DNA from: Flectobacillus sp. BAB-3569
GTDB taxonomy: Bacteria; Bacteroidota; Bacteroidia; Cytophagales; Spirosomataceae
Length of the DNA: 64,000 nt
Assembly: GCF_002270355.1 (NCBI RefSeq)
Contig: NZ_NJFZ01000015.1
Span: forward strand, 62,001-126,000
Direction: 5' to 3'
A model generated the notes under the pieces. That model did not search any database. It was not told the origin of the DNA and saw nothing but the letters and a program-made list of their open reading frames with translations. Positions 1 to 64,000 of the stretch are shown here, piece after piece. The position numbers and the translations under genes were made by a program. Position 1 is the stretch's first letter, and each line of letters starts with the position of its first letter.

Positions 1-422
1 TCACCGCTGAGTTTGAAACGAATCAAATTTAATTGCGAGCCATTATCGGAACCCTTGCTTACATAAGTCGCATAAATCCAACCATTTTGGGCATATTGAG
101 GGTGTACTCTCAAGTCTAATAAACCACCCTGTCCTTTTACAAATACATCCGTAGGCGCTCCCGAAAGTTCGGTCGTTTTTCCTCCCGAATAGCGGTAAAA
201 TTTACCTTGTTTCTCTGTAAAAAGTAAGTCACCACTAGGAAGAAAGTCCATTCCCCAGATAATATCCTTGTCGTTGACAATGATATTAGTTTTGATCTTT
301 GGTTGCGTATCTGCGGTAGTAATTTCTGTAGTTGGTTCTAATCCTCCATTAGTTTTGCAGGAGAATCCAGAACAAACAGATATAATTGATAAACAAGCAT
401 ATCCTACAAGTAGATTTTTCAT
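1..422 (-). CDS. PQQ-dependent sugar dehydrogenase, N-terminal part (runs off window)
   Basis: The reading frame opens at an ATG at 422 and stays open to base 1, so only about 140 N-terminal residues are visible. It starts with a hydrophobic segment ending near GFSCK, which could be a lipoprotein signal. The sequence DIIWGMDFLPSGDLLFTEK followed by GKFYRYSGGKTTELSG and GQGGLLDLRVHPQYAQNGWIY is typical of the first blades of the soluble aldose/glucose-sorbosone dehydrogenase beta-propeller. Members oxidise sugars with PQQ in the periplasm; the substrate cannot be told from this fragment. A CAAAAGTA box (455-462, minus-strand TACTTTTG) upstream resembles a Bacteroidota -7 element, but no -33 box is obvious. 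Confidence 0.85.
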   Translation of the reverse strand, partial: MKNLLVGYACLSIISVCSGFSCKTNGGLEPTTEITTADTQPKIKTNIIVNDKDIIWGMDFLPSGDLLFTEKQGKFYRYSGGKTTELSGAPTDVFVKGQGGLLDLRVHPQYAQNGWIYATYVSKGSDNGSQLNLIRFKLSG

Positions 423-557
423 AAAGAATTGAATTTTAGTTTTTGAATTTGTTACAAAAGTATAATAATCAGGCTTTTCTCTGTCGGGGCTGTAGGGCTT
501 TCTGTATCGGATTGTGAGTCTATGGATGGTATATATCCTAAAATCCGAAACCCATTC

Positions 558-1520
558 CTATAATTTAATTTTTTCTCCTTGTTGTGGAAAAATGATATTT
601 AAGCCTAGTGGATTCTGCGTTTTTACCTGTTCAATAATTTTTTGCTCGTTCACAGCTGGAGGCTTTAAATGCGTAATAACAACATTTAGGCCTTTGAGAT
701 TTTCTTTTCCTGCAAGGTCTGCCAAAATATTCATTTCTTTCATAAGCCATTGTGGCGTTAGGTGACCAAACAGTAGATGATTTGGTTGTTCGTTGGGAAA
801 CGAAACCTCTATGAGGATTCCTTTCAATTGCTTGTTTTTGATCAATGGGGCTACGTTTTTCCAAAGATTTTTCAACTTTCCAGCTTTTTCTAATTCATCG
901 GGTCCTGTATCTCCCAAATATAAAACATAAGAATCTTGGTGTTTTATCAAGAATGCGGTACTCTCAAAAGGCTCTATATGACTCAAGGAAAATGCTTTTA
1001 CTGTCATGTCTGTTCCTGCAATCTTTTCCTCTGTTTCGAGTGGTAAAGTGGCATAATGGTATTTTTTCAAAAGGACACCAACACCTGCATCGCCAAAATT
1101 TACCCAAGTTTTATCATTGAAATAGTTTTCTTGCATAATAGTCATGCACTTTTGTGTAGCATAAATACTCTTTGCAGTGTCGCCAGGAGAATTAATGATA
1201 AGTCCAGAAACATGGTCGAGATGTGGGTGAGAAATAAAATAACCTTTAATGTATTTTCTCATCACCTGCGAAGCCGATAAAGTAAATGTTTTTTTCTCTA
1301 CGGCTTTTTGTAAACCAGCGTAAACTGTTCCAGCGTCTAAGGCCACAAATTGCTCCGAACCACTTGGTCCGAGCATATAACACGACATATTACTTTCGTC
1401 GGTACCACCTTTTACGCCTAGCGGAATTAGGTCAAAACTTGATTTTTGTCCCCATGTACTCCAACTTATTAAGGTTAGTGTAAGGAGAGAATAGAGTTTG
1501 TGTTTGTTGAATCGAATCAT
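558..1520 (-). CDS. Secreted class II 3',5'-cyclic-nucleotide phosphodiesterase (MBL fold)
   Basis: A 320-residue protein with an N-terminal signal peptide (residues 1-24, ending near STWGQ), so it should act in the periplasm. HPHLDH at 98-103 is the metal-binding signature of class II cyclic nucleotide phosphodiesterases (CpdP/yeast PDE1 type, metallo-beta-lactamase fold). A later LYLGDTGPDE and a C-terminal VVITHLKPP supply further metal ligands of the fold. The family hydrolyses cAMP or cGMP to the 5' monophosphate. Length and motif order fit a complete enzyme. It is transcribed toward the sugar dehydrogenase fragment with a gap of about 135 bases, so co-transcription is possible but not shown. 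The physiological substrate is inferred from the family. Confidence 0.85.
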   Translation of the reverse strand: MIRFNKHKLYSLLTLTLISWSTWGQKSSFDLIPLGVKGGTDESNMSCYMLGPSGSEQFVALDAGTVYAGLQKAVEKKTFTLSASQVMRKYIKGYFISHPHLDHVSGLIINSPGDTAKSIYATQKCMTIMQENYFNDKTWVNFGDAGVGVLLKKYHYATLPLETEEKIAGTDMTVKAFSLSHIEPFESTAFLIKHQDSYVLYLGDTGPDELEKAGKLKNLWKNVAPLIKNKQLKGILIEVSFPNEQPNHLLFGHLTPQWLMKEMNILADLAGKENLKGLNVVITHLKPPAVNEQKIIEQVKTQNPLGLNIIFPQQGEKIKL

Positions 1521-1863
1521 AATGTTAATATATAATCTGCTACAAGATATAGCTTAGTTAAAACTGTAAAGTTAAGGTATTAAAGCTTAAATGTTGGAAT
1601 AAGAATACATTTAAACAATTTAGCGTTTGTGTACTTGAATGTTGGAATACTTTTTGCTAAAAATTGAATTAAAAAGGCTGTTATTTTTTGCATAAACTTA
1701 AAAAAGTGACATTTGTGGCTTTTTATTTATCATTTAATTTCTATATTTAAAAAAAGAAATTGTTCTTTCGGCATAATCCTTGATAGGTGTTTTTCTGGAC
1801 AAATTGATATTTCAAGAAAGCAGCGACCTAACTATTCTTTATATTGTTTCAACCCATGTACTT
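1521..1863. other. AT-rich intergenic region between divergent genes
   Basis: This 343-base gap separates the phosphodiesterase (minus) from the glycosyltransferase-like gene (plus) and must hold both promoters. It is very AT-rich. No RNA gene, hairpin terminator or convincing TTTG/TAnnTTTG pair was seen. A TTG codon at 1780 is in frame with the downstream gene, but the ATG at 1864 is the better start. Confidence 0.4.
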
Positions 1864-2820
1864 ATGTTTGAAAAAATCCTTAACAAATTTCTGAGCTTGA
1901 TTGTCTTACTTCGTCACGGACGAATGACGCCATATGTTAGATATTATTACCGTCACACATATCGGTGTCAGCTCACGCAGTGGAAGTATGTGTTGCAGGA
2001 CTATGTATTCAGAAAGCCATATAAAGAAATAGAGTTTCAAGGAGAATTTGCCCCTGAACTAGAATTTACAATTCCATTTGCCTATTGGCATTTTAAAAAT
2101 GGTACCTTAAAAAGTACCAAAGGTGCTTTGTTTACGAAAGAAATGTATTTCTTTTCTCCGCATCATGAAGAAGTCTTTGATGTGAGAACCAACGAGGGTA
2201 ATTATAATTTTGAACTTCCACGAGTACTCTATAGTCAGGATTATGATATGACGAAATGGCTTGAAGTACCTTATAAAGAGCACTTTAAGAATGATGTTTA
2301 CGTCTATGACAAGCCAATGTTGATGATTGCCAATCGATACAATATGGAATGGGGAGGTCCTCCAATTAGTTTTTATAGTATCGAAGATTTGGACTTTATG
2401 ATTAGTCACCTGAAAAAAGACTATACCATTCTTTACAACCGCCCACGCCCTCAGAATATTACCAATGACACCAGCGATATTTACGAACTCAATGACTACG
2501 AATGGTTGGCAGAAACGCATCCTGAAGTAGTTTTGATGGAGGATTTGTATAAAGAAAATAAAATTAAAGCGAGAAATTACAACCATTTCCAGCTATCTGT
2601 GTATGCCAATTGTGAGAAGTTTATTTCAATTCATGGAGGCACAGCAGCCTTGGCAAGTTGTTTTAAAGGCTCTAATATAATCTTATCTAAAAAAGGACCA
2701 GAGCATCATTTCGGGTGTTTCAAAACACTTTTTCCTAAACTTTCAGGAGCTACGATTTATCACGCCAAAACCAATGAAGAGGCTAGAGACTTTGTGCTAA
2801 AACATTACGTAAAATCATAA
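1864..2820 (+). CDS. Putative glycosyltransferase, surface polysaccharide related
   Basis: A 318-residue protein read from the in-frame ATG at 1864; a longer version would need a TTG start at 1780. The family is not firmly recognised. The C-terminal part contains QLSVYANCEKFISIHGGTA followed by a small-residue-rich stretch and SKKGPEH, which resembles the nucleotide-sugar end of some glycosyltransferases, where a conserved glycine-rich turn follows a beta-strand. The N-terminus is basic and aromatic-rich with no signal peptide, which suits a cytoplasmic enzyme. Only 4 bases separate it from the flippase gene, so the two are probably one operon for building and exporting a surface glycan. The assignment rests mostly on that context. 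Confidence 0.55.
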   Translation: MFEKILNKFLSLIVLLRHGRMTPYVRYYYRHTYRCQLTQWKYVLQDYVFRKPYKEIEFQGEFAPELEFTIPFAYWHFKNGTLKSTKGALFTKEMYFFSPHHEEVFDVRTNEGNYNFELPRVLYSQDYDMTKWLEVPYKEHFKNDVYVYDKPMLMIANRYNMEWGGPPISFYSIEDLDFMISHLKKDYTILYNRPRPQNITNDTSDIYELNDYEWLAETHPEVVLMEDLYKENKIKARNYNHFQLSVYANCEKFISIHGGTAALASCFKGSNIILSKKGPEHHFGCFKTLFPKLSGATIYHAKTNEEARDFVLKHYVKS

Positions 2821-2824
2821 CCGT

Positions 2825-4153
2825 ATGGCAAATAACTATTGGTTAAAATCTGGTTTCTTGAATATTCTCCAAAGTTTGACAAACGTACTTTTTGGCTTTG
2901 GAGGATTTTATATGTTGGTACGTGTTTTGGACAAAAATCAGTTTGGCGCTTGGACGCTCTTTATGACTACCACTTCTATTTTAGAGGTAATTCGTAATGG
3001 TTTGATAGGGAATGCGCTAGTAAAATTTTTATCAGGTGCGAAACCCGAAGAGAAAACCCCAATTATTACGGCTTCGGTAACAATTAGTGCATCGCTTTCG
3101 GTTTTTTGTGTATTGCTGAATCTAATTTTTTCACATTTTCTCAGTGTAATGTGGCATACGCCTGAGCTGGAGCCGATGTTTTATGTGCATAATATCACGT
3201 TTTTACTCTCAGGAGTTTTAGCCATATTCAATAGCGTCGAGCAAGCGCATTTAGCTTTCAATGGTGTATTCATTACCACCTTTGTGCGTCAGGCTGTACT
3301 ATTTTTATTTATTCTGGTTTGCTTCGTTACTAAGTTTACCATACCATTAGCGTACCTAGTGTATATTCAAATTGTGGCGGTTGTAATTGCGACCTTAATC
3401 GGATATAGCTATGCCAGAAAACATTTGACATTGGATCGACAGTTACACAAAGAATGGATTAGTAAATTATTTCATTTTGGAAAATATACCTTCGGTACAT
3501 CGGTAAGCTCTATTCTGTCGGGGACTATCGACCAAATGATGCTTGGAGCTATGCTTTCTCCTGTGGCTTCGGGGGCATTTAATGTGGCAGTAAGAATTAC
3601 CAATCTGATAGAAATACCTACTAATTCTATCGCTACCATTGTATTTCCACAAAGTGCCAAGCGTGCGCAGGAGGGTATCGATGGTGTTCGCTATTTGTAT
3701 GAAAAATCGGTAGGAACAATCTTAGCATTGGTGATTCCAGCGATTATTTTTCTGTATTTATTTTCAGATTTAATTGTCAATATTATAGCTGGAGGAAAGT
3801 ACGATGACTCGATTCCTTTATTGAAAATCACGTTATTGTATTGCATTTTTGTACCTTTTGGTCGTCAATTTGGTATTGTAATCGACTCTATCGGAAAAAC
3901 AAAACTGACCTTTTCTGTGGTAGTTTTTTCAGCTTGTTTGAATATTGCGATGAACTATTTTTTGATCAGTTCGCAAGGGGTGATGGGAGCAGCGAGGGCA
4001 ACTTTAGTGTCGAGTATCATAGGTTTTATCATAGGACAAGTAATTTTGTATAAAGAACTAAAAGTTAATGTACTTCACCCGTTTATTTATGCTTTTAGAT
4101 TTTATCCAGAATTTTATCATCAATATATCAAGCCTCGTTTAAAAAAGGCTTGA
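2825..4153 (+). CDS. Wzx-like oligosaccharide flippase (MOP superfamily)
   Basis: A 442-residue, strongly hydrophobic protein with about 12 predicted membrane segments spread along its length. It starts with NYWLKSGFLNILQSL and contains FGKYTFGTSVSSILSGTIDQ around the middle, a pattern typical of polysaccharide flippases that move undecaprenyl-linked repeat units across the inner membrane. The C-terminus is short, basic and cytoplasmic. The ATG at 2825 follows the upstream stop by 4 bases, so translational coupling is likely. No Wzy polymerase or other sugar-transfer gene is visible next to it, so this is a small or isolated glycan locus rather than a full capsule cluster. Confidence 0.85.
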   Translation: MANNYWLKSGFLNILQSLTNVLFGFGGFYMLVRVLDKNQFGAWTLFMTTTSILEVIRNGLIGNALVKFLSGAKPEEKTPIITASVTISASLSVFCVLLNLIFSHFLSVMWHTPELEPMFYVHNITFLLSGVLAIFNSVEQAHLAFNGVFITTFVRQAVLFLFILVCFVTKFTIPLAYLVYIQIVAVVIATLIGYSYARKHLTLDRQLHKEWISKLFHFGKYTFGTSVSSILSGTIDQMMLGAMLSPVASGAFNVAVRITNLIEIPTNSIATIVFPQSAKRAQEGIDGVRYLYEKSVGTILALVIPAIIFLYLFSDLIVNIIAGGKYDDSIPLLKITLLYCIFVPFGRQFGIVIDSIGKTKLTFSVVVFSACLNIAMNYFLISSQGVMGAARATLVSSIIGFIIGQVILYKELKVNVLHPFIYAFRFYPEFYHQYIKPRLKKA

Positions 4154-4203
4154 TATGAAGTCTTTTGAATGAAAAAGTATTGAAGAATGCAGAAGAGATA
4201 ACT

Positions 4204-4318
4204 GGTTCAAGACTTAGTCTTGGATCTATTTTTTTAAACAGTTTTAAAACTGAAGCAAGAGTGAGTCCGAGACAAAGTCTCGAACTATACATGACTGGTT
4301 CAAGACTTAGTCTTGAAT
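4204..4318 (+). repeat. REP-like palindromic repeat, locus 1
   Basis: The element has a 15-base near-palindrome CAAGACTTAGTCTTG, an AT-rich spacer, then the perfect palindrome CAGTTTTAAAACTG. A variant arm with GAGACAAAGTCTC and a second CAAGACTTAGTCTTG follow. The same arrangement occurs at five other intergenic sites in the window, in both orientations. It lies between the flippase and the GH2 gene. Confidence 0.8.
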
Positions 4319-4451
4319 CAGGAAATCGACAATCATCAGGATGATACATGATGGAGTGAAGACATTTGGAAGCTATATTTGATAGTTTAGGCTTATTAGG
4401 ATTTTTTATACTACTAAGCTATTCTTATTTGTATAACTTACCATTTTAACC

Positions 4452-7358
4452 GTGAAAAAAACCCTCCAAAATCTATTCATTGCATCATTTGTCCTGATAA
4501 GTTTCGCTTCGATAGGACAATCAAAAAAACTTAATCTACAAGGAACATGGCGATTTGCGATTGATTCCTTGGATAAAGGCGTACAAGAAAAATGGTTTTC
4601 TCAAAAACTAAAAGACAAGGTAAAGTTACCCGGCTCCATGCTTGAAAATGGCAAAGGAAATGCAGTAACACTTCAGACCCAATGGACGGGTAGTATATAT
4701 GATAGTTCGTGGTATTTTAATCCTCGCATGGCAAAGTATCGCCAAGGTCCTCGCCCAAAATTCCCCTTTTGGCTTACTCCTAAAAAACATTACGTAGGCG
4801 GTGCATGGTACCAAAGAGATATTACTATTCCGTCTGACTGGAGAAATCAACGTATTTGGCTAAATCTTGAACGTCCACATTACGAAACGCGCGTGTGGAT
4901 TGATAATCAGGAAATAGGACTGCAAAATTCTCTTTGTGTAGCCCATGTTTATGATTTAACAGGCAAACTCAGTACTGGCAAGCATACGATAACAGTTCGT
5001 GTTGACAATAAGACAAAAGAAATCAACGTAGGAAAGGATTCTCACAGTATTACAGATCACACGCAAGGAAACTGGAATGGCATTGTTGGCAAGATGGAAT
5101 TGGGTACCGAAGGACAGGTGTGGCTTTCAGATGTGCAGGTATACCCGAATGTGAAGGAAAAACTTGCTAAAATAGTCATTCAACTAGAAAATAATCTGCC
5201 AGCTACAGTTTCGGGAAAAATTAACCTTTTTGCTAAAAGTTTTAATGCCACTAAACAACATTCAGTCACACCGCTTGCTGTAGATTTTAAGGCAGAGAGA
5301 GGTAGTAATACCTTAGCTTACACATTACCAATGGGTGACAATTTTCTGACTTGGGATGAATATGTACCTGCTTTGTATAAGTTAAATGTACAAGTTTCTA
5401 CTAAGGAAGGTGTACAATCGGTAAGAGATGTTCAGTTTGGCATGAGAGATTTTGCCATTAATGGAACTCGTTTTGAGATAAATGGACGACCAATATTTTT
5501 GAGAGGAACGGTTGAAAATTGCCAGTTTCCTTTGACTGGATATGCACCAATGGATGTGGCATCTTGGGAGAAAGTCTTCAGAAAAGCCAAATCCTATGGA
5601 CTAAATCACTTCCGTTTTCATTCGTATTGTCCTCCCGAAGCTGCCTTTATTGCTGCCGATTTAGTGGGTATTTATCTACAACCTGAAGGGCCAAGTTGGG
5701 CAAATCACGGTTCGTCTTTGGGCGATGGTCACCCGATTGATCAGTATATCATGGACGAGACCAACCGCATGGCGAAAGCTTATGGTAATTATGCCTCTTT
5801 TTGTATGTTGGCTTACGGCAATGAACCAAGAGGAGGAAAGCAGGTAGATTATTTGACAAAGTTCATTAAATACTGGCAAGCGAAGGACCCTCGTCGTAAA
5901 TATACAGGTGCTTCGGTAGCTATGAGTTGGCCATTAGTTCCTGCAAACGAATATATGATTAAGTCGGGACCACGCGGTTTGCCTTGGGATAAGCTCCCTT
6001 CAAGCAGTGCTGATTTTGGAGATAAGGTCAAAAACTTTACAGTCCCTTACGTTACTCACGAGTTAGGTCAATGGTGTGTATTCCCTAATTTTGATGAAAT
6101 CAAAAAGTACAAAGGTTTGTATGAAGCTCGTAACTATGAACTTTTTCAAGAAGATTTGAAGGATAGAGGAATGGCAGATAGGGGCAAAGATTTCTTTATG
6201 GCTTCTGGAAAATTACAAGCTATTAGTTACAAGCACGAAATGGAAATGGCATTTAGAACGCCACTTTCGGCAGGATTTCAGATGCTCGGACTCAACGACT
6301 ATTCAGGACAAGGAACCGCTTTAGTTGGTTTGCTGGATAGTTTTTGGGAGGAAAAAGGCTATATCGATGCCAAAGAGTTCCGTCAATTTTGTGACTCAAC
6401 AGTTATTTTAACTCGTTTCCCAAAATTTGTTTTTCAGCAAAATGAAAGTATTCAAATACCAATTGAGTTGTTTCATTTTGGACAAAAAGCCTTGTCAAAA
6501 GCAGTAATTGCATGGCAAATTGTTGATTCAGAAGGGAAACCTGTGGAAGCAGGTGAGTTTCAGCCCGCAGATTATGTTATTGGGAATAACCTGTCAGTTG
6601 GAAAAATTACGTTTAATCCTCAGCAAATTAATCAAGCACAAAAACTATTACTTAAAGCGTCTATCAAAGGTTCTTCAATTCAGAACGAGTGGGCGTTTTG
6701 GGTATATCCAAAAACTTTGCCAGCTGTAAAATCAGAGGAAGTTTATTCATGTAATAGTTTAGATGAAAAAGCTTTGCAGATTTTGGAAAAAGGAGGAAAG
6801 GTCTTTTTACAGGCTGCTGGGAAAATTGAAAGGGGGAAAGAAGTCGTTAATTATCTACAACCTGTTTTTTGGAATACCTCATGGTTCAAAATGCGCCCAC
6901 CACATACTTTGGGTTTTGTCTGTGATCCTAAACATCCAGCCTTCCAATCGTTTCCTACAGATTTTCACGCCAACGTGCAGTGGTGGGAATTAGTCAATAA
7001 AACACAGGTGATGCTGTTAGATGAATTTCCAAAAGGATTCAAACCTGTAGTTCAACCCATAGATACTTGGTTTTTGAATAGACCGTTGGGCTTAATTGTG
7101 GAGGCAAAAGTGGGCAAAGGAAAGCTATTGATTTGTAGTGCAGACCTTAGTTGGAATTTAGATACAAGACCCGTAGCTCGCCAATTAGCTTATAGCTTGC
7201 AGCAGTATATGGCCTCTTCGGCGTTTAATCCACAGACATCGGTAGATTTACAGGTAGTGAAAAATCTCTTTGACAAGTCCTACAATCCTAATTTTAATAC
7301 TTACACCAAAGACGCACCAGATGAGTTGAAAGTGAAAAAGAATGGAATGAATCCTTAG
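4452..7358 (+). CDS. Secreted glycoside hydrolase family 2 enzyme
   Basis: A 968-residue protein with a GTG start and a signal peptide ending near residue 23 (SIGQS). A GH2 sugar-binding jelly-roll follows (LNLQGTWRFAID and WIDNQEIG), then an immunoglobulin-like domain, then a TIM barrel opening near RFEINGRPIFLRGT. The acid/base glutamate is E458 in AYGNEPRGG, and E537 in VTHELGQW is the likely nucleophile. Known family activities include beta-galactosidase, beta-glucuronidase and beta-mannosidase; the sequence does not settle which applies. The protein should act in the periplasm or on the cell surface. It stands alone upstream of a SusC/SusD pair, with a strong terminator between them, so any shared role would not rest on one operon. 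Confidence 0.85.
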   Translation: MKKTLQNLFIASFVLISFASIGQSKKLNLQGTWRFAIDSLDKGVQEKWFSQKLKDKVKLPGSMLENGKGNAVTLQTQWTGSIYDSSWYFNPRMAKYRQGPRPKFPFWLTPKKHYVGGAWYQRDITIPSDWRNQRIWLNLERPHYETRVWIDNQEIGLQNSLCVAHVYDLTGKLSTGKHTITVRVDNKTKEINVGKDSHSITDHTQGNWNGIVGKMELGTEGQVWLSDVQVYPNVKEKLAKIVIQLENNLPATVSGKINLFAKSFNATKQHSVTPLAVDFKAERGSNTLAYTLPMGDNFLTWDEYVPALYKLNVQVSTKEGVQSVRDVQFGMRDFAINGTRFEINGRPIFLRGTVENCQFPLTGYAPMDVASWEKVFRKAKSYGLNHFRFHSYCPPEAAFIAADLVGIYLQPEGPSWANHGSSLGDGHPIDQYIMDETNRMAKAYGNYASFCMLAYGNEPRGGKQVDYLTKFIKYWQAKDPRRKYTGASVAMSWPLVPANEYMIKSGPRGLPWDKLPSSSADFGDKVKNFTVPYVTHELGQWCVFPNFDEIKKYKGLYEARNYELFQEDLKDRGMADRGKDFFMASGKLQAISYKHEMEMAFRTPLSAGFQMLGLNDYSGQGTALVGLLDSFWEEKGYIDAKEFRQFCDSTVILTRFPKFVFQQNESIQIPIELFHFGQKALSKAVIAWQIVDSEGKPVEAGEFQPADYVIGNNLSVGKITFNPQQINQAQKLLLKASIKGSSIQNEWAFWVYPKTLPAVKSEEVYSCNSLDEKALQILEKGGKVFLQAAGKIERGKEVVNYLQPVFWNTSWFKMRPPHTLGFVCDPKHPAFQSFPTDFHANVQWWELVNKTQVMLLDEFPKGFKPVVQPIDTWFLNRPLGLIVEAKVGKGKLLICSADLSWNLDTRPVARQLAYSLQQYMASSAFNPQTSVDLQVVKNLFDKSYNPNFNTYTKDAPDELKVKKNGMNP

Positions 7359-7382
7359 GATTAGCGACATATCAAAGTTCTT

Positions 7383-7429
7383 ATTCCTCCAAGTATACGA
7401 CTTCTGTTGTATTCTTGGAGGAATTTTTT
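7383..7429 (+). terminator. Rho-independent terminator after the GH2 gene
   Basis: An 11-base perfect stem (ATTCCTCCAAG / CTTGGAGGAAT) with a 20-base loop is followed by a run of six T. It lies 25 bases after the GH2 stop codon. Confidence 0.85.
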
Positions 7430-7942
7430 GAGGTAAGCATTAAAAGCTAAAACCAATCACCAATAAGCCTATGAAGGTAGTATTTAGTATTGTGTAACTA
7501 TCTGAAAATGAGTTTTTAAGATAATGAATTGAGATGTTTTTAAAAATTATTAATAAAATATTTTAAAAATATATATGGTCTTTTAATTCCTCATTTAACC
7601 TAAATTGCAATTGATTTTATCCTGAAAATTCTACTTTGAAGATATTTTATTGGAATTATCTTGCTTTTGGTGAGTATTTTTCCTGCGAAACTTATTATTA
7701 AAATAATTTACAAGAAATTAATATTTAATAATTTATTTTATTAATTTGGTTGCGAAATCTAACTAAGCCTTTCAATACTAATAGCCAAAAAGATTTCAAA
7801 ACCGCATCAACTTACCATATTTAAACCATGAAAAACAATGAAAGGAGGGAAGCTTTTTCTCCGTAACGCTCTAAAACTATTTATTTCAAATTCGCTCAAT
7901 CAGAGCTCCAATTTTCAATTTTCATCATTTTAATTCCTAACA
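7430..7942 (+). promoter_or_regulatory. Long AT-rich leader of the SusC/SusD operon
   Basis: A gene-free stretch of about 510 bases between the GH2 terminator and the SusC start. It is extremely AT-rich up to about 7760. A 12-codon open frame (7828-7866, MKNNERREAFSP) sits in the presumed 5' leader about 75 bases before the SusC ATG and could be a leader peptide or chance. No anti-sigma/sigma pair or hybrid two-component regulator is adjacent, so control of the pair is not evident from this window. Confidence 0.3.
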
Positions 7943-10900
7943 ATGAAAGCATGTAGAAAAATTTTTACTACGTTATTTGCTACACTCTTGATTTTGACTG
8001 GACAGTTCGTAATGGCTCAGCAGGTAGTCAAAGGAAAGGTCGTGGATAGCAATCAATCAGCCCTAGCAGGCGTAAGTATTTTAGTGAAAGGTACCACAAA
8101 AGGTACAGTAACAGATGGTTCGGGTAATTATACCATTTCAGTTGCTAAAAATGCCTCTTTGATTTTCCAATCATTGGGCTTCGCTACAAAGACCGTTGAA
8201 GTGTCGGGACGTACAACCATCGACGTGGTTTTGGAATCTACTTCTCAAGATCTTGATGAGGTGGTTGTTACGGCCTTAGGTATCAAGCGTGAACAAAAAG
8301 CCCTTGGTTATTCAATTGGTACGGTTTCTAGCAAGGAAATTACCGCTTCGGGTAATACCAACTTTGCTTCGGCATTGTACGGTAAAGTAGCAGGTGTTAA
8401 AATCTCTACGGCGCCAGGTGGTGCAACTTCAGCCGTAAACGTACAAGTACGTGGCGTTAACTCTTTGAATTACAACACACAACCACTTTATGTTGTGGAT
8501 GGTATCGTAATTCGTGACTTTAACCAAGCAGGTGCAAATGGTTTGAATAACGGCGGTTATTGGGATGATCAACGTATTCGTGGTAATGGTATCTTGGATA
8601 TTAACCCTGCCGATATTGCTAGTTTGTCAGTATTGAAAGGTGCATCAGCAACAGCCCTTTACGGTTCTGAAGCTTCGAATGGTGTAATTGTTATTACCAC
8701 AAAATCGGGTGTAAAAGGCAAAGGGTTAGGCGTTGAATTAAACTACACGTATAATCAAGAGCGTGTGGCATTTACGCCTCAATATCAGAATGTATATGGT
8801 CCTGGTTATGACCGTGCTACTAACTTGGCAGTTGGTGCCAACGAGGAAGGTTTTATCACAAATCCTGGTGGTTCTAAGCGAGTGAACTTTAGAGCTTATG
8901 GACAATTTGGTCCTAAGATGGATGGTAGAATGATGCCTTGGTGGGATGGAACTATGCAGTCGTATAGCGCAAAACCAAATAACTTCAATGATTTTTATCA
9001 GACTGGTTATAACTCAACGGTGAACGCTGCTTTCTCAAATGCTACTGACAAAGGTTCTTACCGTTTTTCTTACACAGGTACAGATTATGCTGGTATTATG
9101 CGTGGAAGTAATTTGAAACGTAATACTTTCAACTTAAACTCTTCTGTAAAATTGAGTAATAAAGTTACTGCCGATGTAGTAGTAAGTTATATCAACTCAA
9201 AAGTGCATAACCGTCCTGAGCAAATCAACCGTGTGACAGCTAACTATGGAGGTTTTTACAGCCGTGCGGAGGATATGAACAACTTCTTGAATCATTATCA
9301 AACGTCACAAGGATACAAATATGTACCATACAACGTTCCTGAACGTAATCCTTCAGAAGCTTTCAAATACAACATTCGTGGTGGCGATATTATGGATTTG
9401 TTATGGAATGCTTTGCGTAATAGCGAAGACGAAAACCAAGACCGTGTATTAAGCTCTGTTACCTTAAACTACAAAATCAACAATGAATTTGGTTTGCGTG
9501 GTCGTGTAGGAAATGACTTTACTAGTTTGGGTACTGAAGTAAAGAAATACAACGAATTTCCCGCTTTATTTAACTCAGGAAATAGTACTGGTGAATACCG
9601 TGTAGCTAGTGGTCGTTACTCAATCGTATATGGCGATGCGATGTTGACTTACGCGAAAAAATTGAATACAGATTTTGATTTGTCTGCTTCTGCTGGTGTA
9701 CAAGGTCGTCAGGAAAAATACTATGACCAATCAGTTGGTACAAATGGTGGCTTGGTAATCGAGAACTGGTTTAGTATGAACAACTCTACGAACGTATTGA
9801 ATGCTAGTGCTTCACGTAGAGAAATGATTAAGTTTGCTTACTTGGGTACTTTGAACGCAGCTTATAAAAATATGTTGTTTGTAGAAGGTACAGCTCGTCA
9901 GGAATACTCTTCAACATTGCCAGCAGGCAATAACAGCTATTTCTATACTTCGGTAAACTCTGGTTTTGTATTCTCGGATGCGTTCCAAATGCCGAACTTT
10001 ATGAACTACGGTAAAATCCGTGCTTCTTATGGTGTTGTTGGTAATGCACCCCCTTTGTATGTAGCTAATACAACTTATTCTCAAACGATTTTGCAAACAG
10101 CTTATGGCGCAGTTCCTGCTTTGAGAGCAAGTTCTAGCTATGGTAATGACAATATCAAACCTGAGCAAAAGTTTGAAAATGAATTTGGTTTAGAAACAAA
10201 ATTCTTCAAAAACAAATTAGGTTTTGATGTTACTTACTATAACAGCCGTATCAAAGATCAAATCCTTCAAACGTCTATTCCTACCAGTACAGGTGCTAGT
10301 TCGGTATTGGCAAACGTTGGTGAGCTTCGTTCTTTCGGTTGGGAAGCATCAATTTATGCAACTCCTATCAAAACACGTGATTTCACTTGGAATACTCGTA
10401 TCAATGCTGCTATTAACCGTACAAAAGTTGAGAAGTTGGCAAAAGGTATTCCTCAGTTAGTGGCTTATGATGCTGATCAATCTGCTATCAAAATTGTAGC
10501 TGACGAAGGTGATTATTTAGGAAATATTTACACTCACGTGCGTGCAACAGACTCAAAAGGTAACTTTATTATCTCTGAAGACGGTCTATATACTTTGACT
10601 TCTGACTACAAAAAAGTAGGTAACGTGATGCCGAAATTAGTAGGTGGTTTCTTGAACTCATTTAGCTACAAAAACTTCAGTTTAGACATCAACATGGATT
10701 ACCGTATCGGTGGACAATTGGTTTCAAACCCATTGTTGTATGCAACAGGTGCAGGTATGTTTGAATCAACAATGAAATATCGTGATGCCGAAAACGGTGG
10801 TTTACCATATTATGTTGACGGTAGTGGAAACAACGTATTGTTGTCAAGCCACACAGCAACTGCGCCAAACGGTGGTAAAGTATACCATGATGGTGTATTG

Positions 10901-11266
10901 TTAGATGGTGTAACGGCAAGTGGCGAGAAAAATACTAAGATTATCGATGCTGCTTCATATTACATGAACACTTACACTTGGGGTTCGTCAGGTTGGTATG
11001 AAAATGGTTCCGTTTATAACAACAGTTACTTAAAAGTTCGTGAAGCAATTTTGTCATATACTTTGCCTTCGGCGGTAGCTCAAAAATTGCGTTTGCAAAA
11101 TGTTCGTGTGTCTTTGATTGGTCGTAACCTATTCTACTTGTACCGTACTTTGAAAAATCTTGACCCAGAAGCACCAATTGGTACTAGCTGGAACCGTCAA
11201 GGTATCGACGAAGGTTCAACAGCGGCAACTCGTAGCTTTGGTGTGGCTTTACACGCTAGTTTTTAA
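7943..11266 (+). CDS. SusC/RagA-family TonB-linked outer-membrane transporter
   Basis: A 1107-residue protein. A signal peptide (to about residue 25, ending VMAQQ) is followed by a carboxypeptidase-regulatory-like domain (KGKVVDSNQSALAGVSI, about residues 28-108). Next come the TonB-box and SusC signature near LDEVVVTALGIKREQKALGY, the plug domain containing VRGVNSLNYNTQPLYVVDGI, and a 22-strand barrel ending in aromatic F. Such proteins form the barrel through which glycans or peptides are imported with energy from TonB/ExbBD. The SusD partner starts 31 bases downstream, so the two are one operon. Length is normal for the family. The substrate is unknown; the nearby GH2 enzyme hints at a plant or algal glycan. 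Confidence 0.95.
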   Translation: MKACRKIFTTLFATLLILTGQFVMAQQVVKGKVVDSNQSALAGVSILVKGTTKGTVTDGSGNYTISVAKNASLIFQSLGFATKTVEVSGRTTIDVVLESTSQDLDEVVVTALGIKREQKALGYSIGTVSSKEITASGNTNFASALYGKVAGVKISTAPGGATSAVNVQVRGVNSLNYNTQPLYVVDGIVIRDFNQAGANGLNNGGYWDDQRIRGNGILDINPADIASLSVLKGASATALYGSEASNGVIVITTKSGVKGKGLGVELNYTYNQERVAFTPQYQNVYGPGYDRATNLAVGANEEGFITNPGGSKRVNFRAYGQFGPKMDGRMMPWWDGTMQSYSAKPNNFNDFYQTGYNSTVNAAFSNATDKGSYRFSYTGTDYAGIMRGSNLKRNTFNLNSSVKLSNKVTADVVVSYINSKVHNRPEQINRVTANYGGFYSRAEDMNNFLNHYQTSQGYKYVPYNVPERNPSEAFKYNIRGGDIMDLLWNALRNSEDENQDRVLSSVTLNYKINNEFGLRGRVGNDFTSLGTEVKKYNEFPALFNSGNSTGEYRVASGRYSIVYGDAMLTYAKKLNTDFDLSASAGVQGRQEKYYDQSVGTNGGLVIENWFSMNNSTNVLNASASRREMIKFAYLGTLNAAYKNMLFVEGTARQEYSSTLPAGNNSYFYTSVNSGFVFSDAFQMPNFMNYGKIRASYGVVGNAPPLYVANTTYSQTILQTAYGAVPALRASSSYGNDNIKPEQKFENEFGLETKFFKNKLGFDVTYYNSRIKDQILQTSIPTSTGASSVLANVGELRSFGWEASIYATPIKTRDFTWNTRINAAINRTKVEKLAKGIPQLVAYDADQSAIKIVADEGDYLGNIYTHVRATDSKGNFIISEDGLYTLTSDYKKVGNVMPKLVGGFLNSFSYKNFSLDINMDYRIGGQLVSNPLLYATGAGMFESTMKYRDAENGGLPYYVDGSGNNVLLSSHTATAPNGGKVYHDGVLLDGVTASGEKNTKIIDAASYYMNTYTWGSSGWYENGSVYNNSYLKVREAILSYTLPSAVAQKLRLQNVRVSLIGRNLFYLYRTLKNLDPEAPIGTSWNRQGIDEGSTAATRSFGVALHASF

Positions 11267-11297
11267 TCAACCAATCAGACATTTTATTTAGAAAAGT

Positions 11298-12884
11298 ATG
11301 AAAAAGACATTCATCAAAATAAGTGCAATGTTAGCGATTGTAGCTACTTTGAGTAGCTGTAAAGACCAACTCGGTGACTTGTACCTCAACCCAGAACAGA
11401 CTACGACTCCATCTGTTGAGAAATTTTTTACCCAAATTCTCAACAACGACCGTATCTATCCAAAATATTGGGATATGCGTACTTTTGCGTTGACTCACGC
11501 AGGGGTATTTTCTCAAGTAATTTCTTATACCAACGATAAATTTATTTACCGCGAACAAGCGCAATATACCGAGCAACGTTGGGGTGATTTTTATACAACT
11601 AATGGTAACGGTAGCGGTCCTTTGGCGCATTATCGTGAAATAGAAAAACAATATGCTAAACTTTCTGCAGCAGAAAAACAAAATGCGGACGTATTTGTGA
11701 ATGCAGCGAAAGTAGCCATGTTGGAGCAAACTGCTCAAATGGTTGACCTTTGGGGTGATATTCCATTTTCTGAAGCAGGTATGTTGAACTTAAATGGCTC
11801 GATTACATCGCCAAAATTCGACGATGCGAAGGAGGTATATTATAGCGTAATTGCTGGTTTGAAAGATGCTTCGAACTACTTTGCTACGGCGAATTTGAGC
11901 AGTGTAACGGCTGGTTCGTTCAAAAAACAAGATATTCTTTTCCAAGGCGATATTACAAAATGGCGTCGTTTGGCCAACTCTTTGCGTTTGCGTGCTCTAA
12001 TGCGTATTTCATTCGTAGATGAAGCTAAAGCAAAAGCAGAGGTATTGGAAATGTTGAATAACCCAACGCAATATCCTTTGTTGGAAGAAACAACTCACAA
12101 TGCTTTGTTGAACCCAGTAACGACTTATATTGACAATTTGCGCAATGCTTTCTATGAGTCAAACAACCATTTGGGTGCTTCGTTCTTATTGGACAAAGTG
12201 TTAAAACCTGCGAATGACCCTCGTATTGCTGTAATTTATGACAAAGGCGGTCGTCAGGATGGTAGCAAATGGGTAGCCAATGCTGATTATTATGCAATGC
12301 CTTTAGACTTGAACTCAACTGACCAAGCGACTAATATCACCAACGGTAAATATGCAGTACTTGACTCAGCTACGTTTGTGTATAACAGCAAATTGCCTGG
12401 CGTAATTTTTACCTCTGCCGAAACACATTTGTTGAAAGCAGAAGCGTATGAGCGTTGGGGAACTACAACTGATGCGGCTACGGCTTACAATAAAGGTGTA
12501 GCTCAATCAATTGCTTATTACTATGCTTTGAACAATTTGAGCAATAGCACAGCTCCAAAATTGGCGGCTCCATCTGCCGCAGCTGTAAATGACTTTTTGG
12601 CAAACTCAACGATTAAATATGCTGGTTCTTCGGCTCAAAAATTAGCCTTGATTTGGACACAAAAATGGGTACAATTTGGCTTTATGCAATCGGTACAAGC
12701 TTGGTCTGAACTGCGTCGCACAAAATATCCTCAGTTGACTTTTGTAGCGGACAATACTTCAGGATTTGCATTGCCTCCAAACAGATTGACTTACCCTGGT
12801 CGTGAGCGTACATTTAACCCGAACTATAGCGCAGTTTCAGCAAAAGATACGCGTGACGCGAAGATTTTCTGGGACGTAAAATAG
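11298..12884 (+). CDS. SusD/RagB-family surface glycan-binding lipoprotein
   Basis: A 528-residue lipoprotein with the lipobox around Cys21 (ATLSSCKD). The body has the helical TPR-like organisation of the SusD-like_2 group (YWDMRTFALTHAGVFSQ early; GDITKWRRLANSLRLRALMR in the middle; KAEAYERWG near residue 380). The typical C-terminus has RRTKYPQL and RLTYPGRE. SusD proteins cap the SusC barrel from outside the cell and bind the incoming ligand. It follows the SusC gene directly and is closed by a strong terminator 36 bases after the stop, so the operon is just these two genes. Confidence 0.93.
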   Translation: MKKTFIKISAMLAIVATLSSCKDQLGDLYLNPEQTTTPSVEKFFTQILNNDRIYPKYWDMRTFALTHAGVFSQVISYTNDKFIYREQAQYTEQRWGDFYTTNGNGSGPLAHYREIEKQYAKLSAAEKQNADVFVNAAKVAMLEQTAQMVDLWGDIPFSEAGMLNLNGSITSPKFDDAKEVYYSVIAGLKDASNYFATANLSSVTAGSFKKQDILFQGDITKWRRLANSLRLRALMRISFVDEAKAKAEVLEMLNNPTQYPLLEETTHNALLNPVTTYIDNLRNAFYESNNHLGASFLLDKVLKPANDPRIAVIYDKGGRQDGSKWVANADYYAMPLDLNSTDQATNITNGKYAVLDSATFVYNSKLPGVIFTSAETHLLKAEAYERWGTTTDAATAYNKGVAQSIAYYYALNNLSNSTAPKLAAPSAAAVNDFLANSTIKYAGSSAQKLALIWTQKWVQFGFMQSVQAWSELRRTKYPQLTFVADNTSGFALPPNRLTYPGRERTFNPNYSAVSAKDTRDAKIFWDVK

Positions 12885-12920
12885 AAGTAGATAAGTGAAA
12901 AACTGAATGATAATAAAAAT

Positions 12921-12955
12921 CCCCCTCATCTATATGGACGAGGGGGTATTTTTTT
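12921..12955 (+). terminator. Rho-independent terminator of the SusCD operon
   Basis: A perfect 7-base GC-rich stem (CCCCCTC / GAGGGGG) with a 12-base loop is followed by TATTTTTTT. Confidence 0.9.
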
Positions 12956-12958
12956 AGT

Positions 12959-13083
12959 GTTGAGTTTGGAGTTTTAAGTGAGGAGTTTTTTTGAGTGCTG
13001 AGTTTGGAGTTTTGATTGAGGAGTTTTGATTGAGGAGTTTTTTTGTCCTTGCCTCAAAGGCAACCTATTTTAGGCAAGGACAA
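12959..13083. repeat. Imperfect tandem repeats plus inverted repeat
   Basis: Copies of a short unit resembling GAGTTTGGAGTTTTGATTGA are arranged in tandem (12961-13040). An inverted repeat TTGTCCTTGCCT / AGGCAAGGACAA follows (13043-13054 and 13072-13083). No coding content is visible. The inverted repeat could terminate the convergent minus-strand genes. Confidence 0.6.
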
Positions 13084-13115
13084 AGGATAATTCACAACTC
13101 GCAATTCACAATTCA

Positions 13116-13442
13116 TCATTCTAAGTGTTCTGCTATCTCCATAATTCTGTGAAGTATCATATCGATTTCGTCATCGAGGGTTGCGAGATTACTACTGGTA
13201 ATATTTTCAGGGTAAAATCTCAAATAAGTAGTTACTGCCTCTTGAACCCACTGAAGATTTTCGTTGGTTACCTCTGGTGTCGATAAGGCTTGACTCAATG
13301 AGTTTGATAAAATATCTTCTGCTCTCAGTCTTAATAATAAACCTGTTTGACCAGTAAGTGATTCTTGCTCAGTGAAGCACTGAACTAAATGTTCGAAATT
13401 GGCTTTGAGCAATCTCAGATACACGGGAGTTAACGTTTCCAT
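13116..13442 (-). CDS. Small acidic helical protein, possible immunity protein
   Basis: A 108-residue protein with no signal peptide. It is predicted to be almost entirely alpha-helical and is acidic toward the end (DDEIDMIL, EIAEHLE). Its ATG lies 13 bases inside the upstream secreted gene, so the two are translationally coupled. No family was recognised. Overlapping pairs of a secreted enzyme-like protein and a small acidic cytoplasmic protein are typical of toxin and immunity genes, and that is the proposed role. A dedicated chaperone or an unrelated regulator are alternatives. The functional call is inference from layout. Confidence 0.5.
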   Translation of the reverse strand: METLTPVYLRLLKANFEHLVQCFTEQESLTGQTGLLLRLRAEDILSNSLSQALSTPEVTNENLQWVQEAVTTYLRFYPENITSSNLATLDDEIDMILHRIMEIAEHLE

Positions 13443-14296
13443 GGTAATTCGTTGGCTGGTAATACTACGATTCTATTTTGCATAGCAGGATTGATGGCTC
13501 TAAAATCAAAGCTTCCATCTGCTTTCTTTAATCTACGGTATACAAGTGGAATAAGAATTTGTTCACCTCCACCTGCTAAATATGGTTGACCAATATTTAA
13601 ATTGTTAGAGAGTTTTTGTGCTGCCGCTAATCCTCTCCACACCCAGATACCTCCCGCAGGAACGGTATATTCCACGATATTTTTAAAGCTATTCCATTCT
13701 GGTTGAACAGCAGTTCCACCAATTACTTCCGAGATGGATGTTGGTTTTGTACGTGTCCAATAGCCACCTGTAAATTGATCCCATCCATCATTACAAACTC
13801 TATACAATTTTGTCCCTTCTGGTAATTGCTCCAAGCTTGCGGTGTTGTTCACAAAAGACATCACATCTGGCGCATAGCTTACCGCAAAATCTGGGTCAAA
13901 ACTGCCACTTGGTAACTTTACCTTGAAATTAGCAAACTGCGTTCCTTGTGAAAAACCATTAGGTTGATAAGACCCATTAGCTAGGCCAGGAAAATCGAAG
14001 TTACGAATAATTACCTTTCTGTGGTAAATACTCAAGGCATTGTTTAGGTCTGAGTAAAGTTTTTGCTTGTTTGAAGTCGTGTCAAAAGTACCTTTTAGAA
14101 TACTTTCGCTGAGACCATCACGAATCCATTTTGGCAAAGTAGTATCAGAACCTGCGGGCAGACTACTGCTTAGTTGTACAATCCAAGCACGGGTACTGTC
14201 TTTTGAAATGGTAATTCCAGAAAAAGAAAACGAACTAAATGATAATAACAATAAGGTACAAAGCATCAAGTGCTTCAAGGTAGGTTGGGTTTTCAT
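13430..14296 (-). CDS. Secreted protein with ADP-ribosyltransferase/TNT-like motifs
   Basis: A 288-residue protein with a signal peptide (residues 1-26). Residues 30-150 have no recognised domain. The C-terminal half shows LYRV (164-167), GGYWTRT (177-183), VEYTVPAGGIWVWRGLAA (208-225) and AGGGEQILIP (241-250). That order (an early arginine strand, an aromatic-Trp-Thr strand, a V-P-A-G strand leading to G-x-A, and a late glycine-rich EQ strand) recalls the NAD-binding fold of ADP-ribosyltransferases and the TNT NAD-glycohydrolase toxins. The family was not matched with certainty. The overlapping downstream 108-residue gene is a candidate immunity protein. No type VI, type IX or Esx-like export signal was recognised. 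Confidence 0.5.
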   Translation of the reverse strand: MKTQPTLKHLMLCTLLLLSFSSFSFSGITISKDSTRAWIVQLSSSLPAGSDTTLPKWIRDGLSESILKGTFDTTSNKQKLYSDLNNALSIYHRKVIIRNFDFPGLANGSYQPNGFSQGTQFANFKVKLPSGSFDPDFAVSYAPDVMSFVNNTASLEQLPEGTKLYRVCNDGWDQFTGGYWTRTKPTSISEVIGGTAVQPEWNSFKNIVEYTVPAGGIWVWRGLAAAQKLSNNLNIGQPYLAGGGEQILIPLVYRRLKKADGSFDFRAINPAMQNRIVVLPANELPWKR

Positions 14297-14455
14297 AATG
14301 AAATGTGTGAATTGAAAAGGAAATTAATTTGATTTGAGATTACGAAGGTAGAGATTATTTTTAAATTACAAACGCAGAGATTTTAATTTAAAACATAATA
14401 AAATGCTCTCTTATGGTTTGTGTGAAAAGGGTAAAGGATACTTTTTCTTTCAAAA

Positions 14456-14494
14456 TAAAAAATCGCCTTGTCAATGGTTAGTCAACAAGGCGAT
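14456..14494 (-). terminator. Hairpin terminator on the minus strand
   Basis: A perfect 10-base stem (ATCGCCTTGT / ACAAGGCGAT) is followed on the minus strand by a run of T. It lies downstream of the minus-strand dehydrogenase gene and upstream of the ART-like gene, so it probably ends the former's transcript. Confidence 0.7.
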
Positions 14495-14510
14495 AGATCA
14501 ATCAAACTAT

Positions 14511-14540
14511 TGTGGATTTGGGGTTTCTGATTTCGGAAAC
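14511..14540 (+). repeat. Fragment of the GATTTCGGAAA repeat family
   Basis: The segment reads GGATTTGGGGTTTCTGATTT then CGGAAAC. It matches one arm of the inverted repeats at 24200, 35797 and 56934. The partner arm is missing here. Confidence 0.55.
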
Positions 14541-14671
14541 GTGGACGTAATCCTTAATTTTTGTAAAACAGAATTTCTAATAAGCATTAGCGCAAAATAC
14601 AATTCAACTGCTTCGTGGAGAAAATAAAATTGAAGCATTCAAGTGTTGTCAGTTCGTCGCTCAATTTTACC

Positions 14672-14723
14672 AAAACAGTTTTAAACTGTTAAAAAAATGA
14701 GTCCAAGACTAAGTCTTGAACTA
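14672..14723 (-). repeat. REP-like palindromic repeat, locus 2 (reverse orientation)
   Basis: CAGTTTTAAACTG is followed by an A-rich spacer, then CAAGACTAAGTCTTG. This is the same element as at 4204 but inverted. Confidence 0.8.
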
Positions 14724-14828
14724 GAGACCTTTACTTTTGTCAAGTAATCAGAAAAGTTGTGAATTTTGAATGTAAATTGTTAATTATCAAATTTTTACAC
14801 TCACAATTCACAACTCATAATTACAACA

Positions 14829-17540
14829 TTACTTAAACTCAATCCATTCAAGGCTACACAAGTCTTTGTTTGGCGTATCTTTTTTGGTAAAGACAAAATA
14901 CAAATCTTGTTTGCCCGTTGGTGATTGAATACTCGCAGTTTGTTCGGCGTACTTATCCCATGCACCGGTTGGGTTATACGACAATGTACTAATCACAGGA
15001 CCTGTTGGCGAACCAGTATGAACTTCCACCGTGGCCGCCTTGTCTCTCGACGAGAATTTGTAGGTTAATTCACTAATACCTTTCAAATCGATATTTTTCA
15101 AGACAAAATATGAGCCATTGTGAATAAAGCCCAAACGCTTGTCTTGACGACCAAGATTATGTAATTCATCGGCTTCGGCACCATAAACACGATTCGGGCG
15201 CAATACCAAAGTCGCAGTTTTACTCAATGCAAGTATCGTTTTGGGTTTTCCTGCTGGAGCTACCAATGAACCTTTATCTGTGTACGAAGCAGTAATTACA
15301 TAGCGACCTTCTTGCTCTTTGCCAACGTGTTCTTTCAAAGATGCTGTTCCTTTTGGCGCAATACGGTTTTCAACAGGCTCTGTACCCAACGAAAGGATAT
15401 ACTTCACCATTTCAGTAGTTTCTTCTCTTGAAAGTTGTGGGTGCGCACTCATTTCACGGTCGCCCCAAAGACCTCCACCACCAGTAATAATCTTATTGGC
15501 TAATTTGGCAATAGCGGTTTTGTCATCACGGTATTTTTTAGCAACCTCCTTAAACGCTGGACCTGCTGAAGGTGCATTGAGTTGGTGACAAGCTTTACAG
15601 TCAGAACCCGCAATCAATGATTTTCCTAAGCTAAATGTAGAAGTCAACTGTTGGTGACCCATTTGTGGTTCTCTACTCACTTTTGGAATATAATTCAAAA
15701 CTACCTTTACACGTTTTGGATCAATCATTTTGTCTTCTTGATCTTTCACATCTACAGCATATTTTAAACTGCCAGCATTTGCCTTAAAGAAGGTACTGTT
15801 TTCGTCTGTAGAAATTGCCACGTCTGGAAGTGTATTTCCTACCTTAATAGTTAAAGTTTGAGTATTGCTCAATCCAGCTTGATCTTTTACGGTTAATGAT
15901 ACTTTATAGATACCATTTTTCTTGAAAGTATAGCTTGGATTGATCTCCGTAGAAGTTTTGTTTGCCTCAAATTTCCACAAATAAGAAAGCTTATCTCCTT
16001 TATCATAGTCAACACTTTGATCAGCTTTAAACTGTACTGTCATAGGTGCCAAGCCAATTGTATCTTGTGTAATCGCTTTTGCCACTGGAGCGCGGTTCCC
16101 ACCATTGAAGTCAATTTTTACTAAACGTGCATCTTCGTTATCTATACCATATACCGAGCCATATTCGAGCATATACATACAACCATCTTGACCAATTTCC
16201 ATATCTACAGGACGACGGAAATCACCCGATTTCGGCATGAATTGCTCCATTGATTGGTAGTTTTGATTTTCATCTAATCTCACGGCAAATACCCAGTTAC
16301 GCATCCAATCATAGATAAAAAGAGATTTATCGTAATAGGATGGCATTTTACTTTTATTCGCAATTTTCGCATCATAATGATACACAGGACCACCCATCGC
16401 ACAACGCCCACCGACACCCAATTCTGGAAACTCAGCCGATTTGTTGTAAGGATACCAAATCATCGCCTTTTGTGTAGGAGGAAGGTTTTTGATACCTGTA
16501 TTGTTTGGCGAATTATTGATCGGAGCGTTTGGCTCAAACAAATCACTTACCTTTTTCGACGCAAAATCATATTGATGATAAGGCTTGCTATCTCCTACAA
16601 AATATGGCCAACCATAGTTACCTGCTTTTTTTGCCTGATTGATTTCGTCATAACCTCTAGGACCTTGCACACCGTCATTTCCTGCATCAGGACCAATTTC
16701 GCCCCAATACACAATCGAAGTTGCTGGGTCTACCGAAATACGGTAAGGATTGCGACAACCCATTACATAGATTTCAGGACGAGTACCAGCAGTGCCTTTT
16801 GGAAAAAGGTTGCCTTCTGGAATAGTATAAGAACCATCCTTTTCGACATGAATACGGAGAATTTTACCACGCAAATCATTGGCATTTCCTGCCGAACGCT
16901 GTGCATCAAACGTAATACGTCCTTCACGAGAATCAATAGGAGCATGTCCACTCGACTCAAACGGAACAGTATTATCACCTGTTGAAATAAATAAGTTGCC
17001 ATGAGCATCCCAAGCCAGTGAGCCTCCTGTGTGCGCACTCACCTCCAAATCAATCGGAAACTCGATAATCGACTGCTCGCTAGCCAAATCAAGATTACTT
17101 TCGCTATCAACTTTGATACGGGAAATACGTTGTCTAGTTTGTTCTTTATCCTGAATCGTATAGAAGAAATACAGATAGTGATTTTCTTTGAAATTAGGGT
17201 CAATTGTCATCCCCAACATCCCATTTAGGTATTTATCGACCGCTTTTACAGGAAAATCATACAACAGACGAGTTTTCTTTTTGACAGGTTCATACACATA
17301 AAATTTACCTGCACGCTCTACAAAAAACACACGACCATCAGGCGCAACTGCCAATTCCATAGGCTCGTTGAGGTCATTAGATAGTACAGTTTTGGTAAAA
17401 CGATTTTCGTCAGGACGGTTTAAGGTATCCACCTTTGTAAAAACCTCAGAAGAATAGGTTGGGGTAGGTGCTGGCTGGTGAATAAATGAGTACAAACCCA
17501 AGGATGCCCCAACAAGCACAGATAGTTTAGAAAGTGACAT
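14829..17540 (-). CDS. Multidomain PQQ sugar dehydrogenase / PKD / cytochrome c / CBM protein
   Basis: A 903-residue secreted protein. After an N-terminal signal or anchor (about residues 1-20) comes a glucose/sorbosone-dehydrogenase beta-propeller (NEPMELAVAPDGRVFFVERA through DMEIGQDGCMYMLEYG, about 55-475). A PKD domain follows (APMTVQFKADQSVDYDKGD, about 490-570). A mono-haem cytochrome c has CKACH as the haem site and a downstream MSAHPQLS axial-ligand region (about 640-725). The C-terminus looks like a CBM6-type jelly roll (GAEADELHNLG to LEWIEFK). The order suggests direct electron transfer from sugar oxidation in the propeller to the attached haem. It is transcribed alone. Confidence 0.85.
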   Translation of the reverse strand: MSLSKLSVLVGASLGLYSFIHQPAPTPTYSSEVFTKVDTLNRPDENRFTKTVLSNDLNEPMELAVAPDGRVFFVERAGKFYVYEPVKKKTRLLYDFPVKAVDKYLNGMLGMTIDPNFKENHYLYFFYTIQDKEQTRQRISRIKVDSESNLDLASEQSIIEFPIDLEVSAHTGGSLAWDAHGNLFISTGDNTVPFESSGHAPIDSREGRITFDAQRSAGNANDLRGKILRIHVEKDGSYTIPEGNLFPKGTAGTRPEIYVMGCRNPYRISVDPATSIVYWGEIGPDAGNDGVQGPRGYDEINQAKKAGNYGWPYFVGDSKPYHQYDFASKKVSDLFEPNAPINNSPNNTGIKNLPPTQKAMIWYPYNKSAEFPELGVGGRCAMGGPVYHYDAKIANKSKMPSYYDKSLFIYDWMRNWVFAVRLDENQNYQSMEQFMPKSGDFRRPVDMEIGQDGCMYMLEYGSVYGIDNEDARLVKIDFNGGNRAPVAKAITQDTIGLAPMTVQFKADQSVDYDKGDKLSYLWKFEANKTSTEINPSYTFKKNGIYKVSLTVKDQAGLSNTQTLTIKVGNTLPDVAISTDENSTFFKANAGSLKYAVDVKDQEDKMIDPKRVKVVLNYIPKVSREPQMGHQQLTSTFSLGKSLIAGSDCKACHQLNAPSAGPAFKEVAKKYRDDKTAIAKLANKIITGGGGLWGDREMSAHPQLSREETTEMVKYILSLGTEPVENRIAPKGTASLKEHVGKEQEGRYVITASYTDKGSLVAPAGKPKTILALSKTATLVLRPNRVYGAEADELHNLGRQDKRLGFIHNGSYFVLKNIDLKGISELTYKFSSRDKAATVEVHTGSPTGPVISTLSYNPTGAWDKYAEQTASIQSPTGKQDLYFVFTKKDTPNKDLCSLEWIEFK

Positions 17541-17780
17541 AGTTATTAATATAGTTAATTAATCTTTAGAAAATGGCCTCAAAAGCCATAAGTTTCTTGG
17601 TCTGGGATTAAAATTATGGTTGTTCGTAAGAAATACTGTCATGCCTTAGGGCACTCCGCGCATTTTCTATCTTTATAGAGTCCAAAAAGTTGGAAATATA
17701 CCCAGTTGGAGGAGGAAAATGTGGTTTTGATGTAGAGACGTAGCACGGCTACGTCTAAATTGCTCTAGTTGGAGATATTC

Positions 17781-17903
17781 TGCCCTCGTTGGAGTCATCT
17801 CCAACGAGAAATGCGTCATCAACCAGTTGAGTTTGATCGACAAATAGAGTAGGGCTGTTGCTTACGCAAGTTTGTTGGAGAAAACTCCAACAAAGGCGAA
17901 AAT
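17781..17903. repeat. 123-bp direct repeat, copy 1
   Basis: The unit contains two perfect 10-base stems: CTCGTTGGAG / CTCCAACGAG and TTTGTTGGAG / CTCCAACAAA. A 123-bp second copy starts at 17916 and differs by only about ten substitutions. Both lie upstream of the McrB-like gene. The 240 bases from 17541 to here hold no gene and only single GTTGGAG fragments. Confidence 0.85.
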
Positions 17904-17915
17904 ACCAAGAATTAT

Positions 17916-18038
17916 TGCCCTCGTTGGAGTTATCTCCAACGAGAAACGCGTCAGCAATCAGTAGAGTTTGATCGGCATATAGAGTATGGCTGTTGCTTAC
18001 GCAAGTTTGTTGGAGAAAACTCCAACAAAGGCGAAAAT
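17916..18038. repeat. 123-bp direct repeat, copy 2
   Basis: The same length and the same two hairpins as copy 1, with a 12-base gap between copies. The GTTGGAG hairpin motif appears again after the restriction genes at 22547-22580, so related structures bracket the island. Confidence 0.85.
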
Positions 18039-18042
18039 ATTT

Positions 18043-18069
18043 ATTACACGTATAGACTATTCGTGTAAT
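18043..18069 (+). promoter_or_regulatory. Inverted repeat upstream of the McrB-like gene
   Basis: ATTACACG / CGTGTAAT arms with an 11-base spacer lie about 80 bases before the start codon, followed by an AT-rich stretch. This could be an operator for the restriction genes or a terminator blocking read-in. The sequence alone does not decide. Confidence 0.4.
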
Positions 18070-18147
18070 ATTATTTTTTATTTGTAGATTGAAGACCGTT
18101 TTACATTATAAAACATTTTTTATAACTATTATAGGACTAGAAGAATT

Positions 18148-20670
18148 ATGAAAAAAGGACAGCTGAGTGAAAAAGAGTTTAGTTATCAAGACTTTATTGG
18201 AAAATATTCTGATATGAATTATGTATTAGTAGTGAAAGATCAAGAATATCCGAATTCGAACTTATTTACCATCCTTTATAACGATAAAGGAAAAATATAT
18301 GATATTTTGGACGAGGAGATGGAAAAAGTTTTGGCAACAAAAGCCCTACATCAAACACCAGATTTGGAACAAAAATATTCCCCACAACAGCTATTAAAGA
18401 TATCATCTGGTACTATAATAAAAAATGAAAAGTATACTGATAACTCTACATTCCCTAAATGTATTACATTTTACACGAATATACATGATTTTGGACCGAA
18501 TGAGATTATTGAAATATTTGAAGGAAAAGTTACTGAAGAAAATGGAGTTTTTGAGTTAAAGCAAAAAGCTTTACACTCATTAGTTAAAGATTGTTATATC
18601 CAATCTAGTAACTCTTTTTTTATTTTAGAGAATGATGCTCTAATAGGGCCATTCAAAGTAAAAAATACCGATACTTCAGGAGAGTTTATTGTGGAAAAGA
18701 GTCTATGGAAACAATTTGGAAAGTATAAGTTTGAAATAGATTCATTTATTGAGTTTAGGGTGAATGATATAACAAGACGTATACATATCCCAAAAGTTAA
18801 TGAATTGCAAATTATTGAGAAATTAGATTTTGTTACTGATAATGATTTAATCGATGAGTTTGAACTTGATATTTACAGCCACCCTGAACAATATTCTGAG
18901 ATAAATACAAAAGTATTGTTGAGTACATTGAAAGAGGTTATTTCATCCAATTATGTCCAAAGTACTCAGCAAAGTGAGAGAATTATAAGGCTTTTGAAAA
19001 AAGCGGAAACCAAAGTGATTTCCAAAATAGATATAGGAAAAGTTTTTCCAGAAATTACTGAACTAAAGACTGAAATTGACAATTTGAAACTCGAAAAACT
19101 TTCTCTTCAAAGTGAGCTGGAGAAAGTTCTTGATCAAAAGAACAGAACAGAGAATGAAATTTTATTAGTTGATACAGACTTGAAAAGTTTGAGAGATGAA
19201 ATTACACATATTGAGAAATTTATAGAGGAAAAAGCAAAAGAGCAAAAAACTAACCTTGAATCAGAGATAAAGAGGCTTGAACAGCAGAAGGCAAGTCTTG
19301 ATACAGAAATTGAAATAGAAAGGAATAAAAAAGAGGAAAAGATTAAAAATCTTGAAAATCTTATCAAATACTTGGAGGAGAAGGAAAATTCTTTGAAGAG
19401 TGGGATAAAAACATTACAAGATGAGTTTACGAATGAGCAAAAATCGGCTCATTTAAAGTTGAAGGAGTTATTAATGCAAAATCAACACTATAATATACTT
19501 AGTGGAAGAGAAATATTTGGAGAATCTCATACTCCATTGAATAGTTTTACATCTTTCCAAATTGTAAAATCAACAGGAGAAAATCTTAGTAAATTTGAAA
19601 AATACAAAAATCTAAAAGAAAATATTCTTACAATTTTAAACAAAAACAATAGAAGAATAGATTCTCATTTTTTAGATAATATACTTCTTTCAATCCATCA
19701 GAATACTCTTACATTATTTGCAGGTTTACCAGGAACAGGTAAAACATCCTTAGTAAGGTTGCTAATCAATATTTTGACTCCTCGAGAGAGAATTAGGGAG
19801 GTTGCTGTAAGTAGAGGATGGACATCTCAAAAAGATTTAATTGGATTTTTAAACCCTCTTTCAAAATTGTTTCATGCGTCACCCACAAACCTTTATAATT
19901 TACTCAAACAATTAGATTGGGAGAGAGAGAGAGAGATCTTTATGGACTCTCCGTTAGCATATGTGTTATTGGACGAGGCAAACCTTAGCCCGCTTGAACA
20001 CTATTGGTCGGTTTTTTACAATTTAACTGATAATTATGCAAGTAAGAATAACTATTTGAAAATTAATCTAGGAGATTCCGAAGTTCTTGAATATCCGAAT
20101 AATCTTAGGTTTATTGGAACGATCAATTATGACCAGACAACAGAAGAGCTTTCCCCACGAGTTATTGATAGAACTAATATTATAAGAATGGATAATAATA
20201 AGTCTTTGGATATAAATAGGCTTACAAGTATGGACATAAGTAATATTAATTTATCATTCAGAGACTGTATAGATATATTTGGTTTAATTGATTTCTCTGA
20301 TCAGCATGATATATCAATGGATGAGACTTTCGATAGAGAGTTTAATGATATAAAGAGAAAATTTGAAGAGCTAAAAATATATATTAGCCCGCGAGTACAA
20401 ATAAGTATAAAGCAATATTGCAAAATTGCTAATACAATAATGTATGAAAAAAACAAACCACTTGACTATTGTATTAGTCAACGACTTCTTCCATTAATTA
20501 GAGTTCAGGGCTCATCTGCAAAAGCAAAGTTGAACGAATTAAAAGATATATTAGACAAGAATAAATATGATATATCTTCTAGGATTTTGACAGACATAAT
20601 TCAGAGAGGAGAAGAGGGTGAAGTTTTTCAAGATAATTTCAACTATTTTTTGACCCTATCAAATGTTTAA
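18148..20670 (+). CDS. McrB-like AAA+ ATPase with long central coiled coil (type IV restriction)
   Basis: An 840-residue protein. Residues 1-290 form an N-terminal region of no recognised family, where target-recognition domains usually sit. Residues about 305-445 are a long, charged coiled coil rich in E, K and L. The C-terminal AAA+ motor carries Walker A GLPGTGKT (526-533), Walker B VLLDEAN (606-612) and a sensor segment IGTINYDQTTEELSPRVIDR. The last is typical of the McrB branch, which in the classical system uses GTP and drives the McrC nuclease. The next gene overlaps by 8 bases and encodes the nuclease partner. The coiled coil recalls the CoCoNuT group of type IV systems, but no CoCoNuT helicase or RNase gene is nearby. 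Base composition is visibly AT-richer than the flanks. Confidence 0.85.
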   Translation: MKKGQLSEKEFSYQDFIGKYSDMNYVLVVKDQEYPNSNLFTILYNDKGKIYDILDEEMEKVLATKALHQTPDLEQKYSPQQLLKISSGTIIKNEKYTDNSTFPKCITFYTNIHDFGPNEIIEIFEGKVTEENGVFELKQKALHSLVKDCYIQSSNSFFILENDALIGPFKVKNTDTSGEFIVEKSLWKQFGKYKFEIDSFIEFRVNDITRRIHIPKVNELQIIEKLDFVTDNDLIDEFELDIYSHPEQYSEINTKVLLSTLKEVISSNYVQSTQQSERIIRLLKKAETKVISKIDIGKVFPEITELKTEIDNLKLEKLSLQSELEKVLDQKNRTENEILLVDTDLKSLRDEITHIEKFIEEKAKEQKTNLESEIKRLEQQKASLDTEIEIERNKKEEKIKNLENLIKYLEEKENSLKSGIKTLQDEFTNEQKSAHLKLKELLMQNQHYNILSGREIFGESHTPLNSFTSFQIVKSTGENLSKFEKYKNLKENILTILNKNNRRIDSHFLDNILLSIHQNTLTLFAGLPGTGKTSLVRLLINILTPRERIREVAVSRGWTSQKDLIGFLNPLSKLFHASPTNLYNLLKQLDWEREREIFMDSPLAYVLLDEANLSPLEHYWSVFYNLTDNYASKNNYLKINLGDSEVLEYPNNLRFIGTINYDQTTEELSPRVIDRTNIIRMDNNKSLDINRLTSMDISNINLSFRDCIDIFGLIDFSDQHDISMDETFDREFNDIKRKFEELKIYISPRVQISIKQYCKIANTIMYEKNKPLDYCISQRLLPLIRVQGSSAKAKLNELKDILDKNKYDISSRILTDIIQRGEEGEVFQDNFNYFLTLSNV

Positions 20671-22317
20671 ACTATATCAAGTTGTCAACAAGGTAAGAGA
20701 GGAAGTTTTACCTGTGAATGAGTTGTATACTGTGAATGAGCTTGGAGAGTATGAATTTTATTATAACAATTATAGTAAAATTGATATTGATAGCGTTTCT
20801 ATTTTCATTGAAGATTTAGAGATTGAAAGAAAAAATTATATTGTCACTGAAAATTCAATATACTCAAAAGAAGCAAATAGATTTTTTCAAGACTATTTTG
20901 GTTTTGCATCATTAAATATTAACAATGAAGTTTTCAAATTTAATATTCTTATTGAAAAATTTAATATTGTCGAAATAGAGAACATACTTTTATTTTTGTG
21001 GAATTGCGAAAATAAACTTTTTGAAAATTTTTTTTCTAAAAGTACAATTAATTCTAAGATATTAAATAGTGGCTATAATTATGAATACACTTCAAAACTA
21101 TTGACTTTCGCCAATAGTTTTTATGATTTTTTCAGAGACTTTACCCTGCTTTTTGTAATACGCCTTATTCTGTGCTTAGAAATACAATTAGTACAATAGA
21201 TTACTCCCCTAGAGATATTTCAGAATATTCCATTAACTGGATTTTAGGCAATATTGATTCTGTGATTTTTGATGAATCTTATGCAGGATTACCTGATTCA
21301 ATTTGTATTGGAAATAAATATGGAATACTGGATAGAATTGATACTGAAAAAAGTGTAGAAAGCTTTAGTACTTATGAAAATAAAATTCTTTTGGGTGCTT
21401 TTATAAAGATGCTTTCAAATCTAAAGCATCTTAAAAAGATAATAGACTCTTCAATAGATACTTATACATATGGGTATGGAAATTATGTTGATTTTAGAGA
21501 TTTAAAAAAAACTCCCTTTTTAAAGCTTTTCAAGGATGCTAATTCCTTGGAAAAACAAATCGAAGGTCTCTATAACAGATATTGTAATATTTTTGTTGGC
21601 GTGGAACCCAAGGTAGAAAAACCAAGAGTTACTAACATTTTTCTTCAAAATAGTCTCTACAGAGAAGCGTTCAGAAAAATTCAAGAAACTTTTAATTACA
21701 AGTTTGTATTTGATGGTGAATTAAGTTTGTTAAATATTAAAAGGTTGAGTACACTTTATGAGTTCTATAATTTTCATCTAATTATCAATTTTTTCAAAAA
21801 TAAATTGAATATCGATTTATTCGAGGTAAGAGAACAATCAAATCGACAAGATAATTTTATAGATAGAGTTTCATTCAAAAGCGACACAATATCAATTGAT
21901 ATTTATTACAATTATCACTACCCAAGTATTTTAACCAATTTAGTGAGAATAGACAAGAAAAGAGGTACATATTATACTCCTGATTATATAATTAATATTA
22001 GAAATGAATATGTGGATACAACCATCATTTTAGACGCAAAATATTCGAAATTAGAGACAGTAAGATCTCGTTATTTACCAGATTGTATATTCAAATATAT
22101 TTTGAACACTGGATTTAAAGATGAAAAATATCGAAAAATTGATTATCTTATTCTTCTATATTCGGGTGAAACTTATGAACTTACTGTCGAAAATAATGAG
22201 TTTTCACCACAAGTATTTATAATTCCTTCAAAACCTAGGTTTGAGTATTTCTTGGAAGCTCAGTTGAACACAATTATTGAAAAAGAAATACCAAACTCAT
22301 TTTACAAAAAAAAATAG
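20663..22317 (+). pseudogene. McrC-like DUF2357/PD-(D/E)XK nuclease, frameshifted at a T run
   Basis: Two overlapping frames (20663-21199 and an open frame continuing to 22317) together encode one protein of about 551 residues. The first frame reads to TLLFVIRLI and stops. One extra T in the T5 run at 21150-21154 would give TLLFCNTPYSVLRNTIS and continue to the end. The C-terminal half shows the nuclease core: D441 in YYTPDYIINI, then D458-A-K460 in IILDAKYSK, as in PDDEXK_7 nucleases paired with DUF2357 and McrB-like ATPases. It overlaps the ATPase gene by 8 bases. As read, the second half would need internal initiation, for example at the GTG at 21172. A sequencing error is the simplest explanation; real inactivation or programmed slippage remain possible. 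Confidence 0.8.
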
Positions 22318-22546
22318 ATTTATAAAAAGTGGAACTGGGTAAGAATCTAAATTAATACAAAAGATCAACTTGACATGTTGGGGATATCTAATCTGGATGC
22401 GATTTTTCTATTATATTAGTAGTTCCTAAACATACATTGTAACTTCTCTTTGATGATTAGTTAGCTTTATTGAATAGTCTGTCTGTTTAAATTCATCCTG
22501 CAGATTTAATTTGGAGGAATAAAGTTATGACTTATAATGTAGTTTT

Positions 22547-22580
22547 TCTACTTTGTTGGAGTTTTCTCCGACAAAGTAGA
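22547..22580. repeat. GTTGGAG hairpin closing the restriction island
   Basis: A 15-base stem with one mismatch (TCTACTTTGTTGGAG / CTCCGACAAAGTAGA) around TTTT. The core GTTGGAG...CTCC is shared with the two 123-bp repeats before the island. It sits just past the end of xerD and may also serve as its terminator. The 230 bases before it (22318-22546) hold nothing recognisable. Confidence 0.6.
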
Positions 22581-22597
22581 AAATATTCTACTATTCA

Positions 22598-23509
22598 CTA
22601 CCTAAACCCTCTATTCCTCGGATGGAAATCTACAATGGTTTGTTGTAGATAGGCTCGGTCGAGGTGTGTGTATATTTCGGTGGTTGTAATGCTTGAATGT
22701 CCCAACATTTCTTGGATAGCCCTTAAATCTGCGCCACCTTCAATCAAATGGGTTGCAAAAGAATGCCGAAAGGTGTGTGGACTGATATTTTTCTGAATAC
22801 CTGCCATCATGGCTAGATCTTTGATAATCAAAAACACCATCACTCTGGTAAGGTTTTTCCCTCGGCGATTTAAAAAAAGATGGTCTGAAAAATCAGTCTG
22901 AATTGGCTGATGCTTTCTGATTTCTTCCATGTAAATCTGGGTGTAGTGCATGGCATCTCTGCCGATTGGCACTAACCTTACTTTATCTCCTTTTCCTCGA
23001 ACTCTGATAAAACCAATGTCAAAATAGCACTCTGAAATTTTTAAGTCTACCAGTTCTGACACGCGAAGCCCTGAACTGTACAATACTTCTAGCATCGCTC
23101 TGTTGCGAGTACCTTCAGGTGTGGAGAGGTCGATGGTCTCCAGCATTTGTACAATTTCGGGATAGCTGAGCGTAGAAGGTAATTTCCTGCCAACTTTGGG
23201 CGAGGCTATCAGAAGTGTTGGGTCTTGTTTGATAACGTCCTCTACTTCAAGGTATTTATAGAAAGCTTTGAGTCCCGACAACATACGGGCTTGAGAAGTG
23301 GCTTCTAGTCCTAATTCGTCGATATACTGAAAAAAGCTGAAGATATGCTTGTCGCTAACCTCCGTTACTGACGGGGCGTCTTCGTGAGTGATTTCGAGAT
23401 ATTCCCAGAATTTGCTAACGTCACGGATATACGCCTCAATGGAGTTCTCTGAAAGTGCCCTTTCGAGTGTAAGGTAGTTTTTGAAGTTTTTTATATAAAT
23501 TTGCCACAT
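22598..23509 (-). CDS. xerD: Tyrosine recombinase XerD
   Basis: A 303-residue tyrosine recombinase of normal Xer length. The N-terminal SAM-like core-binding domain covers residues 1-90. The catalytic domain has the first arginine in SSGLRVSELVDL, then HTFRHSFATHL (H-x-x-R), LGHSSITTTEIYTH with the second His, and the nucleophilic Tyr. With XerC it resolves chromosome dimers at dif. The divergent neighbour aroQ (191-base gap) is an arrangement often seen in this phylum, so this is the housekeeping enzyme and not the integrase of the adjacent restriction island, although it borders it. Confidence 0.9.
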   Translation of the reverse strand: MWQIYIKNFKNYLTLERALSENSIEAYIRDVSKFWEYLEITHEDAPSVTEVSDKHIFSFFQYIDELGLEATSQARMLSGLKAFYKYLEVEDVIKQDPTLLIASPKVGRKLPSTLSYPEIVQMLETIDLSTPEGTRNRAMLEVLYSSGLRVSELVDLKISECYFDIGFIRVRGKGDKVRLVPIGRDAMHYTQIYMEEIRKHQPIQTDFSDHLFLNRRGKNLTRVMVFLIIKDLAMMAGIQKNISPHTFRHSFATHLIEGGADLRAIQEMLGHSSITTTEIYTHLDRAYLQQTIVDFHPRNRGFR

Positions 23510-23700
23510 CTTGATACTTCCAAAATAAGTGAAAACAAAGCGGTATTGATGAACTAGCGAGTTTGAGGCTTTGTTTTAGAATATAATTTTACTTGTATTT
23601 TGCGAAGCTAATCAATATTTGGCATATTCGTAGAATCAGGCGGGTTGGATGGAGCTTTTTCAAGGCCTGATTACATTTTTAACTTTAAATTGATACTGTT

Positions 23701-24125
23701 GTGACAAAAAAGCAGATTTTAATCGTGAATGGTCCTAACTTGAACTTGTTGGGAAAACGTGAGCCAGAGATATACGGTCACCAAACATTTGAGCAGTATT
23801 TTGAAATACTAAGAGACAAGTATGAAGGTCCTGTAGATTTGCACTATTTTCAGTCAAATCATGAAGGTGCTTTAATCGACAAAATCCACGAGGTAGGTTT
23901 TACTTTTGATGGAATCGTTTTGAATGCGGGCGGACTAACACACACGTCTATTGCCTTAGCAGATGCTATTGCAGCAGTAAAAACGCCAACGGTAGAGGTA
24001 CATATTTCAAATGTACATGCTCGTGAAGAGTACCGTCACCATAGTTTTTGAGCAAAAATTGTATCGGAATTATCATTGGCTTTGGCTTAAGAGGATACGA
24101 TTTTGCTATCCAAACATTTTTATAA
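23701..24125 (+). pseudogene. aroQ: Type II 3-dehydroquinate dehydratase, frameshifted at a T run
   Basis: The GTG at 23701 opens a frame with the type II signature [21 protein letters not shown] and the active-site region [18 protein letters not shown]. It then stops at 24051 after 116 residues. Adding one T to the T5 run at 24045-24049 continues the protein as [20 protein letters not shown] to a stop at 24125, giving 141 residues, the normal family length. The restored tail matches the expected G-x-G-L-x-G-Y end of the fold. The enzyme carries out step three of the shikimate pathway. Loss of such a gene in a free-living bacterium would be surprising, so an assembly indel is likely. Confidence 0.85.
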
Positions 24126-24188
24126 TGGAAAATAGGAGTGATGAATTCCAAACTCATCACTCATGGATTCACATTAGGATTGCACGAC

Positions 24189-24282
24189 TGGTTTTGAACT
24201 ATTTCGGATTTGAGATTGCTGATTTCGGAAATTTAAAAAATGCTTTAAACTTCCGAAATCTAGCATTCGATATCCGAAATGG
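24189..24282. repeat. MITE-like inverted repeat (TTTCGGAAAT family)
   Basis: A left arm containing GATTGCTGATTTCGGAAAT and a right arm containing TTCCGAAATCTAGCATTCGA then TATCCGAAAT are nearly inverted copies around an AT-rich centre. The same design occurs at 35735-35828 and 56910-57056. Confidence 0.65.
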
Positions 24283-24330
24283 TCAAATTTGTTTGAACTC
24301 CCAATTCTCCACACTAACGGCCTTACTACG

Positions 24331-25425
24331 ATGATTACATTTTATCCAGGACCTTCCAAAGTTTATCCAGTGGTTGAGCATTATCTCAAACAAGCCTTTG
24401 ACGAGGGCGTGCTTAGTATCAATCACCGTAGTCAGACTTGTATGCAGATTACCCGCTCGGCTATAGAGTTACTTCACCAAAAACTACATATTCCCGAAGA
24501 TTATACCATTTATTTTGTATCCTCGGCTACGGAGGTTTGGGAAATTATTGCCCAATCGCTTACTCAACGTCATAGTTTACATCTATACAATGGAGCGTTT
24601 GGCGACAAATGGGCTGAATATGCAGGACGTATTTTACCACAAGTAACAAGAGTTGTGTATGATTATGAACAGTCGATAGAAGAGATATTATTGCCAGACT
24701 CCGATGCTGATGTGGTGTGTTTGACTCACAATGAAACCTCTAACGGAACTCATTTGAAGCAATGGAATACTATTTTAGCAAAATACCCTGACGCTCTTAT
24801 TGCGGTAGATGCGACTTCTTCGATGGCAGGTGTTGAGTTAGATTGGCAGTCAGCAGATATCTGGTTTGCTTCTGTGCAAAAATGTTTTGGTTTACCCGCT
24901 GGTATGGCCGTAATGGTATGTTCACCCAGAGCATTGCAATATGCGGAATCGATTGGAGATCGAAAGTACTATAATAGTTTGTTGTTTATGAATGATAATT
25001 TCAAAAAATATCAGACTCATTATACGCCCAATGTGCTGGAAATCTATTTGTTATCAAAGATTTTAGAGCAAATACCAGATATTTCAGGAACTTCCGCACG
25101 GATAGAGGCTCAAGCAAAAGAATGGTACGATTTTTTTGAAGAACATTTTGATACCGATCTAACACATGGTGGTGTAAAGCCTTTAGTGCACAATCCTGAA
25201 TTACGTTCGGATACGGTATTGGCTATTGAAGCTCAACCAGCTGTAGTCAAACATATCAAGCAAATCATGGAAGCGCAAGGGATAACATTAGGCAATGGCT
25301 ATGGTGCATGGAAAGATACCACCTTTCGTATCGCCAATTTTCCTGCGATTTCTGAGGCCGACCGTTTGGCTTTGCGAGAGCAGTTATTATTACATTTACC
25401 TAACAAAGCGGTTGTAACAGTTTAA
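24331..25425 (+). CDS. Class V aminotransferase, phosphoserine aminotransferase-like
   Basis: A 364-residue PLP enzyme read from ATG 24331, where the conserved FYPGPSKVYP begins. The 14 upstream in-frame residues lie in repeat DNA and are not part of the gene. CLTHNETSNGT, AVDATSSMAG and ASVQKCFGLPAGM (containing the Schiff-base lysine) are the cofactor-binding blocks of the class V fold. The N-terminal pattern with INHRS resembles SerC and alanine-glyoxylate aminotransferases. SerC activity in serine biosynthesis is plausible, but the reaction is not proven by sequence. Confidence 0.8.
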   Translation: MITFYPGPSKVYPVVEHYLKQAFDEGVLSINHRSQTCMQITRSAIELLHQKLHIPEDYTIYFVSSATEVWEIIAQSLTQRHSLHLYNGAFGDKWAEYAGRILPQVTRVVYDYEQSIEEILLPDSDADVVCLTHNETSNGTHLKQWNTILAKYPDALIAVDATSSMAGVELDWQSADIWFASVQKCFGLPAGMAVMVCSPRALQYAESIGDRKYYNSLLFMNDNFKKYQTHYTPNVLEIYLLSKILEQIPDISGTSARIEAQAKEWYDFFEEHFDTDLTHGGVKPLVHNPELRSDTVLAIEAQPAVVKHIKQIMEAQGITLGNGYGAWKDTTFRIANFPAISEADRLALREQLLLHLPNKAVVTV

Positions 25426-25568
25426 AAAAATATTGTGCCATACGCTGTAGGCAGAAGGCAAAAATATATTGATCATTTCATAAAGAATATTTTACCGAGT
25501 GCTCATAGCCCACAGCCGAAACCTAAAATATTACTTCTACTTTTTCATCAACTAAACCCTGCCAAATC

Positions 25569-26141
25569 ATGAATTTCAATTTAAAGGAGATTTTCTCTGT
25601 TTCACTCATTTTGTTTTCTGTTATCGATATTCTTGGGTCGATTCCTGTGATTATTGATTTACGTAAAAAAACAGGTAATATTCACCCAGAACAAGCCACC
25701 TTGGTGTCGGGCGGTATTATGATTGCATTTTTGTATGTCGGAAAATCTATATTGAGTCTTTTTGGTGTCGATATTAATTCATTTGCCATTGCTGGAGCAT
25801 TGATTATTTTCTTGATTGGTCTCGAAATGATTTTAGGACGAAATATCTTTAAATCGGAAGAAGTTTCAGGTTCAAAAGCTGCTTCGATTGTGCCTTTAGC
25901 ATTCCCTATTATCGCTGGAGCAGGTACAATGACGACTATTCTCTCTTTAAAATCCCAGTATGATGAAATCAACATTTTGATAGGGGTGTTTCTCAACCTG
26001 ATCTTTATTTATATAGTACTTCGCTCAAGTGAATGGATTGAAAAAATGCTAGGTCAGGGAGGTACAAACGTGCTCAGAAAAGTATTTGGGGTAATTCTTT
26101 TGGCGATTGCTATCAAGATTATCAAAACTAGAATAGGATAG
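25569..26141 (+). CDS. MarC-family integral membrane protein
   Basis: A 190-residue protein with six predicted membrane segments. MarC hallmarks are the N-terminal FSLILFSVIDILGSIPVI, then IAGALIIFLIGLEMILG and IVPLAFPIIAGAGTMTTILS. The family belongs to the LysE-like superfamily of membrane transporters. Its substrate is unsettled, and the old link to multiple antibiotic resistance was not upheld. The gene is monocistronic, ending 100 bases before a hairpin terminator. Confidence 0.9.
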   Translation: MNFNLKEIFSVSLILFSVIDILGSIPVIIDLRKKTGNIHPEQATLVSGGIMIAFLYVGKSILSLFGVDINSFAIAGALIIFLIGLEMILGRNIFKSEEVSGSKAASIVPLAFPIIAGAGTMTTILSLKSQYDEINILIGVFLNLIFIYIVLRSSEWIEKMLGQGGTNVLRKVFGVILLAIAIKIIKTRIG

Positions 26142-26187
26142 TTCTGAATGATGAGTTTTGAGATATTTTTACATGTATTTATACTGT

Positions 26188-26210
26188 TGAGACGCAATGA
26201 TTGCGTCTCA
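26188..26210. repeat. Perfect palindrome TGAGACGCAA / TTGCGTCTCA
   Basis: A 10-base perfect inverted repeat with a 3-base centre. A degenerate version lies near 33212. In both places it precedes a GCATGATAG motif and a similar GCGTTCGA hairpin, so the whole segment is a duplicated intergenic unit. Confidence 0.6.
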
Positions 26211-26240
26211 AACCGAGTCATATCTAGCATGATAGTAAAA

Positions 26241-26278
26241 AAAAGGCGTTCGAAAAACTAATTTCGAACGCCTTTTTT
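26241..26278. terminator. Bidirectional terminator between marC and the TonB receptor
   Basis: A 15-base stem AAAAGGCGTTCGAAA / TTTCGAACGCCTTTT flanked by A and T runs. It serves the convergent marC (plus) and receptor (minus) genes. The 187 bases from 26279 to 26465 hold nothing recognisable. Confidence 0.9.
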
Positions 26279-26465
26279 AATGAGAATGCGATAGTCTAGG
26301 AAAATAGAATTCTGCCTTTATGATTTTAATGTATTAAGTAATAGAAAAGATAAATAATCAGTATTGAGGTGTAATTTGGATATAACATTTTGATTATGAA
26401 TATCTTCAAATAACCAATATACTATTAACTAATAACCTCTTCCTACTTAACAAATAACCTCATCA

Positions 26466-29270
26466 TTAGAAATTGAAATTTAAACGTGCAAATACATATC
26501 TTCCGTTAAATCCAAATTGTTGAACACGACGAGAATATACAAAACGACCAGCACTCATGTTGCCCGAATGTGTATGGATATCTTGGTAAACGTCAAAAAT
26601 ATTGTTTGCTCCAACAGCAAGGTTAATTCCTTTTGCTACTTGATAGTTTAATGTCAAGTCTGTTGTAATTTTTGGTGCAAAAGTTTGGTCTAAAGTCTCT
26701 TTATTGTTGTTATTGAAAGCATTCGCTACAAAGTTCGCTGAGCTCAACATTGTTGGGTCTAAATAAACAACCTCTCCAAAACGCACCGCACGAAGCATGG
26801 CTCCAAACTTACCAAACTTATAATTTACCGTACCTGTAATTTTACTTCTTGGACTTGCCACCTCGATACGGCTTTGGTCTTCACGGTTGAAATAGTTGCC
26901 TAATTGACCTGTTTCAATTAATGTTGGAGTAGCTTTAATAGCTGGTTTTCCATCAGCGCCTTTGATTACTTCGTTGTCGATAAATGCGCCTGCTAACGTA
27001 AATTTCAAAGAGTGTCCTTGTGGCAAACGAGTGGCATAAGCTATAACAGCCTCCACACCACGAGAGCGAGTATCGATTGCATTGGTAAAGAAGTTAACCG
27101 TAGTTGCACCAGCTTGAGCCAATTGAGCGGCAATAGTAGCATTACCATTTGCGGTGAAGTTATTGGTTAAGATAATACGGTCTTTAATATCAATCTGATA
27201 AGCGTCTACTGTAACTTCCAATTTACCCAATTCTGCTGTAGCACCAATGCTGTAGCTTTGTGAAGATTCAGCTTTTAACTCAGGAATACCGAAAATTTTC
27301 GCTGGCTGACTACTATTCGGGAATGTACCACTTTCTACTGGCGTTTGAACACCATTGATTGTCTGGAACAAAGTATTTGTCTTTGAATAATACTGTTGTT
27401 GTAAAGATGGCGCTCTAAATCCTGTACTCACTGCACCACGCAAAGCTAATTTATCTAATAATTTGTAACGAGTAGCAACTTTATATTTCAATCCCGTGCT
27501 ACCAAAATCAGAATAGTTTTCTAAACGCAAAGCACCTGAAACTACCCATTTTTTAGTGACATCCAATTCTAGGTCGGTATATACACCAACGTTGCTACGA
27601 GAGTGAGTTCCTGCATTTGAAGGCAAGAAGCCTGGGAATACTTGTGACCCAGCAGCCACACCTAAACTGGTATTATAGTTTTTGTATGAAGCCTCTTCAC
27701 CTGCACGAGTTCCAAATTGGTCAACGCGATATTCTGCTCCAAAAGCTACGTTCAAACCTTCTAGGATATCTCCATATTTACGACTCATATCAAAATTGGT
27801 CGTATTTTGTGAAAATGTATTTCCTCCTGCATCAAACGAAGTTTGTGGAGTGCTTACGCTTCCAACTTGAGAATAGTTGATAGAGTTTTGAACACCATAA
27901 TCAAAGATGTTTTTTCCATAAACATTACTCAAATCAAAGTTCCAGTTTTTAGCAATTTTACCACGTACACCTGCCGCAATCGACAAATCTGTTACATCTG
28001 AAGTAATTTCAGGTAAAAAGCCATTTGGATATAGCGCAAATACCCCTGTACGAACTGCAGCTGGAACACCATTTGGATAACGGTAAAAACCAGCAGCATT
28101 CCCTTTTTTGTTGTTGTAACCTCCAAAAACATAAGCTTCTAGGTTATCATTGATTGGTAAAGCACCATTAACTACAATACCGCCACCTTTTACTTCAGAG
28201 TTACCAATGCGCATATCAAAAGCATCACGAGTTAGCCCTTTGCTTGCGATAATTTGGTCATCTGTTTGACCTGTTACAGCTGGATATACCTGCCCCGTGT
28301 AAGTACCCGTACGGTTGGTACGACCTCTCGAAACATATTCACCTGTGATATTCAAAAAGCCTTTGTCTCCTAATTTGATACCATAGTTCAAACCAAGTTG
28401 TCCCGTAAAACCATCTTGAACAGATACATCTTTCGGCAAACCATTACTGAAATTAACGGCATAATTTTTTGCATAAGAAGTCACATATTCGCCTGCTGAA
28501 AGGTTACCTGACAAACCTGTTTGTTTTTTCAAAACGATGTTAATAACACCTGCGATAGCATCAGAACCATATTGTGCTGCAGCACCATCACGAAGAATTT
28601 CGATTTTGTCAACGGCTGTAGCAGGAATCGCATTCATGTCGGTACCAACTGTACCACGGTTTACCGTACCATTTACGTTCACTAACGAAGATTGGTGTCT
28701 TCTTTTTCCATTAACCAAAACTAATACCTGATCTGGTCCAAGTCCACGTAATTGAGCAGGGTCAACGTGGTCAGTACCATCCGAAATGGCCTGACGAGAT
28801 GATTGAAATGATGGAGCAACAAAAGTCAAGATTTGATTAATGTCAACTTGCCCTACATTATTGGTTACTTGCGAAAGTGGAATAACATCTACAGGCACTG
28901 GTGTGTCGATTTTAGTACGACCTTCGCTACGTGTACCCGTCACGACAACTTCTTCCAAAGAAGAAATACTTTCTACCAAACTAAAGTTTTTACTTGTACC
29001 ATTGGCATCAATCTGGACACTTTCTGTAACTACTTGATAACCGACTGCACTTACTTTGATGGTGTAGGTACCAGCTTGAAGTTTTAATACATAATTACCA
29101 TTACCATCTGATACTGTACCAGTAGTACGTCCTTGTACGCTAATAGATACACCAGGAATTCCTTGGCCTGTTTTGCTGTCTTTTACACTACCTTTTAAAC
29201 CTTGTGCTTGTGCGTAAATACTTGTGAAAAGTAGTGTTACAATCATGAAGAATCGATAGAACTGTCTCAT
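26466..29270 (-). CDS. TonB-dependent outer-membrane receptor with carboxypeptidase-like N-domain
   Basis: A 934-residue protein. The signal peptide ends near YAQAQG. A carboxypeptidase-regulatory-like domain follows (GSVKDSKTGQGIPGVSISV, about 24-105), with the TonB-box region SLEEVVVTGTR (about 105-116). A plug domain has RGLGPDQVLVLVNGKRRHQ and EILRDGAAAQYGSDAIAGVI, and a long barrel ends in FARLNFNF. It lacks the SusC signature and has no SusD partner, so it resembles siderophore/cobalamin-type or general TonB receptors. The plug motif with NGKRRHQSSLV is common in a large Bacteroidota/Proteobacteria receptor group of unknown substrate. It is divergent from the ECF sigma gene across 284 bases. 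Confidence 0.92.
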   Translation of the reverse strand: MRQFYRFFMIVTLLFTSIYAQAQGLKGSVKDSKTGQGIPGVSISVQGRTTGTVSDGNGNYVLKLQAGTYTIKVSAVGYQVVTESVQIDANGTSKNFSLVESISSLEEVVVTGTRSEGRTKIDTPVPVDVIPLSQVTNNVGQVDINQILTFVAPSFQSSRQAISDGTDHVDPAQLRGLGPDQVLVLVNGKRRHQSSLVNVNGTVNRGTVGTDMNAIPATAVDKIEILRDGAAAQYGSDAIAGVINIVLKKQTGLSGNLSAGEYVTSYAKNYAVNFSNGLPKDVSVQDGFTGQLGLNYGIKLGDKGFLNITGEYVSRGRTNRTGTYTGQVYPAVTGQTDDQIIASKGLTRDAFDMRIGNSEVKGGGIVVNGALPINDNLEAYVFGGYNNKKGNAAGFYRYPNGVPAAVRTGVFALYPNGFLPEITSDVTDLSIAAGVRGKIAKNWNFDLSNVYGKNIFDYGVQNSINYSQVGSVSTPQTSFDAGGNTFSQNTTNFDMSRKYGDILEGLNVAFGAEYRVDQFGTRAGEEASYKNYNTSLGVAAGSQVFPGFLPSNAGTHSRSNVGVYTDLELDVTKKWVVSGALRLENYSDFGSTGLKYKVATRYKLLDKLALRGAVSTGFRAPSLQQQYYSKTNTLFQTINGVQTPVESGTFPNSSQPAKIFGIPELKAESSQSYSIGATAELGKLEVTVDAYQIDIKDRIILTNNFTANGNATIAAQLAQAGATTVNFFTNAIDTRSRGVEAVIAYATRLPQGHSLKFTLAGAFIDNEVIKGADGKPAIKATPTLIETGQLGNYFNREDQSRIEVASPRSKITGTVNYKFGKFGAMLRAVRFGEVVYLDPTMLSSANFVANAFNNNNKETLDQTFAPKITTDLTLNYQVAKGINLAVGANNIFDVYQDIHTHSGNMSAGRFVYSRRVQQFGFNGRYVFARLNFNF

Positions 29271-29554
29271 AGAATAGTTGTTTATAAAAATTTAAAAAAT
29301 TGATAAAGCATTTGATTTTTTCAAATAACAAGTTTTAAATCTATCTCATAAATCGACGAAATGCAAAAAAATCTGATTAAAGGTGTTAAAATGATGATAT
29401 AATTCAAAAATTATAAGAAAAAATCAAAAATGAGGGCTGTAATTAATCGAATGGGGTTTTAGGTTATAGAAAAAATTTAAGGTTTGAACCGCAAGTTTTA
29501 TCCTAAATATAACGTCTAATTCCCAAATACCAAATCACTTGGAAATTTTAATCT

Positions 29555-30130
29555 ATGACTGAAAAAGAACTTGTCAAAAAACTTCAGCAGGCTGACCAGC
29601 TGACATTCAAATACTTTGTCGACCAATATCAGAACAAAGTATTAAATACATGCTGGGGTTTTGTCAAAAATTCCAGCGAGGCTGAGGATTTAACGCAAGA
29701 AGTTTTTATTGAAATATTTGAATCAATTCAAGGGTTCAAGCATGAGTCTAGATTAAGTACTTATGTGTATAGAATAGCGGTGAACAAATCACTGGATTAT
29801 ATTCGAAAACAAAAAAGGCAGAAACGCTGGGGGAATTTTCTGTCTATTATGGGATGGTCTGATTCTTCAGAAATGCCTGATATTCCTACTTGGGAGCACC
29901 CAGGCTTAACCTTGGAAAATAAAGAAAGGGCTAGCATACTCATAAAGCAAGTTGAAACCCTACCAGAAAAGCAAAGAGTGGCTTTTACCTTACATAAAAT
30001 AGAAGGTTTGCCTTATCAAGAAATTGCGGAAGTTATGCAGGTTACTTTGGCGTCGGTAGAGTCTTTGATTTTTAGAGCTAATCAGAGTTTACGTAAAAAA
30101 TTACAACATTATTATAATCAAGATTTTTAA
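29555..30130 (+). CDS. ECF-type RNA polymerase sigma factor
   Basis: A 191-residue sigma-70 family protein of extracytoplasmic-function size. Region 2 has QNKVLNTCWGFVKNSSEAED and LTQEVFIEIFESI (about 25-60) and STYVYRIAVNKSLDYIRK (about 69-86). Region 4 has LPEKQRVAFTLHKIEGLPYQ and EIAEVMQVTLASVESLIFRA (about 134-180). Only 4 bases separate it from a small membrane protein gene that is the probable anti-sigma factor. The genes that follow encode envelope or metal-linked proteins, so it likely answers an envelope or metal cue. Confidence 0.93.
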   Translation: MTEKELVKKLQQADQLTFKYFVDQYQNKVLNTCWGFVKNSSEAEDLTQEVFIEIFESIQGFKHESRLSTYVYRIAVNKSLDYIRKQKRQKRWGNFLSIMGWSDSSEMPDIPTWEHPGLTLENKERASILIKQVETLPEKQRVAFTLHKIEGLPYQEIAEVMQVTLASVESLIFRANQSLRKKLQHYYNQDF

Positions 30131-30134
30131 TAGC

Positions 30135-30428
30135 ATGAAAACATCTTCTGATGAAATAGATAAAACATTATCGAGTTTGGACGACTTAGCACGGGCTAAC
30201 GACAATCCATTTCTGTTTGCGAAGATTCAACATCGAATGCAAGCAAACCAAACGCAGGGAGCGATCTCAAAAGTTTGGCAGGTCGTTGGAATGAGTCTGG
30301 CAATGATTCTACTAGTACTCAATATGCTAACACTTTGGAATAACTTAAACACAAAGGATGTACAGTCAGGGTCGGATTTGGGTACTGAGTTGGGAATAAA
30401 TTCTGGGATAATATCGATTTACGAATAA
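30135..30428 (+). CDS. Small single-pass membrane protein, probable anti-sigma factor
   Basis: A 97-residue protein with a soluble N-terminal half (MKTSSDEIDKTLSSLDDLAR), one strong membrane segment (VVGMSLAMILLVLNMLTLW, about 55-74) and a short outer tail. It has no zinc anti-sigma motif and no recognised family. Its place directly after the ECF sigma gene and its topology are the grounds for the call. Small membrane anti-sigmas of this type commonly sit between sigma and Spy-like sensor genes in Bacteroidota. Confidence 0.65.
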   Translation: MKTSSDEIDKTLSSLDDLARANDNPFLFAKIQHRMQANQTQGAISKVWQVVGMSLAMILLVLNMLTLWNNLNTKDVQSGSDLGTELGINSGIISIYE

Positions 30429-30447
30429 TGTATTAAACGAATAACTT

Positions 30448-30921
30448 ATGAAAACAATTTCGCCATGGGTCTTTGCTGGTTTGGTAATCATGAATATTGC
30501 CTTACTGGTTGTTATCTGGATGGGACATCCCCGAGGTGGAGCACCATTTCCTCATCCGCCGTTTGGAGCTCCTCAAAATGGTCCGCGCCTTCAACATGTG
30601 CTGGAATCAAAGTTGAACTTTGACGAAAATCAAAAACAGGCCTATGAAGTGCTCATACATGAACATCGTCAGCAGATAGACTCGCTTCATCAGGCCATAC
30701 AAGAAGCCAAAAGAGATTTGTACAGTAAAGGTTTGTCGCAAAATGATTCGATAATTACTCAAAAACAGAATCAGATTGCAAATCTTATCGCTAAACAGGA
30801 GAAAATCAATTTTGAGCATTTCCGAAAAGTAAGAAATAGCATTTGTAATTCTGAGCAAAAAAAGACGCTTGATCATATGATTGCTGAAGTATTGGAGCAG
30901 GTATCAAGACCACCGAGATAG
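30448..30921 (+). CDS. Spy/CpxP-like periplasmic protein (heavy-metal sensor family)
   Basis: A 157-residue protein with an N-terminal membrane anchor (about residues 8-26), a His/Pro-rich linker (GHPRGGAPFPHPPFGAP) and a helical body. The body (LNFDENQKQAYEVLIHEHRQ, then QIDSLHQAIQEAKRDLYSK) resembles the long hairpins of the LTxxQ Spy/CpxP/CnrX group. Such proteins chaperone periplasmic proteins or sense metals and modulate an ECF sigma factor. It lies 19 bases after the putative anti-sigma and is probably the third gene of that operon. Confidence 0.8.
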   Translation: MKTISPWVFAGLVIMNIALLVVIWMGHPRGGAPFPHPPFGAPQNGPRLQHVLESKLNFDENQKQAYEVLIHEHRQQIDSLHQAIQEAKRDLYSKGLSQNDSIITQKQNQIANLIAKQEKINFEHFRKVRNSICNSEQKKTLDHMIAEVLEQVSRPPR

Positions 30922-31089
30922 TGATAACTATTCATGTTGAATTATTAGTTGATATGTCAGACACTAGGCGAGCAGTTTTAAATTGTTCTAATGAATTTTT
31001 TCCGAATACCCTCAACTGAAGCCGAAGGCTAACATCAACTTATGTTTACTCAAACTGGCAAAAAGCTTTTGCCCTAACTATTAAAAACT

Positions 31090-31842
31090 ATGAAAAAGCA
31101 ATTGTTCGTATTGGCTTTTATAGGAATGTTTTCTTGTAAAAGCGACAATACCACTTCGGTAACTCCCGACGGTACCACAACGACATCGGATGTGGACATT
31201 TCTGTGGTTCAGGCTAAGTTTTCGAATTCAGGCCTATCAGTTACGGTCGAGGGAAATTATATGGTGATAAAAAGTAATGGTATTCCCAATCATAAAAGCC
31301 CGTATTTTCAATCAACAGATGCAAGATATGAAGCTTATAACGGAACCAATACTAAATTTAACCTGAACCCCAATCGTATATCTTCACAGAATTTAGTGTT
31401 TAAAATACCGCTTCATCCAGCGAAAGCTAGCACGCACGCTTCCACGCCTTTAGGTCCCATTGGTGTGTCGCTCAATGGTGTTCCATTTTTTAATCAATAC
31501 GCAGGGCCTAACCAGCCTTTGACCAATGAGATTAATTCTTTTGATCAATACTTGGGGCATCCTCAACTGACAGGGCAATACCATTATCATCAGGAACCTG
31601 CTTACTTGACTACTCAAAATGGAAAATCAGCTTTTCTCGGGTTTCTACTCGATGGTTTTCCAGTATATGAACCTCAAGAAAATGGCAAGGCGGTATCCAA
31701 TGCTGATTTGGATACTTATCATGGACATTCACACGCGACAGCGGAGTTTCCTAAAGGCGTTTATCACTATCATATCACCGACGCCGATCCTTATATCAAT
31801 GGCTCAGGTTTTTATGGAACAGCAGGGACAGTTAGTCAGTAG
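31090..31842 (+). CDS. YHYH-domain lipoprotein
   Basis: A 250-residue secreted protein with a lipobox near residue 16 (GMFSCKSD). It contains two YHYH signatures (164-167 and 225-228), the second in the context GVYHYHITDADPYINGSGFYG. Extra histidines occur in DTYHGHSHATAEFP. This is the YHYH protein family, whose histidine density suggests metal binding but whose biochemical role is not established. It precedes MORN-repeat and SCO1 genes; a REP-like element lies between it and the next gene, which may separate their transcripts. Confidence 0.85.
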   Translation: MKKQLFVLAFIGMFSCKSDNTTSVTPDGTTTTSDVDISVVQAKFSNSGLSVTVEGNYMVIKSNGIPNHKSPYFQSTDARYEAYNGTNTKFNLNPNRISSQNLVFKIPLHPAKASTHASTPLGPIGVSLNGVPFFNQYAGPNQPLTNEINSFDQYLGHPQLTGQYHYHQEPAYLTTQNGKSAFLGFLLDGFPVYEPQENGKAVSNADLDTYHGHSHATAEFPKGVYHYHITDADPYINGSGFYGTAGTVSQ

Positions 31843-31897
31843 AAGTTGCGAATGGTGAGTGATGAATTGTGAATGTATGGCTGTGATTATCAAAATT

Positions 31898-31950
31898 CCT
31901 GGTTCAAGACTTAGTCTTGGACTTACTTTTTAAGCAGTTTAAAACTGTTA
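31898..31950 (+). repeat. REP-like palindromic repeat, locus 3
   Basis: GGTTCAAGACTTAGTCTTGG is followed by a T-rich spacer and CAGTTTAAAACTG. This is the same element as at 4204. Confidence 0.8.
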
Positions 31951-31967
31951 TTAATATAAAGTTGACT

Positions 31968-32534
31968 ATGAAATTTTACCATTGGTTATTTCTCTTTTTA
32001 AGTCATATTTTGCTGTTCACTTGTGAAAAATCGCAACCACATTTCAAGTGGGATGATAAGACTTTTTCATATCAACAGGATATTCTTTTTTATCAAGGAA
32101 AACCTTTTTCAGGCGTGCTCGATACCTTTTTCCCAAACCATCAAAAATCTTCGGAAAGAGTTTACAATCAAGGAAAGCTTGAAGGATGGGAAACACAATG
32201 GTATGAAAATGGACGTTTGTCAGAGAAACGTTTTTATCAGAATAATCAAAAGTTTGGGCATCATATTGCTTTTTGGGGAAATGGTCAAAAACGCTTCGAT
32301 TATCATTTTGTGGAAGATATGCCTGTTGGTGAACATAAGCAATGGTATCAGAGTGGACAGCTTTTTTCCTTATGTCACTATAATAAACAAGGTCAACCCG
32401 CAGGAAGACAAAGTTTTTGGTATGAAAATGGAAAGCTCAAAGCCAATTTTGAGGTGGTTGAGGGAAGAAGATTTGGATTATTAGGTGCCAAAGGTTGTAT
32501 GGGCGAAAACGAAAAACTTCAAACGGGATTATAA
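31968..32534 (+). CDS. MORN-repeat / YwqK-family lipoprotein
   Basis: A 188-residue protein read from ATG 31968, which gives a proper lipoprotein signal (LLFTCEKS). The body consists of repeated QWYENGRLSEK-type units (WYENG, FWGNG, WYQSG, WYENG), the beta-hairpin repeats of the YwqK/MORN-2 family. Upstream in-frame codons fall in a repeat element and were excluded. These repeats form open beta-sheets, and the function is not defined; the database label of antitoxin for YwqK proteins is weakly founded. Its stop codon shares a base with the next gene's start (TAATG), so it is coupled to the SCO1 gene. Confidence 0.75.
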   Translation: MKFYHWLFLFLSHILLFTCEKSQPHFKWDDKTFSYQQDILFYQGKPFSGVLDTFFPNHQKSSERVYNQGKLEGWETQWYENGRLSEKRFYQNNQKFGHHIAFWGNGQKRFDYHFVEDMPVGEHKQWYQSGQLFSLCHYNKQGQPAGRQSFWYENGKLKANFEVVEGRRFGLLGAKGCMGENEKLQTGL

Positions 32535-33163
32535 TGAATAAAATCACTCTTGTTGTCCTCCTAAATTTGCTTATTTCAGGTTGTTCAACGCCAGAAAAGA
32601 AGGTGAAAATTCCTTTTTACAATTCAGCAGATTTTACCACTATTTGGAATTCCGACAGTGTCACACATCATATCGCAGATTTTAGTTTTCAAAACCAAGC
32701 AGGGCAGAAGGTAAGTCTGAATACTGTAAAAGGTAAAATTCATGTTGCCAATTTCTTCTTTACGATCTGTCCAAGTCTTTGTCCTCGATTGATGGATAGT
32801 ATGCAAAAGGTTGCAAAGGCGTATGCCCAAGATAGTTCAGTCAGAATTATGTCCTACAGTGTTATGCCCAATCGTGACAGTGTAGCGGTTTTGGCACGAT
32901 ATGCAAAGGCAAAAAATATAAATTTGCCGCAATGGCATTTGTTGACAGGAGATAAAAAACAGATTTATGATTTGGCAAGAAAATCCTATTTTGCGGATGA
33001 AAATTTGGGCGTAGCAAAAGACGAAAACAATTTTTTACATACCGAAAACTTTATTTTGGTAGATTCCCAAAACCGAATTCGTGGAATCTATAATGGTACC
33101 TTAGCCACAGATGTAGAAAATTTGATTGCGGATATTCGAGTGCTGAAAGAGGAGGAAAATTGA
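32534..33163 (+). CDS. SCO1/SenC-family copper-binding thioredoxin-like lipoprotein
   Basis: A 209-residue protein starting at ATG 32534, overlapping the previous stop by one base. The signal ends with LLISGCSTP (lipobox). FFTICPSLCPRLMDSM carries the C-x3-C copper site, and NFLHTENFILVD carries the conserved histidine. SCO proteins deliver copper to the CuA centre of cytochrome oxidase or act as periplasmic thiol oxidoreductases. Here no oxidase subunit is adjacent, so a role in general metal or redox stress with the YHYH protein is as likely. Confidence 0.88.
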   Translation: MNKITLVVLLNLLISGCSTPEKKVKIPFYNSADFTTIWNSDSVTHHIADFSFQNQAGQKVSLNTVKGKIHVANFFFTICPSLCPRLMDSMQKVAKAYAQDSSVRIMSYSVMPNRDSVAVLARYAKAKNINLPQWHLLTGDKKQIYDLARKSYFADENLGVAKDENNFLHTENFILVDSQNRIRGIYNGTLATDVENLIADIRVLKEEEN

Positions 33164-33272
33164 TAGAATTGATGAAGCATGAGTCCTCCCAAATTTGGTG
33201 ATTGAATGAGTAGAGACGCAATGCTTTCGTCTAAATGCGTCTGAAGCCAAGTGAAATTTTGCATGATAGCAT

Positions 33273-33312
33273 CAAAAAAAGCGATCGAGAAATAATTTTC
33301 GAACGCTTTTTT
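33273..33312. terminator. Hairpin terminator after the SCO1 gene
   Basis: The segment AAAAAAAGCGATCGAGAAAT pairs imperfectly with ATTTTCGAACGCTTTTTT. It closely resembles the terminator at 26241 and shares its upstream GCATGATAG motif. Confidence 0.75.
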
Positions 33313-33325
33313 GATAAATCCTTAT

Positions 33326-33353
33326 AAAAAATCCCAATCTTAAAATTCGGGAT
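33326..33353 (-). terminator. Minus-strand terminator of the outer-membrane barrel operon
   Basis: A short ATCCC / GGGAT stem with a run of T on the minus strand, directly after the stop of the 33368 gene. Confidence 0.5.
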
Positions 33354-33367
33354 GACTCATGTTTTCT

Positions 33368-34027
33368 TTAGAATACATACCGAATTCCAATACCCAGATC
33401 AAGATAGATATAAGGCGAAATACTGTAGGAAATATAACTAAGTCTTGATGAGTACATCATTGCTACATTTTTTGATTGACTATATTCTAGCGCAAATAAA
33501 TTTGAACCTACAATCGGTACAACGAGTGCTAATTTTTTATTAACGAAGTAACTTATACCTCCAGAACCTCTAAAAGTTACCCCAGAGGAGAATGTGTTGT
33601 TTTCCTGATTGTTAGATGGAGTAAAATCATCGTTAATTGTTCTGGAGGTATTACCTGCATAAAGATTTCCTTGAAGCCTTCCATAAATACCTAAATTCCC
33701 AAATATTTGTTTGTAATATTCATTTCCTAAACCTAGTGAGAATCTATATTCTGAATTTTTCTGGATGTTTTCAAACCCCTTTTCTGATGTAGATTGGCTA
33801 AATCCAAAAGTCCAGAAACGAGCTTTTGATTTTGTTACAAACTTTCCGTAAGTAAGATTTAAGTTAGAAGATAAAGCATCACTGTGAATGGAGTTCTTTA
33901 AACTAACTATTCCTATTCCTAAAGACCCTTCTAAGTATTTTTTGCCTTCACTGTATTGTCCAAAGCTATAGAAATTAGATAGTAGACAAATCGATATAAC
34001 TAATAAACTAAATTGTAACGTTTTCAT
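33368..34027 (-). CDS. Outer-membrane beta-barrel protein
   Basis: A 219-residue protein with a signal peptide ending near YSFGQYS. The body is a run of alternating polar and aromatic strands (GGISYFVNKKLALVVPIVGS, SPYIYLDLGIGIRYVF) ending in aromatic F, the pattern recognised by the BAM machinery. No specific family was recognised. It starts 12 bases after the 34040 gene, so those two form an operon. Confidence 0.75.
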   Translation of the reverse strand: MKTLQFSLLVISICLLSNFYSFGQYSEGKKYLEGSLGIGIVSLKNSIHSDALSSNLNLTYGKFVTKSKARFWTFGFSQSTSEKGFENIQKNSEYRFSLGLGNEYYKQIFGNLGIYGRLQGNLYAGNTSRTINDDFTPSNNQENNTFSSGVTFRGSGGISYFVNKKLALVVPIVGSNLFALEYSQSKNVAMMYSSRLSYISYSISPYIYLDLGIGIRYVF

Positions 34028-34039
34028 GATTTTTCTAGG

Positions 34040-34645
34040 TTAGAGTGTTTTACCGATAGCAATTTTGAAAGAACCAATAGTGGGAGATAACCCTACAGAA
34101 AAAGTCTCCCAATTTTTAACCTGTAAATCTGTACTTTGATAATTTACAGAGCCAATGTTAGCACTACAATCTAGAAAAAGTTTACTTTTAAAATGATATC
34201 TTAATCCTACATTGGCTAGTATGGAAGCACCCCAACCATCATTTTTATATCCTTGGCTTGATCTGGCAATTAGGTATTTTCCCATACCAATAGCCTCAGC
34301 ATATAAGCCTATATTTTTGTTAAGAGGCTGAAATTTATTGATGAAATAACCAGCTCCAATACTATGTGTACCATATTTAAAGTTATTACCCGATTCATTC
34401 CACATGAGCGTATAATCCGCTAACCAGCCTTTGGAAACCTTATTGGCTCTAAATTTTCCCGATTTGAAATAAATGTTCAAATTTTGAACATGTCCAGTCT
34501 GCGAAGAAATAAATGCGTTGGCAAAAGTCCCACTAAGAGAACCACCCACAAGCCAGTTTTTAGTGCCTGACTCGTACTGCGCTTGAGATGAATTGTGGAC
34601 CATGAGTAGTATCACAGTCAAACAGGTTAGAAAAATTGCTTTCAT
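34040..34645 (-). CDS. Outer-membrane beta-barrel protein, paralogue A
   Basis: A 201-residue protein with signal peptide (ends SSQAQYE). The barrel pattern includes NWLVGGSLSGTFANAF, VSKGWLADYTLMW, GAGYFINKFQPLNKNIGLYA and GLRYHFKSKLFLDCSANIGS. It aligns segment by segment with the 34955 gene product, so the two are tandem duplicates. The C-terminus FKIAIGKTL lacks the final aromatic seen in many barrels. Function is unknown. Confidence 0.78.
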   Translation of the reverse strand: MKAIFLTCLTVILLMVHNSSQAQYESGTKNWLVGGSLSGTFANAFISSQTGHVQNLNIYFKSGKFRANKVSKGWLADYTLMWNESGNNFKYGTHSIGAGYFINKFQPLNKNIGLYAEAIGMGKYLIARSSQGYKNDGWGASILANVGLRYHFKSKLFLDCSANIGSVNYQSTDLQVKNWETFSVGLSPTIGSFKIAIGKTL

Positions 34646-34727
34646 AATGTCAATGGTGTTAAAAATTTTGTACGAAAGTAAGAATCATTTAGTATATATC
34701 CAGTCAATTAACAAAACTTTAACAGAA

Positions 34728-34758
34728 AGAGAGCGCTCTACCTATGGCAGAGCGCTCT
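34728..34758 (-). terminator. GC-rich hairpin after the 34955 gene
   Basis: The arms AGAGCGCTCT occur twice (34730-34739, 34749-34758) and pair perfectly. On the minus strand the hairpin is followed by a T-rich stretch (CTTTCTGTT). It lies between the two paralogous barrel genes and would separate their transcripts. Confidence 0.6.
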
Positions 34759-34954
34759 TCTATATTACTCGTTTCTTAGTGCGAAACAATCCTAAATGAA
34801 CAAAACGGTGTAGAATAAACGTAATATTTTACTTTGTATAAAAAACAAATAATAGTCTCTGAAATGAATGTATAGATAGAATTGAAACACTTTATATCTA
34901 CTTTGGTAAAATCTACCAATAACTGATATACTACTAACCAGTAACATCTACGAT

Positions 34955-35554
34955 CTAAAAAGTCTTGCCAATAGATATTTTGAAAGTGCCAACACTTGGT
35001 ACAATCGCACCAGAAAAGTTCTTTACATCACCCATACTTTGATATTGAAGCGTCCCTACGTTTGTTCCTAAATCCAAGAACCATTTGTTCTTCATACTGT
35101 AGCGTAGCCCAACATTACCCTCAATCGTTGCAGCCCAGCCATCAGTGCCAGTGCTTCCTTTTGAGGTATTGTATAGGTATTGTGCTTTGCCAACGGCTTC
35201 AGCAAACAAGGCTAAATTTTGAGTGATTGGTTGAAATTTGCTAACAAAATAGCCTGCTCCAAAACGATGCTGATAATAGGTCGTGTTAAGTGTTGAACCT
35301 GAGGATGTTAAAAGACTATAGTCTAAAAGCCAACCTTTTGCTACATTGTTTTCTCCAAATTTCCCTTTTCTGAAATTTAATGAAATGGAGTTACTATGTA
35401 AACCCTCCCTTCCAAGATTGCCAAATGTGGTGTTATTAGTTGCCAATGAACCACCTAGCTGCCAGTATTTTGTATTAGGGTCGAACTGTGCTTTTGAAGT
35501 AAAAGAAAGTGCGCACAACGCGGCAACACAACAGGTTAGAATGAGTTTTTTCAT
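34955..35554 (-). CDS. Outer-membrane beta-barrel protein, paralogue B
   Basis: A 199-residue protein with signal peptide (ends TSKAQFD). Segments YWQLGGSLATNNTTFG, VAKGWLLDYSLL, GAGYFVSKFQPITQNLALFA, GLRYSMKNKWFLDLGTNVGT and FKISIGKTF match paralogue A in order. It has its own promoter and a hairpin after its stop, so it is expressed separately from paralogue A despite the shared ancestry. Role unknown. Confidence 0.78.
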   Translation of the reverse strand: MKKLILTCCVAALCALSFTSKAQFDPNTKYWQLGGSLATNNTTFGNLGREGLHSNSISLNFRKGKFGENNVAKGWLLDYSLLTSSGSTLNTTYYQHRFGAGYFVSKFQPITQNLALFAEAVGKAQYLYNTSKGSTGTDGWAATIEGNVGLRYSMKNKWFLDLGTNVGTLQYQSMGDVKNFSGAIVPSVGTFKISIGKTF

Positions 35555-35579
35555 GATGTAAACGGTGTTAAATTTTGAA

Positions 35580-35610
35580 CAAAGCTAAAAGGTGATTTTT
35601 AGAAGAGCAA
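35580..35610 (-). promoter_or_regulatory. Promoter of the 34955 barrel gene
   Basis: On the minus strand TAGCTTTG (35587-35580) matches the Bacteroidota -7 consensus TAnnTTTG. A TTG (35610-35608) lies 20 bases upstream as a partial -33 box. The predicted start site is about 20 bases before the ATG. Confidence 0.5.
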
Positions 35611-35734
35611 TAGCAAAGAGAGCTCGGCACGCTTATTTAACATTAATTAACTAAAATCGGCATTCGACACTTTTGTGTTTTTTATAGCAAAAGTCAAAGG
35701 ATATCTTGCTGAAATTAGTTGTGTATGAAGGGAG

Positions 35735-35828
35735 TATTTCGGATATGGGAGTTTTTTCTTGCTATATCTTGTAAAAAATAAAAGTAGTTTTCTGTATTTC
35801 CGAAATCAGAAATCCCAAATCCGAAATG
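35735..35828. repeat. MITE-like inverted repeat (TTTCGGAAAT family)
   Basis: The left arm TATTTCGGATATGGGAG is degenerate. The right arm TTTCCGAAATCAGAAATCCC then AAATCCGAAAT is intact. It lies just before rnhA; the in-frame ATG at 35826 lies at its end and is not the gene start. Confidence 0.55.
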
Positions 35829-35894
35829 CTTAAGCATGTTGATTCTTTCGAGATAAAGCCGAAAATTGATTATCTTCACGGTTTTTTAGGAGAA

Positions 35895-36524
35895 ATGGCA
35901 AAAAAAGCAAAATATTACGCAGTGTGGAAAGGAAGAAAAACAGGTGTTTTTTCTTCATGGGCAGAGACTGAGGAGGCCGTAAAGGGCTTTGAAGGAGCAC
36001 AGTACAAATCATTTGATACAGAAGCGGAAGCCGAGAAAGCTGCTAAGGGAAACTACTGGCAGTCTGTGCAACAAGGGGCGACTGGCGCCAAAGCGGTAAC
36101 AAAGAAAAATGTAGGAAAACCTTTGGCTAATAGTATTTCTGTAGATGCTGCCTGCTCTGGTAACCCCGGTATTTTGGAGTATCAAGGAGTAGAAACCTCT
36201 ACCAAAAGGGTACTTTTTTCAATGGGGCCATTTCCTGAAGGAACTGTAAATATCGGAGAATTCTTAGCTATAGTACATGGTTTGTCTTTCTTGCAAAAAC
36301 ACAATTCTGATTTGCCTATTTACTCAGACTCAAAAACGGCTTTGAGCTGGGTCAGAAATAAAGCGATAAAAACAAATTTAGAACGAAATACCAAAACCGA
36401 AGAGCTTTTTCGACTAGTCGACAGAGCTCTAATTTGGTTAAAAAATAATACATATTCCAATCAAGTTCTCAAATGGGAAACTGAGTTCTGGGGCGAAAAC
36501 CCCGCAGATTATGGAAGGAAATAA
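35895..36524 (+). CDS. rnhA: Ribonuclease H with N-terminal viroplasmin domain
   Basis: A 209-residue protein read from ATG 35895 (MAKKAKYYAVWKGRKTG). The first about 50 residues are a viroplasmin/HBD domain (YYAVWKGRKTGVFSSW, then FEGAQYKSFDTEAEAEKA), which binds RNA-DNA hybrids. The RNase H fold follows, with catalytic acids in ISVDAACSGNPG (Asp), NIGEFLAI (Glu), IYSDSKTALSWV (Asp) and ENPADYGRK (Asp). It removes RNA from hybrids such as R-loops and primers. This two-domain form is common in Bacteroidota. The gene is monocistronic with a short repeat-derived leader. Confidence 0.92.
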   Translation: MAKKAKYYAVWKGRKTGVFSSWAETEEAVKGFEGAQYKSFDTEAEAEKAAKGNYWQSVQQGATGAKAVTKKNVGKPLANSISVDAACSGNPGILEYQGVETSTKRVLFSMGPFPEGTVNIGEFLAIVHGLSFLQKHNSDLPIYSDSKTALSWVRNKAIKTNLERNTKTEELFRLVDRALIWLKNNTYSNQVLKWETEFWGENPADYGRK

Positions 36525-36770
36525 ATCTTGAATGGTGAGTTAGTGAATGGTGAATTATTTTTTCTTTAGTAGAAGAGACAAGGAAAATCATTAATACATT
36601 TTGCCTAATATCTACAGCTCATTGTCTAGGGAGCACTATGAGATTAATCTTTTTATCGGCTTTTAGGAACTTTTACAAAGGGAAACAAGGTGATTTTATT
36701 TATTGAATTTTTATTTTGATAACTGCAAGTCATTCACAATTCACTCATTCAACATTCACAATTAAATATT

Positions 36771-37463
36771 ATGTTTCATTTTAAGCAATTTACCATACAC
36801 CAAGACCAGTGTGCCATGAAAGTGTCTACCGATGCTTGTATATTGGGCGCTTGGGTGGATGTTGCTCAGGCTGAAAATATTTTAGATATTGGTGCAGGAA
36901 CAGGTTTATTGTCGTTGATGATGGCACAACGAAGCACTGCCCGCATTGATGCTGTAGAATTGGATACACCAGCTTTTGAACAAGCCAAAAGTAATATTGC
37001 AGAAAGTAATTGGGGGGATAGGGTAGAGGTATTTCTTGGAAAAATACAGGATTTTTCTTCTGATAAAAAATATGATTATATCGTGTCTAATCCGCCCTTT
37101 TATCAGAATCATTTGAAGTCTGAAAAGGTGCAAAAAAATCAGGCACATCATACCGAAACTTTAAGTTTTGAAGAACTTTTGGATTCGGTGCTTAGGTTAC
37201 GGACAACTTCTGGTAAATTTGCAGTATTATTACCAGCCTACGAGGCGAAAGTGCTCGAAGATTTGGCCGTATCAAAGGGATTTTTCCCTCAAAAAAAATT
37301 AACTGTTCGCCATCGTGAAGGTGCGAAAATTCTTAGAGTTATCGTTGAATATGGAACTGCGTCTGTGTTTTTGGAAAACACTGAATTATTCATAAAAGAC
37401 GCTCAAGAACAGTACACAGCGCAGTTTAGCGCATTATTAAAAGAGTATTATTTGATTTTTTGA
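36771..37463 (+). CDS. tRNA1(Val) (adenine37-N6)-methyltransferase, TrmN6/YfiC type
   Basis: A 230-residue class I methyltransferase. The N-terminus FKQFTIHQDQCAMKVSTDAC is characteristic of the YfiC family. LDIGAGTGLLSLMMAQ is the SAM-binding motif I, and YDYIVSNPPFYQ carries the NPPF catalytic motif of N6-adenine methyltransferases. A C-terminal regulatory strand region follows. It should methylate A37 of tRNA1(Val) using SAM in the cytoplasm. It lies 61 bases before the GT2 gene with no obvious functional link. Confidence 0.85.
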   Translation: MFHFKQFTIHQDQCAMKVSTDACILGAWVDVAQAENILDIGAGTGLLSLMMAQRSTARIDAVELDTPAFEQAKSNIAESNWGDRVEVFLGKIQDFSSDKKYDYIVSNPPFYQNHLKSEKVQKNQAHHTETLSFEELLDSVLRLRTTSGKFAVLLPAYEAKVLEDLAVSKGFFPQKKLTVRHREGAKILRVIVEYGTASVFLENTELFIKDAQEQYTAQFSALLKEYYLIF

Positions 37464-37524
37464 TAAAGACACTGTCTATCATTCGTTATCGAGTTGTGCG
37501 GTAACATTTCTAATAAACAAAATT

Positions 37525-38475
37525 ATGTTAGCAATTTCGATTGTAGTACCACTATATAATGAGGAGGAATCTCTGCCTGAACTTTGTGCATGGATTGAGC
37601 GTGTGATGGATGAAAATCAGTTTACCTACGAAGTGATTTTTGTCAATGATGGGAGTAAAGACCGCTCTTGGCAGGTGTTAAAATCATTGGTAGCTCAAAA
37701 TCCTCGTATCAAAGCCGTTTCATTTAGTCGTAATTATGGTAAATCCGCTGCTTTACATGTAGGTTTCCAAAAGGCACAAGGAAGTGTGGTTATTACAATG
37801 GATGCAGATTTGCAGGATAGTCCCGACGAAATTCCTGAATTATATCGCATGATTAAGGTCGAGGATTATGACTTAGTTTCGGGATGGAAACAAAAGCGCT
37901 TTGATCCTTTGTCTAAAACGATTCCGACTAAATTGTACAATGCGGCCATCAAATGGATGTCGGGTATCAATTTGCATGACAATAACTGCGGTCTGAAAGC
38001 CTATAAATTGGAGGTAATCAAAACGATTCGCCTTTATGGAGAAATGCACCGCTATATTCCTGTTCAGGCAAACTGGAATGGTTTTTCGAGAATTGGCGAA
38101 AAAGTGGTACAACACCAAGCTCGTAAATATGGCACGACCAAGTTTGGTATCGAACGCTTCCTTTATGGACTGCTCGATTTGTTGTCGATTACCTTCGTTC
38201 AGAAGTTTGGAAAACGCCCAATGCACTTATTTGGTAGTTTAGGAATATTCTCATTTTTGGTGGGCTTATTTATTACACTTTACTTGATAGGTGATAAAAT
38301 TTACAGCATCGCTAACCATATTCCTTTCAGAAATATCACTGACAACACTTGGTTTTATTTGGCATTGGTAGCCATAATCATAGGTTCTCAACTGTTTTTG
38401 GCTGGTTTTATTGGCGAATTGCTAACCATGAATTCCGACAGAACTACTGATTATCAGATCAGAGAAGAACTTTAA
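37525..38475 (+). CDS. GT2 glycosyltransferase, polyprenyl-phosphate sugar type
   Basis: A 316-residue membrane-linked glycosyltransferase. The GT-A domain has SIVVPLYNEEESLPEL, FVNDGSKDRSW, MDADLQDSPDEIPEL (the DAD metal site) and GLKAYKLEVIK. Two C-terminal membrane segments follow (LGIFSFLVGLFITLYLIG and FYLALVAIIIGSQLFLAG). This is the DPM1/GtrB/ArnC-like architecture that loads a sugar onto undecaprenyl phosphate at the inner face of the cytoplasmic membrane. The sugar cannot be told. The gene starts 62 bases after the methyltransferase and 32 bases precede tcdA. Confidence 0.9.
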   Translation: MLAISIVVPLYNEEESLPELCAWIERVMDENQFTYEVIFVNDGSKDRSWQVLKSLVAQNPRIKAVSFSRNYGKSAALHVGFQKAQGSVVITMDADLQDSPDEIPELYRMIKVEDYDLVSGWKQKRFDPLSKTIPTKLYNAAIKWMSGINLHDNNCGLKAYKLEVIKTIRLYGEMHRYIPVQANWNGFSRIGEKVVQHQARKYGTTKFGIERFLYGLLDLLSITFVQKFGKRPMHLFGSLGIFSFLVGLFITLYLIGDKIYSIANHIPFRNITDNTWFYLALVAIIIGSQLFLAGFIGELLTMNSDRTTDYQIREEL

Positions 38476-38506
38476 GACATTACTAATAAGATATTTTCAA
38501 TAAAAA

Positions 38507-39295
38507 ATGAGTGATTTAGCTTGGCTTGGTAGAACCAAATTGTTGGTTGGAGACGAAGGAATTCAGAAATTACAAAACGCTCACGTTTTGGTAGTGGGCT
38601 TAGGTGGCGTAGGTTCATTTGCTGCCGAGTTTGTTGCGCGTTCGGGTGTTGGTACGATGACAATTGTCGACGGTGATGTAGTTGACCCGTCCAACCGTAA
38701 CCGTCAGTTGCCTGCTTTGGCAACCAACCACGGCGAGCCCAAAGCCGATATTATGACAGAACGCTTGTTGGCTATTAATCCAGAGTTGAAGCTAACTACT
38801 ATCAAAGAATTTTTATCTCCAGAAGCCGCCGAAAAGCTTTTGAGCGAAAATCAGTTTGATTATGTAATGGATTGTATCGATTCCATTACCCCTAAATTGA
38901 CACTATTGAGTACAGCTTATAATAAAGGTCTTAAAATTGTAAGTTCGATGGGAGCAGGAGGGAAAGTAGACCCAACCTTGCTTCGCACGGCAGATTTATT
39001 TGAAACTCGTCAATGTTATTTGGCCTCGCTAGTTCGCAAGCGTTTGCGTAAATTAGGGATTCGTTCGGGTATCAAAGCAGTTTTTTCTTTAGAAAAACAC
39101 GATGATGATTCATTGATGCTAACAGATGGCAGCAACTTTAAGAAGTCTGCTTATGGAACAATCTCTTATATACCCGCGGCGTTTGGTGGTGTTTGTGCCT
39201 CGGTGGTAATTCGTGATTTGTTGGGCTATCCAATCAAAATGGAGAAGAAACCAAAAGAAATGGTGGCTCGTGAAAAGAAACAGAAAAAGAAATAA
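38507..39295 (+). CDS. tcdA: tRNA threonylcarbamoyladenosine dehydratase (E1-like)
   Basis: A 262-residue ThiF/E1-superfamily enzyme. VLVVGLGGVGSFAAEFVARS is the nucleotide-binding loop. VDGDVVDPSNRNRQLPA carries the E1 Asp and the R-N-R-Q adenylation residues. AGGKVDPTLLRTADLFET and the basic RKRLRK stretch are typical of TcdA/CsdL. The enzyme uses ATP to cyclise t6A37 of tRNA to ct6A. The C-terminal tail is lysine-rich (MEKKPKEMVAREKKQKKK). The start is well placed 32 bases after the previous gene. Confidence 0.9.
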   Translation: MSDLAWLGRTKLLVGDEGIQKLQNAHVLVVGLGGVGSFAAEFVARSGVGTMTIVDGDVVDPSNRNRQLPALATNHGEPKADIMTERLLAINPELKLTTIKEFLSPEAAEKLLSENQFDYVMDCIDSITPKLTLLSTAYNKGLKIVSSMGAGGKVDPTLLRTADLFETRQCYLASLVRKRLRKLGIRSGIKAVFSLEKHDDDSLMLTDGSNFKKSAYGTISYIPAAFGGVCASVVIRDLLGYPIKMEKKPKEMVAREKKQKKK

Positions 39296-39305
39296 TATAC
39301 TTCAT

Positions 39306-39342
39306 TACCAGTGCTTTACAAAATTTAAGGCACTGGTATTTC
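39306..39342 (+). terminator. Possible terminator after tcdA
   Basis: TACCAGTGC / GCACTGGTA form a perfect 9-base stem with a 15-base loop, 10 bases after the tcdA stop. The T tail is weak (TTTCC). Confidence 0.5.
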
Positions 39343-39349
39343 CTTTCTC

Positions 39350-40366
39350 ATGCGTAGATTTATTAGGACTACTCTCAAGTTTTCGATTGTTCCGTTTGTT
39401 GTAGGCTGTTTGTTTCTGTTGGGATATTGGCATTTCGATCCCTTCAAGGTATTGCGTACTTATGCGGACTTTTCAAAACCTGTGATTGTTCCCAATAGAG
39501 ACTATGTTTCTACCGAAACGTTTATTCGTAATAACCCTCATCATCATTACAATTCGTTCATTTTTGGGAGTTCTAGAACGATGGCATTTAAGCCAGCTCG
39601 TTGGAAAAAGTATTTGCCTCAAGACGCTGAACCTTTTCTTTTTGATGCTTCAAATGAGTCTATTTACGGGATTTATACCAAAATCAAATGGTTAGATCAG
39701 CAAGGTATTCCACTTAAAAATGTCCTACTCCTTATTTGTCACGACCGTACTTTTACGCATAGTAGCAATGTAGATTCGCATCTTTATATCAAGCATCCAG
39801 CGGTATCGGGTGAATCTATGAGAGATTTTCAGTGGCTATTTTTTAAAGCATATATCCAACCTGACTTTTGGATTCGCTTTTATGGGTATCAATTATTTGG
39901 ATACCAGAGTTGGATGAAAGGGTTTATTCAAGAAAAGCCTATTTTCTATGATACTCGGAATAATACAATTTATATGCCTTTTCAAGAGCGTTTAGTAAGT
40001 CAACATCCAGATGAGTACTATAAAGAAAAAAAGGAAGTGTTTTATCAAAGAAAAGGGCAGAAGATAGATAAGTCGACGATAATCGAATATCGTCAGGAGA
40101 AAATGCTTCAAGAAATTGCCAACATATTCAAAAAGCATCATACTAACTACAAAATAATTCTGAGCCCATTGTACGAACAAGTTAAGTTTCACCCTAATGA
40201 CTTGGCGATATTACAAAAGTTATTTCCTCAAAGAGTTTATGATTTTACAGGAAAAAATGGGTTGACCAGTTTTTATCAGAACTACTATGAGCAAAGCCAT
40301 TTTCGGACTGGTGTAGGTGATGCAGTGATGAAGAAAGTGTACCTTGGGAAGGGAAAACGAAGGTAG
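39350..40366 (+). CDS. Membrane-anchored SGNH-hydrolase-like protein
   Basis: A 338-residue protein with one N-terminal membrane segment (about residues 10-28). NSFIFGSSRTMAFKPARW provides a G-S-S block like the nucleophile motif I of SGNH/GDSL-type proteins. Near the C-terminus, YEQSHFRTGVGDAVMK resembles their block V, with His near a small-residue turn. Between them, KNVLLLICHDRTF sits where a block III Asn/Gly would be. The family was not matched precisely. A periplasmic O-acyltransferase or esterase acting on surface polysaccharide is the most likely reading. Next to GT2, a glycan-modifying role is plausible. Confidence 0.6.
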   Translation: MRRFIRTTLKFSIVPFVVGCLFLLGYWHFDPFKVLRTYADFSKPVIVPNRDYVSTETFIRNNPHHHYNSFIFGSSRTMAFKPARWKKYLPQDAEPFLFDASNESIYGIYTKIKWLDQQGIPLKNVLLLICHDRTFTHSSNVDSHLYIKHPAVSGESMRDFQWLFFKAYIQPDFWIRFYGYQLFGYQSWMKGFIQEKPIFYDTRNNTIYMPFQERLVSQHPDEYYKEKKEVFYQRKGQKIDKSTIIEYRQEKMLQEIANIFKKHHTNYKIILSPLYEQVKFHPNDLAILQKLFPQRVYDFTGKNGLTSFYQNYYEQSHFRTGVGDAVMKKVYLGKGKRR

Positions 40367-40376
40367 GGAAACAAGA

Positions 40377-40464
40377 CTAGTTCAAGACTTAGTCTTGGAC
40401 TTATTTTTTAAATAGTTTATAAACTGAAACAAAATCTAGTCCGAGACTAAGTCTCGAACTAGGT
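40377..40464 (+). repeat. REP-like palindromic repeat, locus 4 (double)
   Basis: CAAGACTTAGTCTTG, a degenerate AGTTTATAAACT palindrome, and then the variant arm GAGACTAAGTCTCGAACTAG. The arrangement matches locus 1 at 4204. Confidence 0.8.
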
Positions 40465-40491
40465 TCTTAAAGGAGTTTAACACATAATGGA

Positions 40492-40953
40492 TCAAAAAAT
40501 CTCCTTTATCGTATAATGGTGCCGATTAATTTGTGCTTCTTCTCCAAGGGTTTTTCCTTCTAATGCTTTAAACACTGGCGCTTGTTCTGATACTAGCATA
40601 TATCGTTCGCCATTTGCTTCAATTTGTGGCATGTTTATGGCAAAAATAAAATTGAAAAGCTCTGTTTTGACAATACTTCCCACATTGACCTTCGAATCGA
40701 TTTGCAAAACTTGATACAAAGTTTCAAGTTTATTTAGCTCTGCTTTGGCGTTAGCTAAATGGATTTTTTCTTGCTGAATATCCTCAACGTCTTCTTCTCT
40801 TCGCGCATCGTCACTTCCCCCAAAGCTACCGACTTCCAAGGATGTAATGCTTTCTTTTAAGTCAGAAAGACGTTTTTGAATATCATTCACTAAAGTTTGT
40901 TGCTGTTGAATTGCTTTTTCAAAAAGCTGCTTTTTTAAAGTTAACTTTTCCAT
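40492..40953 (-). CDS. GreA/GreB-like transcription factor homologue
   Basis: A 153-residue protein read from ATG 40953 (MEKLTLKKQLFEKAIQQQQT). The N-terminal half is a long helical hairpin (two coiled-coil arms, about residues 1-80). The C-terminal domain contains VSEQAPVFKALEGKTLGEEA then INRHHYTIKEIF, which matches the FKBP-like C-terminal domain of GreA/GreB. Some annotations label this group 3-oxoacyl-ACP synthase, which the sequence does not support. The acidic tip (DDARREEDVEDI) is where GreA carries the residues that trigger RNA polymerase backtrack cleavage. Confidence 0.7.
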   Translation of the reverse strand: MEKLTLKKQLFEKAIQQQQTLVNDIQKRLSDLKESITSLEVGSFGGSDDARREEDVEDIQQEKIHLANAKAELNKLETLYQVLQIDSKVNVGSIVKTELFNFIFAINMPQIEANGERYMLVSEQAPVFKALEGKTLGEEAQINRHHYTIKEIF

Positions 40954-41068
40954 GTTGCTTACGGTTTTGATTGATAGCAAGATAGAAGGAATTATTACTT
41001 AGAAGAATGAGAAAGATTGGATGAGTATATGAGTGAAGTTAGGTGAATACTGGTTAAATCGGTAGTAT

Positions 41069-41114
41069 ACAAACGACAAAAGCCCAAACTTACGTTTGAG
41101 CTTTTGTCGTTTGT
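41069..41114. terminator. Strong hairpin after lepA
   Basis: A perfect 15-base stem (ACAAACGACAAAAGC / GCTTTTGTCGTTTGT), with the loop itself partly paired (CAAAC / GTTTG). It lies 60 bases past the lepA stop on the minus strand. Confidence 0.75.
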
Positions 41115-41173
41115 AAAGAAAAGGAAATTTTGAAAAACATTCATCATTCACAACTCACAACTCCACCTTCATG

Positions 41174-42961
41174 TTAGTCTAATTTCAATACAGCCATAAA
41201 TGCTTCTTGAGGAATTTCTACGTTACCTACTTGACGCATTCTCTTTTTACCTTTTTTCTGCTTCTCCAACAATTTACGTTTACGAGAAATGTCACCACCG
41301 TAACATTTTGCTAATACGTCTTTACGAAGCGCTTTAACAGTTTCGCGAGCAATGATTTTTTGACCAATTGCTGCCTGAATAGCGATTTCGAACTGTTGGC
41401 GAGGTAATAATTCTCTTAATTTCTCACACAAACGTTTTCCCCATTCGTAAGCTTTTTCACGGTGTACAATCGCCGAAAGTGCATCAACAGGTTCTGCATT
41501 TAGCATGATATCAAGCTTTACCATGTCACTTTCTTCGTAACCTTTGAATTCATAATCCAATGAAGCATATCCACGAGAAATAGTTTTCAATTTGTCAAAG
41601 AAGTCAAATACAACCTCAGAAAGTGGCATATCAAACTGTAACTCAACACGGTCAGAAGTCAAGTAAATTTGATTTTTGAGAATACCACGTTTGTCCATAC
41701 AAAGCTTCATAATCGAACCTACATAATCAGATTTCGAGATAATTTGCGCTTTGATAAAAGGTTCTTCTACACTATTGATTTTGTTAGGATCTGGCAATTC
41801 GGAAGGAGCAGATACCCAAATTTCACCTTCGTTTGTAGTATTTACTTTGAATTTTACCGAAGGTACAGTAGTGATTACCGTCATGTCAAATTCACGTTCC
41901 AAACGCTCCTGAACGATTTCCATGTGTAACATACCCAAGAAACCACAACGGAAACCAAATCCTAAGGCAGCAGAAGTTTCGGGCTCCCACACCAAAGATG
42001 CATCGTTCAATTGCAATTTCTCCATGGCATCACGAAGGTCTTCAAACTCGGTTGTATCTACAGGATAAATACCCGCAAATACCATTGGTTTTACCTCTTC
42101 AAAACCCTGAATCATATCCAAACAAGGTTTGTCGCGGTGTGTGATGGTATCACCAACCTTTACCTCTTTAGCATCTTTGATACCTGAAATCAGATAGCCT
42201 ACGTCACCAGCTTTTACTTCTGATTTAGGTTCTTTATCAAAACGGAGTGTACCAATTTCATCGGCGGTATATTCTTTGCCTGTGGCTACGAATTTTACTT
42301 TATCTCCTTTTTTGATAGTACCATTATATACACGGAAAATTACCTCGATACCACGGAATGAGTTAAAAACCGAGTCGAAGATGAGTGCTTGTAATTCAGA
42401 ATCTGGGTTACCTTTAGGGGCAGGTACACGCTCAACGATAGCATCCAAGATATCTTTGATACCAATACCCTCTTTTCCTGAAGCATGAATAATTTCGTCA
42501 CGGTCACAACCCAAAAGGTCTACTACTTGGTCTTTTACTTCTTCAGGCATCGCCCCCGGAAGGTCGATTTTGTTCAAAACTGGAATAATTACCAAGTCAT
42601 GATTCAAGGCCAAGAAAAGGTTTGAGATCGTTTGGGCTTCGATACCTTGTGAAGCATCAACAATCAATAACGCTCCTTCGCAGGCAGCAATTGAGCGAGA
42701 AACTTCATAAGAAAAGTCAACGTGTCCTGGTGTGTCGATGAGGTTAAAAGTATAACTCTCGTCGCCGTATTGATAATTCATTTGGATAGCGTGCGACTTG
42801 ATAGTAATACCACGTTCACGTTCCAAATCCATATCATCCAAAAGCTGTGCTTGCATATCACGCTTTTGAACAGTATTAGTAAATTCAATCAAACGGTCGG
42901 CTAGAGTACTTTTGCCGTGGTCAATATGTGCAATAATGCAAAAATTACGAATGTTTTTCAC
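41174..42961 (-). CDS. lepA: Elongation factor 4 (LepA)
   Basis: A 595-residue translational GTPase of full family length. [14 protein letters not shown] is G1, [10 protein letters not shown] is G2, [10 protein letters not shown] is G3, NKIDLP is G4. Domain II and III follow. The LepA-specific C-terminal domain ends with [20 protein letters not shown] and [18 protein letters not shown], which is diagnostic against EF-G. The protein acts on ribosomes and affects translocation and initiation. It is transcribed alone, ending at a strong hairpin. Confidence 0.97.
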
Positions 42962-43240
42962 GTTTCGTTTAATTTATCTGTTGTTTCTTTTGCGATGACT
43001 TTTGAGTTGATAGGCATCGTAAACCCACAATTCTTCAAATTGTATTTACAAAATTACGTTCATTCCTCCGAAAAAGATAATAACCAGCCGAAAAGTTTAA
43101 TCTTGTTTGGCATTCATAGAATACTTTTCTGATTGTTTTGAGTCTGTACCTTAAACTTTACAATTGTTTTTTGAGCCAAAATGTTATTTTTTTGTTTTAT
43201 AAAAATCTAAATCCTGTTGTTTTCTCTAAAAAAACTACCT

Positions 43241-44653
43241 ATGAAAAAGTTATACTATTTGGCTATCCTATTAATTGGGGTAGAATTTGGTTTGTTTGCT
43301 CAAATTAGTTGTAATTGCCAAGAGAATTTGCAAAAGATGATTCAAAAAACTGAGTTAAATTATGCGGGCTTCCCCTCTAAAGTAAGTGCCAAGAAGGGTG
43401 TTGTCTATGAAAAACTCAAAACCTCACTATTGGAAAAAACCAAGCAAGAGATAAATCCCAAAGCCTGTTTTGGGATTCTGAAGCAATATGTAAGGTTCTT
43501 TAAAGACAAGCATTTTAGCTTTAGTTATCGTGAAAAATCAGCCAATGACAGTGTCGTTTTATCCATCCCCAAATCCTTTGTTAACAAATTCAACTTATGG
43601 GAAGGCGTATGGATTAATGAAGACAGTACTACCAAAATTGCGATAGTCAATACCGCCCCAAATGTTTACAAAGCACTCAAATTAGAGGGAAAAGATTCCT
43701 ATCCAAAGGGATTTGTTTATTTTACTTTAGTGAAAAAGAACCAACATTGGTACGCCGAATTGTTTGATACCTTTATGTCCAATGATATCCCTGTTAGTAC
43801 CAAAGGAAATCTATTGTTTATCTGGAATTTTAATATTTGGGCACGAATAGCCCCTCAAAAGGCTAGTACGGAAGAGGTTAAAGAACTTTCTACTTGGCGA
43901 AATCACCAACAGGGCGTTCATTTTGAGTCATTGAACAAAGACTTTTTTTATATCAGAATTCCTAGTTTTGGTAATAATGATGGGTACATTCAATCCTTAG
44001 TGGCGCAGTATCATCAAGATATTATCAAACACCCTTATTTGATTTTAGATTTGAGAGGAAATGGAGGAGGTGAATCGGGCTGGGTTCATCTTTTGCCCTA
44101 CCTGATGACTAATCCTATTCGTCAAGAAAAGAGCCAATTGAGGGTTAGCCCCGAAAATGTGATGCATAAACGCAACGATTTGTCAGGTTATGTGATACAA
44201 GAATTGCCCAAAGAATATCTCAAATACTTCCCTGATACGATTATGCAGGCTTATCGACAAGCCTATGAGGAACTGCCCAAGACTACTAAAAAATTCTACT
44301 CAATTCCTAGTGTACAGTTCCCTTTAGATTCAGTCAGTCAAAAGCCTAAAAAAGTGGCTGTGCTCTTCGATGAGCTTTGTGGGAGCTCGACCGAATACTT
44401 TTTTTATTTGCTAAAACAATCATCAAAAGTTGTCACCTATGGACAGCATACCTTAGGAATGATGGATTATGAAGGTATGTCAAATCGTACAGAGTTGCCA
44501 TATCGTAACTATTATCTGTATATCCCAATCAGTCAATCTTCTTGGACCATCAAACATCCAATTGATGAGACAGGTTTTAGCCCACAAGTAATACTGCATG
44601 ACCCCCAAAAATATTGGATAGAAAAGGCAATGAAAGATTTACCAAAGAGGTAG
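43241..44653 (+). CDS. S41-family secreted peptidase
   Basis: A 470-residue protein read from ATG 43241 (MKKLYYLAILLIGVEFGLFA, a signal peptide). The upstream in-frame ATG at 43217 would place residues before the signal. The C-terminal half shows FFYIRIPSFG, YLILDLRGNGGGESGWV and VLFDELCGSSTEYFFYLLKQ with the serine in CGSSTE, as in C-terminal-processing (tail-specific) proteases. It ends in a periplasmic ligand region. No PDZ domain was recognised, so it belongs to the group of S41 proteins lacking it. The substrate is unknown. It converges with the LytTR gene. Confidence 0.8.
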   Translation: MKKLYYLAILLIGVEFGLFAQISCNCQENLQKMIQKTELNYAGFPSKVSAKKGVVYEKLKTSLLEKTKQEINPKACFGILKQYVRFFKDKHFSFSYREKSANDSVVLSIPKSFVNKFNLWEGVWINEDSTTKIAIVNTAPNVYKALKLEGKDSYPKGFVYFTLVKKNQHWYAELFDTFMSNDIPVSTKGNLLFIWNFNIWARIAPQKASTEEVKELSTWRNHQQGVHFESLNKDFFYIRIPSFGNNDGYIQSLVAQYHQDIIKHPYLILDLRGNGGGESGWVHLLPYLMTNPIRQEKSQLRVSPENVMHKRNDLSGYVIQELPKEYLKYFPDTIMQAYRQAYEELPKTTKKFYSIPSVQFPLDSVSQKPKKVAVLFDELCGSSTEYFFYLLKQSSKVVTYGQHTLGMMDYEGMSNRTELPYRNYYLYIPISQSSWTIKHPIDETGFSPQVILHDPQKYWIEKAMKDLPKR

Positions 44654-44676
44654 ATGTTAGGTGTATCTTGGGAAAG

Positions 44677-45354
44677 TTATTTTAAACCAAAATGCTTTTC
44701 CAAGGTATCCTTGTAAGAGTTTGCAATTGGAATGATTGCATTTTGAACATGTAATTGATGACGCTCTATTCGTTTGATAGCAGTAAAAGAAACTATATAG
44801 GATTTATGTATTCTAGTGAATTGACCGACTGGAAGTTGAGGAATAATATCTTTCAAAGGCATTCTAGTAATTACTTTTCGATCTTTTTCGTGGATATAAA
44901 GTAAATTTCCATCTGACTGAATGAAAAGGATATCATTCCAAATAATTTTTATCCAATCATGTCCATCCTTTACAAATATGTAATCATTTGTAGAATTACG
45001 CTGAGTCCTATTTTCTAGCGCACGGTTACAGGCTTCCAGAAATCTCGGGAAGCTTATTGGTTTTAGGAGATAGTCTACTGCTCTTAAAGAAAATCCTTCT
45101 ACTGCATATTCTGAAAAGGCAGTAGTAAAAATTACTTGTGTTCCTTTAGGCAAAAGTTTGACAAGTTCAGTTCCCAACAAATCGGGCATTTGGATATCTA
45201 AAAATATTAATTCAACTGACTGCTGTTTTATAAAGGCCAATGCTTCTGTCGGACTGTGGAAGGACTGAAGGTGCTGAAAATCGGGTACTTTTTGAATATA
45301 TCTTTCAAGAATAGCAACGGCAGCTGGTTCGTCATCGAGGATAATACAGTTCAT
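44677..45354 (-). CDS. LytTR-family response regulator
   Basis: A 225-residue regulator read from ATG 45354 (MNCIILDDEPAAVAILERYI). The receiver domain has the phosphoacceptor in IFLDIQMPDLLG (D54 region), followed by FTTAFSEYAVEGF and VDYLLKPISFPRF. The LytTR DNA-binding domain (about 120-225) has ILFIQSDGNLLYIHE and FTRIHKSYIVSFTAI. It is the output partner of the LytS-type kinase immediately upstream (40 bases apart). Targets probably include its own operon. Confidence 0.92.
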   Translation of the reverse strand: MNCIILDDEPAAVAILERYIQKVPDFQHLQSFHSPTEALAFIKQQSVELIFLDIQMPDLLGTELVKLLPKGTQVIFTTAFSEYAVEGFSLRAVDYLLKPISFPRFLEACNRALENRTQRNSTNDYIFVKDGHDWIKIIWNDILFIQSDGNLLYIHEKDRKVITRMPLKDIIPQLPVGQFTRIHKSYIVSFTAIKRIERHQLHVQNAIIPIANSYKDTLEKHFGLK

Positions 45355-45394
45355 AAGAAATGTTATAGGTTTTAGTGTGCCAAATATCTTTAGC

Positions 45395-46414
45395 CTAATT
45401 ACCAAGATTTAGTTTCAACTGAACACTAAAGGTTTTGTCGTTTTTCTGAATATGAAACTCATTTTGATTATTGTATTCAAGTTTGAGTCTTTCTTGGACT
45501 TGTTTGAGACCAGTGCCAAGTCCCTCTCGGCCAACAGCAAAATTGCTATTTTCGATTGAAAACTTCAAAGTTTGTTGTTCTAAAATAGCAGAAAGGCGAA
45601 TGTAGCAGGGATGTGATAGACTGAGACCATAGCGAAAAGCATTTTCTGCTAAGGGCATTAATAGCATAGGAGAAACGACGAATTTATTAGGAGAAATTTC
45701 CCATTGAAAGTCTAGCTCAATTTTTGGACTTTTCGGAAGCCTAGTTTTCTGTAAATCGATATAATTCTGTAAAAAAGAGATTTCCTTTTCTAAAGGAATC
45801 TTATTTTTAGGAGCTTCCTCAATGGAAAATCTTAGTAAATCCGAAATTTTCAGAATCATATCAGCGGTATTAGGACTTTCTTCAAGACTTGCTTGGTTAT
45901 AAACCGTATTGAGAACATTGAACAAAAAATGAGGATTGATTTGCGCTTTCAATGCGTGAAGGTCTGCCTCGGACTTGCTTTGGAGTAACTTTGTTTGAAG
46001 CTGTTTGGTTCGTATGTAATCACCTATATATGCTACCAATAGAATCAAAATGAGTACGAGAAGGCTAATGAGAATATTTTCATCTATATATCCTCCAAAG
46101 TGCCCAGTGCGAAATTGTAATAACTCAAAAATAAGCCACACCAACACAGATACCCAAGAGCTCCATAGGTATCGGATAGCAGGAGAATAATGATAGACAA
46201 TTTTAAGGAAAACCCATTTATAATGAACATAGGCTAATCCTACTGACAGTAAGAAGATACTAATCCAGCCCAATAGGTATTTGATATAGCCACTTTGCAA
46301 AATGAAACCTTCTTTGGATTCAGGCATAGCGGATGCTTTCAGAAGAATAAGCCAATAAAGAGCTAAACCAATCGGTGCAAAATAGCTAATCTTTTTGGTG
46401 ATTTTTGGATTCAT
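45395..46414 (-). CDS. LytS-like sensor histidine kinase
   Basis: A 339-residue membrane kinase. Four predicted membrane segments cover about residues 12-135. The His_kinase domain then has LKAQINPHFLFNVLNTVYNQ (phosphoacceptor His) and FLQNYIDLQKTRLPK, and the C-terminal ATP-binding HATPase region includes LLMPLAENAFRYGLS and GLGTGLKQVQERL. It pairs with the downstream LytTR regulator. There is no extracellular sensor domain, so the membrane segments or other partners must sense the cue. The upstream genes in the operon encode a DUF2846-like protein and an outer-membrane barrel. Confidence 0.92.
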   Translation of the reverse strand: MNPKITKKISYFAPIGLALYWLILLKASAMPESKEGFILQSGYIKYLLGWISIFLLSVGLAYVHYKWVFLKIVYHYSPAIRYLWSSWVSVLVWLIFELLQFRTGHFGGYIDENILISLLVLILILLVAYIGDYIRTKQLQTKLLQSKSEADLHALKAQINPHFLFNVLNTVYNQASLEESPNTADMILKISDLLRFSIEEAPKNKIPLEKEISFLQNYIDLQKTRLPKSPKIELDFQWEISPNKFVVSPMLLMPLAENAFRYGLSLSHPCYIRLSAILEQQTLKFSIENSNFAVGREGLGTGLKQVQERLKLEYNNQNEFHIQKNDKTFSVQLKLNLGN

Positions 46415-46419
46415 GGATT

Positions 46420-46833
46420 CTATGGTATTGCAGAGAAATCATATTTTTTCATGTGCTTGAGCTCTTGGAGGGCTGATTGTGTACCTAACCTACCAAGCAT
46501 CAACTGGTCTTTGAAATAATCTAATTCTCGATACACTTTTAGATAGTAGGTTTTGTTTGCTTCAAGCTTAATTACCGCTTTGACCTCTATTTTTTCCTGA
46601 ATATTTCTCGATATTTCAATAACCGTAGATTCTGCAGGGAGTTCAATTTCGATATATCTGTTTTGTGATAATTCTGCGATTTTTTTACCCTGAATGATGA
46701 TCGAAACACTACTTCCCCAAAACTCTCTTTCCCGCAAAATAAATAACTTTGCTTTGGGTGTATCTGTGCTGGTAAATCTCAAACTAGCCCATACTAATGT
46801 GTAAAATATCTTTATGTAAAAGCTCATACTCAT
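46420..46833 (-). CDS. DUF2846-like protein
   Basis: A 137-residue protein with a short N-terminal hydrophobic segment. AKLFILREREFWGSSVSIII, then QGKKIAELSQNRYIEIELPA and KLEANKTYYLKVYREL, match the beta-rich DUF2846 pattern in which a short lipoprotein-like domain carries one or two small ligand-binding strands. It lies 3 bases from the barrel gene stop and 5 bases before the kinase gene, so it is part of that operon. Biochemical role unknown. Confidence 0.65.
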   Translation of the reverse strand: MSMSFYIKIFYTLVWASLRFTSTDTPKAKLFILREREFWGSSVSIIIQGKKIAELSQNRYIEIELPAESTVIEISRNIQEKIEVKAVIKLEANKTYYLKVYRELDYFKDQLMLGRLGTQSALQELKHMKKYDFSAIP

Positions 46834-46836
46834 TGA

Positions 46837-47568
46837 TCAAAGTTTTTTATGCCCAAAATGTAACATCACTTGGATATAAAAATTGGAGATTTTATCACTT
46901 GGCAATCCATCTTGAGATGGGCTATACCTTAGTTCCCAAGGAGTACTACTTAACCCGAGCCTGTATCCTGCTTTTATAGAACTTCCTGCTGACTTTTGAG
47001 GTGTTCTATTAAAATACTCGATGCCAAAGTCTATAAATGGTTGATTTTGAGTGAAGTTTACTCCTTGACCTATGGTGTTGGGTAATGGGTAGTTTATATT
47101 GCTACTGGAAGATTTTACTCTCGTGATGTACTGATTATAGCTTGCATATCCGATTCCTCCATCAAGGTAAAAGTAATTATTTCGATCAGCCAAAAAAGCA
47201 TATCCAAAGGTAAATGTTGCTGTATTGGCACTTGATTTACTTACAAATGAACCATAAGATTTGTCTCCACCCGTAGTACTGTAATTGATACCTAAATCAA
47301 ATTTAAAGCGATTGTATAGCAAGTTAACTTGTAGCGGAATATATCCACAAAACAAATTAGGTTTAGCATTGTAGGTTTCTAAGTATGATTCTAACCGTGG
47401 AAAAGAAATAAACTCCCAACCAGAAGACGGTACCCCAATGCTTATTCTAAGCTGAGGAATACTTTTGGTAGAAAAATTTGCTCTGGTTGTATCCATCAAA
47501 TCAACTTCATTTTGTGCCTGTGTGTAAAAGGCCGCCATAAGTAATAGAATTGTAAAGAATCGATTCAT
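46837..47568 (-). CDS. Outer-membrane beta-barrel protein, first gene of LytS/LytTR operon
   Basis: A 243-residue protein with a signal peptide (ends FYTQAQN). Barrel strands include LQVNLLYNRFKFDLGINYST, ATFTFGYAFLADRNNYFYLD and FYIQVMLHFGHKKL. No family was recognised. As the leading gene before DUF2846-like, kinase and regulator genes (gaps of 3, 5 and 40 bases), it may report an outer-membrane state to the LytS kinase. Confidence 0.75.
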   Translation of the reverse strand: MNRFFTILLLMAAFYTQAQNEVDLMDTTRANFSTKSIPQLRISIGVPSSGWEFISFPRLESYLETYNAKPNLFCGYIPLQVNLLYNRFKFDLGINYSTTGGDKSYGSFVSKSSANTATFTFGYAFLADRNNYFYLDGGIGYASYNQYITRVKSSSSNINYPLPNTIGQGVNFTQNQPFIDFGIEYFNRTPQKSAGSSIKAGYRLGLSSTPWELRYSPSQDGLPSDKISNFYIQVMLHFGHKKL

Positions 47569-48026
47569 TTGGTATGATAGTTTTAAAACATGTTTGATTA
47601 ATGTCTTTCAAATCGTGTAATATCGGTTTGAAGCTACTAACTACTATGATGTCCACCAATACTTTGTTATCAATAATTCTTACTTCGTGGTGAAAGCTCT
47701 TTTTTATGTGATTTTGGAAGTAATATAAGATTCAGGTGAAGACATTGATTCCCTCTTAATCTCACTTAAAGCGGGCTTAAAATTTATAGTGAAAGATATT
47801 AAAAGGTACCTTGGGGTTTGCCAAATCCACCTAGCAACTGTATTTTCAAGAAAAGAAGGTATTGAGGTATCGGGTAATTGTATCTTATGAAGATAGATTT
47901 GTGAAACATGGAGAATTTTTAGTGATTTATCAACTGCTCATTTTTCGTTTTAGTCTATCAATTCATTTTTAAGGAAATTTTAATAAATCACGCAATTGCC
48001 CAGAATCTTCCAAAATTGCGTTGCAC
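47569..48026. other. 458-base gap without a recognisable gene
   Basis: The region lies between divergent barrel genes. A frame around 47745-47885 reads DSLLISLKAGLKFIVKDIKR then YLGVCQIHLATVF without an obvious start; it is not convincing as a gene. TAGATTTG (47894-47901) fits the -7 consensus for the 48027 gene but lacks a -33 partner. No RNA or repeat was seen. Confidence 0.35.
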
Positions 48027-48959
48027 ATGAACAAACTAAATTTACGTTTATTAATTATCGTTTTAAGTGGTATTTCGGCTCATTTTTCTACCCAAGCTCA
48101 AAACCATATCGTGGACCGTTTTACGATTCGAAAATCTTTTCAAACGAAAGAAGATTGGGCAAAACCTGCTGTTATCACATTTACCAAACCACAAGAAAAA
48201 TCTGCGTCTTGGTTGCTGGATATGGCCATTGGTTATAGCGCTTATCACCATCCCAAAGGTACAGTGTCGGTAATACCGTACATGGAGCTTCATCGAAATA
48301 CCTTGATTGACAAGCCTCAAAGTGTTTGGATTGGGGGTGTGGCAACCGAATGGCGAATGAATAGCTTGGAGCACAAAAAATGGTCTCCAGTTTTGGTACA
48401 ATCTTTCAAGTTTATGGAGGATAAAATCAAGCAAAATGCTTCTTTTCAAAGTAACTTTTATTTGACACCCGTTTTTGCATTTAAGGATATGAATCCTAAA
48501 TATTTTTGGATTCCCAACCACCCTGTGAGTCTTGGAAGTAGACTGAGTTTTGTGTACACGCCCTATATCGGTATCGAAAACGAAAATCGTACCTATGCTG
48601 ACAATAGTCTTTCCGCAGGTAACATATATCGAGCATTCGGGCGTATTTCGACGGATATTACGTTTTATCCTTCCAACAATAGTCTAAAAGGAAAGTTGGA
48701 CTTATCCCTCGACTGGCAATACCGCTACAATTATTACCAAACGGTTTCGGATGTGAAAAATAGTACGCAGCAGTTTTTAAATACCAGTCTCAATTATACA
48801 TTTTTTACTTCTGCTGATGGGAAGAAAATGAGCCAAATTGGTTTTGACTATGTCATTGGCGAAAACCCAACAGAAGGCTTCGAAAAACAGTCGTTTTATA
48901 CCGTAGCCCTAAAATTTAGGCTCAATTTAGGTGGCAATAAAACAAAGGAAGTTCTTTAG
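48027..48959 (+). CDS. Outer-membrane beta-barrel protein, porin-like
   Basis: A 310-residue protein read from ATG 48027, giving signal peptide MNKLNLRLLIIVLSGISAHF with cleavage near TQAQN. Long amphipathic strands follow (SVWIGGVATEWRMNSLEHKK, NIYRAFGRISTDITFYPSNN, KLDLSLDWQYRYNYYQTV) and the chain ends VALKFRLNLGGN. No named family recognised. It precedes the large OMP_b-brl_3-type protein by 200 bases and may or may not share its transcript. Confidence 0.7.
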   Translation: MNKLNLRLLIIVLSGISAHFSTQAQNHIVDRFTIRKSFQTKEDWAKPAVITFTKPQEKSASWLLDMAIGYSAYHHPKGTVSVIPYMELHRNTLIDKPQSVWIGGVATEWRMNSLEHKKWSPVLVQSFKFMEDKIKQNASFQSNFYLTPVFAFKDMNPKYFWIPNHPVSLGSRLSFVYTPYIGIENENRTYADNSLSAGNIYRAFGRISTDITFYPSNNSLKGKLDLSLDWQYRYNYYQTVSDVKNSTQQFLNTSLNYTFFTSADGKKMSQIGFDYVIGENPTEGFEKQSFYTVALKFRLNLGGNKTKEVL

Positions 48960-49159
48960 TTTTTAAGAGATAGAGGATACGAAAAAAGGTATTAGGCTGT
49001 TTATTTGCACTATTTTTTATGCTCTATTTCAAAAAAATAATGCTTTGATTTCTAAAGGGTTGTTTGATATTCTTGAGGATGACGTAAAATTTTACCGAAA
49101 CCAATGCAACATATGTCCAAGCTTAAGCGTCTGTTGGAGAAATTAAACTTCTCTAAATA

Positions 49160-51589
49160 ATGAAAAACCTCATCAACTTAATGCTAAGCCTCTTTATAAC
49201 CTATTCAAGCTTAGGACAGATTAAAGGTAAAATTGTAGATGACAAACAACAAGCAGCTTCTTTTGCCAATATTTTGGTATTAAACACAAAAGATTCGAGC
49301 CTAGTGAAAGGTGAAGCTGCCGATGTAGATGGAAAATTTGAAATTTCTGGATTAAAGCCTCAAGCCTATCTATTGCAAGTGTCAGCAGTAGGTTTCCAGA
49401 AATCCTATCAGGTAATTAACCTCGAATCTGCAAAAGCATTGGATTTGGGTATCATCCAACTCAAAGCCGAAACTCAAACTTTGGGCGAAGTGCAAGTAAC
49501 TGCTCGAAAACAACTGATTGAGCGTGATGGTGACAAAATGATTATGAACGTAGAGGCTAGTCCAACCGCGACAGGGCTCAATGGGTTGGAGCTAATGGAA
49601 AAAGTGCCTGGTGTAACTGTAGACCGTAATACCGAAACTATCAAGCTTAAAGGAAAAGATGGCGTGCTCATCATGATTGATGACCGCAAAACCTACCTTA
49701 CTGATGAACAGTTGGCCAATTTCTTGAAAACACTCAAAAGTGAGGACATCGAAAAAATTGAAATTATTGCCAACCCTTCTGCCCGTTTTGATGCTTCTGG
49801 TTCGAGTGGTATTATCAATATTAAGACAAAAAAAGGTAAAAACTTTGGGACAAATTATATCTTAGACCTCAACGCTGGATACAGCCACTATAAGGGTATC
49901 GGTGGTTTGCCAAAAAATGGACAAGGACTTACGATTAATTCTCGTCGTGAAAAATATGTTATTTTTGGAAATATCAACCGACAATACACAGCTTGGTATA
50001 ACTCCGAAGACCAAGTCCAAAACTTTCTATCAGCAACGGGATCGGTACTAGAAAAAAGGGTAATTACGGGTTTGGCAAAAGGGAGTTTTGAAAACTTGAG
50101 TGCCAAAATTGGTTTTGACTATGATTTGTCGAAAAAAACAACCGTTGGCTTTTCTGGACAGTGGGCAAATACTTCTAGCCCCATGAATCGTTCTTATAAT
50201 CAGCAATCGGTATCGGAAGCAATACGCCAAAGTTTGCAGATGGATAGAAGTCGTGAAGCGACTTTTGATAATTATACTTTTAATACTCATCTCAAGCAGA
50301 AAATTGATACTTCAGGTACAGAGTTGACGGTTGATTTTGACGTGATTTTGAACTCGAAAAGTTGGGATGATAGATTTGTGACTACTACCACACAAAACGA
50401 TGCTAATCCTTCTGTGGCAAACAACCAGATACTATTTCCTACCAATAATAAAACCTTTGTTTTGAAGGCAGATTTTATCAAAAAACTTACGGCTAAAACT
50501 AAAATAGAAACAGGAATTAAGACTAGTTATTCGAAAAAGACCAATGACTTTAGCGACAACTTCCGTGACAATGGAGCTTTGGTGAGTTCATTCTTTAAGT
50601 TCAACGAGTTAATTTCGGCGGGTTATGTGATGATAAACAGTGAGTTGACTAAAAGCTTAAGCTTACAAGCTGGTTTGAGAGCTGAACAAACCAATAACCA
50701 AGGGTTGAATAGAGAAGGGAATAAATTGACCCAGCAAGATTATTTGAACCTTTTCCCTACATTAACCCTAAACCAAAAGGTTTCGAAAGATTACGCCATT
50801 TCGTTGGGATATAGCCGTCGCATTAACCGACCAAACGATGATGTATTTAATACTTTCAAAAGATTTTTCTCTCCACAAAGCTATGTGGCAGGTAACCCAA
50901 CCATTTTGCCATCGCTCAATAACACGGTTAGTTTGACCAATACGATTAAAGACAAATACAGTTTTTCTTTAAACTATGTATCTGTTAATCAGTTTTCAAC
51001 TGAAGTTTTTGATGTTGACACAGTCTTGATTCCAGGTCGTCGTGTCATTCGTGAGTCGATGGAAAATGTCAATGGCAAAATTGGCTGGTGGAGTGTTGAT
51101 GCCTCAGTACCATTTAACCCAACAAAATGGTGGAGTGTAAATTTGAATTATTGGGGAGGTATCAATGTCTATAATTATAAAAGAGAAAGTACAGTTGTAG
51201 ATATTAGTCAACTCTATCATGGTGCTTATATGCAGCATACTTTTACCTTAAACAAGACACTCTCTGGTGAGATTTCGGGTTGGTACAGCTCAGGTGAAAC
51301 ATGGGGCTTCCAAACATCAAAACCACAAGGAGGTCTTGATTTTGGCTTGAAAAAAATGCTTTGGGACAAAAAAGCTACCGTGAAATTCTTAGTTCAAGAT
51401 CCATTCAACTTTAATAGTTACAGAAATAATGTTGAGACCGCAACGCTCACAGGCGTAGGAACTTATCGTTGGGACAACCGTAGATTTAGAATTTCGCTTA
51501 CCTATAATTTTGGCAACACAAACGTAAAACAAGCCATACAGTCCAATGATGGAGGAAATGGTGGAGGCGGAGGACCTTCAAAAAATTAG
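49160..51589 (+). CDS. Outer-membrane beta-barrel family protein with carboxypeptidase-like domain
   Basis: An 809-residue protein. Signal peptide (ends YSSLGQ), then a carboxypeptidase-regulatory-like domain (KGKIVDDKQQAASFANILVL, about 22-100). A plug-like region has LMEKVPGVTVDRNTETIKLK and NPSARFDASGSSGIINIKTK (about 130-225). A large C-terminal barrel of the OMP_b-brl_3 type includes INRPNDDVFNTFKRFFSPQ and AGNPTILPSLNNTVSLTN. It resembles TonB receptors but lacks a SusD partner. The family's substrates are not known. It ends with a glycine-rich tail and a strong terminator. Confidence 0.88.
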   Translation: MKNLINLMLSLFITYSSLGQIKGKIVDDKQQAASFANILVLNTKDSSLVKGEAADVDGKFEISGLKPQAYLLQVSAVGFQKSYQVINLESAKALDLGIIQLKAETQTLGEVQVTARKQLIERDGDKMIMNVEASPTATGLNGLELMEKVPGVTVDRNTETIKLKGKDGVLIMIDDRKTYLTDEQLANFLKTLKSEDIEKIEIIANPSARFDASGSSGIINIKTKKGKNFGTNYILDLNAGYSHYKGIGGLPKNGQGLTINSRREKYVIFGNINRQYTAWYNSEDQVQNFLSATGSVLEKRVITGLAKGSFENLSAKIGFDYDLSKKTTVGFSGQWANTSSPMNRSYNQQSVSEAIRQSLQMDRSREATFDNYTFNTHLKQKIDTSGTELTVDFDVILNSKSWDDRFVTTTTQNDANPSVANNQILFPTNNKTFVLKADFIKKLTAKTKIETGIKTSYSKKTNDFSDNFRDNGALVSSFFKFNELISAGYVMINSELTKSLSLQAGLRAEQTNNQGLNREGNKLTQQDYLNLFPTLTLNQKVSKDYAISLGYSRRINRPNDDVFNTFKRFFSPQSYVAGNPTILPSLNNTVSLTNTIKDKYSFSLNYVSVNQFSTEVFDVDTVLIPGRRVIRESMENVNGKIGWWSVDASVPFNPTKWWSVNLNYWGGINVYNYKRESTVVDISQLYHGAYMQHTFTLNKTLSGEISGWYSSGETWGFQTSKPQGGLDFGLKKMLWDKKATVKFLVQDPFNFNSYRNNVETATLTGVGTYRWDNRRFRISLTYNFGNTNVKQAIQSNDGGNGGGGGPSKN

Positions 51590-51613
51590 CAGATGTAACT
51601 TGACTTAATTGTT

Positions 51614-51659
51614 CAAAGCTCTCATATTCTAAATCAATAGATATGAGAGCTTTGTTTTT
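51614..51659. terminator. Bidirectional terminator
   Basis: A perfect 14-base stem CAAAGCTCTCATAT / ATATGAGAGCTTTG with a 13-base loop and a run of T. It serves the convergent barrel (plus) and DoxX-like (minus) genes. Confidence 0.9.
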
Positions 51660-51664
51660 GGATA

Positions 51665-52117
51665 TTAGTCTACTGACAAAGGACTTAATTTTATACGTTG
51701 TCCACCTTCAGCATGATAAATAGTGTAAGCTGAGGCTATTAGAACTACATTTTTGATGATATATTGACCCGGCAAACTTAATGCAAATAGAGATTGCCAT
51801 GTTTCGTTAGGCATGAGTAATAAGGGTAAAAAAGTGGTTGCCATTTGGCAACAAAATAAGAAAAATGCCAATTTGGTAAGTCGAGGTACCAACCAAATAA
51901 TGCCAATAAAGCATTCTAAATACCCTAAAAATGGCAAGAATGTATTGATAGAAATATACCTTGCTAAGGTCAAAGCATGTAGCTGACTAACGATTTGCTC
52001 TGCAGGAGATACGCCTACTACCTTCAGCGTACCAAACCAGAAGAAGACAACAAAAAGTGCAATTCTATTCAACCATTGTACGGTAGTGTTTTGGGTATTT
52101 GTATTGGATAAATCCAT
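51665..52117 (-). CDS. DoxX-like / DUF417 membrane protein
   Basis: A 150-residue protein with about four membrane segments. LFVVFFWFGTLKVVGVSPAE near the N-terminus and GYLECFIGIIWLVPRLTKL follow the DoxX/DUF417 pattern (W/F-F-G-x-L-K early, then a G-x-x-E motif). These are small inner-membrane proteins of uncertain role, often linked to thiol or oxidative stress. The end of the coding region overlaps the terminator tail closely (6 bases). Confidence 0.75.
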   Translation of the reverse strand: MDLSNTNTQNTTVQWLNRIALFVVFFWFGTLKVVGVSPAEQIVSQLHALTLARYISINTFLPFLGYLECFIGIIWLVPRLTKLAFFLFCCQMATTFLPLLLMPNETWQSLFALSLPGQYIIKNVVLIASAYTIYHAEGGQRIKLSPLSVD

Positions 52118-52227
52118 GGCTATAGTTTTTTAGGCTTGTATTTCACAAGCTGGGTTAATTATCAACATAAAGAATACGGTCATTGGGCTTGATATTGAGA
52201 TACCAAGTCGTGATTACTATATGAAAA

Positions 52228-52830
52228 TTAACAAACTACGGCAGGAGGGGGAGAGGTGTTGTTGAAATAACCTTCTGATAATTGATATTGGTGAAAAATG
52301 CGCATGGAAGGGCTTGACCACTCCAAAACATACAAAATTGTATAGCGTTGAAGAGAGGCATATTCCTTCAAAAAATGCTTTAATAAAAAACTACTTTTTC
52401 CAGATGGTGCTTGTGACGAATGCTCTTTGACATGGTTGGTGATATGTTCTGCCAGTTCCATGAAGCGAAAACGAGCGTTATCGTCTATCTTGCAAAGGGT
52501 ATATAAAGTATCATTTTGATATCGTTGTTCTACTAAATCATAGTGGTTTTCGCCATGTTTGATTTTCCCTTCAATGGGGCGGCTCTCATTCCAGTTACTC
52601 TGATAAGGCAACTGTAATGGTTGCTTAATCCAGTAATAATCACTTGATTCTTCAATATTTATCTCTTGAGAATTTGGCATTCCATACTCTTCCCAGCAAT
52701 ATAGAAGGCTAAATCCTACCATATTGTAGAGAAGTAATAATACTAAAAATATAGAAAGTAGTCTTTTCAAAAGAATAAATAGTGATTTTTCAAGTGGGGT
52801 AAAAGTAGGAAAATGATTTGTAGAAAACAA
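52228..52830 (-). CDS. Hypothetical membrane-anchored protein
   Basis: A 200-residue protein with one strong N-terminal membrane segment (LLSIFLVLLLLYNMVGFSLL, about 24-43). The rest is soluble, polar and probably outside the cytoplasm (NESRPIEGKIKHGENHYDLV). It ends in a Pro-rich NNTSPPPAVVC tail. No family recognised. Its start at 52830 leaves a 23-residue cytoplasmic segment before the membrane helix. It lies 110 bases upstream of the DoxX-like gene on the same strand, so they may be co-transcribed. Confidence 0.6.
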   Translation of the reverse strand: MFSTNHFPTFTPLEKSLFILLKRLLSIFLVLLLLYNMVGFSLLYCWEEYGMPNSQEINIEESSDYYWIKQPLQLPYQSNWNESRPIEGKIKHGENHYDLVEQRYQNDTLYTLCKIDDNARFRFMELAEHITNHVKEHSSQAPSGKSSFLLKHFLKEYASLQRYTILYVLEWSSPSMRIFHQYQLSEGYFNNTSPPPAVVC

Positions 52831-52974
52831 TGAGATAAGTTAGTGGGCAAAATGAAATTTTACCTGCAATAGGCATTAAGCTATATGCCGTAAGCTAAAA
52901 GAATTTCTAATAAAATCACGAAAAAACTAATGGCGTAGCAATAAAAAAGGACGATTGCTCGCCCTTAAATAAAG

Positions 52975-53154
52975 TTATGTTTTGATTCGAATGGTAATAA
53001 AGGCAGTAGGTCGCATGAGGATATCTACCCCAAAAGAAACCGTGACAATTTCATGTCCTTGCTCTTCGATTACACTGAGGGTATTTTCGGTACGACGAAT
53101 TAAGGTGGCCGTCGACCACCAAGTCGATACTTTAAAGATTTTGTAGGCTGTCAT
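52975..53154 (-). CDS. Small conserved-looking hypothetical protein, 59 residues
   Basis: An ATG at 53154 opens a frame reading MTAYKIFKVSTWWSTATLIR and ending with VDILMRPTAFITIRIKT at a TAA. It lies in an otherwise gene-free stretch of about 570 bases between the 52830 gene and tex. It has well-distributed charged residues, no membrane segment, and a short predicted beta-strand core (HEIVTVSFGVDILM). No family recognised. Being outside any longer gene and having ordinary codon use supports it, but length makes it uncertain. Confidence 0.5.
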   Translation of the reverse strand: MTAYKIFKVSTWWSTATLIRRTENTLSVIEEQGHEIVTVSFGVDILMRPTAFITIRIKT

Positions 53155-53372
53155 GAGGAACTATTAAAAGACGTCGGTATTGATAAGTGGGTCCGTTAAA
53201 CAATTGGTTTTAAACTAAAGTTACACATTTTGCGAAAGAAATTTTTAGTTTAATGCCGAAAAATACTCATCGATTGTGACAAAATGAGTGAGTGGTCGTA
53301 TGGCTGTATCTGAACATTGATGTTTATTTTTGCAAAGTAACTTTATCATAATAGAACCCTAAAAGGAGAAGC

Positions 53373-53404
53373 TTGGCGTAAATCCAAAAGAATTCTTAGC
53401 TTTG
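53373..53404 (+). promoter_or_regulatory. Promoter of tex
   Basis: TAGCTTTG at 53397-53404 fits the Bacteroidota -7 box TAnnTTTG. TTGG at 53373-53376 lies 20 bases upstream as the -33 element. The chosen tex start at 53428 gives a leader of about 15 bases. Confidence 0.5.
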
Positions 53405-53427
53405 TGGTTAGTCAAAACCTAAAAATC

Positions 53428-55545
53428 ATGAATACAACTCAAATTGGCATCATCACCAATACAATTGGAGTAAGAGCCAACCAAGTACAAAATACAATTA
53501 AGTTATTAGAGGAAGGTGGAACGGTACCGTTTATAGCTCGTTATCGCAAAGAAGCAACTGGAAGTTTAGACGAAGTTCAAATTCTTGAAATAAAAGACCT
53601 TTGGAATAAATTGAAAGAAGCTGATAAGCGTCGCGAGGCAATTATCAAAGCTATTGAGGAACAAGGAAAAATGACTCCTGAATTATTGAATAAGCTCAAT
53701 AATGCTTATCAACTTCAAGAATTAGAAGACCTTTATTTGCCGTATAAACAAAAGCGTAAAACTCGTGCGAGTATCGCTATAGAAAAAGGACTTGAGCCTT
53801 TGGCAAAATTAATTTTCGAACAAAAGGATAATAATTTTCTTCAAAAAGCTGGAAGCTATTTGAACGAAAAAGTGGCTTCAGTGGACGAAGCACTTCAAGG
53901 TGCACGTGATATTATGGCTGAGTGGATCAACGAAAACGTGGATGCTCGTAATGCAGTGCGTAAGGTGTTTGAACGTGAAGCATACATTTCTTCAAAAGTA
54001 AAAAAAGGAAAAGAGGAGGAAGGTGTCAAGTACAAAGATTACTACGATTTTAGCGAACCTCTCAAAAAAGTACCTTCGCATCGTCTATTAGCCATTCGTC
54101 GTGGTGAGGAAGAAGGTATCCTATCTGTTTCTATTTCGCCAGATGAAGATAATGCTTTGGGCGCTCTCGACCGTATATTCTTGCGAGGAATGTCTGAACC
54201 TAAAAAGCAGGTGGAAGACGCTATTACTGATTCATACAAACGATTGATGAAGCCATCTATCGAAAATGAGTTTTCTAATTTGTCTAAAGAAAAAGCAGAT
54301 AGCGAAGCCATCAGAATTTTTGCTCAAAATCTTCGTCAACTATTATTGGCTTCTCCGCTTGGACAAAAACGTACTTTGGCCATTGACCCTGGGTATCGTA
54401 CTGGTTGTAAGGTTGTTGTATTAGATGCTCAAGGCAACTTGATTGCTGATACAGTGATTTACCCATTTGATAAAACAATTGAAGCACAGCATACGGTGTT
54501 GTCTTTAGTTGAAAAACATAAAATCGAAGCGATTGCCATCGGTAATGGTACTGCTGGTCGTGAGACGGAGGCTTTTGTAAAAAAACTAACTTTCTCGACA
54601 CAACCACAAATCTTTATGGTTTCGGAGCAAGGAGCGTCTATCTATTCAGCGTCAGAAGTGGCTCGCGAGGAGTTTCCTGATAAAGATGTGACGGTTCGTG
54701 GTGCTATTTCTATTGGTCGTCGCTTGCTCGACCCTTTAGCAGAATTAGTAAAAATCGACCCAAAATCTATTGGTGTGGGTCAATATCAGCATGATGTAGA
54801 CCAACCATTACTAAAGAATTCATTGGATTCGGTAGTAGAAAGTTGTGTAAACACAGTTGGGGTAAATATTAACACAGCCTCAAAACACTTATTGAGCTAC
54901 GTGGCTGGTTTAGGGCCAAGTTTGGCAGCGAACATTGTTAAATTCCGTAAGGAAAATGGAGATTTTAAATCAAGAGCACAAATCAAAAAAGTACCTCGTT
55001 TGGGCGACAAAGCCTTTGAACAATGTGCTGGTTTCTTGAGAATTCCTCAGTCAGATAATCCACTAGATAATTCTGCAGTTCACCCTGAGAGTTATCAAGT
55101 AGTAGAACGAATGGCAAAGGATTTGAAATGTACTGTAAAAGATTTGATGACAAGTGCTGAGCTTCGTAAAAAACTCAATTTGCAACAATATATCAGCGAA
55201 AATACAGGTTTGCTCACACTTCAAGATATTTTGAAAGAGTTAGAAAAACCCTCACGTGACCCTCGTGAGCAACTCACTGCTTTCGAGTTTGATGCCAATG
55301 TAAAAACGATTGAAGATTTATACGAAGGAATGGTTTTGCCGGGTATCGTTACTAACATCACAGCATTTGGTTGCTTTGTGGATGTGGGGGTAAAACAAGA
55401 TGGTCTAGTCCATATCTCGCAACTAGCTAACCAATATGTCTCTGACCCGAATCAAGTGGTTAAACTACAACAACAAGTGCAAGTAAGAGTCGTAGAGGTA
55501 GATATTGCTCGTAAGCGTATTGCCTTAAGTATGAAAGCGGTTTAG
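53428..55545 (+). CDS. tex: Transcriptional accessory protein Tex
   Basis: A 705-residue protein read from ATG 53428; the upstream GTG at 53404 overlaps the predicted promoter. Domains in order: an N-terminal helical region (PFIARYRKEATGSLDEVQIL), a YqgF/RNase H-like domain (LAIDPGYRTGCKVVVLDAQG, about 315-430), a helix-hairpin-helix pair (SYVAGLGPSLAANIVKFRKE and VPRLGDKAFEQCAGFLRI, about 485-565) and a C-terminal S1 RNA-binding domain (GIVTNITAFGCFVDVGVKQD, about 635-705). Tex binds nucleic acid and acts on transcription complexes. The length is slightly below the 770-residue proteobacterial form. No partner gene is adjacent. Confidence 0.95.
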   Translation: MNTTQIGIITNTIGVRANQVQNTIKLLEEGGTVPFIARYRKEATGSLDEVQILEIKDLWNKLKEADKRREAIIKAIEEQGKMTPELLNKLNNAYQLQELEDLYLPYKQKRKTRASIAIEKGLEPLAKLIFEQKDNNFLQKAGSYLNEKVASVDEALQGARDIMAEWINENVDARNAVRKVFEREAYISSKVKKGKEEEGVKYKDYYDFSEPLKKVPSHRLLAIRRGEEEGILSVSISPDEDNALGALDRIFLRGMSEPKKQVEDAITDSYKRLMKPSIENEFSNLSKEKADSEAIRIFAQNLRQLLLASPLGQKRTLAIDPGYRTGCKVVVLDAQGNLIADTVIYPFDKTIEAQHTVLSLVEKHKIEAIAIGNGTAGRETEAFVKKLTFSTQPQIFMVSEQGASIYSASEVAREEFPDKDVTVRGAISIGRRLLDPLAELVKIDPKSIGVGQYQHDVDQPLLKNSLDSVVESCVNTVGVNINTASKHLLSYVAGLGPSLAANIVKFRKENGDFKSRAQIKKVPRLGDKAFEQCAGFLRIPQSDNPLDNSAVHPESYQVVERMAKDLKCTVKDLMTSAELRKKLNLQQYISENTGLLTLQDILKELEKPSRDPREQLTAFEFDANVKTIEDLYEGMVLPGIVTNITAFGCFVDVGVKQDGLVHISQLANQYVSDPNQVVKLQQQVQVRVVEVDIARKRIALSMKAV

Positions 55546-55553
55546 GAGGGGAA

Positions 55554-55679
55554 AGGGAACAGGCACAAAGGCATAGAGTGTTTTTGAAGTGGCAGAGGGA
55601 ACGGGCACAAAGGCACAGAGTGTTTTTAAGTGGTAGAGGGAACAGGCACAAAGGCACAGAGTGTTTTTTTAAGTGGCGC
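55554..55679 (+). repeat. Three tandem copies of a 41-43 bp unit
   Basis: Units start at 55554, 55596 and 55637 and follow AGGGAACAGGCACAAAGGCA then AGAGTGTTTTT and AAGTGG. Differences are few. Inverted or single relatives occur at 56401-56445 and 56567-56631, on both sides of the LysE gene. Confidence 0.85.
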
Positions 55680-55705
55680 AGGGAAATATTCTCTGTGCCA
55701 TTTTT
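55653..55705 (+). terminator. Possible terminator after tex built from the repeat
   Basis: GGCACAGAG inside the third repeat unit pairs with CTCTGTGCC at 55691-55699, which is followed by ATTTTTG. The loop is about 29 bases. Confidence 0.55.
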
Positions 55706-55764
55706 GTAAATTGTGAATATCTATATGCACACAACTCAACATTCACTAAATAAATAATAGAGAT

Positions 55765-56394
55765 ATGCTGACATTTCAAGAATTACTTTTATTTGCTTTA
55801 GCAGCGTTTGTGCTGGTCATTAGTCCAGGACCGAATATGATTTATCTGATTTCCCGCTCGATTACTCAAGGACGAATGGCAGGCTTACTTTCGTTGGCAG
55901 GCGTAATGGTGGGCTTCTTATTTCATATCATTATGGTATCATTTGGCTTGACGGCTATTTTGGCAGAAGTCCCTTTTCTATATGAACTAATCAAATATTT
56001 GGGAGTTTGTTATTTGCTTTACTTAGCTTTTCAGGCGATAAATCCCAATGGAAAATTTGTATTTGAGGCTCGTCAAGATTTGACTAATGATTCTCCCAAA
56101 AAGCTTTTTACGATGGGACTACTCACCAATATGTTGAATCCCAAAGTGGCGATGTTTTATCTATCATTTTTCCCACAATTTATCAAACCAGCGTATGGAA
56201 ATCCTCTTTTGCAAAGCTTACAATTGGGCATAACTCAAATGCTGGTAAGTTTTTCTGTCAATTTCTCTTTAGTGCTAACAGCATCTCAAATGGCAAGATT
56301 TTTTGCACAAAATCCTTTTTGGATAAAAATACAAAAATGGTTTATGGCAAGTATTTTGGTGGCATTGGCAGTGAGGATGGCCAGAGCAAAGTAG
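55765..56394 (+). CDS. LysE/RhtB-family amino-acid exporter
   Basis: A 209-residue protein with six predicted membrane segments. VLVISPGPNMIYLISRSITQ and GLLSLAGVMVGFLFHIIMVS near the N-terminus and LLTNMLNPKVAMFYLSFFPQ in the centre are the LysE family signatures. The family exports amino acids or homoserine lactones from the cytoplasm; the substrate is not resolved. It is bounded on both sides by the GGCACAAAGGCA repeats and appears monocistronic. Confidence 0.9.
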   Translation: MLTFQELLLFALAAFVLVISPGPNMIYLISRSITQGRMAGLLSLAGVMVGFLFHIIMVSFGLTAILAEVPFLYELIKYLGVCYLLYLAFQAINPNGKFVFEARQDLTNDSPKKLFTMGLLTNMLNPKVAMFYLSFFPQFIKPAYGNPLLQSLQLGITQMLVSFSVNFSLVLTASQMARFFAQNPFWIKIQKWFMASILVALAVRMARAK

Positions 56395-56400
56395 TTTTTT

Positions 56401-56631
56401 AAGTGAATGAGGGAAAAGGCACAGAGGCACAAAGTGTTTTTTTTATGACATAGGGAATGAAGGCTCAGATAGACATACAGGTGAACAAGGTATTTCTTAA
56501 TGAATGTAATTAGAACAATAACACTAAAACCCCATTTTACTACCAATCCAAAAATTATTATATATCTGTTCCCTTTCTCATTCTAACAACCGCTTTGTGC
56601 CTTTGTGCCTCTGCTACTTTGTGCCTTCTTC
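56401..56631. repeat. Inverted relatives of the tex-end repeat
   Basis: GAGGGAAAAGGCACAGAGGC then ACAAAGTGTTTTTT lies at 56407-56441. An inverted match, TGTGCCTTTGTGCCTCTGCT then ACTTTGTGCC, lies at 56596-56625. Together they could form a long stem. No gene is visible between the LysE and XRE genes. Confidence 0.6.
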
Positions 56632-56694
56632 CCATCCCTCTATCTAAAATACGTCACTGTCTTGGTATATCCTGCCTTCACGCCGAAGCCTCCT

Positions 56695-56881
56695 ATGTTC
56701 AACCTAAATAAACTCCGTCAAACGCGCCTAGCACTTGGCTTTAAACAAAGCTACATTTCACATCTGACAGGCATTCCACAATCCACAATTTAGCGTAGAG
56801 AAAGGTGAACGAAGCCCGACAATAGACGAGGTCGTCAAAATCATGCAGGTGCTAAATATGAAACCTGTTGAAATCTTATAA
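56695..56881 (+). pseudogene. XRE-family helix-turn-helix regulator, frame broken
   Basis: From ATG 56695, MFNLNKLRQTRLALGFKQSY and ISHLTGIPQSTI read as the first three helices of a lambda-Cro-like domain, then a TAG intervenes at 56791. A second frame continues FSVEKGERSPTIDEVVKIMQ then VLNMKPVEIL to a stop at 56881, the expected rest of the domain. The frame relation needs two extra bases, or one fewer, near the T3 at 56790. Unlike the four T-run cases this is not a one-T fix, so it may be a real pseudogene or a different indel. A complete protein would be about 62 residues, a usual size for a short regulator. Confidence 0.7.
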
Positions 56882-56909
56882 GCCTAATTATTTACTCTTA
56901 TATTTTGGT

Positions 56910-57056
56910 GTACGAAGGATTTTCAACTATTGCGGATTTAGGATTTTTGATTTCGGAAATAAAGTAAAACACCTTTTTTTACAAAATATAAAAGATTACA
57001 CTTCCGAAATCCAACATCCAATATCCGAAATAGACAGCTTTAGAATCTTTCGTACA
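56910..57056. repeat. Long MITE-like inverted repeat (TTTCGGAAAT family)
   Basis: Outer arms GTACGAAGGATT and AATCTTTCGTAC flank inner arms TTTGATTTCGGAAAT and TTCCGAAATCCAACATCCAA with an AT-rich centre. It is the longest member of the family also seen at 24189 and 35735. It lies directly before the ATPase gene. Confidence 0.7.
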
Positions 57057-57082
57057 GTTCTAACTCTAATACAACAAATTTT

Positions 57083-57843
57083 ATGTACAATAATGATGCA
57101 AGCATATCTGAATTAGAATTCAGTTTTGACATTGGATTGAGAAATCAGTATCCATTCAATATTCCTGCTCTTTCAGGTTTAACAAAACTTCAATTACATC
57201 CACAAGTAACCTTTTTCGTTGGCGAAAACGGTACGGGAAAATCAACGCTGATTGAGGCAATTGCCGTAGCATTAGGATTTAATGCTGAGGGTGGGACAAA
57301 GAACTTCAATTTTAGCTCACGAGCTTCGCACTCAGACCTTTACAAATATTTGAAATTTCCATTTAGAACCAAGCGACACAAAGATGGTTTTTTCTACGAA
57401 GTGAAAGTTTTTTTAATCTAGCAACCCAAATTGAAGATTTAGATAGAGAGCCCTCTGCTGCTAGGAGAATTATCGATTCTTATGGAGGCAAGTCCTTGCA
57501 TGAACAGTCTCATGGAGAATCCTTTTGGGCTTTATTTCTTCATCGGTTTTCGGACGATGGATTGTATATTTTTGACGAACCCGAGGCTGCTATGTCGCCT
57601 TCAAGGCAAATGGCGATGTTGTGTCGGATGCAACAGATGATAGAGAATGGCTCACAGTTCATTATTGCAACACATTCACCAATATTAATAGCCTATCCGA
57701 ATGCATTGATTTATGAATTTAGTCAAGATGGAATTGTGACAAAATCTTATAAGGAAACAGAATTATTTAATTCCTATTATCATTTTTTACATGATAGTGA
57801 CAATTTCATGACTCATTTACTTCAGCCTAAAGAGGAGGACTGA
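57083..57843 (+). pseudogene. SMC/RecF-like AAA ATPase, frameshifted at a T run
   Basis: The frame from ATG 57083 gives FFVGENGTGKSTLIEAIAVA (Walker A) and stops at 57421 soon after KDGFFYEVKVFLI. Adding one T to the T6 run at 57388-57393 restores DGFFLRSESFFNLATQIEDL and then the LHEQSHGESFWALFLHRF signature. Walker B follows in LYIFDEPEAAMSP and the H-loop in FIIATHSPILIAYP, to a stop at 57843. The corrected protein is about 253 residues, the normal size of this stand-alone ABC-type ATPase family with unknown function. No nuclease or partner gene is adjacent. A one-base assembly error is the most likely cause. Confidence 0.82.
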
Positions 57844-58186
57844 GTTTGAATGGGAATGCATATCTACTAACAGATTCTAATCATGATATTGTAGTAAAAC
57901 ACAACTGGCTTGTAAGGGGCAGTTCTGTTTAGAATATTTGTAAGAGGTATAATTCATATTTAATTAACAGTAAGGCAGTAAACTTTCTTTACCATCGAAG
58001 AGTTGCCTCGATCAAAGCAAGTTCATCAAATACAAGATTTATTTGAGACTTTTCGTTAGAAACTCAACCAGTCTTGCCGAATGATAAAATACCATGCACT
58101 TGTGGTGGAATTACGCTTGGTGAAAATGGGGAATTTTGTAAATTGCTCTTAGAAAAATTTACCCAGATTAAATCCTTACCAATCTC
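57844..58186 (+). other. Gap with possible degraded coding remnant
   Basis: No intact gene. From about 57985 the frame reads TFFTIEELPRSKQVHQIQDL then FETFR and stops. One extra T in the T4 near 58050 would continue as SLETQPVLPNDKIPCTCGGI and TLGENGEFCKLLLEKFTQIK to a stop at 58190 that overlaps the next gene's start. No start codon and no known family are visible, so it may be the end of a decayed or misread gene. Confidence 0.35.
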
Positions 58187-58741
58187 ATGAAAACGACTAC
58201 CACATCCATTTATGCTAAGCTTTTATTGATAGCAATACTTCCAGTTTTATTAGATTCTTGTGCACTTTTTCGTAAAAAAGAAGCTACTAAAACCACGACT
58301 ACCACCAAGAGACCTACAAGTCCGAGCAGACCTGTAGTTATTTCATCGAAAGAGGTCAGAAGGTTAATTGACGCCTCAAGGCAGTATTTGGGAGTTCCGT
58401 ATCGTCCAGGTGGTATTGATTCGAAAGGGATGGATTGTTCGGGGTTGTTGTTTGCCACTTTCAAAGAAATGGGCGTAAATATTCCAAGAAGGGCTGTTCA
58501 GCAATCAGGCTATGGAAAAGAAGTGAAAGATTTGGACGAGTTGCGTCCGGGTGATTTAGTATTTTTTGTAACCAATAAAGGAAATGTTGCAGAAGTAAAT
58601 CATTCTGGGATGATTACCGAAATTCGTGGTCCAAAAGAAATCTATTTTATTCATGCATCAACCTCAAAAGGCGTTCGCGAAGATAACCTTATTTCTGCCT
58701 ATTGGATGGGGTGCTATGCCACCGCCAGAAGACCCTTCTGA
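58187..58741 (+). CDS. NlpC/P60-family cell-wall peptidase, lipoprotein
   Basis: A 184-residue lipoprotein with the lipobox near VLLDSCALF. A Thr/Lys-rich linker (TKTTTTTKRPTSPSRPVV) leads to a C40 peptidase domain. The catalytic Cys is in GMDCSGLLFATF, the His in EVNHSGMITEI, and the third polar residue in the following YFIHASTSKGV. Such enzymes cut D-Glu/diaminopimelate bonds in peptidoglycan stems. The length suits a single-domain Spr/NlpC protein. It is followed by a REP-like element. Confidence 0.9.
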   Translation: MKTTTTSIYAKLLLIAILPVLLDSCALFRKKEATKTTTTTKRPTSPSRPVVISSKEVRRLIDASRQYLGVPYRPGGIDSKGMDCSGLLFATFKEMGVNIPRRAVQQSGYGKEVKDLDELRPGDLVFFVTNKGNVAEVNHSGMITEIRGPKEIYFIHASTSKGVREDNLISAYWMGCYATARRPF

Positions 58742-58795
58742 TTTGGGATTGCGGATGTTGGATTGTGGAATATAAATTAACCCAAAACGTCATTA

Positions 58796-58846
58796 CTAGT
58801 TCAAGACTTAGTCTTGAACTTATTTTTGTACAGTTTTAAACTGAAA
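58796..58846 (+). repeat. REP-like palindromic repeat, locus 5
   Basis: TAGTTCAAGACTTAGTCTTG is followed by an AT spacer and CAGTTTTAAACTG. Just before it (58740-58776) lies a fragment of the CGGATTTGGGATT repeat family. Confidence 0.8.
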
Positions 58847-58908
58847 TATAATATTTCAAATTTTCAAATCCCCAAATTTTCAAATTCAAACAAATCTTCA
58901 ATTTAAAA

Positions 58909-59412
58909 ATGTCTGCTCCCTTAGAAGTTTGGATGCGAGGACCTATTGATGGTGTCCCTGCTTTATTACAACCCGCAGCCCATGCTGTGTTACAAGTTCA
59001 GGAAGAATTACATGAGTTGTTGAAAGACTTTTCTGATGATTTACTTTGGGAAAAACCTCATGGTGTAGCCTCTATTGGTTTTCATTTACAACATCTTGCA
59101 GGTGTTTTGGACAGATTGCAAACCTATGCCGAAGGCAATACTTTATCCGCAGAGCAATTTGATTTATTAGGTCTTGAAAAAGTAGCTCCGCAAGAAAATC
59201 AAACAGTTGCTACCTTTCTAGCTCGATTTGATTTACAAGTAGAAAAATATATATCCTATCTCGAACAACTTTCCGAAGCAGACTTATTACAACCCAGAGG
59301 TATCGGTCGCAAACAAATTCCTACTAATGTAATAGGTTTGATTTTCCATGCTGCCGAGCATACCACTCGCCATTTTGGTCAGTTATATGTTACTGCCAAA
59401 CAGTTGGTATAA
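58909..59412 (+). CDS. DinB-family protein
   Basis: A 167-residue four-helix protein. GFHLQHLAGVLDRLQTYAEG and the C-terminal FHAAEHTTRHFGQLYVTAKQ give the spaced histidines that bind metal in the DinB/YfiT superfamily. Many members are thiol-dependent transferases or act in stress responses. The activity here is unknown. It stands alone between a REP-like element and the blaI region. Confidence 0.82.
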   Translation: MSAPLEVWMRGPIDGVPALLQPAAHAVLQVQEELHELLKDFSDDLLWEKPHGVASIGFHLQHLAGVLDRLQTYAEGNTLSAEQFDLLGLEKVAPQENQTVATFLARFDLQVEKYISYLEQLSEADLLQPRGIGRKQIPTNVIGLIFHAAEHTTRHFGQLYVTAKQLV

Positions 59413-59567
59413 GGGTAACAGGCAATAGGCGTGAGGCGCTAAGCATTAGGCAAATAATTTTTGAGAGAATCACATCCTGTTTTTTACTAAAAGCTCAAAG
59501 CGGGAAACCAATCGCTAACTTTTATTTTTTTTATATAATAGTCTGTCTTACAATTCATTGTATTTAT

Positions 59568-59585
59568 CTACGAAAATTTTCGTAG
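59568..59585. promoter_or_regulatory. BlaI-type operator 1
   Basis: CTACGAAAATTTTCGTAG is a perfect palindrome. It is the core of a 30-base perfect palindrome (59562-59591) that also includes the flanking TTTAT arms. It lies just before the -33 box of blaI. Confidence 0.8.
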
Positions 59586-59590
59586 ATAAA

Positions 59591-59623
59591 TTTGCAATTA
59601 CGAATCTTTTCGTAGTATCTTTG
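59591..59623 (+). promoter_or_regulatory. blaI promoter
   Basis: TTTG (59591-59594), a 21-base spacer, then TATCTTTG (59616-59623) match the Bacteroidota consensus TTTG / TAnnTTTG closely. The boxes are interleaved with the three palindromes, so repressor binding at any of them would block RNA polymerase. Confidence 0.75.
59598..59615. promoter_or_regulatory. BlaI-type operator 2
   Basis: TTACGAATCTTTTCGTAG resembles operator 1 in the TACGAA / TTCGTA arms. It fills the spacer between the promoter boxes. Confidence 0.8.
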
Positions 59624-59641
59624 TTACGAAATATTTCGTAG
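59624..59641. promoter_or_regulatory. BlaI-type operator 3
   Basis: TTACGAAATATTTCGTAG is nearly a perfect palindrome. It starts at the base after the -7 box and covers the predicted transcription start. Confidence 0.8.
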
Positions 59642-59654
59642 TAAACTTTTTATC

Positions 59655-60026
59655 ATGATAAAGCCAACAGAATCAGAATTAGAAATTTTACAAGTATTAT
59701 GGGCGCTAGGCCAAGCAACCGTAAGACAAGTAAACGACGAACTCAACAAAAAGCGAGAGATAGGATATACCACCACACTCAAACTGATGCAAATTATGTT
59801 TGAGAAAAAGCTGGTCACACGTACTGAAGAAGGTCGTTATCATTTATACCAAGCAGCGGTTAGCGAAGATGAAACGCAACAACAACTACTTGATATTTTC
59901 GTGGATACTGCTTTCAAAGGTTCAGCCATGAAACTAGTGATGCAAGCTTTAGGAAATCATCAATCTTCGGCAGAAGAGCTCGACGAAATCAAGAAACTCA
60001 TTGCACAACTTGAACAAAACAATTAG
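59655..60026 (+). CDS. BlaI/MecI/CopY-family repressor
   Basis: A 123-residue winged-helix repressor. ESELEILQVLWALGQATVRQ and VNDELNKKREIGYTTTLKLM then QIMFEKKLVTRTEEGRYHLY cover the DNA-binding domain; a C-terminal dimerisation helix follows. The conserved BlaI length and its M56 peptidase neighbour 2 bases downstream identify the pair. The three palindromes around its promoter are its obvious self-operators. Signal sensing would come from the membrane peptidase, which cuts or triggers loss of the repressor. Confidence 0.93.
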   Translation: MIKPTESELEILQVLWALGQATVRQVNDELNKKREIGYTTTLKLMQIMFEKKLVTRTEEGRYHLYQAAVSEDETQQQLLDIFVDTAFKGSAMKLVMQALGNHQSSAEELDEIKKLIAQLEQNN

Positions 60027-60028
60027 CC

Positions 60029-61965
60029 ATGCAATACTTTGAATCTCCTTTGTCACCACAAACGATTTATGCCTTGGCATGGACCTTGGTGCATTCGCTA
60101 TGGCAGCTAAGCCTATTCTTTTTTCTTTATAAATTCATCAGTTCTTTTTTCGTCAAAATGCTTCAGTGCGTTATTGGACTGGAATTGGTGTATTGTTGGT
60201 GCAATTCTTGGTTTCTGGTATCACTTTTTGGAAAAATTATCCTAGCGAAGCGCCAGTAAAGGCGATGACTTTCCCGGTACAAAATTCTCCAATCGCAAAT
60301 AACCTTTCAACCTCTGAACCTATCAATCAAGCGCCATTGGCTCTGAGTTCTGTATGGGAACAAACGGCTATTTGGCTTAATTTACATCTCGATTGGCTGG
60401 TAATGTTGTGGATTCTTGGCATGTCCATTATGACCATAAGACTCATTGGAGGCTATTTTTATGTGCAAAAATTGCGCTGGCAATGTACAAATCTGGTAGA
60501 AACCGACACAGAAAACCTCTTTAAACAACTTCTTAATCAATTTGATATTTCTCGAACCGTCGAAATACGTGAATCTCAGTTAATAGAATCACCACTTACG
60601 ATAGGTTATTTACAACCTTTGGTACTTGTACCGATTGGGCTTCTAACGGGTTTGAGTCAGGGAGAAATTAAAGCGATTTTTGCACATGAATTAGCGCATA
60701 TCAAGCGCCACGATTATCTTATCAATATTATCCAGTCAATGATCGAGATTCTATTTTTCTATCATCCTTTGGTTTGGGTTATCGGTGAATCTATTCGCCA
60801 AGACCGTGAAGACTGTTGCGATGATTGGGCGTTGGAGATTTGTCAAAATAAATTGTATTTGGCAAAAGCCCTAACGTTTGTAGAAACCTTTAGACAACAA
60901 TCAAAAACATCATTGACTATGGCTTTTTCAGGCAATAAACCTCAGTTATTGAGTCGCATCCAACGTATTTTGGGTGTACAACAAAAGGAAACTACCAATC
61001 CAGTCGGCATTATTAGCTCGGTAGTTGTATTAGCACTAGCATTTTGCTGTCTCAATTTTACGCAAGTAAGAGCTCAGGCAAGCAAATTATTTAACAAGTC
61101 GATAAAAACCTTAGCACAAACTTCTAAAGAAATTCTTTCTTCAGAAAGCATATCGACTAGCAATGTAGAAGAGACCAAAAGTATTGTTCCATCTGGGGAA
61201 GAACCAGAAGAAAATAAATTATCTCAACTGCTTACTATTCAGAATGATTATAGTGATCCTGATAGTTTAAAAGTAGCTATGCACGAGCAAGAAATCGAGA
61301 AGTTGCAAAAGAAAATGGATCCATATTTAAAACAAATCCAAGTGCTCTCTGCTCAAATGGGTGTTTTAGGGGCAAAAATGCAACTCGAACAAAAACCATT
61401 GCAGGAGTTTTCTGAGCAAATCGGAAAATTGGGGGGAGAATTGGGTACCTTAGTAGGTAAACAAGTACAGTTGGAGATGACAGTTGCTAACCTTGACAAA
61501 AAATCTGATGAATATAAAAAGGTTCAGAAAGAGTTGAGTGCTATAGAAAAACAGCGAGTAGAAATTGAGAAAAGGATGGAAAAGGCTTCTAAAGAAATGG
61601 AGTTAATGTCCAATAAAATGGAAGTCCATTCTGCCCCAATGGATAGTCTAGGAAAAGAAATGGATAAGCTTTCAAAGCCTATTGAAGAGATAGGAAAAGA
61701 GATGGAAGTACATGCAAAAGCCATTGAGGAAATAGATCCAGAGGGTAAGTATTGGTCAAAAAATAGACATTATGGTTCAGGGTATCGCTTGCCAAAGCCT
61801 CCAAAACCTCCTAAAGCGCCAAAGGCACCAAGTGCGTCTTCAGCACCAAAACCACCGAAGCCACCAAAAGCTCCAAGCGCTGCTTCAGCACCAAGTTTAC
61901 CACCGCCACCAACACCACCGTTGGCACCCGTAAAATCGGATAAGAATCAGGATAATAATTGGTAG
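60029..61965 (+). pseudogene. BlaR1-like M56 membrane peptidase, frameshifted at a T run
   Basis: The frame from ATG 60029 runs LAWTLVHSLWQLSLFFFLYK to FISSFF and stops at 60259. One extra T at the T6 run 60145-60150 gives FISSFFRQNASVRYWTGIGV and continues to 61965, for about 645 residues. The M56 zinc peptidase carries HELAHIKRHDYLIN, then SIRQDREDCCDDWALEI as the third-ligand region. After further membrane segments, the C-terminal outside part has no penicillin-binding domain; it has a long coiled coil (about 400-560) and a low-complexity P/K/A tail (PKPPKPPKAPKAPSA). It should sense an unknown envelope signal for BlaI. An assembly indel probably explains the break. Confidence 0.85.
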
Positions 61966-61990
61966 ACAAGGGTTTCGGCGTCGTTTTAAA

Positions 61991-62072
61991 TTTAGTGAAT
62001 GGTGGTTGAGTGGTTGAGTGATTATTTTAAAAATAACTCAATCACTCAACTGCTCAATCATAACTCACTAAA
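61991..62072. repeat. Inverted repeat between blaR1-like and EamA genes
   Basis: TTTAGTGA and TCACTAAA are outer arms. Within lie repeated GGTTGAGT / ACTCAA and TTGAGTGATT / AATCACTCAA segments around TTTTAAAA. It separates convergent genes and probably terminates both. Confidence 0.65.
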
Positions 62073-62089
62073 TCATAGCTAAGTCTATC

Positions 62090-62986
62090 TTAGTTTTTCC
62101 TTCCAAACAATGCCAATACACCAATCGTCAGCATAATCATGAAGCTTCCGAGCATATCTATTTTACCAAATGGAGTGTTTAACCAGAAAATAGCCATTGC
62201 TGTAGACGAAAGTGGCTCTGCGCAGGCAAGCAAACTACTGGTTTGTGCGCCAACTATTGTCACTGCTTTCAAAAAAGCATAAAATGCTGCCAAACTCCCT
62301 AATAGCAAAATAAAACCAGTGTAGGCAAAAGATTGCGAATCCCAAGTTCCTGATACCTTCCAAGGCGCAAATACACAACTAAAAATAACACCTCCAACAA
62401 ACATAGCCCAACCAATTACGGTAGTCACTTCGTAGCGGTTCATCAAGCCGACTGGTAATAAACTATAAACCGCCAAAGCAACTGCGGAGGCAATTCCCCA
62501 AAGAAGACCTTCAGTAGAGATGGCTAAACTGCCAAATCTGCCGTGTGTAACCAATAAAAATGTACCTGAAAGTGCTAAGATAATCGCCACAAATTCGATG
62601 AAATTGGGTAATCTTCTTTGTTTAAAAGCCATGTAAATCGCTATAAAGACAGGTCCCATATATTGTAAAACGGTAGCTGTGGCAGCATTCGACTTATGAA
62701 TTGCTTCAAAATACGTGTATTGCACTGCCACCATTCCGAGCACACTAAATGCCAGAAGCAATAGGGTATCGCGTTTATTACTCCATATTTTCCATAAATC
62801 TAAGCCACGAAAAAGGGCAATCATCAATAAAATACTACCCGCTACCAACAAACGTAGCGTTACGAGCCAACCAGGATTGATACCTCGTTGACTAAATAAA
62901 AACTGTCCAAATGTTCCTGAAACGCCCCATGTAATGACGGCAAAAATGGCTAATCCAAATCCTGCGATTCTTTGCTGACTATTCAT
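62090..62986 (-). CDS. EamA/DMT-family transporter
   Basis: A 298-residue protein with ten predicted membrane segments in two repeats, the EamA arrangement. It is read from ATG 62986 (MNSQQRIAGFGLAIFAVITW); a start at 63010 would add eight polar residues. The first repeat begins WGVSGTFGQFLFSQRGINPG, the second LLWGIASAVALAVYSLLPVG. ACAEPLSSTAMAIFWLNTP is the usual end motif. DMT transporters move metabolites or drugs across the inner membrane; the substrate is not known. Confidence 0.9.
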   Translation of the reverse strand: MNSQQRIAGFGLAIFAVITWGVSGTFGQFLFSQRGINPGWLVTLRLLVAGSILLMIALFRGLDLWKIWSNKRDTLLLLAFSVLGMVAVQYTYFEAIHKSNAATATVLQYMGPVFIAIYMAFKQRRLPNFIEFVAIILALSGTFLLVTHGRFGSLAISTEGLLWGIASAVALAVYSLLPVGLMNRYEVTTVIGWAMFVGGVIFSCVFAPWKVSGTWDSQSFAYTGFILLLGSLAAFYAFLKAVTIVGAQTSSLLACAEPLSSTAMAIFWLNTPFGKIDMLGSFMIMLTIGVLALFGRKN

Positions 62987-63202
62987 AATGTAAGATTTGT
63001 CTGTTGACAAAAGTATTTTGAGGTCGCAAAATTAGAGTTATCTAGTGGTTTATACTTAATAGCTTTAGAAAAATCCAAAAACAAACTCTAATAGTAATAT
63101 TTCAAGTTGAAATTAGTGATAAAATCACTTAAACGTCTGTTTTTCAGGAAGATAATTTAAGGAGTAGGGTGGATTTCTGATTACTGGACAAAATTGAAGT
63201 TC

Positions 63203-63255
63203 CTAGTTCAAGACTTAGTCTTGTACTTACTTTTTTAAACAGTTTTAAACTGTTT
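63203..63255 (+). repeat. REP-like palindromic repeat, locus 6
   Basis: TAGTTCAAGACTTAGTCTTG, then a T-rich spacer and CAGTTTTAAACTG. It is the main structured element in the roughly 330-base gap between the EamA and AEC genes. The rest is AT-rich or carries a short ACTCAAAACTCCCAATTCAA repeat. Confidence 0.8.
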
Positions 63256-63315
63256 TCAAAATTCAGTGAAAAAGGACAAAGGACAACTCCTCACTCAAAA
63301 CTCCCAATTCAACAC

Positions 63316-64000
63316 TCATCTCAGTCCCATGCCGAGTACCAAGCCCCACATCAATACAAAGCTGATAATCATCGAAATGTTGACTAAAAGCCCAGCAATT
63401 TTGGAATCATATCCAAGTTCATCAGCAAATGGGAGTAGTGTCATCCCTACTGGCAGAATCATGCAGATTAATACAATGCTTCTGTAGAGTGGTTCAAAAG
63501 GAAGATTGTAATATAGAAAAAAGCCTAGTGTTAAACCAACAGCATAACGGATAACCAATACACTTGCGATTTTTTTGAAGATTTCTGGTTTTAATTCAAT
63601 ACTCAAATAAATACCCATTATGAGTAATACAAGTACCTTATTTCCTTTTGCCAAAATATCAATAATATTGACCAATACCTCTGGTAATTCAATTTTAGTT
63701 AAGTTAACAAACAAGCCTAGTAACATCGCTTGAAAGGGTAGGAGGGTAAAGATTTTGAGAAATGCCTTTTTGAGTTTCTCTCTTTTTCTTACCACTTGAG
63801 CCTCATTGGTTTCTGCAAAAATGACGCCTGTTCCATATACCATACAGAAAACCACAATAGAGTTTCCCATATCAAATAGCGCAGCAAAGACCATCCCTGC
63901 GGGGCCCCAAATACCTTCTATCAATGGAAAAGCAAATAACCCTAAGTTAAATCCACCACTTGCCATGGTCAATAAACCACGAAGTCGTTTGGTTTGACTT
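63316..64000 (-). CDS. AEC (auxin efflux carrier) family transporter, C-terminal part (runs off window)
   Basis: The frame is open through base 64000 on the minus strand, so about 228 C-terminal residues are visible and the N-terminus lies outside. Segments SGGFNLGLFAFPLIEGIWGP, GMVFAALFDMGNSIVVFCMV and ILPVGMTLLPFADELGYDSK match the AEC/PIN-like transporter core, with several membrane helices. Members export organic acids or auxin-like compounds. The substrate is unknown. Confidence 0.85.
   Translation of the reverse strand, partial: SQTKRLRGLLTMASGGFNLGLFAFPLIEGIWGPAGMVFAALFDMGNSIVVFCMVYGTGVIFAETNEAQVVRKREKLKKAFLKIFTLLPFQAMLLGLFVNLTKIELPEVLVNIIDILAKGNKVLVLLIMGIYLSIELKPEIFKKIASVLVIRYAVGLTLGFFLYYNLPFEPLYRSIVLICMILPVGMTLLPFADELGYDSKIAGLLVNISMIISFVLMWGLVLGMGLR

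What the first reader, a model, noticed from the sequence alone, without database searches (positions are those of the whole stretch)
17781..22580. Coiled-coil McrB with DUF2357 nuclease bracketed by GTTGGAG hairpins
A visibly AT-rich two-gene cassette encodes an McrB-type AAA+ ATPase with a 140-residue coiled coil and an unassigned 290-residue N-terminal domain, plus a PD-(D/E)XK partner. It sits next to xerD and is bracketed by related hairpins: two 123-bp copies before it and a single related hairpin after it. It may be an acquired type IV restriction or RNA-targeting defence module with a new recognition domain. The bracketing structures could be the scars or signals of its movement.
Basis: partly seen in the sequence, partly recalled or inferred. 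Interest (0 to 1): 0.75.

Follow-up and report, generated by a model that had tools for sequence, protein, structure and literature searches.

The report
CoCoNuT-like McrBC; hairpins are unrelated repeats
A bacterium carries an acquired two-gene antiviral-type cassette that looks like an already described family (coiled-coil McrBC, "CoCoNuT"), and the hairpins beside it belong to a repeat family scattered through the genome rather than to the cassette.

Summary
In detail: an AT-rich McrB/McrC-type gene pair (18148-22317) lies between GTTGGAG hairpins. The ATPase has the short NxD signature (N660-Y-D662; E. coli McrB has NTAD), a coiled coil at about residues 302-433, and an N-terminus that models as an OB-like then a PUA/YTH-like fold. 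The partner keeps a PD...DAK nuclease motif. This matches the layout published for Type I-C CoCoNuTs (Bell et al. 2024, PMC11090510), so the N-domain is probably not a new recognition domain, though fold scores are modest. Related pairs occur in relatives of the same order, on plasmids and in viral contigs. The second gene's frame is broken once here; intact relatives exist. The hairpins are a dispersed REP-like family: 17 pattern matches in this genome, 12 of them elsewhere. In a third congener the same repeats surround a RAYT-like transposase gene. Function (GTP-driven nuclease, possibly RNA-sensing) is inferred, not shown.

The parts
18148..20670 (+). CnuB/McrB-like GTPase: OB-like N-terminus (about residues 25-115), PUA/YTH-like domain (about 112-215, by alignment to homologue L040), helical linker, coiled coil (about 302-433), AAA+ GTPase with Walker A GLPGTGKT (526), Walker B D609/E610, NxD signature N660-Y-D662
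   Evidence: PADLOC PDC-M26A E=7.5e-27
20663..21199 (+). First reading-frame piece of the CnuC/McrC-like partner (N-terminal part); overlaps the end of the mcrB ORF by 8 nt
21172..22317 (+). Second piece of the CnuC/McrC-like partner, with the PD...LDAKY nuclease motif; in another frame from the first piece
17781..17904 (+). REP-like doublet (two GTTGGAG hairpins with spacer), copy 1; a single related unit (degenerate or partial) is at the same site in two congeners
17916..18039 (+). REP-like doublet, copy 2 (94% identical to copy 1, tandem)
22544..22583 (.). Single related hairpin, 18-nt arms (94% complementary), 14 nt beyond the recombinase stop codon; not seen there in G001 or G002
22598..23509 (-). 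xerD-like tyrosine recombinase gene, found in all 5 held genomes of the genus (74-100% DNA identity)
14829..17540 (-). Left neighbour (903-aa gene, not studied further), the same neighbour on the other side of the site in G001 and G002

Best explanation
A horizontally acquired two-gene McrBC system of the NxD, coiled-coil branch, with the domain layout published for Type I-C CoCoNuTs, sits in a variable slot between an xerD-like gene and a conserved 903-aa gene. By analogy with McrBC, the GTPase should form a ring that the McrC-like subunit engages and stimulates (inferred). The OB-like and PUA/YTH-like N-terminal domains should sense nucleic acid, perhaps modified RNA as predicted for CoCoNuTs, and the coiled coil should transmit or oligomerise (inferred). 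GTP hydrolysis would then drive the PD-(D/E)XK nuclease to cut (inferred). In this assembly the mcrC reading frame is broken once, so the local copy may be inactive, or the break may be an assembly error. The hairpins belong to a separate, dispersed REP-like repeat family, linked in a congener to a RAYT-type transposase gene, and are not part of the system.
For: NxD in 18 of 18 McrB-like sequences compared (window included, four of them of other layouts), against NTAD in E. coli McrB. N660, D662 and the N-domain G167-P168 in 9 of 9 aligned rows, window included. PADLOC PDC-M26A hit in the window protein and in 9 of 9 homologues given. An McrC-like ORF directly downstream in 11 distinct loci counted (window, L011, L012, L013, L037=L039, L038, L040, L042, L043, L045, L046). 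PD...D(A/S)K in 10 of 10 McrC-like rows aligned, window included, with DAK in E. coli McrC. OB-like fold at residues 24-116 and YTH/PUA-like fold in the next domain of homologue L040. No match in the 4 congeners at E 1e-10, where 9 candidates each were scored, and a different gene block at the site in G001 and G002. Hairpins dispersed, a related unit at the left site without the cassette, and the family around a RAYT-like gene in G004. Published definition: PMC11090510 sections 7 and 8.
Confidence: 0.8

Rival explanations
1. The hairpins are the ends or signals of a mobile element that carries the McrBC pair.
For: Related hairpins lie on both sides. The same hairpin family surrounds a RAYT-like transposase gene in congener G004, so hairpins of this family can plausibly move. 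The right hairpin and the second left doublet are not seen at the site in G001 or G002.
Against: Twelve of 17 pattern hairpins in this genome are elsewhere. G001 and G002 have a single related left unit at the same site without the cassette. Left side is two doublets, right side one hairpin; no target duplication seen. The two RAYT-like matches of this genome to the G004 gene are only 29% and 31% identical, and the repeat unit does not match their flanks above shuffles (L078, L081).
Confidence: 0.06
2. The system is a DNA-directed type IV restriction system (modified-DNA sensing), not an RNA-directed one.
Against: YTH domains in m6A-RNA complexes and RNA-exosome OB folds are among the best fold rows, but a shared fold shows no function, and SSB/RPA rows (DNA binders) are in the list too.
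Confidence: 0.4
3. The local copy is a decaying pseudogene with no present function.
For: The mcrC frame is broken between 20663-21199 and 21172-22317, whereas 10 of 10 other McrC-like loci counted have one uninterrupted frame.
Against: A draft of 183 contigs may hold an indel error; mcrB is intact over 840 codons, and both mcrC pieces remain long and conserved.
Confidence: 0.4

Closest known systems
Type I-C CoCoNuT (CnuB + CnuC), Bell et al. 2024, PMC11090510
   Same: Two genes only; CnuB with OB (CSD-like), often YTH-like, coiled coil, NxD GTPase; CnuC with DUF2357 and PD-(D/E)XK
   Different: Host is probably a Bacteroidota (my inference; the paper says most CoCoNuTs are in Bacillota or Pseudomonadota but types other than I-B occur widely); mcrC frame broken; placement in the published GTPase tree not tested
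PADLOC candidate PDC-M26A
   Same: Coiled coil plus GTPase match, E=7.5e-27
   Different: Best stretch covers residues 304-626, not the N-domain; 'PDC-M26' occurs in none of the 15 papers listed of 1,561 found, nor 'PDC' in PMC8565338 (term search)
E. coli K-12 McrBC
   Same: GTPase plus McrC nuclease pair, DAK motif
   Different: NTAD (NxxD) instead of NxD; McrB is 459 aa, without the long N-terminal and coiled-coil parts
REP repeats of RAYT (TnpA-REP) subclass 2.6, PMC6006769 (passages seen)
   Same: Hairpins around RAYT-like genes in Bacteroidetes, with copies elsewhere in the genome
   Different: Subclass of the G004 RAYT not tested; no close RAYT found in the window's own genome

Membership tests
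CoCoNuT (NxD McrBC with coiled coil) | NxD instead of NxxD signature in the GTPase | tested here: met
   N660-Y-D662; E. coli McrB NTAD as contrast
[quoted passage not shown]
   Residues 302-433 by heptad heuristic; PDC-M26A best stretch 304-626
CoCoNuT (NxD McrBC with coiled coil) | GTPase falls in the CoCoNuT clade of the published tree | not tested
   No labelled CnuB reference was available; own tree groups window with G092 (support 0.991)
CoCoNuT Type I | CSD-like OB fold at the CnuB N-terminus | tested here: inconclusive
CoCoNuT Type I-C | YTH-like domain between CSD and coiled coil (often present) | tested here: inconclusive
CoCoNuT Type I-A | Helical insert between Walker B and NxD | tested here: not met
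   51 residues from D609 to N660; no long insert against the other rows
CoCoNuT Type I | CnuC with IG-like N-terminal beta-sandwich | not tested
McrBC (type IV) | McrC-like DUF2357 plus PD-(D/E)XK partner next door | tested here: met
   PD...LDAKY aligned with nine other partners and, at DAK, with E. coli McrC; DUF2357 only by homologue and just under cut-off; local frame broken
McrBC (type IV) | Restriction of modified DNA or phage | not testable with these tools
   Needs the bench
REP/REPIN of a RAYT | Dispersed copies, inverted doublets | tested here: met
   40 BLAST places in own genome, the window's own included; 17 pattern hairpins
REP/REPIN of a RAYT | Same repeats flank a RAYT gene | tested here: met
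   Met at 1 of 8 RAYT-like loci of the genus tested, in congener G004 (L076/L070), e.g. 37 of 43 nt, above 200 shuffles; not at the two loci of the own genome
REP/REPIN of a RAYT | GTAG-type tag at the hairpin foot | tested here: inconclusive
   A CGTC tag lies within 16 nt of 2 of 5 window hairpins and 3 of 3 in L070; GTAG was not tested; PMC6006769 says subclass 2.6 lacks the GT[AG]G consensus

The most novel reading that the evidence does not exclude
The pair belongs to a working Type I-C-like CoCoNuT lineage in which tandem OB and PUA/YTH-like domains read modified RNA (for example methylated tRNA, tmRNA or phage transcripts) and switch on the NxD GTPase and McrC nuclease. It would be a tractable NxD-branch McrBC from a probable Bacteroidota, since Bell et al. 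state that no NxD McrB GTPase had been characterised.
Probability: 0.25. Interest if true: 0.6.

Novelty: new member of a known kind. Interest (0 to 1): 0.27.

Why it matters
It adds a probable Bacteroidota member, with its horizontal setting, to the CoCoNuT-type McrBC systems, whose NxD branch had no characterised GTPase as of Bell et al. 2024. It also weakens a tempting link between a defence island and flanking hairpins: related REP-like repeats occupy the left site without the island. Intact relatives (for example in G092) make the RNA-versus-DNA target question testable.

Tried and rejected
Hairpins as island ends: not supported. Rfam on 17500-22700: no match up to E 0.1. Phages collection: no match to the McrB protein at 1e-5. 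PDB sequence search with the N-domain profile: 9 distinct sequences up to E 10, best E 0.33, no usable relative. Pfam on 11 N-domains: 6 families, each in 1 of 11; best PF01873 (eIF-5/eIF-2B) E 0.0019 and PF18144 (SMODS, the window) E 0.0033 at 18.1 bits against a cut-off of 26.5; treated as chance. The A3 profile against the PDB gave mainly Lon, ClpB and other AAA+ chains; McrB 6hz4 only at E 0.003. Single-sequence PDB search: best E 0.052. Of five further viral-contig scans, one search added five loci, searches returned only contigs already held, and one search found none. The PADLOC 2021 paper (PMC8565338) has no 'PDC' in its main text. PMC3116915 was seen as abstract and outline only and PMC12458937 and PMC10542128 as search listings; none is relied on.

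Rows dropped: in the tree L009 (G208), L041, L047 (near-duplicate of L046), L048 and L039 (same plasmid as L037) were left out. In the McrC-neighbour count L044 (contig end), L041 and L047 were left out, and L016, L017 and L007 are not counted as pairs. L041, dropped, has its own McrB in two overlapping frames. The ORF list over-extends L012's McrC start. Plasmid counts: 286 records with the full protein at 1e-5, but 66 with the GTPase part at 1e-10, 41 of them covering 80%; the larger number probably includes coiled-coil chance hits.

Full report
Observation. The window holds an 840-aa McrB-like ORF at 18148-20670 and a partner split over two overlapping frames, 20663-21199 and 21172-22317. 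These genes have GC 0.246-0.298, against 0.404-0.424 for three neighbouring genes. Before them lie two 124-nt repeats, 94% identical, 135 nt apart; after them one related hairpin near 22552-22587, just beyond the xerD-like gene. The pattern GTTGGAG-N4-CTCC(A/G)AC, up to one mismatch, has 10 strand matches in the window and none in 100 shuffles.

What the first gene is. Pfam gives only sub-threshold AAA hits, but PADLOC's candidate family PDC-M26A matches with E=7.5e-27, and matches nine of nine further homologues scanned. Walker A (GLPGTGKT, 526) and Walker B (D609/E610) are present. The signature is N660-Y-D662, that is NxD; all 18 McrB-like sequences compared have NxD (four of these, G053, G025 and two of L007, are of other layouts), while E. 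coli McrB has NTAD. Bell et al. (PMC11090510; abstract, sections 7 and 8 and passages seen) define a branch by NxD, and its coiled-coil clade as CoCoNuTs. A coiled coil is seen at residues 302-433.

The second gene. The second piece keeps TPDY...ILDAKY. In the alignment with nine other partners all ten have PD and D(A/S)K; E. coli McrC has DAK, but PR at the first column. DUF2357 and PDDEXK_7 are seen in homologue L013, not directly in the window pieces. An McrC-like ORF follows the McrB-like one in 11 distinct loci counted; 10 of these, all but the window, have an unbroken frame. Intact copies therefore exist elsewhere; whether the local break is real is not known.

Distribution. Besides its own genome, 5 of 98 relatives match the McrB at 1e-10, two of them (G053, G025) only in the GTPase part of proteins of other layouts; none of the 4 congeners matches, with 9 candidates scored in each. 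At 1e-20, 3 of 394 other genomes drawn from the class match, with 2 candidates scored in each; in the two examined (L016, L017) no McrC is next door. On plasmids the GTPase part matches 66 records at 1e-10. One of these, the 110,713-bp Acinetobacter plasmid, is also in the viral-contig collection at the same length. A Klebsiella plasmid copy has a tyrosine recombinase and a TIR-domain gene beside it. This spread, the low GC and the absence from the congeners support horizontal acquisition.

The site. In G001 and G002 the same two neighbours, the xerD-like gene and the 903-aa gene, flank another gene block of about 5.2 and 4.3 kb. In G002 it includes two response-regulator-type genes; G001 has syntenic counterparts. 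The nearest match in the window's genome to one of those regulators is 41% identical, so that block looks replaced or lost here. In G003 and G004 this gene order is not seen in the stretches compared.

The hairpins. The 261-nt left repeat region hits 40 places in its own genome, itself included, and 16, 37, 60 and 0 in G001, G002, G004 and G003. Pattern hairpins: 17 distinct places in the window's genome (5 here, 12 elsewhere; 15 of the 17 with a perfect stem), 22 in G002, 32 in G004, 1 each in G001 and G003; the backward-pattern control is 0 in all five. A single related unit stands at the left site in both G001 (degenerate, 88 of 126 columns identical) and G002 (first half, 67 of 87) without the cassette, scoring above 200 shuffles. 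In G004 a Y1-transposase gene (PF01797, 23.4 bits, cut-off 23) sits among the same repeats. Of eight RAYT-like loci of the genus, only this one has the repeat unit in its flanks above shuffles. Four others (one in G000, two in G001, one in G002) lie among other hairpin families. PMC6006769 (passages) describes RAYT subclass 2.6, mostly in Bacteroidetes, flanked by atypical structures with copies elsewhere. PMC3733652 (passages) reports CGTC-tagged repeats without a dedicated transposase; here a CGTC tag lies by 2 of 5 window hairpins and 3 of 3 in L070, a lead only. The right hairpin is absent beyond the xerD-like gene in G001 and G002; it may be a later insertion or a terminator-like structure.

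Mechanism. Shown: sequence motifs, gene order, dispersal of the repeats. Inferred: nucleic-acid sensing by the N-domain, GTP-driven activation and cleavage. The RNA target is the prediction of Bell et al.; no activity was tested here. The host's order and phylum were not tested; Cytophagales (Bacteroidota) is my inference from gene content.

Noticed in passing
L070:3400-5000 (G004:C12), L077 (G001:C14), L079 (G002:C35), L081 (G000:C99), L082 (G001:C4): Each of these RAYT-like transposase genes lies among its own hairpin family (GTTGGAG, TCAGTGTC or GTGCTGGAT types). A GCGTC/GACGC word lies near hairpins in the first two, although a 2013 paper (PMC3733652) found no transposase gene flanked by CGTC-tagged repeats.
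   Followed up: partly
L032:2356-7026 and L033:3064-5989: In two congeners the slot between the xerD-like gene and the 903-aa gene holds another small gene block, with two response-regulator-type genes, suggesting a variable site.
   Followed up: partly
L016:6881-9583, L017:5988-8720: Related coiled-coil NxD McrB genes with no McrC neighbour, in two genomes of one other genus.
   Followed up: partly
L007:7599-11820: Two tandem NxD GTPases with putative N-terminal membrane segments and a coiled-coil partner between them, resembling the CoCoPALM systems named by Bell et al.; not tested.
   Followed up: no
L038:2334-8812: On a Klebsiella plasmid the McrBC-like pair lies between a tyrosine recombinase and a TIR-domain gene.
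   Followed up: no
window 20663-22317: The mcrC-like frame is broken once; intact relatives exist. Real lesion or assembly error is undecided.
   Followed up: partly
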